Assembly: GCA_002702725.1 (NCBI GenBank)
Contig: PABE01000108.1
Span: 1 to 44,434, forward strand
Reading direction: 5' to 3'
Origin: Porticoccaceae bacterium
Lineage (GTDB): Bacteria > Pseudomonadota > Gammaproteobacteria > Pseudomonadales > Porticoccaceae
DNA length: 44,434 nucleotides
The notes under the pieces were generated by a model. That model was not told the DNA's origin and searched no databases. It saw nothing but the letters and a program-made list of their open reading frames with translations. A program made the position numbers and the translations under genes. Below are positions 1-44,434 of this stretch, piece after piece. The stretch's first letter is position 1; each line of letters begins with the position of its first letter.

Positions 1-1
1 C

Positions 2-580
2 GGTCTGCAGCGTCAGCGTTTTCTGCCCGCCATTGATCTGCTCAAAAAGCACTGCGAAGTGATCAATGTCGATGGTGGTGTCGACTACCGGCTCCGGGCT
101 CTGGAACAGGCGGAGATCTACCACAGCCCGTTGGATGAGGCAGCGGAGCAGGCACTGAAATCCGCTTTTGACAGCCTTGTGCCGGCGGCCGAAGAGGTTT
201 TGCGGGGCTTGCCGATTCAGATCGAGGGGCGTGATATACCGTCCCGATACGTGGGTGAGGACGTTGTCTGGTTTGATTACCGGGCACTCTGCGACGGACC
301 AAGGAGTCAGAATGACTACATTGAGATTGCCCGGGAGTTCCACGCCGTGCTGGTCAGTGATGTGCCGGTCATGACGGCGGCGATGGAGGATCAGGCCCGG
401 CGCTTTATCAACATGGTTGACGAGTTCTATGACCGCGGTGTGAAGCTGATTGTCTCCGCCGCCGCTCCTCTCGCGGAGATCTACTCAGGATCGCGCCTGA
501 CCTTTGAGTTTGAGCGCACCCGCAGTCGATTGCTGGAAATGCAATCCCACGACTATCTTGCGCGCCCCCATCGCCCCTGA
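2..580 (+). CDS. zapE: Cell division protein ZapE (AFG1-like ATPase), C-terminal part
   Basis: The left edge of the window cuts this gene; the frame is open from base 2 and leaves the last 192 residues. ZapE is an AFG1/Lace1-type P-loop ATPase that acts at the Z-ring in Gammaproteobacteria. The visible part matches the family's C-terminal half: an LPAIDLLK segment, INVDGGVDYRLR, the VWFDYRALCDGPRSQNDYIEIA block (a conserved AFG1 signature), then FINMVDEFYDRGVKLIVSA and a basic C-terminus with FEFERTRSRLLEMQS. The Walker A and B motifs would lie upstream of the window. Its position directly before rplM-rpsI is the usual one in Gammaproteobacteria. No U-tract terminator is visible after its stop. 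Identification is by recognition of the conserved blocks and is strong despite the truncation. Confidence 0.92.
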   Translation, partial: GLQRQRFLPAIDLLKKHCEVINVDGGVDYRLRALEQAEIYHSPLDEAAEQALKSAFDSLVPAAEEVLRGLPIQIEGRDIPSRYVGEDVVWFDYRALCDGPRSQNDYIEIAREFHAVLVSDVPVMTAAMEDQARRFINMVDEFYDRGVKLIVSAAAPLAEIYSGSRLTFEFERTRSRLLEMQSHDYLARPHRP

Positions 581-702
581 CAGTGGCGTTCTGCGTGGGC
601 GCTAATGGTACGAAAAAACAACGGGTTGCATATTTCAGTCGCGGTTGTTGACGGTTGCCTGTCAGGGTTTTTTCGCCGTTCGTTAAAAAATGCTCAACGG
701 CC

Positions 703-731
703 TTGAAATGGTCAGGTGGCGCCGGTACAAT
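703..731 (+). promoter_or_regulatory. Sigma70 promoter of rplM-rpsI
   Basis: A TTGAAA -35 box (703-708) and a TACAAT -10 box (726-731) are separated by exactly 17 bases. This predicts a start near 738 and a leader of under 40 bases before the rplM ATG. A pyrimidine-rich stretch follows the -10, as is usual for ribosomal protein leaders. Confidence 0.65.
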
Positions 732-774
732 TCGCGCTCTTTTTTTCAACCCCCCTGACATCAGGCAGGACAAG

Positions 775-1203
775 ATGAAAACATTTACTGCAAAGCCCGA
801 AACCGTAGCTCGCGACTGGTTTGTTGTGGATGCCACAGACAAGGTTCTGGGCCGTCTCGCTGCGGATATCGCCTCCCGCCTGCGGGGCAAGCACAAGCCT
901 GAATACACCCCGCATGTCGATACGGGCGACTACGTCGTTGTAGTCAACGCGGAAAAAATTCGCGTCACCGGCAACAAAGCCAAGGATAAGCTTTATTATC
1001 ACCATACCGGCTTTCCCGGCGGCATCAAGTCGATCAGCTTCGAAAAGCTGATCGACAAGGCTCCGGAGCGTGCCCTGCAGAACGCTGTCAAAGGTATGCT
1101 GCCCAAGGGGCCCCTCGGCTACGCGATGCTGAAAAAGCTGAAGGTCTATGCCGGTGACCAGCACCCCCACGCTGCCCAGCAGCCCCAAGAACTGAATATC
1201 TGA
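775..1203 (+). CDS. rplM: 50S ribosomal protein L13
   Basis: This is ribosomal protein L13, an early-assembling component of the large subunit. The 142 residues equal the family's usual length. Diagnostic blocks are MKTFTAKPE at the start, [15 protein letters not shown], the [19 protein letters not shown] core, [10 protein letters not shown], and [20 protein letters not shown] near the end. The ATG at 775 follows an AGGA Shine-Dalgarno at normal distance and gives the canonical N-terminus. The same frame is open further upstream, but that extension is not part of L13. rpsI follows after 14 bases, so the two form the classic rplM-rpsI operon, driven by the promoter at 703-731. Confidence 0.99.
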
Positions 1204-1217
1204 CGGATAAACCGACC

Positions 1218-1610
1218 ATGGCAGAAGCTCAATATTACGGAACCGGTCGCCGCAAAACTTCCAGCGCTCGCGTATTTCTGAAGAGCGGCAGCGGCACTAT
1301 CACCATCAACAACCGTTCACTGGACCAGTATTTCGGTCGCGAAGTGGCGCGCATGATCGTCCGTCAGCCCCTGGAGCTGACCGAGAGCGTCGACAAGTTC
1401 GACGCCCATATCACTGTCGCCGGTGGTGGCAGTTTCGGTCAGGCCGGTGCTATCCGCCACGGCCTTGCCCGTGCGCTGGTGCAATTCAGTGAGGAATTGC
1501 GCGCTCCTCTGCGTCGGGCAGGGTTTCTTACCCGCGACGCCCGTGAAGTCGAACGTAAAAAAGTGGGGCTACACAAGGCGCGCAAGCGTCCCCAGTACTC
1601 CAAGCGTTAA
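1218..1610 (+). CDS. rpsI: 30S ribosomal protein S9
   Basis: This is ribosomal protein S9, whose C-terminal tail reaches the P-site tRNA in the small subunit. At 130 residues it has the standard bacterial length. Key features are [16 protein letters not shown] at the start, the [19 protein letters not shown] core, and the invariant basic tail [17 protein letters not shown] ending in KR. It is the second gene of the operon with rplM (14-base gap) and is followed by a clear intrinsic terminator at 1634-1661. Confidence 0.99.
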
Positions 1611-1633
1611 GTCACGCGTTATCTGCGCTCGAG

Positions 1634-1661
1634 ACGCCCGGCTATTGTGTCGGGCGTTTTT
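1634..1661 (+). terminator. Intrinsic terminator of rplM-rpsI
   Basis: A 7-bp stem ACGCCCG (1634-1640) pairs with CGGGCGT (1651-1657) around a 10-base loop and runs into a TTTTT tract. It lies 24 bases after the rpsI stop and separates the ribosomal protein operon from petA. Confidence 0.85.
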
Positions 1662-1791
1662 GTATGTAAATCAATGGGTTGGCGTTGATGTCGCGGGCGG
1701 CTGCTTGTATTGACACGTGCTTTTCATTAAGATTGCACGCCATTTTACCCGTACTAGAACAAGATTCTTTGCCGCTTTAACGGAGAACTTC

Positions 1792-2400
1792 ATGAGCAAT
1801 GACGGAGTTAATCAAAGGCGCCGGCGGTTCCTGACCGGTGCTACTTGCGTCGTGGGTGCAGCGGGGGTGGTTGGTGCTGCAGTCCCCTTTGTCGGGTCCT
1901 GGAACCCCAGTGCCAAGGCGAAAGCCGCAGGTGCTCCGGTAAAGGCCAATATCGGCAAAATTGAACCGGGTCAGATGATCACCGTCGAATGGCGCGGCAA
2001 ACCTGTCTATATTCTCCGTCGCACTGAGGCGGCCCTCGACGCACTTGACCAGACTGCGGATTTCATTCGGGATCCCAAGTCAGAGAACTCCGAGCAGCCG
2101 GCCTACGTTGATCCCGTCACACGCTCGATCAAGCCCGAGTACCTGGTACTCGTCGGTCTCTGTACCCACTTGGGCTGTGCCCCGATGTATCGCCCGGAAG
2201 TGGGGGTTGATCCAGGCAGCGGCAATCCCGACGATGACTGGTACGGGGGCTTCTTTTGTCCCTGTCATGGGTCGAAATTTGATCTGGCCGGCCGGGTGTA
2301 CCAGGGTGTGCCCGCACCGTTGAACCTTGAAGTGCCGCCATACAGTTATGACAGCGATAACGTGATTACGATTGGTGTGGATCCGGAGGGTGCGGCATGA
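1792..2400 (+). CDS. petA: Ubiquinol-cytochrome c reductase iron-sulfur (Rieske) subunit
   Basis: This is the Rieske 2Fe-2S subunit of the cytochrome bc1 complex, which passes electrons from ubiquinol to cytochrome c1 on the periplasmic side of the inner membrane. The 202-residue product starts with a twin-arginine-type signal anchor (RRRRFLTGAT, residues about 8-17) followed by a hydrophobic Gly/Ala/Val helix. The cluster ligands are in CTHLGC and CPCHGS. The ATG at 1792 is preferred because GGAG lies just upstream; the frame stays open to an upstream ATG at 1717, but that would push the Tat motif 25 residues inward. The stop overlaps the next start by 4 bases (ATGA), so translation is probably coupled. 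A TTGACA sequence at 1710-1715 has no convincing -10 partner. Confidence 0.97.
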   Translation: MSNDGVNQRRRRFLTGATCVVGAAGVVGAAVPFVGSWNPSAKAKAAGAPVKANIGKIEPGQMITVEWRGKPVYILRRTEAALDALDQTADFIRDPKSENSEQPAYVDPVTRSIKPEYLVLVGLCTHLGCAPMYRPEVGVDPGSGNPDDDWYGGFFCPCHGSKFDLAGRVYQGVPAPLNLEVPPYSYDSDNVITIGVDPEGAA

Positions 2401-4430
2401 ACTGGTTATCGGGACTGTGGAACTGGGTTGACCAGCGGCTGCCGGTACAGCGGGCGTGGGACACCCACATGGGTAAATACTATGCCCCCAAGAACTTCAA
2501 CTTCTGGTATTTCTTCGGGGTTCTCTCCCTGTTGGTACTGGTCATCCAGCTGGTTTCCGGTATCTGGCTGCTGATGAGCTACAACGGCACGGCTGAGGGT
2601 GCCTTTGCCTCCGTTGAATACATCATGCGCGATGTGGATTACGGGTGGATCATCCGCTATATCCACTCCACCGGTGCATCGGCATTCTTTGTTGTCGTTT
2701 ATCTGCATATGTTCCGGGGGCTGATTTACGGATCCTACAAGGCGCCGCGGGAGCTGGTGTGGATCTTCGGTATGGCGATTTACCTGGCGCTTATGGCCGA
2801 AGCATTCCTGGGTTATGTGCTTCCCTGGGGACAGATGTCCTACTGGGGCGCGCAGGTTATCATTTCACTGTTTGGCGCCATTCCCTATATCGGCGAAGAC
2901 ATTGTTCAGTGGGTGCGGGGTGATTACCTGATCTCCGGAATTACGCTGAACCGCTTTATGTCGCTGCACGTGGTTGCGTTGCCGATTGTACTGCTGGCCC
3001 TTGTGGTGCTTCATATCCTGGCACTGCACGAGGTGGGCTCCAACAACCCCGATGGTGTCGAGATCAAGAAGACCAAGGACGAGAACGGTGTTCCCCGCGA
3101 CGGCATTCCGTTCCATCCCTACTACACGGTTCACGATCTTGTGCCCGTCGTGGTGTTCCTCATGGTGTTCTCGTTCATCATGTTCTTCGTGCCGGAGATG
3201 GGCGGTTACTTCCTGGAGAAAGCGAATTTCGAGATCGCCAATCCGCTGAAGACCCCGGCGCATATCGCGCCAGTCTGGTACTTCACACCGTTCTACTCCA
3301 TGTTGCGGGCAGTGCCGGACAAGTTCCTCGGCTTCATGGTGATGGGCGCCGCGATTGCAATTCTGTTTGTACTGCCGTGGCTCGATCGCAGCCCGGTCAG
3401 GTCCATGCGCTACAAGGGCAAGATCAGTCGGGCAATGGTGCTCGTGTTCGCGGCGTCCTTCGTGATTCTCGGCGTATTGGGGGTGAAGGCCCCGACCCCG
3501 GCCCGGACGGCACTCGCCCAGGTGTGCACCATCATTTATTTCGGCTATTTCATCGGCATGTTCTTCTGGACCAAGTACGAGCGGACTTCGACACCGCCGG
3601 ACCGGATAACCATGAACGGTGGTATGGGAGGACTCAAGACCCTGGGTGCTGTCCTGGCGGTGGCATTGATGATATTCCTGCCCCTGAAGGCGGTGGGTGC
3701 CGAGAGTCAACACGAGTGCGGAACCATTGAATGCGATGCCATTGAGCTGAACCCCGGCGACAAGGCCTCGCTGCAGAATGGCGCCAAGCTGTTTACCAAT
3801 TACTGTATGGGCTGTCACGCCGCCCAGTATTCCCGGTGGGGACGTGTCGCGGCGGATCTCAATATCCCCGACCATCTGGTAATGGAAAATCTGGTCCACG
3901 GCGATCAGAAAATTGGCGATCTGATGAAGATTGCCATGCCCGCTGACGAGGCCAAACAGTGGTTCGGCGCCGCGCCGCCGGATCTGACCCTGGTTACCCG
4001 CGTCAGATCGCCAGAGTGGGTTTACACTTATCTGCGCAATTTTTATGTTGATCCCAACCGGGCCGTCGGCGTGAACAACAAGGTTTTCCCGGATGTGGCC
4101 ATGCCCCACGCCCTTCTGGACCTCCAGGGCCTCCAGGACTGCGCGCCCGGCCCTGTCAAGGCGGCCAATGGCGGGATCAAGCAAGACCCCCTGACCGGTG
4201 AGGCGATCCTCGATGATCCCTGCGGTCGCTTCAAGTTGATTGAAGAAGGCAAGATGACACCCGAAGAGTTCGACACAGCCGTCTACGATCTGGTCAACTT
4301 CATGGGTTACATGGCCGATCCGGTTGCCGAGAAACGCAAGACGATCGGTATCTACGTTCTGTTGTTCCTCGCTTTCCTGCTGGTTTGGGTGTGGCTGCTG
4401 AACCGGGAGTACTGGAAGGATGTTCATTGA
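2397..4430 (+). CDS. petBC: Cytochrome b / cytochrome c1 fusion polyprotein of the bc1 complex
   Basis: One open frame of 677 codons encodes both remaining bc1 subunits. Residues 1 to about 400 are cytochrome b: multiple membrane helices, haem-ligand histidines H90/H104 and H191/H206, the GSNNPDG loop, and a Qo-site PVWY at 292-295 in place of the common PEWY. Residues from about 406 are cytochrome c1: a signal-peptide-like stretch (M406 to about A435, ending AVGAE), the haem c motif CMGCH at 470-474, a likely axial methionine M569 in FPDVAMPH, and a C-terminal anchor helix before LNREYWKD. In most Gammaproteobacteria petB and petC are separate; Bradyrhizobium fbcH is the known precedent for a b-c1 polyprotein cleaved by signal peptidase. 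Cleavage after the internal signal, or internal initiation at ATG 3612, could give two mature proteins. The stop is followed by sspA. Confidence 0.95.
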   Translation: MNWLSGLWNWVDQRLPVQRAWDTHMGKYYAPKNFNFWYFFGVLSLLVLVIQLVSGIWLLMSYNGTAEGAFASVEYIMRDVDYGWIIRYIHSTGASAFFVVVYLHMFRGLIYGSYKAPRELVWIFGMAIYLALMAEAFLGYVLPWGQMSYWGAQVIISLFGAIPYIGEDIVQWVRGDYLISGITLNRFMSLHVVALPIVLLALVVLHILALHEVGSNNPDGVEIKKTKDENGVPRDGIPFHPYYTVHDLVPVVVFLMVFSFIMFFVPEMGGYFLEKANFEIANPLKTPAHIAPVWYFTPFYSMLRAVPDKFLGFMVMGAAIAILFVLPWLDRSPVRSMRYKGKISRAMVLVFAASFVILGVLGVKAPTPARTALAQVCTIIYFGYFIGMFFWTKYERTSTPPDRITMNGGMGGLKTLGAVLAVALMIFLPLKAVGAESQHECGTIECDAIELNPGDKASLQNGAKLFTNYCMGCHAAQYSRWGRVAADLNIPDHLVMENLVHGDQKIGDLMKIAMPADEAKQWFGAAPPDLTLVTRVRSPEWVYTYLRNFYVDPNRAVGVNNKVFPDVAMPHALLDLQGLQDCAPGPVKAANGGIKQDPLTGEAILDDPCGRFKLIEEGKMTPEEFDTAVYDLVNFMGYMADPVAEKRKTIGIYVLLFLAFLLVWVWLLNREYWKDVH

Positions 4431-4482
4431 TGTGAGCGGCGTGTGCCGGTCCAAGGATTCAAGCTAACAAGAGGAATACCCG

Positions 4483-5112
4483 ATGGGGGTTGCAGCCAGA
4501 CGCTCGACGATGACGTTTTTTTCGGACCCAACCTGTCATTACAGTCACCGGGTTCGTATCGTGCTTGCCGAAAAGGGAATCACGGTGGATATCGAGCATG
4601 TCAATCCGGCGGCGATCCCCACCGAAGTACTGGAGATCAATCCTTACGGTACTCTTCCCACCTTGCTGGATCGGGAACTGGTGCTCTATGAAACCAAGGT
4701 GATGATGGAGTATCTGGATGAGCGCTTCCCGCATCCGCCGTTGCTGCCGGTCTACCCCGTCGCCAGGGCCCTGAGCCGCCAGTTTATCTACCGCATCGAA
4801 AAGGATTGGTGTGCCGACGTCGACAGTCTCCTGGCTGCGCCGGATTCCAAGGACGCTGAAAGAGCGCGTAAGAGCCTGCGGGATGGCCTGCTGGGGATTG
4901 CGCCTGTTTTTGCCGAGGCGCCGTTCTTTATGAACGAAGAATTTACCCTTGTCGACTGCTGCCTGGCACCGATCCTCTGGCGACTGGAAATGCTGGGCGT
5001 CAAGCTGCCCAATAGCCGGCAGTCAAAACCTCTTCATCTCTACATGCAGAAATTGTTCGAGCGACCCTCCTTTCGCGAGAGTCTCACAGAACTGGAAAAA
5101 GAGATGCGCTGA
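4483..5112 (+). CDS. sspA: Stringent starvation protein A
   Basis: SspA is a glutathione-S-transferase-fold protein that binds RNA polymerase and acts in stationary phase and acid stress. The 209-residue length fits. The thioredoxin-like N-domain carries FFSDPTCHYSHRVRIVLAEKGI, followed by EINPYGTLPTLLDRELVLYE and MEYLDERFPHPPLLPVYP, all characteristic of SspA. The all-helical C-domain contains FTLVDCCLAPILWRLEMLGV. The ATG at 4483 follows AAGAGGA. It lies 52 bases after petBC in the conserved order pet-sspA-sspB, with no promoter or terminator seen between them, so it is probably co-transcribed. A strong hairpin terminator follows at once. Confidence 0.96.
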   Translation: MGVAARRSTMTFFSDPTCHYSHRVRIVLAEKGITVDIEHVNPAAIPTEVLEINPYGTLPTLLDRELVLYETKVMMEYLDERFPHPPLLPVYPVARALSRQFIYRIEKDWCADVDSLLAAPDSKDAERARKSLRDGLLGIAPVFAEAPFFMNEEFTLVDCCLAPILWRLEMLGVKLPNSRQSKPLHLYMQKLFERPSFRESLTELEKEMR

Positions 5113-5116
5113 TATC

Positions 5117-5144
5117 AAAAAAGGGGCCGGCAAGCCCCTTTTTT
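5117..5144 (+). terminator. Intrinsic terminator after sspA
   Basis: AAAAAAGGGGC (5117-5127) pairs with GCCCCTTTTTT (5134-5144) across a 6-base loop. The A-tract and U-tract could make it work in both directions. It lies between sspA and sspB, so sspB either has its own promoter or relies on readthrough. Confidence 0.85.
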
Positions 5145-5166
5145 CTTAACGGAACCTTCGTTGACA

Positions 5167-5607
5167 ATGGCAAAAATGACCTCAAATCGCCCCTATCTGG
5201 TGCAAGCCTTTTATAACTGGATTATCGATAACGATTGCACGCCGCACCTGGTTGTCGATGCCTATATGCCGGGGGTGGTCGTGCCGCAAAATTATGTCAA
5301 CGATGGGCAGATTGTACTCAATATCGCGCCCCGGGCGGTCTCGGCCTTCGCCATGGATCTGAAAGAGATTGTTTTCAGCACCCGTTTTGGCGGTGTGCCC
5401 ACCGAAATTCATGTGCCCATGAACGCGGTACTGGGAATATATGCCCGGGAAAATGGTCAGGGCATGATTTTTCAGCCGGAAGAGCACGATCCGGAGCCGC
5501 CGGAGGGTGATGATCCCCCACCCAAGGCCGATGATTCCGGCAGCAAAAAGAAATCTGCGTCCATTTCCCGGGTTGGGAAACGGCCGAGCCTCAAGGTAGT
5601 GAAATAA
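5167..5607 (+). CDS. sspB: ClpXP protease specificity-enhancing factor SspB
   Basis: SspB binds ssrA-tagged peptides and delivers them to ClpXP. The folded domain is clear: RPYLVQAFYNWIIDNDCTPHLVVDA, then DGQIVLNIAPRAV and RFGGVPTEIHVPMNAVLGIYARENGQGM. An acidic, proline-rich flexible linker follows (about residues 105-130). The C-terminus is RPSLKVVK, which is the short conserved tail that docks on the ClpX zinc-binding domain. The start is uncertain: TTG at 5161 has the better Shine-Dalgarno spacing, and ATG at 5167 or 5176 gives the more usual N-terminus. It is about 146 residues long, slightly shorter than the E. coli protein through the linker. Confidence 0.95.
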   Translation: MAKMTSNRPYLVQAFYNWIIDNDCTPHLVVDAYMPGVVVPQNYVNDGQIVLNIAPRAVSAFAMDLKEIVFSTRFGGVPTEIHVPMNAVLGIYARENGQGMIFQPEEHDPEPPEGDDPPPKADDSGSKKKSASISRVGKRPSLKVVK

Positions 5608-5728
5608 CCGGCGCAGAACGGCAGCGCAGTCTGACTGTCGAGTTGCACCTTGTTTGTCGATGCAGGACTGCGGGAGGGGTAGCGATGAAGTGCCTTCGGG
5701 TTCAGCGGGTGAACGGCAACGCTGTGTA

Positions 5729-7045
5729 TCAGGACCCCAATTGATCGGGAAGTGAAAGGGTAATACAGAGTCCGCCGCCTCGACGGTGACGGGCGCTGAT
5801 ACTGCCGTGATGAAGTTCCATTGCTTTTCTCGCGATTGCCAGGCCCAGGCCATAGCCGCCGGTATCGCGGCCCCTGGCGCTGTCCAGTCGTACGAATGGG
5901 TCAAAGATGCGTTCGAGCTCCCCATCCGCGACACCGGGTCCACGGTCGCAGATATCGATGTGTATCAGCCCCTGGGCGGTGCGGATTCCTACATCAATCG
6001 TTGTATCTTTTTCCGTATATTTGATGGCATTGCGCAGGGCGTTCTCGATAGCGCGACGCAGCAACTCCCTGTTGCCGCGGATGGCGGGGTTGGCGCCATT
6101 CTCGGTTACGTCCACAGGGCATCCTTTTGCCTCCGCCTCCAGTGCCGTATCGCCCGCAATTTGTTTGACCAGCTCGCCGATGTTAACTGCATCGTCAAAA
6201 CCGGTGTCCCCTGTGGTTTCAAGTCTGGACAGGGTAAGTACTTCGCCAATGAGTTCTTCGACCCGCAGCAGATCCCGTTCAATGCGGTCCAGTGATTCGT
6301 TTGGGCCGTCGATTTTTCGGCGGGCCAGAGCCAGCGCCACTTGCAGGCGGGCCAGAGGCGACCGCAATTCGTGGGAAATGTCCCGCAGCAGTTGCTGGCG
6401 ACCGTCGATTAATTGCTGAATCTTGTCCGCCATCTGGTCGAAGTCATGGGCGAGGTCGGCAATTTCATCCTTACGCCGCAGTTCACCGACACGCACCGAG
6501 AGTTCGCCCCTGGCCAGATGCTGGGTAGCACGGCTAAGCCGCGAAATCGGTGCCGTCAGGTAGCGGGCCAGCCAGAAACACACCAGCGTACTGATCACCA
6601 GGGTTATGGACAAAGCAAGCCACCATGGAGGACGCAGGTTGGGGTTGGGCGGTGCCTGTCTGGGGGCTATGACCCGATAGATTTCGCCGTTGGGCAACCG
6701 CACATCGGTGGCAAACAGGCGCCGGCTACGAATCGCTTCGTGGTGCGCCAGGCGCGCCACAAAACGGGGCAGAGGGCGACCGAGAATATCGTCGCCCGCG
6801 CTGTTGACGACAAAAATGGGAAAGCGAATTTCGGTATTCAACTGCCTCAACAGATCCCTCGCCTGGACCGTATCCCCGCGCTCGAATGCCAGCGAGATGG
6901 CGGCGACCTGCGCCTGGGGAAGTTGCTCGGCGAGGGGCCTGGCCTGCTCGATATAGATTTTTACGCCCCAACCTATGGAGACGCTGAGCAGCGCCAGCGC
7001 GAACCAGAACCAGATGAAAAGTTTCCAGTAAAGGCGGCTCATCAT
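5729..7045 (-). CDS. cpxA: CpxA-like envelope stress sensor histidine kinase
   Basis: This is a 438-residue inner-membrane sensor kinase. Order of parts: helix 1 (about 8-30), a periplasmic sensor region (about 31-140), helix 2 (about 143-163), a HAMP domain beginning YLTAPISRLS, then a dimerisation/phosphoacceptor helix with DISHELRSPL (H225 is the phosphorylated histidine). The ATPase domain shows an N-box (ALRNAIKYT), DRGPGV and GGYGLGLAIARKAMELHHG. The start overlaps the response-regulator stop by 4 bases, so the pair is translationally coupled. The CpxA assignment rests on the partner regulator, the LTxxQ protein across the intergenic region, and a CpxR-box match between them. A generic OmpR-class kinase remains possible from the protein alone. 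Confidence 0.85.
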   Translation of the reverse strand: MMSRLYWKLFIWFWFALALLSVSIGWGVKIYIEQARPLAEQLPQAQVAAISLAFERGDTVQARDLLRQLNTEIRFPIFVVNSAGDDILGRPLPRFVARLAHHEAIRSRRLFATDVRLPNGEIYRVIAPRQAPPNPNLRPPWWLALSITLVISTLVCFWLARYLTAPISRLSRATQHLARGELSVRVGELRRKDEIADLAHDFDQMADKIQQLIDGRQQLLRDISHELRSPLARLQVALALARRKIDGPNESLDRIERDLLRVEELIGEVLTLSRLETTGDTGFDDAVNIGELVKQIAGDTALEAEAKGCPVDVTENGANPAIRGNRELLRRAIENALRNAIKYTEKDTTIDVGIRTAQGLIHIDICDRGPGVADGELERIFDPFVRLDSARGRDTGGYGLGLAIARKAMELHHGSISARHRRGGGLCITLSLPDQLGS

Positions 7046-7722
7046 TTTTCCAGCTGATAGCCGGTACCGCGTACGGTATGGATCTGCAGGCTGGAGTCAC
7101 ATTCGCCGAGTTTCCGTCTCAGGTGGCTGATGTGCATGTCGAGACTGCGATCATAGGGTGTCAGGGGACGCCCGAGAGCGCTCCGATAGAGTTGCTCCTT
7201 GCTGACCACCCGCCCAGCTTCCCGGGCCAGCAGTTCGAGCACGCTGAATTCGGTGCTGGTCAGGTCCAGTGCTTCGCCGTTCACCGCTGCGCGGCGACTT
7301 CCCGGTGATACCAAAAGGCTACGGCACTGAATCTGTATCAGTTCGTCTTCCGGATCTGCGGCAGAGGAACGGCGCAGTATGGCCCTCAGTCTGGCCACCA
7401 GTTCACGGGGATTGAACGGCTTCGGGAGGTAGTCATCGGCACCGATCTCAAGACCGAGAATCCGGTCAATGTCGTCACCTTTGGCCGTCAACATGATGAC
7501 CGGGGTTTGGGACGCCGTGCGTATTTTCTTCAATGCTTCAAAACCGTTCAGGCCGGGTAGCATGACGTCGAGAATGATGGCGGAGAACGGTCTGTGTAGT
7601 GCCAGTTCTGCGCCGGTGTCGCCCCGGACGGCCACCGTTATCGCAAAACCCTCAGGCTCCAGGTACTCGGTGAGCATTTCTCCGAGTTCTAGGTCATCAT
7701 CGATGATGAGAATAGGGTGCAT
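7042..7722 (-). CDS. cpxR: CpxR-like OmpR-family response regulator
   Basis: This 226-residue regulator has a receiver domain (1 to about 118) with acidic pocket D8-D10, phosphoacceptor D52 in IILDVMLPG, T79 and K101 (LPKPF). A winged-helix OmpR/PhoB DNA-binding domain follows (about 130-226; LTSTEFSVLELLAREAGRVVS, DMHISHLRRKLG, IHTVRGTGYQLE). When phosphorylated, such regulators bind paired direct repeats. It is encoded upstream of the kinase, and its own promoter region carries the GTAAA-N5-GTAAA array at 7785-7820. This suggests autoregulation together with the divergent cpxP-like gene. Confidence 0.9.
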   Translation of the reverse strand: MHPILIIDDDLELGEMLTEYLEPEGFAITVAVRGDTGAELALHRPFSAIILDVMLPGLNGFEALKKIRTASQTPVIMLTAKGDDIDRILGLEIGADDYLPKPFNPRELVARLRAILRRSSAADPEDELIQIQCRSLLVSPGSRRAAVNGEALDLTSTEFSVLELLAREAGRVVSKEQLYRSALGRPLTPYDRSLDMHISHLRRKLGECDSSLQIHTVRGTGYQLEK

Positions 7723-7784
7723 GTGGGAACTCTGAATCCGGCAGGGAGTCTATTCTGGCACAGCATGCCATTTCACATAGTCCG

Positions 7785-7820
7785 TTTACAGACATTTACA
7801 CAGCCTTACCCATTGCTTAC
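7785..7820 (-). promoter_or_regulatory. CpxR-box array between cpxR and the cpxP-like gene
   Basis: On the minus strand GTAAA-TGTCT-GTAAA (7799 to 7785) matches the E. coli CpxR box GTAAA-N5-GTAAA exactly. Two more half-sites read GTAAG, at 7805-7809 (again 5 bases away) and 7816-7820 (6 bases away), so there are four half-sites in near-helical phase. The array sits in the 164-base divergent intergenic region and could control both transcripts. Confidence 0.75.
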
Positions 7821-7886
7821 CCAAAGCCACAGGCTGCAGAACTACACTTTGTCTTCACCCACTATCGTTATATTGAGGATTAGACC

Positions 7887-8414
7887 ATGAAAACGTTAAA
7901 TCGCCTGTTTTGCGTAACAGCTGTGGCCGCGATGCTGGGAGCTAGCTCAATCGCTCTGGGCGGCCCGGGTCACAGCGGGCCGGATGGTTCCGGGCACCAC
8001 CCCGTGAAGGGGGAGTGGTCGGCCATGGGCGAGGGAAAAATGTTCGAAAAGATGAGTGCCGAACTGGCGCTGACGCCGGAGCAGAAGAGCGAGATCACCG
8101 CCGTGCTCGAAGCTGCGAGGGAACAAGGCAAGACGCTCCATGAATCCATGCGGGCGGCGCGTATGGCAGAGCGGGATGCGCTGGAAAGCGGCGCCGACGA
8201 AGCCACCTTGCGGGCACTGGCAGGTAACAGCGCCGATGCCCGGGTGAGCATGATGTTGCACAGCCGGGAAACAAAGAAAAAGATCGACGCGGTGCTGACC
8301 GAGGAGCAACGCCAACAATGGAAGAAAGTTCGCTCCGAGCACCGACAAATGATGCATGACCATATGAAACAGCGTATGGAAAAGCGCCGCGCCTCTGAAT
8401 CCGCCGATCATTGA
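7887..8414 (+). CDS. CpxP/Spy-family periplasmic protein (LTxxQ motifs)
   Basis: This 175-residue secreted protein has a signal peptide (residues 1 to about 25) and a helical, highly charged mature part. It carries the two family-defining LTxxQ motifs: LTPEQ at 62-66 and LTEEQ at 137-141. Spy and CpxP are periplasmic chaperones; CpxP also damps CpxA signalling. The gene runs divergently from cpxRA and lies behind the CpxR-box array, which favours the CpxP role over plain Spy. The mature N-terminus is rich in His and Gly (HSGPDGSGHHP) and the C-terminus in His and Met, so metal binding is possible. The start follows GAGGA. A terminator lies 26 bases beyond the stop. Confidence 0.88.
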   Translation: MKTLNRLFCVTAVAAMLGASSIALGGPGHSGPDGSGHHPVKGEWSAMGEGKMFEKMSAELALTPEQKSEITAVLEAAREQGKTLHESMRAARMAERDALESGADEATLRALAGNSADARVSMMLHSRETKKKIDAVLTEEQRQQWKKVRSEHRQMMHDHMKQRMEKRRASESADH

Positions 8415-8440
8415 AACCTGTCCTGATCCGCTCAATACTG

Positions 8441-8462
8441 GGGGCCGGAAGGCCCCTTTTTT
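8441..8462 (+). terminator. Intrinsic terminator of the cpxP-like gene
   Basis: GGGGCC (8441-8446), a GGAA tetraloop, GGCCCC (8451-8456) and six T residues (8457-8462) make a textbook rho-independent terminator. Confidence 0.92.
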
Positions 8463-8615
8463 GTGCATTGCGTAACTGTCTCCGTAAACGCGTGTGATTC
8501 CGCTGTTGTCGTACGGCGCCGACCGTTACCCGGCCCTTGGCTTGCATTGCCGAAGGGAATACCCTTGATTGCGAACTCGGCATTTTCATGCCTGCATTAT
8601 TATCCCGGAGCGTTT

Positions 8616-8900
8616 ATGGCCCAAAAGCCCCGTGTCGTGATTACCTATTGCCCCAACTGTCACTGGTTGCCGAGGGCAGCCTGGATGGCTCAGGAGCTGC
8701 TTTACACGTTCGCCGGGGATCTGGAGGAAGTGGCATTGCGCCCCTCCGATGTCGGGGGTGATTACCTCGTGGAGGTTGACAATGTGATCCTGTGGGATCG
8801 CAGAAAGGATGGTGGATTCCCCGAGATAAAAACCCTCAAACGATTGCTTCGGGACCGAATTGCGCCGGACCGGCCGCTGGGGCATATCGATTCGGACTAG
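8616..8900 (+). CDS. SelT/SelW/SelH (Rdx) family thioredoxin-like protein
   Basis: This small protein has 94 residues with the CxxC redox motif at C12-P-N-C15 right after the first strand (RVVITYCPNCHWLPRAAWMAQELL), the hallmark of the Rdx family. A GDLEEVALRPSDVGGDYLVEVD segment and the late LWDRRKDGGFPEIKTLKRLLRDRI match the family's C-terminal pattern. In eukaryotic relatives the second cysteine is often selenocysteine; here it is an ordinary cysteine (TGT). The ATG at 8616 has GGAG 5 bases upstream; the frame is open further upstream but that part resembles non-coding sequence. The function of bacterial members is not firmly known; a redox role is inferred. Confidence 0.85.
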   Translation: MAQKPRVVITYCPNCHWLPRAAWMAQELLYTFAGDLEEVALRPSDVGGDYLVEVDNVILWDRRKDGGFPEIKTLKRLLRDRIAPDRPLGHIDSD

Positions 8901-9047
8901 CCCGCCAACCCAGCGGTTAGCCGACCCTGCAGGAAAACGTTGAGCCTGAAACCGGAGCGGTTTGGCGTTGGTATGCAATGCTTTCGGGCGGCTGGCGTCG
9001 TCTGCTGGAGTTGCGCATAATAGCCGGTTTTCGGGCGAGGAGAAGCC

Positions 9048-11654
9048 ATGTTTCGGCTACTGTCGAAGGTCTACGAAAACGCGGTTTTGCGTCACCCACT
9101 GGCAGCGCTTCTGGCGGTGTTGGCACTGACTGTCGCGATGGCCCTGGGCCTGCCCAATTTCAAGATCGACGCCTCCGCTGACTCCCTGACCCTCGAGCAC
9201 GACGAGGATCTGGATTATTTCCGGGAGATTACCCAGCGCTACGGCAGCAGCGATATTCTGGTGGTGACCTATCGCCCCAAGTCTAACGATCTGTTTTCCG
9301 ATGCATCCCTGACAACCCTGAAATCCCTGACTGAAGAACTCGCGCAGATCCCCGGGGTGACACAGGTACGCTCTCTGGTCAATCTTCCTTTATTGTTCAG
9401 TCCCAAAATCGAATTGGCAGACCTGAAGGATGAACCGCGCACGCTGTTGACGCCGGATGTGAGCAAGCAGGCGGCCAAGCGGGAATTTCGGACATCACCC
9501 ATCTATAAAGATCTGGTACTCGGCCCCGACGGCCAGACCACGGGCATTGTCGCTACCCTGGCGGCCAATGAGGAGTACCTTGACCTGGTACGCCGTCGCG
9601 ATGCCCTGCGACTTAAGGAGGATAAACAGGGCTTGACTGCGGACGAGGCGCAGTCCCTCGAACGCCTGGAAGAGGAAGTGGTGGCCCTGCGCACCCGCCT
9701 GGACCAGGAAAGCCGGGAACGGGTGGATGCCGTGCGCCAGCTGATGGACCAATACCGTGACAAAGCCGAGCTGTATCTGGGCGGTCCGTCCATGATTACG
9801 GCGGACATCGTCGATTACGTCGCGAGTGATCTGGTGGTTTTCGGTTCAGGGGTTGTCCTGTTTATTGTCATCGCACTTGCCATTATTTTTCGACAGCTGC
9901 GCTGGGTGGTTCTGCCGTTCCTCTCCTGCGCGCTGGCGGTTGTGATTATGCTCGGGTGGCTGAGCTGGGTCGACTGGCGGCTGACGGTGATTTCCTCCAA
10001 TTTTGTCGCTGTGCTGTTGATCATTGCCATGGCGGTTACTATCCATCTGGTGGTGCGTTACCGGGAGCTGCACTGGCGCCATCCGGATTGGCCGCAGGTG
10101 GACCTTGTCCGCGCTACGGTCCATTCCATGTTTTTGCCCTGTCTGTACACAGTGCTGACCACCATTGTCGCCTTCGGCTCCCTGGTCGTCAGCAATATCC
10201 GGCCCGTGATCGATTTTGGCTGGATGATGACCATTGGCCTGTTGGTCGCATTTGGTCTGGTATTCGTCCTGATTCCGAGCGGCATCCTGTTATGGGGCAA
10301 GAAACCGGTACGTCATCGCCCCAGCGAGGATGCGCCCTTGACCCTGGTGTTTTCCCGCTTCACAGAGCGCCACGGCACGGCGGTGTGGGTGATTAGCGCG
10401 ATCCTGGCCGCCCTGTCGGCATGGGGCATTGCCCGGCTGGAGGTGGATAACCGGTTTATCGACTATTTCCGCAAGAGCACCGAAATTTACCAGGGGTTGT
10501 CGATCATCGATGCCAATCTCGGTGGCACGACGCCCCTCGATATCATTATCAAGCGACCGGAAAGTGCGGTGGCTCCGACATCGGAATCGCCGGAAACCCC
10601 TGACGACTCCTATGGCAATGGCGACCCGTTTGCCGCCGACACGTCCCCCGACACAGGGGGTGATGATCCGTTCGCGTTTGACGACGATCCCTTCGCCGAG
10701 AACACCGAGCAACAGTCCGCCGAGGCGGAAAACAGCTTCTGGTTTACCCGTGCGGGGCTCGATCGCCTGGAAAAGCTGCACCGTTATCTGGAGTCCTTGC
10801 CCGAGATTGGCAAGGTTAATTCACTGGTGACGGCATTTCACACGGCAAATGCGATTACCGATCACCGCCTCAATGATTTTGAGCTGGCATTTATGCGCCA
10901 GACGTTGTCGCCGGAAATCAACGAGTTGCTGATAGCCCCTTATATCGACGACGCGCGGGAGGAAACCCGGTTGACCATGCGCATGGTCGAGACGGCATCG
11001 GACATGAAACGCTCGGAGCTGCTTGAGCTTCTGGACAATTACATGGGTGAGGAGATGGGGCTCGAACCGGATGACTACCGTTTTTCCGGGTTGCTGGTGC
11101 TGTACAACAATATGTTACAGAGCCTTTATCAATCTCAGATTTTGACCCTTGGCGCGGTTTTTCTGGGCATCATGTTGATGTTTATGGCACTTTTTCGCTC
11201 TTTCAGCGTGTCGCTGATCGCCATCACCCCCAATCTGCTTGCCGCGGCCAGTGTCCTGGGCGGCATGGGCCTTGCCGGTATACCGCTCGATATGATGACG
11301 ATTACCATCGCCGCCATCACCGTCGGCATCGGGGTCGACGACACCATTCACTATATCCACCGATTCAAGCGGGAGTTTGAGCAGGACCGGGATTATATTG
11401 CCACCATGCACCGGGCCCATGGGTCCATAGGACGGGCGATGTACTATACATCGGTGATTATCATCGTCGGGTTTTCCATTCTCACCCTGTCCAATTTCAA
11501 GCCGTCCATCTACTTTGGACTGCTTACCGGGGTGGCGATGCTGATGGCATTGCTGGGTGCAATGGTGCTGTTGCCGAAATTGATTCTGGCGTTCAAGCCC
11601 TTTGGACCCGACGCCGACGCATCGGTACCACAGGCCGCCCAGGTCGGACATTAG
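9048..11654 (+). CDS. MMPL/RND superfamily exporter
   Basis: This 868-residue inner-membrane protein has the RND/MMPL layout: helix 1 (about 15-35), a periplasmic loop, five clustered helices (about 258-425), a second helix and loop, then five more helices (about 690-855). The repeated MMPL signature appears in the second half as GVDDTIHYIHRFKRE. Loop 1 contains a charged, heptad-like coiled-coil segment (about residues 185-240). Loop 2 contains an acidic Pro/Asp-rich insert (about 505-565) with three DPFA motifs. Related proteins move lipids, hopanoids or hydrophobic compounds; the substrate here is unknown. The start has a strong GAGGAG. It appears monocistronic, with no membrane-fusion or outer-membrane partner next to it. 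Confidence 0.88.
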   Translation: MFRLLSKVYENAVLRHPLAALLAVLALTVAMALGLPNFKIDASADSLTLEHDEDLDYFREITQRYGSSDILVVTYRPKSNDLFSDASLTTLKSLTEELAQIPGVTQVRSLVNLPLLFSPKIELADLKDEPRTLLTPDVSKQAAKREFRTSPIYKDLVLGPDGQTTGIVATLAANEEYLDLVRRRDALRLKEDKQGLTADEAQSLERLEEEVVALRTRLDQESRERVDAVRQLMDQYRDKAELYLGGPSMITADIVDYVASDLVVFGSGVVLFIVIALAIIFRQLRWVVLPFLSCALAVVIMLGWLSWVDWRLTVISSNFVAVLLIIAMAVTIHLVVRYRELHWRHPDWPQVDLVRATVHSMFLPCLYTVLTTIVAFGSLVVSNIRPVIDFGWMMTIGLLVAFGLVFVLIPSGILLWGKKPVRHRPSEDAPLTLVFSRFTERHGTAVWVISAILAALSAWGIARLEVDNRFIDYFRKSTEIYQGLSIIDANLGGTTPLDIIIKRPESAVAPTSESPETPDDSYGNGDPFAADTSPDTGGDDPFAFDDDPFAENTEQQSAEAENSFWFTRAGLDRLEKLHRYLESLPEIGKVNSLVTAFHTANAITDHRLNDFELAFMRQTLSPEINELLIAPYIDDAREETRLTMRMVETASDMKRSELLELLDNYMGEEMGLEPDDYRFSGLLVLYNNMLQSLYQSQILTLGAVFLGIMLMFMALFRSFSVSLIAITPNLLAAASVLGGMGLAGIPLDMMTITIAAITVGIGVDDTIHYIHRFKREFEQDRDYIATMHRAHGSIGRAMYYTSVIIIVGFSILTLSNFKPSIYFGLLTGVAMLMALLGAMVLLPKLILAFKPFGPDADASVPQAAQVGH

Positions 11655-11675
11655 AGTCGTGTTGTGGTTGGTTCG

Positions 11676-11694
11676 CCGGGCGGCCGGCGCCCGG
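11676..11694 (+). other. GC-rich hairpin after the RND exporter gene
   Basis: CCGGGCG (11676-11682) pairs perfectly with CGCCCGG (11688-11694) over a 5-base loop, 22 bases past the stop. There is no U-tract, so it is not a standard intrinsic terminator. It may stabilise the mRNA 3' end. Confidence 0.35.
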
Positions 11695-11930
11695 TGGCCC
11701 TTGGGGCGGTGGTTTCCCGTCGGGTAAAGTCGTCCAAATGCCTATTTTCAAGGCACCCTGTCAGACCGCCAGCCGCGCTCTGTTCAGTTAATCTTCCCGG
11801 GCCGCCGTGTGATTCGATCCGAAGCGCGGGGCATCATCTGACACCTCTGGCCTGTGCATGTCGATGGGCAAGGGATTAGGCGCATCCGTGTCATAATAGA
11901 CACTGTCGCTTTCATGGAAAAGTCATTCAC

Positions 11931-12935
11931 ATGGACCCGTTAACGCAGGGAGTATTCGGCAGCCTTTGGGCCCAGGCCGGAAGTGGTGGCACGCGTTTGC
12001 GCCGGGCTGCGGGGGCTGGGTTGGTGGCCGGCATGGCGCCGGACCTGGACGTGCTTATCCGTTCCCCGGACGACGCGTTGCTGTTTATCGATTACCACCG
12101 CCACTTCACCCACGCCATACCGTTTGCCCCGCTGGGCGGTTTGGTGGTGGCCCTGGCGCTTTGGCCGCTTTTAGGTCGCAGTCTCGGGTTCTGGAGGTTG
12201 TACCTCTACTGTTTCCTGGGCTATCTGTCCCACGGGCTGCTCGATGCCTGCACGTCCTACGGCACCTATCTGCTGTGGCCCTTTAGCGAGACCCGCTTCG
12301 CCTGGAACTGGATCAGCATTATCGATCCGATTTTTACCCTTCCCCTGGTGGCATTGGCGGGTCTGGCATTGGTTCGTCGCCTGCCCCAGTGGTCCTGGCT
12401 GGCACTGGCCTGGGCGGGAATGTACCTGGGCCTGGGGGCCGTTCAACACGAACGGGCGGAAGAGGCCCTGGCGGGGTGGGCTGCCAGTAACGGGGTAGCA
12501 GTGGACCGCCATGTGGTAAAACCCTCGTTTGGCAACCTGATCCTGTGGCGCGGCGTGATCGAAGAGGGAGATCACCTGAGAGCGGTGGCGATTCGACAGG
12601 TTCCATTCACCGATACCCGGGTATATCCAGGTGGGAAGGTGGTTCGGTTTCACCCGTCGGCGGTTGGGGGCGATGCAGGTCTCCAATCGGACCTGAAACG
12701 TTTCGCCTATTTCTCGGACGGCTGGCTCTTTCGTCACGGCCCGATGGAGAGTGGCGATAACCGGTTTGTAGGGGATTTTCGCTATTCGATGGACCCTGCG
12801 GGTACCGGCCCGCTATGGGGTATTCACTTCAATCCGGACGTCCCTGGCGGACGAGTGCGTTTCGAAAGGGTCAGGAATATCGATCCGGGCGTGCGGCGGC
12901 AATTTCTTTCGCGATTGCTGGGTGAGGCGCCATAA
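11931..12935 (+). CDS. YdjM-family membrane-bound metal-dependent hydrolase (DUF457)
   Basis: This 334-residue integral membrane protein belongs to the family often annotated as membrane-bound metal-dependent hydrolase (YdjM/DUF457). The conserved polar motifs are present: MDPLTQGVFGS at the start, MAPDLDVL, DYHRHFTHAIPFAPLGG and LSHGLLDACTSYGTYLLWPFSETRFAW. The His and Asp residues in these motifs would bind the metal at the membrane face. The first 180 residues hold 4-5 helices and the C-terminal 150 form a soluble domain. The physiological substrate of the family is not established. The start follows GGAAAAG. It is convergent with the TonB receptor gene and shares the hairpin at 12934-12960 at its 3' end. 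Confidence 0.85.
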   Translation: MDPLTQGVFGSLWAQAGSGGTRLRRAAGAGLVAGMAPDLDVLIRSPDDALLFIDYHRHFTHAIPFAPLGGLVVALALWPLLGRSLGFWRLYLYCFLGYLSHGLLDACTSYGTYLLWPFSETRFAWNWISIIDPIFTLPLVALAGLALVRRLPQWSWLALAWAGMYLGLGAVQHERAEEALAGWAASNGVAVDRHVVKPSFGNLILWRGVIEEGDHLRAVAIRQVPFTDTRVYPGGKVVRFHPSAVGGDAGLQSDLKRFAYFSDGWLFRHGPMESGDNRFVGDFRYSMDPAGTGPLWGIHFNPDVPGGRVRFERVRNIDPGVRRQFLSRLLGEAP

Positions 12936-12960
12936 AAAACGGGCCCGTTACTGGGCCCGT
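12934..12960 (-). terminator. Intrinsic terminator of the TonB receptor gene
   Basis: Read on the minus strand, ACGGGCCC (12960-12953), a 6-base loop and GGGCCCGT (12946-12939) are followed by a run of T (12939-12934). The T-tract exists only in this direction, so it serves the leftward TonB receptor gene although it abuts the rightward hydrolase stop. Confidence 0.85.
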
Positions 12961-12987
12961 ATGCATCCGTCGATTGAGCTATCCCTG

Positions 12988-15138
12988 TCAGAAATTGTAT
13001 TCCAGGCCTACATAGGCTGTGCGGGGCTTGTTAGGCCTTGCACCATCCGGAGCCCGGGAGATGATGGACTGTTCATCGAGGACGTTATCAACCTTGAGAA
13101 AGACGACCGTGTTGGGGTTCATGTCATAGCGGCTGATGAAGTCGACCACGAACAGTGATTCTGTCTCGCTGAAAGACCCATTGGTGCGATTGCAGCCGAC
13201 GTTGACACACATTTCGTCGATGTACTTGGCCACGGCATAGTTGTTCCAGCCGTTGGGCGCTTCCAGTCCTACACGGAGACTGAAGGTGTTCTCGGGAATA
13301 TCCGCAAGGATATCGCCGTCACGGAAACCGTTGGTGACGTTGTCGTCACTGATTTCTGCTTCGGTGTAGGTGTAGGCCAGGTTTACCGGGATGCTGTAGT
13401 CGTTCCGGGTGATGACCTTGCCAGCCTGGACTTCGAGACCGGAGACAACGGCCTCGCCGGTGGTGAAGCTGCCGGAGGTGTCACCATTGCTGCAGGGGTT
13501 GGCCAGGGAGCAGTTTTCGGTCTTGTTGTCGAAGTCGCTGTAAAAACCGATAGCCTCGAGGAATAGCGTATCCCGGCTGAAACGCACACCGGCCTCGTAG
13601 TTGATGCTGGTTTCCGGCTCTTCGCTTTCCACCGCACCGCCGCCCAGGGGCGAGAAACCTTTGTGGACGCCGGCCAGTATCTGCCAGTCGCTGTTAAGAT
13701 CGTATGTGAAGGAAGCGCCCGGCAGCCACTCGTCGGAATCGTTGGACCGTTTCCCGCCCAGAACGCTTCGGTCGACAGTGTCAAACTGCTCGCGGGAGGA
13801 TTCGACATCCTCGTGGCGCAACGCCAGGTTGACGCGCAGAGCATCGGTAACCTGCCAGGTGTCCGTTACCCAGAAAGCCAGTGCATCCGCTTCCTCCAGG
13901 CGGTTGTCGCTACCGGTGGGTTCTACAAGGCCCTGGAACACCAGGCTGCCATTGATCTGGTCGTAGAGCTCCACGGGCTGGAAGCGGTCCATTTCATCTT
14001 TATGACTGCGGCCGCCGATCTGTACCTGGTGGTCATCCAGATCGATCGCGAAGTTCAGTTCCACGCCCCTGGATTCGTAGGTCCGGTTGTTGTGCTTGTA
14101 CGCCAGGCCAGTAGCGTCAACAGCGCCATCGAGGATCCCCTGGGCGGTGGCGTTGCCGCCGTTGGCCGCAGCGACGATGCTGCCTCCCCCACCGAGCTTG
14201 AACCAGTCCCGCGTGAATTCGTTGTAATAGCCGGTGGCTGTCGCCGTGATTCGGTTCGTCAGGTCGAGGCTGTACACCAGGCTGTAACCTTCGTGCTTGT
14301 TGTCCATCTGATCGAGTTCAGAAAGCCCGTATCGGCGGTCCTCATCCCTGTCGAAATCAGCGTCCGTCAGACCCAGGTAGGTCTCGTTGGACACTTCCTC
14401 GGAGTACTGGGCCTTGAACAACAGCTTCTGGCCTTCGCCTTCCCAGCTCAATTTGATCAGGTAATCTTCGATGTCGTAACCCGCGTCGCGACCGCTACGG
14501 TCTATGTCCTTGAATCCGTCGGAATCCCGTTGCACGGTTTCCACCAGCCAGCCGACGTTACCTCTCTTGCCACCGTAGTGGGCGTGCAGGTCACGGCTGT
14601 TGTACTCCCCGACTATGGCGGTGACGCCACCGGCATCGCGGTCAGGGATTGGCGTGGAGACGAGGTTGACGATACCGCCCGTGGTTTGGGGGCCGTGTCG
14701 CAGCAGTGGCGCACCCTTGAGTACTTCCACCGTATGCATACGCATGGTGGTGGGGAAGTAGTAGGCGGCAGGGTTGGAATACGGAGCCGGGGCAATCATG
14801 ACACCATCCTCCAGCAGTGTTATCTTGCTGGAACGCTCCGATCCCGCGGCGCGGATGCCGATATTTGGACGCAAGCCGAAACCGTCTTCCTCGCGAACAT
14901 AGGTACCCGGGATGGTTTTGATCATCTGGTTGATATCGGTGGCGGCTTCAATGCGCAAGCGGTCCTTGTCGATCACAGAGCCCGAGCCCGGGATTTCCAT
15001 GGCAGCGGCCTTGGAGCCGATGATCGTGATGGTCTCCATGGTCGGGGCTTCTCCAGCCGCTTGCGGGTCGGCCATTGCGGGGGATGCGAACCCCGCGGCG
15101 GCCAGGGCGGTTACTGAGAATAACGATTTTGTCTTCAT
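12988..15138 (-). CDS. TonB-dependent outer-membrane receptor, probable ferric siderophore/citrate type
   Basis: This 716-residue receptor has a signal peptide (1 to about 23, cleaved after AMA), a TonB-box-like METITIIGSK stretch, a plug domain (about 45-160; IPGTYVREEDGFGLRPNIGIRA, LLEDGVMIAPAPYSNPAAYYFP, EVLKGAPLLRHGPQTTGGIVNLV) and a 22-strand barrel ending in the outer-membrane signature YVGLEYNF with terminal Phe. The plug most resembles FecA-like ferric-citrate receptors. The gene stands alone, with no FecIR-like signalling extension or pair nearby. A Fur-like palindrome overlaps its predicted promoter (15204-15236), which supports iron-responsive expression. Transport of another chelate cannot be excluded. 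Confidence 0.9.
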   Translation of the reverse strand: MKTKSLFSVTALAAAGFASPAMADPQAAGEAPTMETITIIGSKAAAMEIPGSGSVIDKDRLRIEAATDINQMIKTIPGTYVREEDGFGLRPNIGIRAAGSERSSKITLLEDGVMIAPAPYSNPAAYYFPTTMRMHTVEVLKGAPLLRHGPQTTGGIVNLVSTPIPDRDAGGVTAIVGEYNSRDLHAHYGGKRGNVGWLVETVQRDSDGFKDIDRSGRDAGYDIEDYLIKLSWEGEGQKLLFKAQYSEEVSNETYLGLTDADFDRDEDRRYGLSELDQMDNKHEGYSLVYSLDLTNRITATATGYYNEFTRDWFKLGGGGSIVAAANGGNATAQGILDGAVDATGLAYKHNNRTYESRGVELNFAIDLDDHQVQIGGRSHKDEMDRFQPVELYDQINGSLVFQGLVEPTGSDNRLEEADALAFWVTDTWQVTDALRVNLALRHEDVESSREQFDTVDRSVLGGKRSNDSDEWLPGASFTYDLNSDWQILAGVHKGFSPLGGGAVESEEPETSINYEAGVRFSRDTLFLEAIGFYSDFDNKTENCSLANPCSNGDTSGSFTTGEAVVSGLEVQAGKVITRNDYSIPVNLAYTYTEAEISDDNVTNGFRDGDILADIPENTFSLRVGLEAPNGWNNYAVAKYIDEMCVNVGCNRTNGSFSETESLFVVDFISRYDMNPNTVVFLKVDNVLDEQSIISRAPDGARPNKPRTAYVGLEYNF

Positions 15139-15203
15139 TGTGGGGTCCCTCTTTCCTCTTGATTGGGTACGAACGTAATGAATATGAGGCTCGGTGTGTG
15201 CGG

Positions 15204-15236
15204 ATGATAAATGAAATGATATTGATTCTCAATATC
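15204..15236 (-). promoter_or_regulatory. Fur box overlapping the TonB receptor promoter
   Basis: Bases 15218-15236 are a perfect 19-bp inverted repeat, GATATTGA-TTC-TCAATATC. They match the Fur consensus GATAATGATAATCATTATC at 15 of 19 positions by my count. On the minus strand a TTGAGA -35 (15232-15227) and a TATCAT -10 (15209-15204) are 17 bases apart, with the -35 inside the palindrome, as expected for iron repression. The receptor ATG is at 15138. Confidence 0.8.
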
Positions 15237-15404
15237 GAAACAAAAGTTTATAGTGCTCCGCATTCAGTGGTCCGGATCGGGAACTCCGTTCAGCGGGAAC
15301 TGCATTCTCAAGCCCCGCGCTGATCGCCACTCGGTAACTCGATTTCACGTTGGTGAACAATCCTGTCGGCAGGCGGGACTAAAGCAGGGCGGGAGTCAGG
15401 GGCG

Positions 15405-17522
15405 CTATTTTTTTACGCCGCCCCGTTCCAGGTTAACGAGGTACTGATAGACAGCTTCCTGTGAACGGACCTTGCGGCGGTTGCCCCGACGCACGTACGG
15501 ATTGTCCTGTTTGGCGTTGATAATCCGGGCCTTTTGGTTGTCCGAGAGCTGAATATTCAGGGTCTCGACGATCAGCTTCTTGATATCCGGATCATAGACG
15601 GGACAGCTGACTTCGACGCGCTCGTCGAGATTGCGGGCCATCCAGTCGGCGGAAGATATGTAAACGTCGGGATCGCCGAGATTGTCGAAAACCAGCACAC
15701 GGGTATGTTCCAGGTAGCGATCGACAATACTGATAACAGAAATGTTGTCGCTAACGCCCTTGATGCCCGGAACGAGACTGCACATGCCGCGCACGATCAT
15801 ACGGACCTGCACCCCAGCCTGGCTTGCTTCATAGAGCAGGTTGACGATGTCCCGATCGACCAGATTGTTTAGCTTGATTTTAATCAGCCCCTTGTTGCCG
15901 GCCTTCGCATGGCTGATCTCCCGTCGAATCAGGCGCTCGATTTCGCTGCGGGTATTCAGGGGTGAAACCAGCAGGTGGCGAAGTCGCGGGTGGCGGTAGC
16001 TGGTTTCGATGAACTGAAAGACACTTTGCGCCTCGTCGCACAGTTCCTGGTGCGCGGTGAACAGGGCGAGGTCGGTATACACCCTGGCGGTGCTCTCGTT
16101 GAAGTTGCCGGTTCCCAGCACAGCATAGCGCTTGCTGACGCCATTGACTTCCCGGGTGACGACGCACAATTTGGAGTGCACCTTGAGGCCCGGGATGCCG
16201 AGAGTGACCTTGATGCCGGCGTCCGCCAGCTTCTCGGTCAGCTCGAGGTTGTGTTCCTCGTCAAAGCGGGCCCGCAGTTCGATATTGACGTTAACCCGTT
16301 TGCCGTTTCGGGCGGCGTCAATCAATGATTCGATAACCCTCGAGTTGGCCGCCACCCGGTAGATGTTGATCTTGATTTCCTTTATCGCCGGGTCGAAGGA
16401 TGCCTGACGGACAAACTCGGTGAAGTAATTGAAGCGATAGTAGGGGTAATAAAGGAGGATATCCCCGGCATCCAGGGCCTCGAAAACATTGCGATGACGG
16501 TCAAAGGCCTGGCTGCGAAGGGCGGGCAGGGGCGGGTTTTCGAGCCACTTTTTGCTCGGATTGCGAAAACCGATGAAATCCCGGAAGTTTCGGTACCGGC
16601 CCCCGGGGATAACACTGTCGACATTTTCGATGCCCAGGCGCTCGCGAATCAGGCTGACCATCTCGCTGGGCATGGTGCGATCGTAGGACAGCCGCACCGG
16701 TTCTGCGGTCAGACGTTGCTTCATGCCCCGTGTCAGTTGCTCGACGAGACTCATTTCGACGTCGTCGTAGAGTTCGTACTCCGAATCCCGGGAGAATTTC
16801 ATCGACCAGGCCTGTACCGAGTCGTATTCCACGAAGGGGTCGAAAATCTGGTCCAGGCAGTGCCGGATCACTTCGTCCATGACCATGTAATAGTTGCGGG
16901 CATGGCCCCGGTCCGGCGGGATGTTGATAAACCGGGATACCCGCTCCGGGATGTCGAGAATCGCATAGCGGCGCTGTTTGCCTTTCTTGAGCTGGACGGC
17001 CAGATAGGAGACATCGTCGTCGAGGAGCTTGTCGAGCCGGATGCTGTCCGACACCCAGATGGGCACCACGTGGGGCAGGATATGGTCGCGGAAGTGCTTG
17101 TCCAGCCAATGGCTCTGTTTCTCGCTTAACCGTTCTTCGGGGATAAAGTAGACTTTTTTGTTCTCCAGTTCCTTGAGGACATCCTGATAGATGGTGTCGA
17201 ACATGGTGCTGAGATGAACAATCTTGTCCTGAATTTCCGAGAGCAAACGACTTGCCTCGCCGACCCGGCCTTCCAGCTCCTCCTGCTTAACCGTCCTTCG
17301 CACATCCGCGACGCGAACCTTGAAAAACTCGTCCTGGTTGTTGGAGAAAATACCCAGGAAGTGCATGCGTTCCACCACCGGGTTCCGGCGGTCCGCCGCT
17401 TCCTGCAATACCCGCTCGTTGAATGATAACCAGCTCAATTCCTTGGCAAAATAGGGCGCGTTGGTGGTCATGCGACGTTCGGCATCCTGAGGGTTGAAAA
17501 CGTGGGGTTCATTGTTGGTCAC
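15405..17522 (-). CDS. ppk1: Polyphosphate kinase 1
   Basis: Ppk1 makes inorganic polyphosphate from ATP. The 705-residue frame shows the family order: N-domain with ELSWLSFNERVLQEAAD and FSNNQDEFFKVRVADVRR, head domain, then the two catalytic domains. The phosphorylated histidine is H449 in GLKVHSKLCVV. Other conserved blocks are LYYPYYRFNYFTEFVRQASFDP, RARFDEEHNLELTEKL, GTGNFNESTARVYTD and SADWMARNLDERVEV. The GTG at 17522 has a Shine-Dalgarno too close to it, and an ATG at 17471 gives a length nearer E. coli Ppk (688), so the true start may be 17 residues later. It lies 27 bases after tamB on the same strand. No Pho box was recognised. Confidence 0.97.
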   Translation of the reverse strand: MTNNEPHVFNPQDAERRMTTNAPYFAKELSWLSFNERVLQEAADRRNPVVERMHFLGIFSNNQDEFFKVRVADVRRTVKQEELEGRVGEASRLLSEIQDKIVHLSTMFDTIYQDVLKELENKKVYFIPEERLSEKQSHWLDKHFRDHILPHVVPIWVSDSIRLDKLLDDDVSYLAVQLKKGKQRRYAILDIPERVSRFINIPPDRGHARNYYMVMDEVIRHCLDQIFDPFVEYDSVQAWSMKFSRDSEYELYDDVEMSLVEQLTRGMKQRLTAEPVRLSYDRTMPSEMVSLIRERLGIENVDSVIPGGRYRNFRDFIGFRNPSKKWLENPPLPALRSQAFDRHRNVFEALDAGDILLYYPYYRFNYFTEFVRQASFDPAIKEIKINIYRVAANSRVIESLIDAARNGKRVNVNIELRARFDEEHNLELTEKLADAGIKVTLGIPGLKVHSKLCVVTREVNGVSKRYAVLGTGNFNESTARVYTDLALFTAHQELCDEAQSVFQFIETSYRHPRLRHLLVSPLNTRSEIERLIRREISHAKAGNKGLIKIKLNNLVDRDIVNLLYEASQAGVQVRMIVRGMCSLVPGIKGVSDNISVISIVDRYLEHTRVLVFDNLGDPDVYISSADWMARNLDERVEVSCPVYDPDIKKLIVETLNIQLSDNQKARIINAKQDNPYVRRGNRRKVRSQEAVYQYLVNLERGGVKK

Positions 17523-17549
17523 TCCTGTGACATTTTTGTTACAGCGTTG

Positions 17550-20500
17550 TCATCGACCGTGTTCGATGCGATATTGAAGATCAATGCTCTGATTGTCTCC
17601 GGATTCCGCCTTTAACCCAAGGTGCTCGCTCAAACTGTATTCCAGTTGCACGCTGCTGGTCGGATTGAACAGGTTGTGCACGTAGCTGATGAAAAGGTCC
17701 GGTGTCAGGTACTTGCCCACCATCAATGAGCTGTCCAGGTAGTCATCCCCCCCTCGCAGGCTTACGACATCCAGTCCCAGCTGGTTCTGCAAACTTCGGG
17801 TAATCCACTGGCTCTGGGAGATGCCCAGCGCCGCCACCGCATTCATGACCAGATTGGTATCGCTGGCGTTCATGTCCGAGGGTACCTTGCCGGTCAGTAA
17901 AATGGTGGTCGCTTCGGTGGGCGGCAATACAGGGTCGGAGAAAATCTCGCTGCGGATATCCTTGGCAAATCCGCTGATGGCGATGCCCACCCGGTAGTCG
18001 GCGGTCTTCCGCACAGCACGAATGTTGAGTCCGGGGTTGTCCACCGGCCCTTGAAACAGCAAATATCCCTGCTCCACTTCCAGGCTCTGCCCGTAGGCCT
18101 TGTACTTGCCATCCAGCAGGGTCAGGGTGCCCAGTGCCCGGGTGGGCGATTGTCCGCGCTGGCTCAGGCGCAGGTCCCCCGCGACCCGGCTGGTCAAACC
18201 ATAGCCGCTGAACTGAAAATCGTTACCCAGGACAAGTTTGATGTCCGTATCCCACGGCTTGCCCATGGTTTCGGGTTTCGTTCGGGCCGGGGTCACCACC
18301 TCATCGGATGATACGGCGATTGCCTGGTCGGGCAGTGGCCTGAGTTTGATACGGCCCTTGTCAATGGCGAGGGTGCCGGTAACCGTGGCACTGGTCTGAC
18401 CTATCGAAATGCTCAGATCAGGGCTGGTTACCAGCTGAAGGTCTTCTCGCTGGGCGAGGGGGAATTTATCCCCCGCGATGTTTATCGAACCGGTGAGGTC
18501 GAGTAATGATGACGCCGATCCGCGACCACTGGCGGTCAGCCTGCCGTCGCCCGCTTCAACGCGGCCACTGAGTAGCCACTGGCGCTCGTCGTTTAGAGAA
18601 ACAGCCAATTGACCGTTGTTGAATGCCGTCCTGAGTTCCGGAATCCTCGCCCGGACGCCGTCGAGGGTGAGTTCGGCACTGGCGACGGGCGCATCCAGAG
18701 TACCCTGGAGGTCGGCGTTCACGGCCAGTTCACCCTCGAGCCGCTCTATTCGCGGCAACAGACCATCCAGCCATCGCAGGTCGTCAAAATGGCCCCGAAG
18801 GTGCCCGTCCAGGGCACGTGCTTCAGACAGCCCCCTGACGGCAATACGACCCTCAAAGACCCCGATTTCCGTCGGCGAAGGGGCTTCGGACTTGAGACCC
18901 GGGATGTTGTCGTGCACGGTGAGTATCAGTTGGCCCTGCGCATTTCCCCCCTGAGCAGTGGCGCCGGCGGTCAGGGAAAGGGCCTGTTGCAACTCGTCGC
19001 CGTCTTCTTCGCCGGTACGTATTGTCATTGTGATGGGCGTCGCCCTGATGTTGAGGTGACCCCGGGGAGCAGCCGGGAATCCCTCGATCGCGAAGTCGCC
19101 GTCCATTGTGCCGGACAGGTGTGTCAGGTCCCCGAACAGCGGGTTGAAGCGGGCGACATCGAGCTGGGTCACCTGACCACTGGCCTTGAGTGTTCCATCA
19201 GTCCAGTGGATAGCGGCGCAGGCGTCACCGCCGCTTTGAGTGAGGCAGAGGTTGCCAAGTTGGATGGTGTCGGGACCTACCGACAGGTCCACCGGGCTTT
19301 TTTGTTGCCAGCGGCCCGCGATGGGGCTGTCCAGTTTGATTCCGGTGACTTCACCCCGCCAGCGTTGCTCGTCGAGGCTGCCAGTGGCCTGCGCGGAAAT
19401 AGACTGTCCGGCGACGCGGATATCCGCCTCTATGGCATGTTGATCGAGCGCGCCCTTGGCGGACAGGGCAATGCTGTCCCCGGACAAACCGGGGGTTGAT
19501 ATTCCCCGCGCGTCCAAAGTGAGATCCAGCTGTTGTGCCTGATCGGTGGTGAGCTTCAGGGTTAATCGTTCGAGCGTGCTATCGGCATAGCGCAACCGGC
19601 GTCCTTCGATGTCGGTCACGATGACGGGCGAGGCCAAATCCCCCACTGCCGTGCCGGTCGAATGCAGCTGGCCGCCGAGGCCGGGATGGAGCTGGTCGAG
19701 TTGGTTGGCGTCGATTTGCCAGCGTAGCTCCAGACTGTGACGAGGCGATCCGTCACTTATGGAAACCCGGTGTGTGCCGGAAAATTCCATGTGGTTGTCC
19801 CCGGCGGCAAGACGAGCGTTTCGAACAACCTGCCGCATCGGTGCCAGGTCGAGTTCACCGTGGCCGTCAACCGGGTGTCCGCGCAATTTTCCCGACAGCT
19901 CATCAATTGTCAGCTTTGCGCTGAAGTCACCCTTATCCTGCCAGCGTCCCTGCGTTGCCAATCGGGCGGACAGCCGTCCCAACAGTTCCGGGTCGAACAG
20001 GGCGGAATTAATGTCAGTCAATTTTACGGTTGCGTCCCACTGCAAGGGCGCGCCGAGACGTACTGAGCCGCTAGCCGCTATCTGGCCAGAGGCACTCGCA
20101 AGAAAGAGGTGGCGGACCTCGATGGATCGCGCCTGTCCGTCGGCTTTCAGGGTCAGATCAACCGGCTCGGTCAACCGGTATTCCGGGTTTCCACGTAATG
20201 CCGACCCCGGGGGTGCGCTCGCAACGGCCGCCGGAACCAGCTTGCCCTGTATCTCGAGACGGTACGCTTGCCAGTTGCCGGCAACCCGAATTTCGCCGGA
20301 TGCGGTAGTGGCTGACGTCGGTGTTGGTCGTGTGGGCCACTGATCGAGGGTGGCAGACAACGCAAGGGTGCTGTCTTCAGGAACCAGCCCGATGTGATCG
20401 CTGGTCAGGGCAGTGTTCAGATCGCCGCTGACAGAGAAAGTGCCACCGTCGGTGTTGGCGAGTTTATGGCTGAAGTGCAGGTCCTGAAGGTTTCCGGAAA

Positions 20501-21206
20501 GACGGCCGTTGCCGCTCAGTGCCCCGGTGATGCCCAAAGGGTCGAAGCGGGGAGGGTCCGTGACTTGCCATTTCAGCGACAGATCCAGACGATACGGCAG
20601 TCGGGTAGCGATTTTGCCGGCTAGCTTGAGCCGGTCCTGATCCCGACTCAGGGTCAGAGTGTCCAGCTGTATTCCGTGGGCGGTGAGGAGTGCCCTTAGC
20701 TGGATGTGATCGATTCTGTGGCGGTCGTCGCCGCGATGAATCGACACGCCCCTGAAGTCGACACTGTCGAGTCTTACAGGTAGAGGGACCGTGAGATCGG
20801 GCCAGGCAGGGGGGGTGGACCCGGTCGAGCCGCTATCCCCAGGCAGGCTCAGGGTCAGGTTGCGGATCTTCAGCTCACGAACGATGAGCTGGCCTCCCAT
20901 CACTTCCCAAAGGCTCCAGGAGCCGCCGACCCGTTCCATGCTGAGGGCGATGTCGTTTTGTCGCCAGCGGATATCGCTCAGGGTCAGTCCGTGGCCCAGG
21001 GTTCCCGACACCTGTCCGATCTGCAGATCGGGGCCCCAGTGCCGGTCGACGGTGCCGATCACCCAGCGACTCCCGGATTCCGTTTGGACCAGCCACAGAA
21101 TGGCACCACAGGGAAGGAGCAGTGTCAGGAGTAATATCGAGGCCAGGGCTCGCCGCCATTTGCCGGCTACGGTGGTTGTCTGCGCTTGCTTGCTCTTGTC
21201 GGTCAT
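17550..21206 (-). CDS. tamB: Translocation and assembly module protein TamB
   Basis: TamB is the inner-membrane-anchored, periplasm-spanning partner of TamA, in the AsmA/TamB group of bridge-like proteins linked to lipid transport and outer-membrane protein assembly. At 1218 residues it is close to the E. coli length. It has one N-terminal helix (about 20-40), a long repetitive beta-rich body, and the conserved C-terminal TamB (DUF490) domain: LPPTEATTILLTGKVPSD, LGLDVVSLRGGDDYLDSSLMVGKYLTPDLFISY and LEYSLSEHLGLKAESGDNQSIDLQYRIE. Its ATG overlaps the tamA stop by 4 bases (ATGA), which fits the obligate pair. Confidence 0.96.
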   Translation of the reverse strand: MTDKSKQAQTTTVAGKWRRALASILLLTLLLPCGAILWLVQTESGSRWVIGTVDRHWGPDLQIGQVSGTLGHGLTLSDIRWRQNDIALSMERVGGSWSLWEVMGGQLIVRELKIRNLTLSLPGDSGSTGSTPPAWPDLTVPLPVRLDSVDFRGVSIHRGDDRHRIDHIQLRALLTAHGIQLDTLTLSRDQDRLKLAGKIATRLPYRLDLSLKWQVTDPPRFDPLGITGALSGNGRLSGNLQDLHFSHKLANTDGGTFSVSGDLNTALTSDHIGLVPEDSTLALSATLDQWPTRPTPTSATTASGEIRVAGNWQAYRLEIQGKLVPAAVASAPPGSALRGNPEYRLTEPVDLTLKADGQARSIEVRHLFLASASGQIAASGSVRLGAPLQWDATVKLTDINSALFDPELLGRLSARLATQGRWQDKGDFSAKLTIDELSGKLRGHPVDGHGELDLAPMRQVVRNARLAAGDNHMEFSGTHRVSISDGSPRHSLELRWQIDANQLDQLHPGLGGQLHSTGTAVGDLASPVIVTDIEGRRLRYADSTLERLTLKLTTDQAQQLDLTLDARGISTPGLSGDSIALSAKGALDQHAIEADIRVAGQSISAQATGSLDEQRWRGEVTGIKLDSPIAGRWQQKSPVDLSVGPDTIQLGNLCLTQSGGDACAAIHWTDGTLKASGQVTQLDVARFNPLFGDLTHLSGTMDGDFAIEGFPAAPRGHLNIRATPITMTIRTGEEDGDELQQALSLTAGATAQGGNAQGQLILTVHDNIPGLKSEAPSPTEIGVFEGRIAVRGLSEARALDGHLRGHFDDLRWLDGLLPRIERLEGELAVNADLQGTLDAPVASAELTLDGVRARIPELRTAFNNGQLAVSLNDERQWLLSGRVEAGDGRLTASGRGSASSLLDLTGSINIAGDKFPLAQREDLQLVTSPDLSISIGQTSATVTGTLAIDKGRIKLRPLPDQAIAVSSDEVVTPARTKPETMGKPWDTDIKLVLGNDFQFSGYGLTSRVAGDLRLSQRGQSPTRALGTLTLLDGKYKAYGQSLEVEQGYLLFQGPVDNPGLNIRAVRKTADYRVGIAISGFAKDIRSEIFSDPVLPPTEATTILLTGKVPSDMNASDTNLVMNAVAALGISQSQWITRSLQNQLGLDVVSLRGGDDYLDSSLMVGKYLTPDLFISYVHNLFNPTSSVQLEYSLSEHLGLKAESGDNQSIDLQYRIEHGR

Positions 21207-22960
21207 AGGTCCGGACCCATCGACAGATGCACCCGAAAGCCGCCGTCCTTGAGGGGGAAGGCAAGGTCGAACCGGATCGGCCCGATGGGGGAAAACCAGC
21301 GGATACCGACCCCGGCGCTCTGGTGGAGAGTGAAATCCCGGGTATCGAATGCCGTGCCGGCATCGATAAACGCCGCCAGGGCCACTTCGCGCCAGATTTT
21401 GTGATCCACTTCGATACTGCCCGCCAGGAGATGTTTGCCACCCACCACGTCGCCCTGGCTGTTCTCGGGACCCAGACTTTCGTATTGGTAACCGCGTACG
21501 CTGTTGTCGCCGCCCGCAAAGAAGCGCAACGACGCGGGCAGTCGGGAAAAGTCATCCAGGGCGGTCGCGCCCAGATTCACCCGCGACAGTAAGCGGCCGC
21601 CGAACAGGGGTAGAATGACCTTGCCCTCCGCGGTGGCCTGTCCCAGGGTCATATCGGAAGCGATCCCTTCGATGGCGCCCCGGGCCGAGAACTGCAGACG
21701 CCAGCCATGTGTCGGGTAACGGGGGTGGTTGGACTCGCTGCGCGACCAGCCGATGCCCGGCATCAACAGCATGGTGGCCTCGCTTTCACCGGCAATATCG
21801 AAATCCTCGTACAGAAAGCGCAGGCTCAGGTTCTGCAACCAGTTCTCACCCTCAATGGTGAGTCGGGCCGCCTCCGCCACCAGCTTGCGGCTCAACGCCG
21901 TATCGGTATCTTCCTGATGAACGCCGAGGGACCAAAGGTACTTCTCCCGAAGCGGTCTCTGCCCAGGCTGTTCAAACTGAAATCGCGCGAAGCTGTCGAC
22001 GCCTGACAGCTGGGTATCGATGTGGTAGGTGTCGCCCCGACTGTTCATTCGGCGATTGTGCAGGGAGTAGGTGATGCGGGGGCCGGTGTCGGTGGAAACG
22101 CCGGCGCCGATCCTTGTCTGGAAACGGGTTTTTGCCGTAAGTGCAACTTCGATTGGCACGATTTTCTGCTCGCTATCCGGTACCCCCTGCTCGACACTGA
22201 CCGAGTCGAAATACTGGCTGTTGATTAGGTTGTCCTGGAATTGGATCAGGCGCTCACTGTCAAACGGGCTGCCGGGTTTGAAAGGGAGAAATCGGCTCAG
22301 GAGGTCGTTCGACAAAGGCGTATCCGGAAACCGGATGGCCCCGAATTTGTAGCGGGGACCGGTGATGAAGCGAAGCTCAACGGAGGCCTGGTTGGCGTTG
22401 GTATCGACCACGAGTCTGGCGGTTTCGAACCGGGATTCGAAATAGCCCTGGCTGCGGGCTCGTCGTTGCAGTTCGGTCTTGATGGCGTCATAGTTACCGT
22501 GGTTGAGACGGTCCCCCGGTGCCAGGGGCAGGGCATCGAGGTAATCCGTAAACACCGGTTCACCCTGTCCATCGCCGGATAGCGTGATGTTCACCCTCTC
22601 TATGACTGTTGCCGGGCCCTGTGTGACGTTGAGCAACACCCGGCCACAGTCTGAGCCATCGCCCATCCGTTCCAGATGCCAAAAACCATGGTAGTAGCCA
22701 AGGGCCTTCAAGGCCGCGGCGATTTGCCGGTCAGCCTCCCGTTCAAGACGCCACCAACGCTGTGGAGTTACCGGGCAAGCTACCTGATCAACGGGCCAGT
22801 GGGCGCGAATGTTGTCTGCCAGGGCACCCTCTACCCCGTGGATCTCCAGTGTCAGGGTTTCCGCCAGGGGCGCACCGGATGCCAGCAAAATAACAGTCAC
22901 AGCCAGGTGTCGGGCAACGACGGCGACCCGGGTTAGGGGGCGATAAGCAACAAACTTCAT
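21203..22960 (-). CDS. tamA: Translocation and assembly module protein TamA (Omp85 family)
   Basis: TamA is an Omp85-family outer-membrane barrel. The 585-residue product has a signal peptide (1 to about 33, ending PLAE), about three POTRA domains (about 35-265; LGYYHGFWHLERM, YFESRFETARLVVD, RYKFGAIRFPDTPLSNDLL), and a C-terminal 16-strand barrel. The Omp85 substrate-loop motif VRGY is at 488-491 within GGDNSVRGYQYESLG. The C-terminus IRFDLAFPLKD and HLSMGPDL is typical of a final barrel strand. It is 39 bases downstream of mgtE and overlaps tamB, so the pair may be transcribed with the magnesium transporter genes. Confidence 0.95.
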   Translation of the reverse strand: MKFVAYRPLTRVAVVARHLAVTVILLASGAPLAETLTLEIHGVEGALADNIRAHWPVDQVACPVTPQRWWRLEREADRQIAAALKALGYYHGFWHLERMGDGSDCGRVLLNVTQGPATVIERVNITLSGDGQGEPVFTDYLDALPLAPGDRLNHGNYDAIKTELQRRARSQGYFESRFETARLVVDTNANQASVELRFITGPRYKFGAIRFPDTPLSNDLLSRFLPFKPGSPFDSERLIQFQDNLINSQYFDSVSVEQGVPDSEQKIVPIEVALTAKTRFQTRIGAGVSTDTGPRITYSLHNRRMNSRGDTYHIDTQLSGVDSFARFQFEQPGQRPLREKYLWSLGVHQEDTDTALSRKLVAEAARLTIEGENWLQNLSLRFLYEDFDIAGESEATMLLMPGIGWSRSESNHPRYPTHGWRLQFSARGAIEGIASDMTLGQATAEGKVILPLFGGRLLSRVNLGATALDDFSRLPASLRFFAGGDNSVRGYQYESLGPENSQGDVVGGKHLLAGSIEVDHKIWREVALAAFIDAGTAFDTRDFTLHQSAGVGIRWFSPIGPIRFDLAFPLKDGGFRVHLSMGPDL

Positions 22961-22999
22961 GCAGTGGCGGTTCCTGCCGGGCTATCCAGCTTCACGTCA

Positions 23000-24313
23000 T
23001 TACAGCATGCCGGCAAGGGCGGTGGCGATGCCGAGAAAGGCAAAAAAACCGGCGATGTCAGTCACGGTGGTGAGAATAATTGACGAGGACTGTGCCGGAT
23101 CCTGGCCCAGTCTTACCAAGGCGATGGGCACCACCGCGCCGGCGAACCCGGCGATTACCATGGCCAACACCATGGCTGAGCAGATCACCAGAACCAGTCC
23201 GATGGATTGACTCCAAAGGTAGACGCCCACGCCGCAGGTCGCCGCAATACACAGGCCGTTGATCAGGCCGACACGGATTTCCTTGAACATGACCCGCAGC
23301 CAATGCCGGATGCTGATCTCACGCAGGGCCAGGCCGCGCATGGTCACCGCCAGCGCCTGTGCCCCGGCGTTACCGGATTGTCCCGCCACCACCGGCAGGA
23401 GCACTGCCAGTGCTGTAAAGCGTGCGATGGTGTCTTCGAAAAGGCCTACCACAGAGGCTGCGAGGAAGGCGGTAAGCAGATTGATCTGCAGCCAGGGCAT
23501 ACGTTTTTGCACGGCAAACAAAGGCTTTGAGAGGGCACGCTCCTCCCGGCTGGCACCGACCATGGCCAGCACGTCTGAGGAAATATCCTCCTGTGAAACC
23601 TGGACGAGGTTCGCATGGTTGATAATGCCGAGCACTCTGCCGTCGACGTCGAGCACGGGTAAATCGAAAAGGCGGTGTTGTTCAAACAGGTCCGAGATCT
23701 CCTCCCGCGGCGCGGTACTGTTCACCGCCGCGGTCACCGGCTGGACAAGGTGATCAAGGGGAGTCTCGGGGGCGGATGTCGCAATGTCCTGGAGCAGAAC
23801 CTTGCCGGCGAGACGTCCCTCGCTGTCGCTCAGGAACAGGCTGCGGGCGGTTTTCATGCGCGTCGTTCTGAGGGTGTCGAGTGCCTCGCCGGCGGTATTG
23901 TCACCGTGCAGCAGGAGAATCTGCGTATCCATCAGGCGGCCGGCACTGTTTTCCGGGTAGGTCATCAGGCGCTTGATTTCCCGCGCGATGGCGCCATCGA
24001 GTTTTTCCAGGAATGCGGCGCGTTCCTCATCGTCAAGTTGTCCGAGCAGGCGCACGGCCTGTTGTGGCTGAAGCTCCGCCAACAGCTGACAGCCCTTTTC
24101 GGTGGGCAGCGACACGAGCAGGTCGCGGGCCACCTGGGGTACCAGGTGTGGCCACACCGGCAGCAGGGCATAGAGGGGTTGGTCCACCAGTGCTCGCGCC
24201 ACCGCTTCCAGGGGAGTGTGTTCTATTTGTCTTGCCGCATCCCGTGGAAAATCGAGCAGGAATCGGCGGGTCAGGATAGTGTCAGCCGCCTCGCTGGCTT
24301 CGGTGTTGTCCAT
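23000..24313 (-). CDS. mgtE: MgtE-family magnesium transporter
   Basis: This 437-residue protein has the full MgtE architecture: a helical MgtE_N superhelix domain (about 25-130), two CBS domains (about 135-250) that sense Mg2+, a connecting helix, and a five-helix pore (about 275-437). Pore signatures are LPVVAGQSGNAGAQALAVTMRG and TDIAGFFAFLGIA, whose Asp (D418) corresponds to the ion-binding Asp of characterised MgtE. MgtE imports Mg2+ through a CBS-gated channel. The gene directly follows a second MgtE-like frame that lacks the pore (3-base gap), so the two probably share an mRNA. Selectivity for Mg2+ over Co2+ cannot be told from sequence. Confidence 0.93.
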   Translation of the reverse strand: MDNTEASEAADTILTRRFLLDFPRDAARQIEHTPLEAVARALVDQPLYALLPVWPHLVPQVARDLLVSLPTEKGCQLLAELQPQQAVRLLGQLDDEERAAFLEKLDGAIAREIKRLMTYPENSAGRLMDTQILLLHGDNTAGEALDTLRTTRMKTARSLFLSDSEGRLAGKVLLQDIATSAPETPLDHLVQPVTAAVNSTAPREEISDLFEQHRLFDLPVLDVDGRVLGIINHANLVQVSQEDISSDVLAMVGASREERALSKPLFAVQKRMPWLQINLLTAFLAASVVGLFEDTIARFTALAVLLPVVAGQSGNAGAQALAVTMRGLALREISIRHWLRVMFKEIRVGLINGLCIAATCGVGVYLWSQSIGLVLVICSAMVLAMVIAGFAGAVVPIALVRLGQDPAQSSSIILTTVTDIAGFFAFLGIATALAGML

Positions 24314-24316
24314 CGC

Positions 24317-25153
24317 TCAGTCCCTCGCCTTTTCCCGGATGCCGGGCGCTGTCGCCAGTTTCACCAGGCCGATCGCGGCGCTGGCCATGGCCTGGCTCAA
24401 GTGGGTGATCATGTCTTGTTCCCGGTCGGGAGCCGCGCCCTGCGGTTTCGATGCCATGGCCTGAGCCAACGCTTGCCGCGTCAGTGTGCCCAAAAATAGC
24501 CCCTGGGCATTGCGTACCGGTAGAAGGGCACTGTGGTGCCAGAGTGTCGATTCGGCGGCGACGGTCAGGCTCAGTTGGGCGGGAAGGGCGCGGATAGGTC
24601 TGGCGATGAGCGAATCGAGACGGGTATCGCTGTCCGCGGTCAGAAGCCGGTCCAATGGCACCAGCCCCAGGATTTCCTGATTGTCGCTGACAATACTGAT
24701 CGCTATCCCGGTGGGGGTACCTTTGGCCTGAATCAGCGCCAGACACTCTCTGGCGGTCAGGGCGCCTGAGTAGCCCGGACTGGAAAGATCGGTCCATGCC
24801 CCGACAGTCCCGGGGGCAAAGGTCAGGGTTCTCTGCAGATCGCGGGCGAGTTTCGCGGGTAATGCATCGAGAATCTGCCTGCGCCGGTCGGCGGCCAGCT
24901 GGCGCATCAGGGCAGTGATATGGCGGTAGGCCATTTGATTGAGCAGCGCTGCTGCGGTCTCGGTTGCGACATTCTGAACCAATCGTGCCGCCGGCCAACT
25001 CTCCATGGATTCGATCACCGGGGCCATTATCCGTGCCGGTGCCCGGGCCGCGAACTGTGCCGCCTCCGCGGGATCGAGTTGCTGGATCACCCGCGCCGCT
25101 GCCGCGGGCTTCAGTGCCAGGAAATCAAGACTTAAGGGCTGGTTCTCACTCAT
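24317..25153 (-). CDS. Soluble MgtE-like protein (MgtE_N plus CBS domains, no pore)
   Basis: The 278 residues resemble only the cytoplasmic half of MgtE. An N-terminal helical repeat region runs to about 125 (LKPAAAARVIQQLDPAEAAQFAARAPARIMAPVIESM, MAYRHITALMRQLAADRRRQILDALP). A CBS-like pair follows to about 235 (SGALTARECLALIQAKGTPTGIAISIV, ALLPVRNAQGLFLGTLTRQALAQAM). No transmembrane helix is present, so this is not an intact transporter. It overlaps the MscS-like gene by 8 bases and lies 3 bases before mgtE. A regulatory or assembly partner of the full MgtE is a reasonable inference. A gene decayed from a duplication is less likely, because the frame is intact and tightly coupled. Confidence 0.8.
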   Translation of the reverse strand: MSENQPLSLDFLALKPAAAARVIQQLDPAEAAQFAARAPARIMAPVIESMESWPAARLVQNVATETAAALLNQMAYRHITALMRQLAADRRRQILDALPAKLARDLQRTLTFAPGTVGAWTDLSSPGYSGALTARECLALIQAKGTPTGIAISIVSDNQEILGLVPLDRLLTADSDTRLDSLIARPIRALPAQLSLTVAAESTLWHHSALLPVRNAQGLFLGTLTRQALAQAMASKPQGAAPDREQDMITHLSQAMASAAIGLVKLATAPGIREKARD

Positions 25154-25958
25154 CGTCAGGTGCCCCGGTCAGTAGCTGAAGTGTTTCGTTCAGACACAGG
25201 CTTGCCGGGACAAGATGCCTGCCCGCAATGGTTTCCAGAACCATGGCGGTGGCGGTGAATTCCAGCACCCGGCCTTCTGTGCCGGCCACTGCCACCCTTT
25301 GGCCGATATCGACTACCTGACGCAGGTGCCGGACGGCGATCAGATTTTCCACAAGGGTCCGGGCACCAAGACCAAAGGCCAGACCAAAGCCGCCGAGTAC
25401 AGCGGCCAGGGCAATGGCGAAGAGAATGATGACAAAGGTAACGTCGATGCCGGCTTGAGACAGCCCGAGTACAACGCCCACGGCGACGAAACTGGCCTGA
25501 GTCAGGCGCGCCAGGGCCGGTGCCTGGGGCAGTTCGATATTGCGGATGATCAGCTCCCGGGCGATGGTTCCAACCAGAAATCCCGCGACGATCAGTATTC
25601 CGGCCGCCACCAGGGAGGGAAGATAGATCACCAGTCGGTCAAGCCACTGTGCGACGCCGACAAAACCCACCAGTCGTACGGCAATGGTCAGAGCAATCAA
25701 CAGGGTCGCCCAAAAAACAAGAATGCCGACCAGTCGCTCAGCGGTGGGGGAAATGTGGGCAAAGCTCAGTGCCGACAGATTGAGGCGGCGGTCCAGCAGA
25801 TGGTTAACGGAGTGAATAATGCGCCCGACGATAAGTCGCAGTATGCGGGCCAGGATCCAGCCTGCGATAACGACCAGTACGGCGCCGGCCAGGCTCGGCA
25901 AGAGTGCGATCACCGTTGCCAAGACTTCCAGGCTTTGCTTTTCAATGGTTTCCAGCAT
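25146..25958 (-). CDS. MscS-like small-conductance mechanosensitive channel family protein
   Basis: This 270-residue membrane protein starts with a helix (ALLPSLAGAVLVVIAGWILARILRLIVGR) of the conserved TM-helix type found in MscS relatives. Three or four more helices follow, then a Gly/Ala-rich pore-like helix (AVLGGFGLAFGLGARTLVENLIAVRHLRQVVDIGQRVAV) matching MscS TM3 plus the start of the beta domain. The rest is short: the beta domain is abbreviated and the large C-terminal vestibule seems missing. It overlaps the soluble MgtE-like gene by 8 bases and is the first gene of the leftward run. Channel activity and ion are unproven; coupling to magnesium transport is inferred from context. Confidence 0.82.
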   Translation of the reverse strand: MLETIEKQSLEVLATVIALLPSLAGAVLVVIAGWILARILRLIVGRIIHSVNHLLDRRLNLSALSFAHISPTAERLVGILVFWATLLIALTIAVRLVGFVGVAQWLDRLVIYLPSLVAAGILIVAGFLVGTIARELIIRNIELPQAPALARLTQASFVAVGVVLGLSQAGIDVTFVIILFAIALAAVLGGFGLAFGLGARTLVENLIAVRHLRQVVDIGQRVAVAGTEGRVLEFTATAMVLETIAGRHLVPASLCLNETLQLLTGAPDDE

Positions 25959-26106
25959 ATCCAGTTCCTTACGTTGTCTGCAGGAACGGCCATCCGCCGC
26001 TGCATTTACTATAGCTTACAGGTGATTTGTTCCCCCTGTCCGACCGGATACGGTTTTTCGAGGTGGTGTATTACACTCGTGGTCAGACCCATGGACCGGA
26101 GCCACT

Positions 26107-27474
26107 ATGGCTAAAATTTCCCACGCCACCATTCACCCCCTGCGCTCGCTCAATCTGCTTTCCCAGGAAGAAATCGCTGCCATGACCCACGGCCGTCGGG
26201 ATCTCACCCGGTTGTTCCGGGACTGTGCCCTGGCGATTCTCAATACCGACAGCAACAAGGACGATGCGGCACAGATTTTCGCCGCTTATGAGGATTTCGA
26301 GATCAAGCTCGTGCCCCAGCCCCGGGGGTTGAAGTTAGAGGTCTTCAACGCCCCCAGCCAGTCGTTTGTCGACGGCAAGATGATTCGCGGTATTCAGGAT
26401 CATCTGTTTTCGGCCTTGCGTGACATTGTCTATACCGACTACAAGATCGCACCTGTCACCGGTGATACGCAAGCCACTGGCGCCAACGTCAGCGATACGG
26501 TATTTCGCATCCTGCGCAACGCCGATATCGTCCGTCCCGACCTGGCGCCTAATCTGGTGGTCTGTTGGGGTGGTCACGCGATCCCCCGGGAGGAATATGA
26601 CTACGCAAAGCAGGTGGGCTATGAACTGGGGCTTCGAGGCCTGGATATCGCCACCGGGTGCGGTATCGGCGCCATGAAGGCACCGATGAAGGGTGCGGCG
26701 GTCGGGCACGCCAAGCAACAGATCAAGACCGGCCGCTATATCGGTATCTCCGAGCCGGGCATCATCGCCTCCGAATCGCCCAACGCCATTGTCAATGAGC
26801 TGGTGATCATGCCGGACATCGAAAAGCGCCTGGAAGCCTTTGTACGCCTCGCCCACGGTATCATCGTTTTTCCCGGCGGCGTGGGCACGGTTGAGGAGAT
26901 TTTCTATCTGCTCAGCATCCTTATGCATCCGGACAACGATCAGTCGCTACCCCTTGTATTTGCCGGACCGGAGTCCTGTCGGGATTACTTCAGCTATCTC
27001 GACCGGTTCCTGCGCCGCTGTCTGGGCGATGGCGTGGCGGACCTTTATCGTATTGTCATCGGCAAGCCGGCGGAAGTGGGCCAGAGCCTGCGCGAGGCTG
27101 TGGACAGCGTGCATATGACCCGGCGCAAGACCCAGGATGCCTACTATTTCAACTGGAACCTGAACATCGATGGTCACCTGCAGATTCCCTTCGTGCCCAG
27201 TCACGAGAACATGGCGGCCCTGAGCCTGTCGCCGGAGCTGCCCGGCCATCAGCTCGCCAGCCAGATGCGCTCGGCGTTCTCGGGACTGGTGGCGGGCAAT
27301 GTCAAGGCCTACGGTATTCGTCAGGTGGCCGAGCGGGGGCCCTACCTGATCCAGGGTGACAGGCGCTTGCTTTCGGCCATGGACGACCTGTTGCGACGCA
27401 TGGTGCGCGAGCAGCGGATGAAGCTCGGGCAAGGGGAAAAAGAATACAAACCCTGTTACCGGCTTCTGGGCTAG
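26107..27474 (+). CDS. ppnN: Nucleotide 5'-monophosphate nucleosidase PpnN (LOG family)
   Basis: PpnN (formerly YgdH) cleaves purine and pyrimidine nucleoside monophosphates to base plus ribose 5-phosphate and is a (p)ppGpp target in E. coli. The 455-residue length matches. It has an N-terminal domain (ATIHPLRSLNLLSQEEIA), a Rossmann/LOG domain with GGHAIPREEYDYAK and ATGCGIGAMKAPMKGA, the PGGVGTVEE catalytic motif at 256-264, and a C-terminal domain with YYFNWNLNIDGHLQIPFVPSHENMA. It is divergent from the mscS-like gene. A palindromic repeat starts 5 bases after the stop and may serve as its 3' end. Confidence 0.95.
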   Translation: MAKISHATIHPLRSLNLLSQEEIAAMTHGRRDLTRLFRDCALAILNTDSNKDDAAQIFAAYEDFEIKLVPQPRGLKLEVFNAPSQSFVDGKMIRGIQDHLFSALRDIVYTDYKIAPVTGDTQATGANVSDTVFRILRNADIVRPDLAPNLVVCWGGHAIPREEYDYAKQVGYELGLRGLDIATGCGIGAMKAPMKGAAVGHAKQQIKTGRYIGISEPGIIASESPNAIVNELVIMPDIEKRLEAFVRLAHGIIVFPGGVGTVEEIFYLLSILMHPDNDQSLPLVFAGPESCRDYFSYLDRFLRRCLGDGVADLYRIVIGKPAEVGQSLREAVDSVHMTRRKTQDAYYFNWNLNIDGHLQIPFVPSHENMAALSLSPELPGHQLASQMRSAFSGLVAGNVKAYGIRQVAERGPYLIQGDRRLLSAMDDLLRRMVREQRMKLGQGEKEYKPCYRLLG

Positions 27475-27478
27475 GACC

Positions 27479-27538
27479 GTTCACACTATTTGGGGTGTCG
27501 ACGATAATCCAGATAGTGTGAACAGGCCCCAGGAGGCT
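27479..27538. repeat. Palindromic repeat copy 1 (GTGAACAGGCCC type)
   Basis: GTTCACACTAT (27479-27489) and ATAGTGTGAAC (27513-27523) are perfect 11-bp inverted arms around a 23-base loop. Pairing extends outward imperfectly (CTAGGACC against the complement of AGGCCCCAG). It sits between the convergent ppnN and yqhA genes. The right arm shares GTGAACAGGCCC and a following CAGG/CTGG context with a second palindrome at 32839-32888, which suggests a dispersed REP-like family. Confidence 0.6.
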
Positions 27539-27577
27539 GTCGGGGTCATTCGCTGGACTGTGCCGGCGGTCAGGGTT

Positions 27578-28075
27578 TCAATGTTTGTCGCGCATCATTC
27601 TGTCTAGCAATCCCATCATGAATGCGGAAACGACGAAGGTAATATGGATCACCACATACCAGAGCAGTTTGTCGTTGTCGACCTGTTGGGCGTTCATGAA
27701 TATTTTCAACAGGTGGATAGAAGAGATCGCGACGATACTCGCCGCCACCTTGTTTTTCAGGCTGCCGGTGTCAAGCTTGCCCAGCCAGCTGAGTTTATCG
27801 TCGCTCTCCTTGAGGTCGAGCTGGGAGACGAAGTTTTCGTAACCCGATAGCATGACCATGACAATCAGCCCACCGACCAGGGAAATATCCACCAGGGACA
27901 ATACCAGCAGAATCAGGTCCATCTCGGAGATGGTCAGCAGGTGCGGGATGACATGCACCAGCTCCATGAAAAACTTCACGCCCAGGGCCATCAGGGCGAC
28001 ACTCAGGCCGAGATAAATTGGGGCCAACAGCCAGCGCGAGGCGTACATGCCGCGTTCAAGGGTCTTTTCGATCAT
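27578..28075 (-). CDS. yqhA: YqhA-family (UPF0114/TIGR00645) inner-membrane protein
   Basis: This 165-residue protein has about four membrane helices. Characteristic family blocks are the start [92 protein letters not shown], and a terminal helix followed by LDRMMRDKH. The family is conserved in Gammaproteobacteria but has no assigned function. It is convergent with ppnN, and its neighbours suggest no pathway. Family recognition is strong. Confidence 0.93.
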
Positions 28076-28275
28076 ATTGAGCCATTCACTGCCAGGGGGT
28101 AGAAGGCGCCATTCTACTGAACCTCGGTCCGGCTATCGAGGGGGCACGGCTTGATCTTTTACTTCACCTCGATGAGTGGCTAGACTTGCGCCAAATCACC
28201 TAACGCTACGCCGGCATCCGCACAGGGATGTGGCCAGTCATCTTTGCCAACACCCGATTTACCAAGACCCGAGAT

Positions 28276-29571
28276 ATGATAAGACGGTTGCTGTTTCCCA
28301 TTACCGCATTACTGCTTTCCGATGCGCTCCTGTTGGCGGGCCAGGGACTGGTGCTGACCCTGCTTCCCCTTCGGGCGGAGATACAGGGCTTTTCGGCCAC
28401 AGAAATTGGCTGGACCGGTTCCGCTTATTTCATGGGCTTCGTGGTCAGCTGTTTTGTTACACCCCATATAGTCCGGCGGGTGGGACACATTCGTACCTTC
28501 GCCGTACTCACCACGCTCTACTCAGCGGTGATACTGTTGTTCCATGTGCTTTCCCTGGTGGAGTGGTGGCTGGTTTTGCGCCTTGTTGTCGGCTTCTGTA
28601 TTTGCGGACTTTTCATGGTCATCGAAAGCTGGCTTAACGAACGTTCCACCCAGGAGTCCCGAGGCACTATTCTTTCGATCTATACCGTGATCAACCTGAG
28701 CATGATCATCCTCGGTCAACAGCTGCTGAACGTGGCCGATCCGTCCGGACCAATGTTGTTTGGCCTGGCGGCAATTCTGCTCTCGCTGGCAATTATCCCG
28801 GTCTCCCTGACGGTGACCCTGGCCCCGGCACCCATGCACGCCGTCAAGCTGGATTTGCGGCGTCTCTGGCAGCTATCCCATGTCGGGATGGGCGGTGCAA
28901 TCGTCAGCGGTCTGGTCACCGGGGCTTTCTGGTCCATGGGGCCGTTGTTCGCCCGGGGTCTTGACCTGGACACCCGCACCCTGACCCTGCTGATGAGCGC
29001 TGTGGTGCTCGGCGGGGCTGTTTTCCAGCTGCCGTTGGGACGCCTCTCCGATCACTACGACCGGCGCCTGGTGCTGTTTTATGTGTCCGTGGTGGGGGTG
29101 GGGCTTTCCCTGCTCATGGCCTACCTGTCACTGTCAGGGTTGGCGTTATTGCTGTTGGCACTGTTCTGGGGCGGAAGTGTCATGACCCTGTACGCCATCA
29201 GTCTTGCCCATGCCACCGATAGCGCGTCCGGCGATGACTTCGTGATGGTAGGCAGCGGTATCCTGCTGGTATACGCGATCACCTCGGCCCTGGGCGGCCC
29301 CCTCGCGTCAGCGCTGATGGCGTTGATGGGTGCAGGGGGACTGTTTGTCTTTTCCGCCCTTTGCCAGCTGGTGTTTGCCCTGGGGATTTCCCTGCGTCGC
29401 AAGACCCATGTGCTGCCCGTCATCGACGAGACCGAGCCGTTCCGGGCGCTTACCGATACGTCTCCGGTGCTTTTTGAGATGGATCCGCGTATCGACAGCG
29501 AGCCGTCTGAGGAGAATGACGACGCGCCCGCAGACGCCTCGCAATCGCGAGCATCAGACGCGCAGCAGTAA
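28276..29571 (+). CDS. MFS transporter (YcaD-like)
   Basis: This is a major facilitator superfamily carrier with 12 predicted helices in about 431 residues. The motif following helix 2 is PHIVRRVGHIRTF, and the family-like ESWLNERSTQESRGTILSIYTVINL and GRLSDHYDRRLVLFY are present. A charged, Asp/Glu-rich cytoplasmic tail of about 55 residues follows the last helix. Blocks such as GFSATEIGWTGSAYFMGF resemble the YcaD group, whose substrates are unknown. The frame also opens at ATG 28228, adding 16 polar residues; the ATG at 28276 places helix 1 right after the start and is preferred, although its Shine-Dalgarno is weak. It is convergent with the flavoprotein gene. Confidence 0.85.
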   Translation: MIRRLLFPITALLLSDALLLAGQGLVLTLLPLRAEIQGFSATEIGWTGSAYFMGFVVSCFVTPHIVRRVGHIRTFAVLTTLYSAVILLFHVLSLVEWWLVLRLVVGFCICGLFMVIESWLNERSTQESRGTILSIYTVINLSMIILGQQLLNVADPSGPMLFGLAAILLSLAIIPVSLTVTLAPAPMHAVKLDLRRLWQLSHVGMGGAIVSGLVTGAFWSMGPLFARGLDLDTRTLTLLMSAVVLGGAVFQLPLGRLSDHYDRRLVLFYVSVVGVGLSLLMAYLSLSGLALLLLALFWGGSVMTLYAISLAHATDSASGDDFVMVGSGILLVYAITSALGGPLASALMALMGAGGLFVFSALCQLVFALGISLRRKTHVLPVIDETEPFRALTDTSPVLFEMDPRIDSEPSEENDDAPADASQSRASDAQQ

Positions 29572-29622
29572 ATGGCGCAATGGCAACCTCCGAGCCGGTT
29601 TTTCGCCTATTGGCTGGTGGTG

Positions 29623-31287
29623 TCAGCCCGGTTTGCTGGCCATATCCATGGCGGCGATGTAACCAAAGGTGAGTGACGGGGCATTGTTGCCGCCATTTGC
29701 CGGTTGTACGCCGCGCCACAGGGAATTCATGTCCAGACCGGCGGCGTACAGCCCTTCGATAACCTCCCCGTTTTCGTTAAGCACCTGGGCGTTCGGGTTG
29801 ACCTTGAGTCCCAGGGTGGTGGTCGAATCCCCGGGTAAAATCTTCACCGCGTAAAAGGGTGCAGTTTTGATCGGACCAAGGCTCGGGTTGGGCTTGTTGC
29901 GAGGGTCACCGATGCCCCGGTCCGCGGTGCTGGAACCCTTGCCAAAATCATGGTCGACGCCTTCGGCGGCGAATTGATTCATACGCGCTACCGTTTCCTC
30001 TAGGTTAACCGGGTCGCAGCCAATTTGTTCGGCGAGTTCCCGTACGGTCGGCGCGCTGACGATATAGCCGGCTTTGAGCCATTTTTTCAGGCCGAGTCCC
30101 CCGGGCTTGACGATACCCAGGCCGTATTTACGGATGAATTTCCGGTCGCAGATAAGGTGCGCCGGCACTGAATCCGTGGCGTGCATATCCTTGACCATGT
30201 TGAGGTTGGCTTCATTGGTAAAGCGCCTGCCGTCCCTGTTGACGGCGATGCATCCGGGCTTGGGGCGGTCCATGAAAATATGCGGGTACTTCGTGGTGTT
30301 GCCGTCCAGGTCGGTGGCCAGGGACATTACGGTCCACATGGCGTTACTGACATTGCCCTCATCCAGGGTGCCACCGATCCGGCTCCCCATATTGATGCCA
30401 TCGCCGGTGTTGCTCTCAGGCACCAGTGACACATGGTGTTCGGGATAGGGAATGTAACGTTTGCGCATCTCCGGGTTGGCGGAGAATCCGCCTGAGGCGA
30501 GCATGACACCCCTGCGGGCTCTCACTTCGACCCTTTTACCGTCCCGTTCGACCACCACGCCTGTCACCCTGCTTTGTTCCTCAACGAGTTCCATAACCGG
30601 CGCCCTGCGCCACAGCTCGACACCGTTATCCAGGGCAGAGCGAACCAGTCTGGCGACGAAGGCGTTGCCCATGGTCAGGCGCGTGCCCCGGGGATAGCGC
30701 AACCGGTCGATTAGAAAGCGACCGATCAGTCGAGCCATGTGCAGTAAGGATTTCAGGGACCGGGTCATGTTCTCGAGGTGAGGCATGTCGCCGATGGCGA
30801 TCATGAAGCCCCCGGGCGCATTGAACTCCGACAGCGGCGGCCGGATAAGCGGGAAATACTCGCCAAGATGTTTCCCGTCGTAGGGGACAGGGCTGAGAAG
30901 TCGACCATCGTCCACCGCGCCTTCGATATCCGGTTGATAGTCCGGAAAGCCCGGCTCAAGGGCGAACTGCACGTCGGTTTTTGACATGAGGTAGTCGAGC
31001 GCCTTTGGCGCGGTTTCGAGAAACCTGTCCAGTTGGTCGAGATCAATAGTGGGTCCCACCACTTTCCGGACATAGGTCCGCGCGGCATCGAGGCTGTCAT
31101 GGAAACCGGCGTCGATCGCCGGCGCGCTCATCGGTATCCATATGCCACCGCCGGAAAGGGCCGTGGTGCCACCGAAGTAGTCGGACTTTTCGACTACCAG
31201 CACGTCCAGGCCTTCGCAGGCGGCTACAACAGCGGCGGAAAGACCGGCACCACCGGATCCGACCACAACAACATCTTTTTCGATCAT
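29623..31287 (-). CDS. FAD-dependent 3-ketosteroid-dehydrogenase-like flavoprotein
   Basis: This 554-residue flavoprotein belongs to the fumarate reductase/3-ketosteroid Delta1-dehydrogenase family. The N-terminal dinucleotide fold is VVVVGSGGAGLSAAVVAACEG with the acidic residue in VVEKSDYFGGTTALSGGGIWIP. Later blocks are RARRGVMLASGGFSANPEMRKRY, GDGINMGSRIGG, CIAVNRDGRRFTNEAN, and the C-terminal FAD-binding GLYAAGLDMNSLWRGVQPANGGNNAPSLTFGYIAA. Family members dehydrogenate ring A of 3-ketosteroids or reduce related enoates; length and the SGGGIWIP block fit KstD-like enzymes. Without steroid ring-cleavage genes nearby the substrate is open. It appears monocistronic. Confidence 0.85.
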   Translation of the reverse strand: MIEKDVVVVGSGGAGLSAAVVAACEGLDVLVVEKSDYFGGTTALSGGGIWIPMSAPAIDAGFHDSLDAARTYVRKVVGPTIDLDQLDRFLETAPKALDYLMSKTDVQFALEPGFPDYQPDIEGAVDDGRLLSPVPYDGKHLGEYFPLIRPPLSEFNAPGGFMIAIGDMPHLENMTRSLKSLLHMARLIGRFLIDRLRYPRGTRLTMGNAFVARLVRSALDNGVELWRRAPVMELVEEQSRVTGVVVERDGKRVEVRARRGVMLASGGFSANPEMRKRYIPYPEHHVSLVPESNTGDGINMGSRIGGTLDEGNVSNAMWTVMSLATDLDGNTTKYPHIFMDRPKPGCIAVNRDGRRFTNEANLNMVKDMHATDSVPAHLICDRKFIRKYGLGIVKPGGLGLKKWLKAGYIVSAPTVRELAEQIGCDPVNLEETVARMNQFAAEGVDHDFGKGSSTADRGIGDPRNKPNPSLGPIKTAPFYAVKILPGDSTTTLGLKVNPNAQVLNENGEVIEGLYAAGLDMNSLWRGVQPANGGNNAPSLTFGYIAAMDMASKPG

Positions 31288-31374
31288 CGGGAGAGCCCCT
31301 TATCAACTATTTTTATTGGCCAGTGCCGGGACATTCTAGGGCAGTGGCCCAGGGCAAGCCAGCACGCACAACGT

Positions 31375-31398
31375 AAAACAGGCACCGGTTGGTGCCTG
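31375..31398 (-). terminator. Intrinsic terminator of the LysM-PBP gene
   Basis: CAGGCACC (31379-31386), a 4-base loop and GGTGCCTG (31391-31398) form a perfect 8-bp stem. Read leftward it is followed by TTTT. It lies 27 bases past the stop of the LysM endopeptidase gene. Confidence 0.8.
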
Positions 31399-31424
31399 CT
31401 TAAAACGGATGTGACCCGGAAAAA

Positions 31425-32795
31425 TTAGAGCGAGGCGATATTGATGCCCGAAGCGCCCGATTCGATCCATTGCCTGACGCGGCTGGCATCGGCCATGGGC
31501 GTGTATTTGCCCTGGGCCCTCAGGAAAACCATGATCGCAGGGCGATCAGCCACTTCGGCCTGCATGACGAGGCAGCGGCCGGCTTCATTAATGTAGCCGG
31601 TTTTGCTGACCTGGATATCCCATTGTCCCTTGCGCACCAGCGGGTTGCTGTTGAGATACTGCAAGTGCCGCGCTTTGGCGATGGCGACTTCACGGCCTTC
31701 CGTGGTGGTGAACTGGCGGATTAGATGGTAGTTGCTGGCGGCGCCGACCATTTTTACCAGGTCAGCTGCGGTGGAAACATTGGCCGGTGTCAGGCCGGTG
31801 GCATCTTCAAAGCGGGTGCTGCCCATGCCAAGAGCCTTGGCCTTTGCGTTCATCGCCTGAATAAAGGCGTCGTGGCCACCTGGATAATGGCGCGATAGCG
31901 CGGACGCAGCGCGATTTTCCGACGACATCAGCGCCAGCCGAAGCATTTCGTAGCGGGACATGGTTGTGCCGAGAGGCAGGCGCGATGACGTCTTCTTCAG
32001 GTAGTCCACGTCCTCACGGGTGATGGTGAGTTGTTCGTCCATGGGAAGACCGGCATCCAGCGTTACCATGGCCGTCATCAGCTTGGTTATGGATGCGATG
32101 GAGCGCACCTGGTCGGCGTTTTTCTCATACAGGGTTTTCCCCGAGCGAGCGTCGACTACGATGACATTATCGGAGTGAACATTGACCTTGTGGGTTGCTG
32201 CCGCTACGACGTTTCGGTTGCTTTCCGGGCCCGCTGGCCGGTGACGCACCGCCGGGATGGTCAGTACATCGCCAGGGTGAAGAATGCTCTTGGTAGACAG
32301 GTTATTGCTGCGAACAAGGGAGGCCAGGGAGATCCCGTAGCGGGTGGCGATGCCGGAAAGGGTGTCACCGCGGCGGATAGTGTGTTGGTTGGTTACCTGC
32401 GGGGCGGACGCTGTGGTCTCGTAGCCCCCCACGCCGGGAATGCGAAGGCGCTGGCCGGGTTGCAACATGTGGCTGCGCAGACCGTTGTGGGTGCGCAACG
32501 AGGCCACGCTGGTACCGTAACGCTTGGCAATGCCCGACAGGGTATCACCCCGTCGCACGGTATAAATGGCTCGACTGGTGGTCTGGCTTGTCGCGCCTTT
32601 GCCGGGGATGGTCAGCGTCTGGCCGGGGTGAATGGTCGGAGAACGCAGATTGTTTGACTGCTGAAGGGCTTTTACGCTCACCTTATACTGATTGGCGATA
32701 CCGTAAAGCGTGTCGCCGCTCGTCACGGTATGGGTTGCCGCATGCCCCAGGGAGGCCGACATCACTAACAGACTGAATGCGAGTTTTCTGATCAT
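31425..32795 (-). CDS. LysM x3 - D-alanyl-D-alanine endopeptidase/carboxypeptidase (PBP7-like, S11)
   Basis: This 456-residue secreted protein has a signal peptide (1 to about 19, ending GHAA) and three LysM peptidoglycan-binding domains (about 21-65, 77-121, 133-178), each with a GDTLxGIA core. After a short linker comes an S11 penicillin-binding peptidase domain. Catalytic motifs are S235-I-T-K238 (SxxK), S292-E-N294 (SxN) and K398-T-G400. The peptidase part resembles PBP7/PbpG, which cuts D-Ala-DAP crosslinks. Classical PBP7 has no LysM, so this is an elaborated form, probably held on the wall by LysM rather than by membrane helices. It is a single gene with its own terminator. Confidence 0.92.
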   Translation of the reverse strand: MIRKLAFSLLVMSASLGHAATHTVTSGDTLYGIANQYKVSVKALQQSNNLRSPTIHPGQTLTIPGKGATSQTTSRAIYTVRRGDTLSGIAKRYGTSVASLRTHNGLRSHMLQPGQRLRIPGVGGYETTASAPQVTNQHTIRRGDTLSGIATRYGISLASLVRSNNLSTKSILHPGDVLTIPAVRHRPAGPESNRNVVAAATHKVNVHSDNVIVVDARSGKTLYEKNADQVRSIASITKLMTAMVTLDAGLPMDEQLTITREDVDYLKKTSSRLPLGTTMSRYEMLRLALMSSENRAASALSRHYPGGHDAFIQAMNAKAKALGMGSTRFEDATGLTPANVSTAADLVKMVGAASNYHLIRQFTTTEGREVAIAKARHLQYLNSNPLVRKGQWDIQVSKTGYINEAGRCLVMQAEVADRPAIMVFLRAQGKYTPMADASRVRQWIESGASGINIASL

Positions 32796-32838
32796 GCTTC
32801 TATCTATTCGTATCGTTGTGAGGTCGAAAATACGGTAA

Positions 32839-32888
32839 CCAGGGCCTGCTCACACTGGTGAGATTGTCACTGTTGTGAACAGGCCCTG
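32839..32888. repeat. Palindromic repeat copy 2 (GTGAACAGGCCC type)
   Basis: CCAGGGCCTGCTCACA (from 32839) pairs with TGTGAACAGGCCCTGG (32873-32888) with one mismatch around a loop of about 18 bases. The core GTGAACAGGCCC is shared with the palindrome at 27479-27538. It lies in the region upstream of the LysM-PBP gene and downstream of emrB. Confidence 0.6.
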
Positions 32889-33081
32889 GCACAGCCAGCC
32901 GCTATGTCGCGGCTTGATTACGGGAACAATATCCCTGCCCGCGTTAACGTGCAACCTCTTTTCTTTAAAAATTGGACTAAAAACTGTTTGAAACTCAAGA
33001 ACAAAGATGCTCAATCTCGAGTCGGTATGAGTTCCTCCGATAGCTGCTTAAGGGTATTGGTTGCTGGCTGTCCCACGGGCC

Positions 33082-34632
33082 TTATGTGGTTGTCCCGCTC
33101 ACTGCCGCCTGGGCAGGGTTGGCTTTCAGTTTGAAAATAAGCAGTAGCGGCAACATGGCCAGAAAGACCCATACGATGTACTGGAATGCATCTACGTAGG
33201 CAACCATATGGCTCTGTCTTTCCAGTTCCAGCGCCAATATTTGCCAGGTTTGCGGCGACGAACTGTCCAGGCCGGAGCTGTCCAGCCACTGGCGAAGTAT
33301 TGGTGAAGTAGGCTGAATTTCGCCGCGTAACTGTGTCCAGGCTATTTGGGCGTGTCGGGCATTGAAGGCGGCGGTGAAGGCGATACCGATACTACCCCCC
33401 ATTGAGCGCAACAGGCTGAATACGCCGGTTGCTTCGCCGATCAGGTGCGGCGCCATGGTGGCATAGGCCATGGTCGATAGGGGAACAAAAATAAAACCGA
33501 GGCCGAGTCCCTGCAGGACACCCGGTAACATGACCTGCAAGTCTGTGGTGGCGAGACTGAACTCTGTCAGCGGCACACTGCCAAGGGTAATGACCAGCGC
33601 CCCGACGCCAACGAGGATCCGCCCGTCGACCCGTTTTAGTAGATGGCCGGCGAGTATGGAAGAGACAATTGTGGTGATCCCCCTGGGGGCCATCATCAGC
33701 CCGGCCGTGAGGGTATTGAAATTGAGCGAGCCGACCATCATCAGCGGTACCAGCAGCGTGGCGCCATAGAAACCCAGGGTCATGGTGGAGATGATCAACA
33801 CGGCGGCACAGAAATTTCGGTCTTTGAAAATGGACAGGTTGAAGAGGGGGTCGTCCTTCCGATTCAGGCTGTGCCAGATAAACCCCACCAGGCTTGCCAG
33901 GCAAGACACCACCAGCAGTCGCAACAGGGTCGACTCAAACCAGTCCTGGCGTTCACCGAGATCCAGAATCAATTGCAGGGAAGCCACGGCTATCGCCATC
34001 AGAGCGAAACCGGTCCAGTCCATGCGCCGCGGCTTGGCGGGGCTCGTGGGCATGGTCATAAAGGCGAGGATCACCAACAGTATTCCAATGGGGACATTGA
34101 TAAAAAAGGTCCAGTGCCAGCTCCACTGTTCCGTCAGCCAGCCGCCCAGTGTCGGGCCGAGGATCGGGCCTGCCATGATACCGACGCCCCAGATTCCCAT
34201 AGCCTTGCCTCTCTCCTGGGGAGGATAGATGAGGATCAGTACCATTTGGGAAAGCGGCACCAGGGCGGCGCCAAAAACCCCCTGCAGGATCCGGAACAAC
34301 ACCATCTGGTTCAGTGTTGCGGCCATGCCGCAGAGCAGGGAAGTAAAGGTAAAGCCGGCGATTGAAATGAGCAGGAAATTTCGTATGCCAAAGCGGTCGG
34401 AAAAAAAACCGGTGAGTGGCATGAAAATGCTGGCGGCAACCACATAGCTGGTGAGTATCCAGCTGACCTGTTCGGGTGTTGCGCTGAGCTGGCCCTTGAT
34501 ATGGGGCAGGGCAACGTTGACGATGGTTGTATCGAGCAGCTGCATCAGGGTAGCCAGCATCACCACAGTCGTGATCACCAGCCGCTGCTGGTGAGTCAGC
34601 GTTTCGATGGAGCTGGCGCGCAGAGGACTCAA
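33082..34632 (-). CDS. emrB: EmrB/QacA-type MFS multidrug exporter (DHA2, 14 TM)
   Basis: This 516-residue protein is a DHA2 drug:H+ antiporter with 14 helices. Signatures are LDTTIVNVALPHIKGQLSATPEQVSWILTSY (motif of helix 1 and the first loop), GFFSDRFGIRNFLL, MGIWGVGIMAGPILGPTLGGWLTEQWSWHWTFFINVP (motif C plus helix 5-6 region) and MAPRGITTIVSSILAGHL. It starts with TTG at 34632, where TTGA overlaps the emrA stop, preceded by GGAAG; no other start is sensibly placed. With the HlyD-type adaptor upstream it should form an EmrAB-like pump working with a TolC channel not found in this window. Confidence 0.93.
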   Translation of the reverse strand: MSPLRASSIETLTHQQRLVITTVVMLATLMQLLDTTIVNVALPHIKGQLSATPEQVSWILTSYVVAASIFMPLTGFFSDRFGIRNFLLISIAGFTFTSLLCGMAATLNQMVLFRILQGVFGAALVPLSQMVLILIYPPQERGKAMGIWGVGIMAGPILGPTLGGWLTEQWSWHWTFFINVPIGILLVILAFMTMPTSPAKPRRMDWTGFALMAIAVASLQLILDLGERQDWFESTLLRLLVVSCLASLVGFIWHSLNRKDDPLFNLSIFKDRNFCAAVLIISTMTLGFYGATLLVPLMMVGSLNFNTLTAGLMMAPRGITTIVSSILAGHLLKRVDGRILVGVGALVITLGSVPLTEFSLATTDLQVMLPGVLQGLGLGFIFVPLSTMAYATMAPHLIGEATGVFSLLRSMGGSIGIAFTAAFNARHAQIAWTQLRGEIQPTSPILRQWLDSSGLDSSSPQTWQILALELERQSHMVAYVDAFQYIVWVFLAMLPLLLIFKLKANPAQAAVSGTTT

Positions 34633-35633
34633 GATCGTTCTTCCGGCCTGCGGGTATCAATAGTGACTTTGCTGCTGGCCCCGACGCGAAGGGGATATGC
34701 CGGTTCGGGCGTGGTGACCCGAATTTTTACCGGCACCCGCTGGGTGGTTTTTACCCAGTTGCCGGTGGCGTTCTCCGGGGGCAGTAAAGAAAATGCGGTG
34801 CCGGTGGCCGGGTTTAGGCTTTCCACCACCCCTTGAAATATCTTGTCCGGGTACATGTCGACCTCGATCTCCACGCTTTGGCCCGGTGCAATGCGATTAA
34901 TCTGGGTCTCCTTGAAATTGGCGTTGACCCAGAACCGGTCGGTGCAGATCAGGACCATAACCGGGGTTCGCGCCCGCACCGTCTCGCCGACATGGACATC
35001 AACGCTCTCCAGGATGCCGTCGCAGGGGGCGCGGACCTGGGTCTGCCCAAGGGCCCATCGCGCGTTGGTTAGCCGCGCTTTTGCGGCGGTGACCAGTATG
35101 TCCTCTTCGCTGTGTTCCTCCCGGCTGACCCTGGCCCTGGCTTTTGCCAGGCGCGCCTCTGCCATTTTCAGTGCCGCCCGGGCTCGCTCGTAGGCGGCTT
35201 CAGCATCTTCGGTTTGCTGTTCAGAGGAGTAGGACTGTTTTTTCAGCTCTGCCAGCCGTTTGAGCTGGTCCCGGGCATTGCTGAGATGCACCCGGGCATC
35301 CTGCACATCCGCCTCGGCGCTGGCGAGTTCGGCGCTGTTCTCGGCGACCTGTCTGTGGGCCAGGGCCAGTTCCGCTGCTGCGGCATGCTCAAGGGACAGG
35401 TATGGGGTTTCGTCGATGGCAAACAGGGGGGCACCCCGGGTGACATTGTGCTGGCTGCGCACATAAACCTCTGTCACCGGGCCCTCTATCTCGCTGGAGA
35501 TACGCACCGCGGTGGCGTCCAGGTAAGCGTTCTCCGTGGACGGGTAGAGTCTTTCGTAATGGGAATAAAGCAAAACACCGGCAACTCCGGCCAGGGTAAT
35601 GACAATCAGTAATAGCCATTTCCAGGGTCTCAT
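34629..35633 (-). CDS. emrA: EmrA/HlyD-family membrane fusion protein
   Basis: This periplasmic adaptor has 334 residues. It contains one N-terminal membrane helix (KWLLLIVITLAGVAGVLLYSHYE), the lipoyl-domain half ENAYLDATAVRISSEIEGPVTEVYV, a long alpha-hairpin coiled coil rich in Ala/Glu/Arg (about 85-190), the second lipoyl half VRAPCDGILESVDVHVGETV, and a beta-barrel with ANFKETQINRIAPGQSVEIEVD. The ATG at 35633 has GGGAG at good spacing and puts the helix at the start; the frame is open upstream but that extension is unlikely to be translated. It overlaps emrB by 4 bases and follows the marR gene by 10 bases, forming a marR-emrA-emrB operon. Confidence 0.93.
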   Translation of the reverse strand: MRPWKWLLLIVITLAGVAGVLLYSHYERLYPSTENAYLDATAVRISSEIEGPVTEVYVRSQHNVTRGAPLFAIDETPYLSLEHAAAAELALAHRQVAENSAELASAEADVQDARVHLSNARDQLKRLAELKKQSYSSEQQTEDAEAAYERARAALKMAEARLAKARARVSREEHSEEDILVTAAKARLTNARWALGQTQVRAPCDGILESVDVHVGETVRARTPVMVLICTDRFWVNANFKETQINRIAPGQSVEIEVDMYPDKIFQGVVESLNPATGTAFSLLPPENATGNWVKTTQRVPVKIRVTTPEPAYPLRVGASSKVTIDTRRPEERS

Positions 35634-35643
35634 AGAACTCCCG

Positions 35644-36111
35644 TTATTTATCTGGTTCTGCGTTTGAATGTTCCAGCGCTTCGCGCAGTGACAGAAGGCC
35701 TGCCCGCAAGCTGTCGTATGTTTCCGCCGGCAGATTGGCAAACACCTCCTGCTCGACCTGGTAGGAGAGCGCCTTGATCTCCGTTCGTATGGCGATCGCC
35801 TTCGAGGTCAGTCGGCTGCGCTTGCTGCGCCGGTCGTCGTCACAGACCCGCCGCTCCACCCAGCCTTCCTTTTCCATGCGCTCGAGGAGCGTGGCCATGC
35901 TGGGTGGCTCGACACCGGCGATGTTGGCCAATTCCCGTTGGGTCAGACCGGCGCCGGTCTCGCGTTCATCCTCAAGAGCGAGGATGACGTTGTATTTGGC
36001 CCGGCTGAGACCGTAGTGCTGCAGGCTGTTGTCGATTCTCGCCCGCCATATGCGGGCGATTTCGTACAGCAAACGACCAAGGGTGATGGTTTCCCGGGGC
36101 TCTCTGACCAT
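35644..36111 (-). CDS. MarR-family transcriptional regulator
   Basis: This 155-residue winged-helix regulator is of the MarR/SlyA type. The DNA-binding part shows LTQRELANIAGVEPPSMATLLERMEKEGWVERRVCDDDRRSKRSRLTSKA, the family's recognition helix and wing. It is first in the operon with emrA and emrB, so it most likely represses the pump and is released by a ligand. The ATG at 36111 is preferred over an in-frame TTG at 36135. Upstream lie a 21-base palindrome (36141-36161) and a further inverted repeat (36165-36197), candidate operators. Confidence 0.92.
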   Translation of the reverse strand: MVREPRETITLGRLLYEIARIWRARIDNSLQHYGLSRAKYNVILALEDERETGAGLTQRELANIAGVEPPSMATLLERMEKEGWVERRVCDDDRRSKRSRLTSKAIAIRTEIKALSYQVEQEVFANLPAETYDSLRAGLLSLREALEHSNAEPDK

Positions 36112-36140
36112 GTTGTTAATCCAGCCATACGGCAAAAACC

Positions 36141-36197
36141 ATGGATCAGGGGCTGATCCATAATTAGATAGAGTGCTAATTGTAAGTATGCTATCTA
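36141..36197 (-). promoter_or_regulatory. Candidate MarR operators upstream of marR-emrAB
   Basis: ATGGATCA (36141-36148), 5 bases and TGATCCAT (36154-36161) form a perfect 8-bp-arm palindrome. TAGATAG (36165-36171) and CTATCTA (36191-36197) form another inverted pair. On the minus strand TTACAA (-35) and TATGGA (-10) 17 bases apart would overlap them. The site lies 30-86 bases before the marR ATG and upstream of the divergent SnoaL-like gene. Confidence 0.5.
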
Positions 36198-36348
36198 TTT
36201 TCTCTCCCTGCCCGTTTTTTTGTCAATCCATCGAGCCGAATCGGACTGTTTCACGGGTGGCCCAAGGAGGTGCTCTTCAAGGGAATTAACGCTATAGTCA
36301 GCGCCAGCAAGTTCTTTGATCGACAATAAAACGATAAAGGAGATACCA

Positions 36349-36759
36349 ATGACGGTTTTGTCTCAGGAAGACAAATTGGCCATTACCGACGTGCTCAACC
36401 GCTATGTTCACCATGTCGACAGCAATGAAGCCGATGAGTGGCTCGCATTGTTTACCGAGGATGGTGCTTTTGATATTCCCGGACTTATGCGCCTTGAAGG
36501 ACGTGACCAGTTGCGCACCATGGTGGCGACTGTCGCCGAGCAGGGGGGCGGTAAATGGCGGCACCAGATCACCAATGTGGTCGTCGATGCGGGTGAGACT
36601 GCTGGCCTCGCCAGGGTCCGCGCCTATGGTTTGGTAACTGACTGGAACCAGGGCGGACAGCCCATCGCATTTACCGACTACCGGATCAAAATGCGCAATC
36701 AGGGGGGGTGGAAGATCCACGAACTGATTGCGGGGCCGGTTGCCATCCCGGGTCAGTAA
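36349..36759 (+). CDS. SnoaL-like (NTF2-fold) protein
   Basis: This 136-residue protein has the SnoaL/NTF2-like alpha+beta cone fold: the helix AITDVLNRYVHHVDSNEADEWLALFTEDGAFDIPG, a middle segment ending GGGKWRHQITNVVVD, and the strand-rich C-terminus RVRAYGLVTDW and KMRNQGGWKIHELIAG. The ATG at 36349 has a very good AAGGAGA Shine-Dalgarno; upstream in-frame codons are not needed. Relatives include polyketide cyclases, steroid isomerases and aromatic-ring hydroxylase small subunits, so function cannot be assigned. It is divergent from marR and precedes the DMT transporter by 94 bases. Confidence 0.75.
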   Translation: MTVLSQEDKLAITDVLNRYVHHVDSNEADEWLALFTEDGAFDIPGLMRLEGRDQLRTMVATVAEQGGGKWRHQITNVVVDAGETAGLARVRAYGLVTDWNQGGQPIAFTDYRIKMRNQGGWKIHELIAGPVAIPGQ

Positions 36760-36853
36760 CCTGTCACCTGCTGATTCGCCGCTTATCGTATTCCGGTCAC
36801 CGGCGTTAGAATGTCCGATCAGCCCTGCTCGGGCATTGTTGTAGAGACGTTTT

Positions 36854-37786
36854 TTGAAGGATTGCCAAACCTTTTTTACCTGGTTTCCGGCGGGCGCCCG
36901 CTATATGTTGCTGAGCGCCCTGGCGTTTGCCCTCATGGGTGTGTTCGTCAAGTTGGCGGGCCAGCAGGGCATTCCGGTGCTGGAAATTATCGCCGCTCGG
37001 GCAGCGATCTCCCTGGTGCTGAGTTACTGGCAGGTTCGCCGCCGCAATCTGTCCCCCTGGGGGAATCGCAAGGACTTGCTGTTGATGCGGGGCCTGGTGG
37101 GATTCCTGTCGTTGACGGCGGTCTATTACGCCCTCGTCCATTTGCCCTTCGCCGAAGCAACCGTGCTGCAGTATCTGCACCCCATGTTCACTGCCTTGCT
37201 GGCTCTGTTGTTGCTAAGCGAGCGGCCTACCCGCGCTACTGTGTTGTGCATTGGCCTGAGTTTTGTCGGATTGATTATCATGGTTCGTCCGGGCAGTTTC
37301 TTTGGTCCGGCCTGGGAGGGACAGCTGAATAGTGTTGCCGTAATGATCGGCGTCGCCGGCGCATTCGGCAGTGGTTTGGCATATACCCTGGTACGCAAGC
37401 TCAGCGCAACGGAAGATGCCGCCGTCATCGTGTTTTACTTTCCGCTGGTGTGCCTGCCCGCCACCCTGGTACTGCTCGGTGATGGGGCAGTGATGCCGTC
37501 CCCCGCTGGTTGGCTGATCCTCTTGATGGTTGGCCTCTGTACCCAGATCGGACAACTTGCGTTGACCCAGGCGATGCGCCTGGAGACCGCCAGTCGCGCG
37601 GTCAGTTTCTCCTACAGTCAGGTGGTGTTTGCGATGGTGCTGGGTATTCTGGTATTCGACGAAATTCCGGTGTTTTGGACCTACATCGGCGCTACCCTGA
37701 TTGTCATGGGGGCGCTGGTCAATCTTCTCTGGCGGCGTCCTCAGCGCCCGGTTAACACCAAGGCTGGAGAGATGCCGCCGCGATGA
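36854..37786 (+). CDS. DMT-superfamily (EamA) transporter
   Basis: This 310-residue protein with ten helices consists of two EamA repeats. The first is about 18-145 (LLSALAFALMGVFVKLAGQQGIPVLEIIAARAAISLVLSY, ALVHLPFAEATVLQYLHPMFTALLALLLLSERP). The second is about 160-295 (AFGSGLAYTLVRKLS, SFSYSQVVFAMVLGILVFDEIPVFWTYIGATLIVMGAL). Family members export amino acids, metabolites or drugs; none is indicated. The start is uncertain: TTG at 36854 gives a short lead before helix 1, while ATG at 36905 would begin right at helix 1. It lies upstream of the P450 genes but is separated by 205 bases with a separate promoter. Confidence 0.85.
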   Translation: MKDCQTFFTWFPAGARYMLLSALAFALMGVFVKLAGQQGIPVLEIIAARAAISLVLSYWQVRRRNLSPWGNRKDLLLMRGLVGFLSLTAVYYALVHLPFAEATVLQYLHPMFTALLALLLLSERPTRATVLCIGLSFVGLIIMVRPGSFFGPAWEGQLNSVAVMIGVAGAFGSGLAYTLVRKLSATEDAAVIVFYFPLVCLPATLVLLGDGAVMPSPAGWLILLMVGLCTQIGQLALTQAMRLETASRAVSFSYSQVVFAMVLGILVFDEIPVFWTYIGATLIVMGALVNLLWRRPQRPVNTKAGEMPPR

Positions 37787-37851
37787 TTGTCGCGCAGCTT
37801 TACGGGCAAAGGAGGTAGGAGGTTAACTGGGGAAGTTGGACCAATAAAAAT

Positions 37852-37891
37852 AAGTCACGTGACTTCAAATTGGCGTGCTTTTCCGTATACT
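37852..37891 (+). promoter_or_regulatory. Palindromic operator and promoter of the first P450 gene
   Basis: AAGTCACGTGACTT (37852-37865) is a perfect 14-bp palindrome. It overlaps a weak -35 TTCAAA (37864-37869), which is 16 bases from a -10 TATACT (37886-37891). The P450 start is about 100 bases further. The arrangement suggests control by a dimeric regulator, perhaps TetR-like; none is encoded next to it. Confidence 0.5.
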
Positions 37892-37991
37892 GGTTGTCTT
37901 TCAGAATCCCGTTGTGCTCGAACGCGGAATGGAGCCGGTTTTCCAAGCCCGGAGCATCCGACTACTATAATGCAATGATCAGAGGCGAACC

Positions 37992-39212
37992 ATGAGCGAA
38001 TCAGACTATCCACTGCCGGCGCATGTGCCACCGGAGCTCGTGGTGACCTTTCCCTTGACGACCCGCGAGATCGGCTACGTTCATCCCCATAAGGAAATTG
38101 TGCCCCAGCTGCATAAGGGGCCCGACATTGTCTACGCCACCAACGTATTCCCCGTACCGCCCGGCGGTGGCTGGGTTATCCGGCGTGCGGAAGATATGAA
38201 AAAGGTGTACGAGAACACCACCGAATTTATCAAGAAGGGCAACTCCCAGTTTGCCTCAATGCTGGGCGAGAGCTGGGATGCGATCCCCACCGAGCTTGAT
38301 CCGCCCAAACATACCTCCTTCCGGCGCGCCCTGGAGCCAATCTTCTCTCCCCGGCGCATGGCCGCCCTCGAAGATAAAGTCAGCGGTCGCGCCTCCGATC
38401 TGATCGCCACTTTCAAAGACAGGGGTGAAGTCGAGTTCGTCAAGGAGTTCGCCATACCCTTTCCGGTCAGTATTGTCCTCGATTTGATGGGCTTGCCCCA
38501 GGAACGCATGGACGAATTCATGGGGTGGGAACACGATATCCTTCACACCACCAATATGGATCACCGCCGTGAAGCGATTCGCAAACTCAAGAACTATCTT
38601 TACGAGGTGATTGCTGATCGCAAAAAGAACCCCGGCGATGATCTGATCTCCAATGCCCTGACACTGGAGTCCGACGGCCGAAAGTGGACTGAAGAGGAGG
38701 TCTTCGGTCACTGTTTTAACCTCTTCATTGGCGGTCTCGATACTGTGACGGCGAATCTCGGCTGGCACTTTCATCACCTGGCCACGCATCCGGAGGATCA
38801 GCGCACCCTGCGGGAAAACCCGGGTATGATTGAGCAGGCTGTGCTTGAGCTGATGCGTGCCTATGCGGCGGTAACCACCATCCGCATCTGTGCCAAAGAG
38901 ATCGAACTGTGTGGCGTCACCATCAAGCCGGGCGACCGGGTGGCCCTGTGTACACCTCTGGGCTCGAACGACCCGGAGGTGTACGATGATCCGACGAAAG
39001 TCATTCTCGACCGTCGTCCGGCGCATTTGAGTTTTGGCCACAGTATTCACCGTTGCCTGGGTGCGCATCTGGCCCGCCGGGAGCTGAAAGTGGCGATCAC
39101 GGATATGCTGGCCGAGCTTCCCGAGTTTCGTGTCAAGGAAGGCTTCAAGGTCCCGTACCTGATGAGTGGTGTCATGCATATTGAAGAGCTGCCACTGGTG
39201 TGGGGTAGCTGA
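37992..39212 (+). CDS. Cytochrome P450, P450cam (CYP101)-like, copy 1
   Basis: This soluble bacterial P450 of 406 residues carries all the key motifs: I-helix GGLDTV (G247-T251, with the acid-alcohol pair D250/T251 as in P450cam), the ExxR pair E286/R289 (ELMR), and the haem loop FGHSIHRCLG with axial C355. IPTELDPPKHTSFRRALEPIFSP and the ending LPLVW also resemble P450cam, whose substrate is a monoterpene. The haem loop has Ser where Gly is usual (FGxG becomes FGHS). It needs a ferredoxin and reductase, which are not seen in the window. It is followed by a paralogue after 146 bases. Terpenoid, steroid or alkane substrates are all possible. Confidence 0.93.
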   Translation: MSESDYPLPAHVPPELVVTFPLTTREIGYVHPHKEIVPQLHKGPDIVYATNVFPVPPGGGWVIRRAEDMKKVYENTTEFIKKGNSQFASMLGESWDAIPTELDPPKHTSFRRALEPIFSPRRMAALEDKVSGRASDLIATFKDRGEVEFVKEFAIPFPVSIVLDLMGLPQERMDEFMGWEHDILHTTNMDHRREAIRKLKNYLYEVIADRKKNPGDDLISNALTLESDGRKWTEEEVFGHCFNLFIGGLDTVTANLGWHFHHLATHPEDQRTLRENPGMIEQAVLELMRAYAAVTTIRICAKEIELCGVTIKPGDRVALCTPLGSNDPEVYDDPTKVILDRRPAHLSFGHSIHRCLGAHLARRELKVAITDMLAELPEFRVKEGFKVPYLMSGVMHIEELPLVWGS

Positions 39213-39315
39213 GCAACTGCCAGTCTGGCAGCGGTCGCGCAGGTCTTGTGGTTCGCGGCTGCCAGAATGGTGTTTTACCGCTGCCGTAACAGGTGGTGAT
39301 TAAATTTAATGGATC

Positions 39316-39330
39316 TACTATTTATTAGTA
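39316..39330 (+). promoter_or_regulatory. AT-rich palindrome upstream of the second P450 gene
   Basis: TACTA (39316-39320), 5 bases and TAGTA (39326-39330) form an inverted repeat inside an AT-rich stretch about 30 bases before the second P450 start. No clean promoter pair could be assigned. It has no match to the palindrome before copy 1, so the paralogues are probably regulated separately. Confidence 0.3.
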
Positions 39331-39358
39331 AAAACGTAAGTAATTAGAGGCTGACATT

Positions 39359-40579
39359 ATGAGTCAACAGGATTACCCATTACCCTCCCACGTTCCTGCA
39401 GAGCTTGCGGTGGAGTTTCCGCTAACGACCCGCAAAATAGGCTACGTTCATCCCCACAAGGAAATCATTCCCAAGTTGCATCAAGGGCGCGACATCGTTT
39501 ATGCCACCAATATCTTCCCTGTGCCTCCTGGCGGTGGCTGGGTGGTTCGTCGCGCCGAGGATTTGAAGCACGTCTATGAGGACACCGAAAATTTCATCAA
39601 AAAAGGCAATGCACAGTTTGCCTCCATGCTGGGCGAAAGCTGGGACGCCATTCCCACCGAGCTCGATCCCCCGAAGCACACCGCTTTCCGGCGCGCCCTG
39701 GAGCCGATCTTCTCGCCCCGGCGGATGGCTGCTCTTGAGCAAAAGGTGAGTGGCCGCGCAGAAGAGCTGATCGCCAAATTCAAGGATAAGGGACATGTTG
39801 AATTCATCAAGGAATTTGCCGTTCCCTTCCCGGTGAGCATCGTTCTTGATTTGCTCGGTCTCCCCCAGGACCGCATGGACGAATTCATGGGCTGGGAGCA
39901 CAACCTGCTTCACACCGGTGATGTTGAAGCCCGCCGCAACGCGGTGAAAACGCTGAAAGATTACCTCTACGAAGTCATCGCCGATCGCAAGAAGAATCCG
40001 GGCGACGATCTGATCTCCAATGCCCTGACGCTGGAATCGGAAGGCCGAAAGTGGACCGAAGAGGAAGTGTTTGGCCATTGTTTCAACCTCTTCATCGGCG
40101 GTCTCGATACTGTGACCGCGAATCTCGGCTGGCATTTCCATCACCTGGCTACCCACCCGGAGGATCAGCGTACCCTGCGGGAAAACCCTGGCATGATCGA
40201 ACAGGCGGTGCTTGAACTGATGCGTGCCTATGCGGCGGTAACCACCATTCGCATCTGCGCCAAGGAAACCGAGCTGTGCGGCGTCACCATCAAACCCGGT
40301 GACCGTGTGGCCCTTTGTACTCCGCTCGGTTCCAATGACCCGGAAGCATTCGAGGATCCGACAAAGGTCATTCTGGACCGCCGCCCTGCGCACCTGAGTT
40401 TCGGGCACGGTATTCACCGCTGTCTGGGTGCCCACCTGGCCCGTCGCGAGCTGAAGGTGGCGATCACTGATATGCTGGCCGAGCTTCCCGAGTTCCGTCT
40501 CAAGGAAGGGTTCGAAGTGCCCTACCTGATGAGTAACGTAATGCACGTCGATAAATTGGAGCTGGTTTGGGATAAATAG
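39359..40579 (+). CDS. Cytochrome P450, P450cam (CYP101)-like, copy 2
   Basis: This is the paralogue of the preceding P450, also 406 residues and collinear without gaps. By hand count 349 of 406 residues are identical (about 86%). D250/T251, E286/R289 and C355 are all kept, and the haem loop here is the standard FGHGIHRCLG. Residues about 228-302 (I- to K-helix core) are identical in protein while many codons differ, so the duplication is not recent. Changes cluster in the N-terminus, at 70-80, and at about 180-205, the F/G region that shapes substrate access in P450s. AGAGG lies 9 bases before the ATG. A strong terminator follows 13 bases after the stop. Confidence 0.93.
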   Translation: MSQQDYPLPSHVPAELAVEFPLTTRKIGYVHPHKEIIPKLHQGRDIVYATNIFPVPPGGGWVVRRAEDLKHVYEDTENFIKKGNAQFASMLGESWDAIPTELDPPKHTAFRRALEPIFSPRRMAALEQKVSGRAEELIAKFKDKGHVEFIKEFAVPFPVSIVLDLLGLPQDRMDEFMGWEHNLLHTGDVEARRNAVKTLKDYLYEVIADRKKNPGDDLISNALTLESEGRKWTEEEVFGHCFNLFIGGLDTVTANLGWHFHHLATHPEDQRTLRENPGMIEQAVLELMRAYAAVTTIRICAKETELCGVTIKPGDRVALCTPLGSNDPEAFEDPTKVILDRRPAHLSFGHGIHRCLGAHLARRELKVAITDMLAELPEFRLKEGFEVPYLMSNVMHVDKLELVWDK

Positions 40580-40592
40580 CCCGTGTGAGCCC

Positions 40593-40620
40593 AAAAAGCC
40601 GGCAGTGATGCCGGCTTTTT
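40593..40620 (+). terminator. Intrinsic terminator after the P450 genes
   Basis: AAAAAGCCGGC (40593-40603), a 6-base loop and GCCGGCTTTTT (40610-40620) form an 11-bp stem with a U-tract. It closes the P450 transcription unit. Confidence 0.92.
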
Positions 40621-40732
40621 TATTGACTTCAGCGCGCTACTGGGCGATGTTTGTGCATTCGGTTTAGTGAGGTTGCCAACTGGAGACTGTGCCCGGAAAT
40701 CGGCAGCCCAGGATCAAGGAAGATCATACATA

Positions 40733-41122
40733 ATGTTGCTTAGTAAGCCAGTCTGCGAAAGCTTGCCTTACGTTTATCTGATGGCGGGTTTTGGCGTGAT
40801 CGCATTCTCCGACGGCCTTGTATGGACTGGCGGGGTGGTCCTGTTTGTCGCTGGCTCTGTCATCTGGGTCATGCGTTCCTGCTTCCGACGTACGAATAAG
40901 GATTGGCAGGTTCAAAGGGATTGGGTCATTCTGGACGATCTCTATGAACTTGCGCCATTCGCGTACTTGCTCACTGCAATTTTGGCTAAAAAGCTGCTGG
41001 AACCGTCGCTATTACTGGATGTAGCAGCTTTTGTGCTGGCCGTTTGCGGGCTGCTTATTCTGTACCTGCGCAGTAAACACCGCCGTTGCGATGCAAGTTT
41101 AAGCAAAGTGGTGGACAGCTGA
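40733..41122 (+). CDS. Small hypothetical membrane protein
   Basis: A 129-residue protein of unknown function. About four hydrophobic helices are visible: two at 12-50 (LPYVYLMAGFGVIAFSDGLVW, GGVVLFVAGSVIWVM) and two at 80-120 (APFAYLLTAILAKKLL, LLLDVAAFVLAVCGLLILYLRS). A basic/aromatic loop RTNKDWQVQRDWVILDDLYE lies between the pairs. The ATG at 40733 has GGAAG about 12 bases upstream; the frame remains open further up, but that part is polar and unlikely. It is downstream of the P450 terminator and so has its own promoter. No family was recognised. Confidence 0.65.
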   Translation: MLLSKPVCESLPYVYLMAGFGVIAFSDGLVWTGGVVLFVAGSVIWVMRSCFRRTNKDWQVQRDWVILDDLYELAPFAYLLTAILAKKLLEPSLLLDVAAFVLAVCGLLILYLRSKHRRCDASLSKVVDS

Positions 41123-41504
41123 TCTCTATTGGCCAGGGCCGTTTGGTCCGGGGATCTCTTCGATGTTCGTTTCTATTGTCCGTAAAGGCCGGGCGCCCAT
41201 TCGGGGTTAGAAACTCTCCTTCGAAACCCGCTATCAGGGTAGTGTCGTTTAACAGCTAATCGTGTTCTCCCGTGGCGGTTGCTGCGCAGGTCAGGTATCA
41301 CAAATTCGGATACGTGCTTACCCCGCAACGATGTTGCAAATGGTCGCGATTATCCGGCTTTTATTTCAACGCTTGCTTGAATTAAAACGGCTGGCTATCC
41401 TGCCGGTTCGTTCAGATTTCCCGTGCTCCAGCAGCGCCGGGCATGTCAATAAATAGGATGGCCTGGACAGGAATTCAGTCATCAACAATAAAAGGTATAC
41501 CGAA
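41123..41504 (+). other. Intergenic stretch before the SDR gene with a candidate promoter
   Basis: No convincing gene is present here; a 64-codon frame at 41262-41456 has atypical composition and no Shine-Dalgarno. The only signal is TTGCTT (41373-41378) and TATCCT (41396-41401) spaced by 17 bases, a plausible sigma70 promoter for the SDR pair with a leader of about 97 bases. Confidence 0.35.
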
Positions 41505-42314
41505 ATGGGTCGATTGCAGGATAAAGCATGCGTAATAACGGGCGCCGGCAGCGGCATTGGTCGCGCCAGTGCCCTGGCCTTCGCCAGGGAAGGAGGACGG
41601 GTACTCGTTACCGATCTGCGACTCGAAGCCGCTGAAAATGTCGCCCGGGAAATCACGGCTGCTGGCGGGGTTGCCAAGGCCCTTGCTGTTGACGTGGGGG
41701 ATGAAGATCGTCTGAAGGCAATGATCGACACGACAGTCGCCGAATTCGGGCGGATTGATGTTCTCTATAACAACGCGCTAATGGCCAAGGCGGACGTCAT
41801 CGCCCGGGACAACGATCTCCTTGCCTACGACAGGGACGTGTTCAGCGCCATCATGAATGTCAATGTCCTGGGTGGTGTAATGGCCTGCAAATATGCGTTG
41901 CCGCACATGCTGGAACAGGGCAGTGGTTCGATTATTTTTACGTCGTCCGGTAGTTCGCTGGGTGGCGATGTTGCGGCCTACACTTACGGAGCTTCCAAGG
42001 CGGCGCTCAATTGGTATGTCAAGGCGATCGCCGCCAGCTACGGCAAGAAAGGGGTCCGCAGCAACGCGATTTTGCCGGGGCCCGTGCAGACGCCATCGAA
42101 AATTGCCTATTCAACGCCGGAGATAGACGCGGATTTTCTCGATATTCTGAATGTCCCGGCACTGGGCGAGCCGGAGGATATTGCCGCAATGGCAGTGTTT
42201 CTGGCTTCCGACGAAAGCCGCTATGTCAACGGAGCCCTCTACTCGGTGGACGGTGGCCAGAGCTGCACCGTCCCCTTCGTAAACGTCACCCGCAAGATGC
42301 TGCACGGCGGGTAA
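41505..42314 (+). CDS. Short-chain dehydrogenase/reductase (classical SDR)
   Basis: This 269-residue NAD(P)-dependent oxidoreductase has a Rossmann fold beginning ACVITGAGSGIGRASALAFAREGG (TGxxxGxG motif). D37 in LVTDLRLE suggests a preference for NAD. The structural NNA motif appears as YNNALMA rather than NNAG. Catalytic residues are the Ser of FTSSGSS and Y-G-A-S-K, with NVNVLGG and NAILPGPVQTP nearby. The C-terminus has VNGALYSVDGGQS. It pairs with the LEH/SnoaL-like gene 35 bases downstream, so both likely act on one pathway, for example alcohol oxidation after P450 hydroxylation. The substrate is unknown. Confidence 0.9.
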   Translation: MGRLQDKACVITGAGSGIGRASALAFAREGGRVLVTDLRLEAAENVAREITAAGGVAKALAVDVGDEDRLKAMIDTTVAEFGRIDVLYNNALMAKADVIARDNDLLAYDRDVFSAIMNVNVLGGVMACKYALPHMLEQGSGSIIFTSSGSSLGGDVAAYTYGASKAALNWYVKAIAASYGKKGVRSNAILPGPVQTPSKIAYSTPEIDADFLDILNVPALGEPEDIAAMAVFLASDESRYVNGALYSVDGGQSCTVPFVNVTRKMLHGG

Positions 42315-42349
42315 GCCAGTCTAAATATTATAACCAGAGAGAGCTGAAT

Positions 42350-42781
42350 ATGAGCAAGGAAATGGAAAATTACGTCCGTGAATTCCAGGATGCCTGGGGC
42401 GACGGTACCGATGAAAGCCGGCCGGATGTCGAAAAAATCCTGTCGATGATGTCCGAAGACGCTGAATGGCAGCTTTGGGTGCCGGGTGGTCCTGTCGTAA
42501 AGGGGCAGAAGGCACTGCGGGAGGAAATCTATCGCCAGATGGAAATGGCCACCAATAACAAGTGCAACGAGGTAAATATCTGCTCCAATGATCGTATCGT
42601 CATGCAGGAGCGTTCGGATTGGGCCGTGATACTGGGCAAACCGTGCCCGCACTCCATGGTTGCGGTCTATGAGTTTGATGACGACGGCAAGATTTGCAAG
42701 TGGCGGGAGTACCTCGACATGATGGACCTGACCCAGAAGATGGGTGTCGACACGTCTGTCGCCGGCGGCACACAGAGCTGA
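42350..42781 (+). CDS. Limonene-epoxide-hydrolase/SnoaL-like protein
   Basis: This 143-residue NTF2-fold protein has the helix EMENYVREFQDAWGDGTDESRPDVEKILSMMSEDAEWQLW, the PVVKGQKALREEIYRQME segment, and ends with AVYEFDDDGKICKWREYLDMMDL. The DGKI-x-x-WREYxD pattern resembles the limonene-1,2-epoxide hydrolase catalytic Arg-Asp arrangement, so an epoxide hydrolase or isomerase is possible. The ATG at 42350 follows AGAGAG. It is in an apparent operon with the SDR gene (35-base gap). Because NTF2-fold enzymes are diverse, only the fold class is secure. Confidence 0.78.
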   Translation: MSKEMENYVREFQDAWGDGTDESRPDVEKILSMMSEDAEWQLWVPGGPVVKGQKALREEIYRQMEMATNNKCNEVNICSNDRIVMQERSDWAVILGKPCPHSMVAVYEFDDDGKICKWREYLDMMDLTQKMGVDTSVAGGTQS

Positions 42782-42884
42782 AATCCGTAAACCACTGATC
42801 CTTCCACAGGGGTAGTCGGATTTTTGTTAGTGTCGCGGTCCGAGGCAAACCAGGATGCAGGTCAGTGTATCGTCTGATTTTTAC

Positions 42885-44434
42885 AGGGGTGCTAGCCCGG
42901 AAAATGCATGAGTGAAGGGTAAAGAAGGTAGAAAAACGGCGGAATAATCTTGAAAATAAGGGTGTCGAGACCTTGGCAACAAGAAGATTCCGCCGTGACA
43001 GAATGCTACCAGACTTCGATCGAATTTCCATCCGTTAAACGTCGCAAAGTTGAAGCCGATTTCAGCGGCGGCGACATCACCAGTAACGGCGGTATCCCGC
43101 TGCTCTCTCAGGTTGATCGGCAGATGGGCTTGACCCGTGCGGTTGCCAGCGCCATGGCGGATAGCCGCCGCCAGGCCAGCTGCGACCACTCCCTGCTGGC
43201 GCTGTTGCAGCAACGGGTCTACGCCCTGGCGTTGGGTTACGAGGACCTGAACGATCACCACGGGTTGCGCAACGACCTGGCCCTGCAAACGGCCACGTCG
43301 CGGATCGAGACACTGGCCAGCCCGTCAACCCTTTGCCGGCTGGAGCAGCGGACCGATCGTGAGACGGCGGTGGCGATCCACGAGGTGTTGTTCGAGCAGT
43401 TTGTCAAAGCCCACGACAAGCCGCCCCGCCGGCTGATCCTGGACTTCGACGCCACCGACACGCCGCTGCACGGCGATCAGGAAGGCCGTTTCTTCCACGG
43501 TTACTACGACCACTATTGCTTCCTGCCCCTGTATGTCTTCTGTGGCCGCCACCTGTTGGTCAGCTACCTGCGCCGCAGCAACTGCGATCCGGCCCGTCAT
43601 ACCTGGGCCATCCTGTCGTTGCTGGTCAAGGCACTACGTCGGCACTGGCCGAAGGTGGAGATCATCTTCCGGGGCGACAGCGGCTTTTGCCGCTGGAGAA
43701 TCCTGCGCTGGTGTGAGCGACACGACGTGCGCTATATCGTCGGGCTGGCCAAGAATGGTCGGGTCAAGGCGCAAGCGGCGCCGTGGATCGAGCGGGCCGA
43801 TTCCCTGCATAAACAGACTGGCAAGAAGCAGCGTCTGTTTGCCTCTATTCACTACGGCGCGCTCAGCTGGGACAAGCCGCGACGGGTCATCGTCAAGGCC
43901 GAGCACAACCGCCTGGGTGCCAACCCCCGCTTCGTGGTGACCAACCTGGCGCAGACGGATCAGTACCTGTACGACAAGCTCTACTGTGCGCGGGGCGACA
44001 TGGAGAACCGGATCAAGGATCAGCAGCTGGATCTGTTTGCCGGGCGCACGTCCAGCCGTCGCTGGTGGACCGTTCCGGCAGTTGCTCTCGGGGCTGGCTT
44101 ACACGCTGTTTGAAAGGTTGCGATGCCGCGCCTTGCGAGCGCCACTCCCAATACGCTGCGCTGACACTGCTAAAAATCGACACGGTCATCGTCTGCAACA
44201 AACGCCGAATCCGCATCCTGCTGAGCAGTGCCTGTCCGCATCAGGATCTGTTCCGCAGCGTGGCCCTGCGTCTGAACACCTCATAGCCCACAAGGAGTGC
44301 TGCCCCGGCACGTTGATAAACAGTGGGGGTTGGGGAAGCTGTGTCCGGAGAACACAAAAAGACCGAAAAAACAGGCAAAATCCAATCAATCAAACGCGCC
44401 TTATAAAAACCGCCAAAAGAAAAGTGGAAATCAC
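42885..44434 (+). mobile_element. Degraded IS1380-family insertion sequence
   Basis: The region carries a broken IS1380-type transposase and AT-richer flanks. The left end is placed only roughly, near a TGCTAGCCCGGAAAATGCATGA-like stretch starting about 42887; the terminal inverted repeat could not be matched to a right-hand copy. The right end is not found before the window edge, so the element either continues beyond or is truncated. No target duplication could be checked. Confidence 0.55.
42950..44286 (+). pseudogene. IS1380-family transposase, frameshifted
   Basis: The main frame (42950-44113, 387 codons; GTG at 42995 is another likely start) is a DDE transposase: FSGGDITSNGGIPLLSQVDR at the N-terminus, LDFDATDTPLHG with the first Asp, FRGDSGFCRW with the second Asp, and CARGDMENRIKDQQLDLFAGRTSS with the catalytic Glu. 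It then loses frame. The expected continuation FRQLLSGLAYTLFERLR is in the next frame from about 44073, and the true C-terminus (QYAALTLLKIDTVIVCNKRRI to the end NTS) is in the third frame, ending at 44286. Two frame changes are therefore needed, and the first fits loss of about 5 bases near 44070. The catalytic core is intact, but the protein is probably inactive. Confidence 0.85.

Follow-up and report, generated by a model that had tools for sequence, protein, structure and literature searches.

A conserved gene trio encoding a CmpX/MscS-like protein, a poreless MgtE half and a distinct MgtE-type channel

As described, MgtE is a homodimer with a built-in sensor for the ion that it transports. 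What does it mean, then, when the gene for an MgtE-type channel is preceded by a separate gene for an MgtE cytosolic half and by one for an MscS-like membrane protein? The question is raised by a locus in the 44,434-nucleotide stretch of Porticoccaceae DNA analyzed here (contig PABE01000108.1, positions 1 to 44,434; hereafter, the window), where three genes, which we call A, B and C, follow one another on the reverse strand. A preliminary description of the locus had reported three same-strand genes with an 8-base overlap and then a 3-base gap, and the open reading frame coordinates are exactly as it claimed. The features are as follows:

25146..25958, reverse strand: gene A, CmpX/MscS-like membrane protein, 270 aa (PF05552; model with pLDDT 85.8; MscS-family fold matches)
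25170..25439, reverse strand: A residues 174-263, TM3-like pore helix and short β-domain, where the protein ends (model, fold matches)
25146..25153, reverse strand: 8-base overlap of A and B (ORF coordinates; the same overlap is common in relatives)
24317..25153, reverse strand: gene B, 278 aa, stand-alone cytosolic half of an MgtE with N domain and CBS pair, poreless (Pfam, profile, model)
24824..25129, reverse strand: B residues 9-110, MgtE_N-type helical domain (Pfam, model)
24452..24802, reverse strand: B residues 118-234, CBS pair including the invariant W205 (73/73; alignment, model)
24350..24424, reverse strand: B residues 244-268, extra C-terminal helix behind the CBS pair (model of lower confidence, pLDDT blocks 56-79)
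24314..24316, reverse strand: 3-base gap between B and C (ORF coordinates; relatives often have a 4-base overlap)
23000..24313, reverse strand: gene C, 437 aa, complete MgtE-type channel from a separate clade (Pfam, tree)
23498..23575, reverse strand: C residues 247-272, plug/linker, MVGAS..ERALS..FAV.KR.PW, highly conserved in the clade (alignment)
23027..23398, reverse strand: C pore domain PF01769 (Pfam)
23057-23059, reverse strand: codon of C D419, equivalent to the pore aspartate D432 of Thermus thermophilus MgtE (TtMgtE) (alignment, 73/73)

Downstream of the trio lie tamA and tamB, and upstream, in divergent orientation, lies ppnN; tamA and ppnN were assigned by Pfam, and the tamB label follows from position and order. 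With tamA and ppnN as its neighbours, the trio of the window adjoins neither a CorA-like gene nor sigX. Within the window no Rfam family reached threshold, so that no Mg2+ riboswitch was found in the operon. A scan for promoters and terminators was uninformative, with no promoter-like sites and with terminator-like sites at the level of shuffled sequence.

Conservation of the A-B-C unit

Scanning public genomes with C, we identified 80 C-type loci in Gamma-, Beta- and Alphaproteobacteria and in one MAG labelled Nitrospinaceae. Of these, 70 extend sufficiently far on the upstream side, and every one of the 70 has A, B and C in this order, with intact frames at 68 of them (A is split in L087); ten loci (L052, L055, L057, L069, L070, L074, L076, L101, L116 and L122) end too near C on the upstream side. 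Named cultured hosts include Pseudoalteromonas piscicida, Sneathiella, Panacagrimonas and Pseudomaricurvus. The typical overlaps in relatives are 8 bases between A and B and 4 bases between B and C.

Genome samples searched with B gave the same picture. Among 58 relatives at the level of the order, at least 23 genomes had any match, and in the larger stretches inspected the same order of genes was found in at least 10 genomes, the window's own included, with varying flanking genes. In a class sample of 369 genomes, B was recognized in at least 26, with C adjoining and A upstream bar a few exceptions. A search of this sample with A returned the same 26 and one more genome, G177, which carries the full trio and had not been recognized as a B genome in the B search; the trio is thus present in at least 27 of 369. 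It was also found in at least 6 of 398 genomes of a phylum sample, all with A-B-C, and in two orders B was present in at least 7 of 57 and at least 2 of 36 genomes; in two of the seven, a contig end or an N run interrupts the locus. For the phylum and order samples, the E-value cut-offs were 1e-20 and 1e-36.

The exceptions were inspected individually. In G357, where A seemed absent at first, a single 578-aa gene is inserted between A and B. The seeming absence of A in G831 is an N run in the assembly at the position of A. G211 and G823 have their loci truncated at contig ends, and G303 has C in broken frames.

The distribution is patchy, yet the A-B-C unit is all-or-none. Pairwise distances of A, B and C agree across 105 trios (r 0.84-0.88, a value reached in none of 500 permutations). 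The reading of the three genes as one co-inherited unit is upheld by the neighbourhood survey, and A, B and C very probably form one functional unit. The recurrence of the trio in the same order across the order, the public loci and the class sample rules out a chance arrangement. An artefact of a single genome or a frameshifted MgtE is likewise ruled out, since relatives preserve a separate reading frame and start for B. A phage origin was also rejected, B having no match in the phage collection.

The preliminary description had named a middle gene that is sporadic or decaying in relatives as the observation that would speak against it; instead, B is found wherever the C type occurs and the contig reaches. 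That B is a remnant in decay, left by a tandem duplication of mgtE, could be argued from its being the fastest-evolving of the three proteins (median pairwise identity over trios 0.26, against 0.33 and 0.52 for the other two) and from its broken frame in L090. Its invariant positions, its confident fold and the intact frames in Alpha-, Beta- and Gammaproteobacteria make this hardly credible, and conservation across classes rejects it in practice.

No fixed fourth gene accompanies the unit. Across 86 loci, the recurrent neighbours were AstE/AspA-like (16), RimK (14), RimB-like zinc protease (11), CorA (8), CNNM (8), MscS-like (7; 721 aa or shorter) and cation efflux genes (5), so that none exceeded 16 of 86. 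These are raw counts over related loci, with one representative of each neighbour type scanned with Pfam.

A poreless paralogue and a channel with altered sensor residues

B carries an MgtE_N domain (Pfam, 1.4e-13) and a CBS match below the cut-off (0.0098), and lacks the pore domain PF01769. The same holds across 65 B proteins, with MgtE_N in all, CBS in 60 and PF01769 in none. The model of B (pLDDT 88.3) shows a helical domain followed by a CBS pair, with one more helix at the C-terminus; the best 11 PDB matches of its fold are all MgtE, and by profile B matches MgtE cytosolic domains at 1e-19. The middle protein is therefore, as had been proposed, of MgtE sensor-half architecture without a pore.

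To place B, we computed a tree of the cytosolic parts from a thinned sample (30 of 73 B, 30 of 73 C, 19 ordinary MgtEs and TtMgtE). B, C and the ordinary MgtEs are each monophyletic (support 0.998 for B and 0.986 for C), and B is sister to C, as against the ordinary MgtEs and TtMgtE, with a moderate support of 0.904. By this tree, B descends from an ancient copy of the C-type cytosolic half and has lost the membrane part. Its position as sister to C implies a single origin of B, through duplication of that half before the clade spread.

Use of the MgtE cytosolic module away from its own pore has precedents, in FlgY of flagellar motors, a poreless MgtE_N protein, and in long CorA homologues with an MgtE-like N-terminus (PMC9276622). 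FlgY, however, is the helical domain alone, whereas B combines this domain with a CBS pair; the CorA homologue is a single fused protein, whereas B is encoded by a separate gene. B is moreover paired with a full MgtE, and the available passages on FlgY and on these CorA proteins describe no such pairing.

C contains MgtE_N, CBS (in two stretches) and PF01769 (2.3e-33) by Pfam, and scores 232.0 bits against TIGR00400, just below the cut-off of 232.75. Median identity is 0.55 within C and 0.29 between C and ordinary MgtE, and profile scores separate the two (473-717 bits for C, the broken G303 excluded, against 233-312 for ordinary MgtE). On these grounds, C is an MgtE clade separate from ordinary MgtE. 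With the T. thermophilus protein (2yvx, 2zy9, 5x9h), C shares the architecture of N domain, CBS pair, plug and pore, and the pore aspartate; B shares the cytosolic fold. The trio proteins depart from TtMgtE at most sensor acids and at most residues of the ATP site, and C, unlike TtMgtE, is encoded together with a separate cytosolic paralogue and a partner resembling MscS.

We then compared the residues at what we take, from the MgtE structure papers, to be the Mg2+-sensor acid positions and the pore aspartate of TtMgtE. Ordinary MgtEs (n=19, mostly from relatives of the window) keep D91 in 19, D95 in 19, D226 in 17, D247 in 18 and D250 in 19 proteins. The corresponding numbers are 0, 0, 4, 5 and 3 for C (n=73) and 4, 1, 17, 4 and 1 for B (n=73). 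At D91 and D95, one alignment gives gaps for C and a second places residues, none of them acidic. B is acidic at the D226 position in 30 of 73 proteins, and C is acidic, by retention or gain, at the sensor positions E216 (62/73), E255 (58/73) and D259 (66-67/73). Among the ATP-site residues, taken from passages of PMC5529423, D188 is kept in 58 of 73 C proteins.

The proposal that B is a dedicated sensor subunit is not supported in the form in which it was put, B and C being without most of the acids of ordinary MgtE cytosolic Mg2+ sensing. As far as the sequences indicate, B has retained the shape of the sensor but probably not its chemistry. Some Mg2+ binding by B or C may remain, given the acids at positions 216, 255 and 259 of C and 226 of B.

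The pore tells a different story. The equivalent of D432 is present in all 73 C proteins and all 19 ordinary MgtEs, and the pore region of C is conserved, including the stretch AGQSGNAGAQ. At near-equal median pairwise identity (0.55 for C and 0.54 for ordinary MgtE), conservation of the membrane part and the plug core is 0.83 and 0.81 in C against 0.73 and 0.72 in ordinary MgtE, whereas that of the CBS part is 0.57 in C against 0.74. C is thus a predicted Mg2+ channel that has kept the MgtE pore. One could suppose instead that C has lost its channel function and that the trio is a sensing device, a transceptor, for Mg2+ or tension: the sensor acids are replaced, C falls short of the TIGR00400 cut-off and the hosts have another MgtE. 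With the pore stretch conserved, the pore aspartate present in all 73 C proteins, and the membrane part being the most conserved part of C, we consider this very unlikely.

A further MgtE pore protein is indeed encoded in 39 of 40 trio genomes, the exception being G304, which is 88% complete. The ordinary MgtE of the window's own genome, located at G000:C40, keeps D91, D95, D226, D247, D250 and an acid at 255.

Protein A and the Pseudomonas parallel

In A, Pfam matched PF05552, a mechanosensitive-channel helix, in two stretches, and all 50 PDB fold matches listed for its model are MscS-family channels. The pore helix and β-domain fit MscS (E 7e-8; 84 columns at 1.4 Å to 7raz). These two elements are common to A, E. 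coli MscS (2oau) and its relatives; A differs from MscS in its N-terminal membrane part and in being without the C-terminal vestibule domain. By sequence, PF00924 was found in 17 of 65 A proteins and the vestibule domain PF21082 in none.

CmpX-type, A-like proteins are also found without B and C. Some lie beside ECF sigma factors (L210, L211, L216 and L217), and shorter ones lie beside amylase-type genes and a mannosylglycerate-synthase-like gene (L212-L215); L210, L212 and L215 were scanned with Pfam, and L211, L213, L214, L216 and L217 were read by eye. The gene row of L210 (CorA, A-like, sigma factor, OprF) matches the P. aeruginosa locus cmaX-cfrX-cmpX-sigX-oprF, and its gene content suggests a pseudomonad-type cmpX locus. 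A shares 29% identity over 254 aa with the CmpX-like protein of L210 (E 2e-20), and on this similarity A is a member of the CmpX branch of MscS.

In P. aeruginosa, cmaX, cfrX and cmpX are co-transcribed, CmaX being homologous to CorA and CmpX a predicted MscS-like protein (PMC7641640). CmpX has been proposed, as an MscS homologue, to be a membrane sensor (PMC10965496). Judging from these passages, the operon resembles the trio in joining a Mg2+-channel gene to a gene of the CmpX type. Its channel, however, is CorA-like, whereas that of the trio is an MgtE; its third gene encodes an 84-aa protein and not an MgtE cytosolic half, and sigX-oprF comes next. MgtE is not mentioned in the available text of PMC7641640. 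The preliminary reading as a whole is therefore partly supported; the CmpX type of A and the CorA-CmpX operon were missing from it.

Because A is without a vestibule and its gene overlaps that of B, B might be the missing cytosolic domain of A and gate this MscS-like channel, with C as an independent Mg2+ channel. The CorA proteins with an MgtE-like N-terminus, as described in passages of PMC9276622, imply that the module can serve another pore. Yet the one CmpX-type protein scanned from a B-less locus, that of L210, also has no vestibule domain, so that B is not needed as a replacement; moreover, the paralogue of B is C, not A, and C itself has changed. We therefore regard a role of B confined to A as improbable.

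A second alternative is that the three proteins are separate parts, with A an osmotic or envelope-stress channel, C a Mg2+ channel and B a soluble CBS regulator, the operon serving co-production only. In its favour, the passages of PMC7641640 place cmpX and a CorA-like channel gene in one operon and describe no complex, A-like proteins occur without B and C beside ECF sigma factors or amylase-type genes, and in G357 another gene stands between A and B. Near-strict order and overlap, the derivation of B from C and the shifted conservation in C point, on the other hand, to at least a contact between B and C. Mere co-production is possible, though on balance unlikely.

A putative partner-controlled Mg2+ channel

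The reading that we prefer, tentatively and at just short of an even chance, is that the trio, a co-inherited and translationally packed operon, encodes an accessory Mg2+ channel of the MgtE type, under the control of partner subunits and not of cytosolic Mg2+ alone. B would pair with the cytosolic half of C, as the halves of the ordinary MgtE homodimer do, and the resulting dimer would be a heteromer or be capped by B. With most of the Mg2+-sensor acids absent from both B and C, the gating of C would be set by the state of its partners rather than by cytosolic Mg2+ alone. A would supply a membrane-tension or osmotic input via the conserved plug/linker and the membrane part of C. Since the hosts nearly always have an ordinary MgtE, the trio would add a second route for Mg2+ under special control, one probably linked to osmotic or envelope stress.

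The steps differ in strength. The ancient paralogy between B and the cytosolic half of C favours a heteromer, and the hetero-oligomer suggested in the preliminary description thus gains in likelihood; we infer the contact between B and C, however, and hold it to be about evenly balanced. Gating of C by A is the weakest step and a doubtful one. A single hetero-oligomeric, tension-gated Mg2+ channel, in which an MgtE dimer has its own sensor replaced by B and is opened or closed by A, is slightly less probable still. MscS assembles as a heptamer and MgtE as a dimer, which complicates the stoichiometry of any joint complex. A-like proteins also occur apart from B and C, so that A need not be a subunit of a Mg2+ channel.

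In the text searches of the literature, with subscription journals mostly outside their scope, we found no description of an MgtE accompanied by either a poreless paralogue or a partner of the MscS type, in agreement with the earlier statement that no described system of this composition (MscS-like channel, poreless MgtE and full MgtE) was known to its author. The trio suggests an undescribed mode of control of Mg2+ entry. It defines a conserved clade in which MgtE has lost most of its sensor acids, has gained a free-standing paralogue and is always accompanied by an MscS-like gene; such a clade would show that Mg2+ entry can come under subunit or mechanical control. The trio also gives A and B a testable role and extends the unexplained pairing of a Mg2+ channel with CmpX in Pseudomonas to MgtE. 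If the tension-gated complex is real, cells would admit Mg2+ in response to membrane stress, and, together with CorA-CmpX, two unrelated families of Mg2+ channels would be paired with CmpX-type mechanosensitive proteins.

Genes around and within the trio

The genes most often seen close to the trio (the adjoining genes A, B and C) encode an AstE/AspA-like protein (16 of the 86 trio loci surveyed), RimK (14/86) and a RimB-like zinc protease (11/86). Loci with such neighbours include L059, L065, L067, L068, L072, L083, L092, L095, L098 and L105, among others. The window itself has two further genes in the vicinity of the trio:

27578-28075, UPF0114 membrane protein
28228-29571, MFS transporter

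These recur in four and five of the 86 loci, respectively, counts that take in related genomes. The sole insertion seen within any trio is a single gene at the A/B junction in genome G357:

L158 4936-6672, 578-aa gene separating A from B

A second channel pairing upstream

Directly upstream of the trio, two loci carry an adjoining gene pair:

L038 9146-12282, same strand as the trio, CorA-like gene and 721-aa MscS-family gene
L041 8874-12010, same strand as the trio, CorA-like gene and 721-aa MscS-family gene

The two genes overlap by 10 bases in both loci, and this is a second Mg2+-channel/MscS pairing beside the trio.

Relatives of B and A

Of 65 pore-less MgtE-like B proteins (window 24317-25153, minus strand, and relatives), 22 have an additional Pfam hit to the FliG middle domain, which reflects the helical-repeat fold common to both. 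Short A-like membrane proteins of 232-250 aa were found apart from B and C:

L212 4754-5452, short A-like membrane protein
L213 4970-5710, short A-like membrane protein
L214 4590-5342, short A-like membrane protein
L215 4506-5240, short A-like membrane protein

Their neighbours, which are either amylase-type (trehalose/glycogen-like) or mannosylglycerate-synthase-like, hint at a link of these short proteins to compatible solutes.
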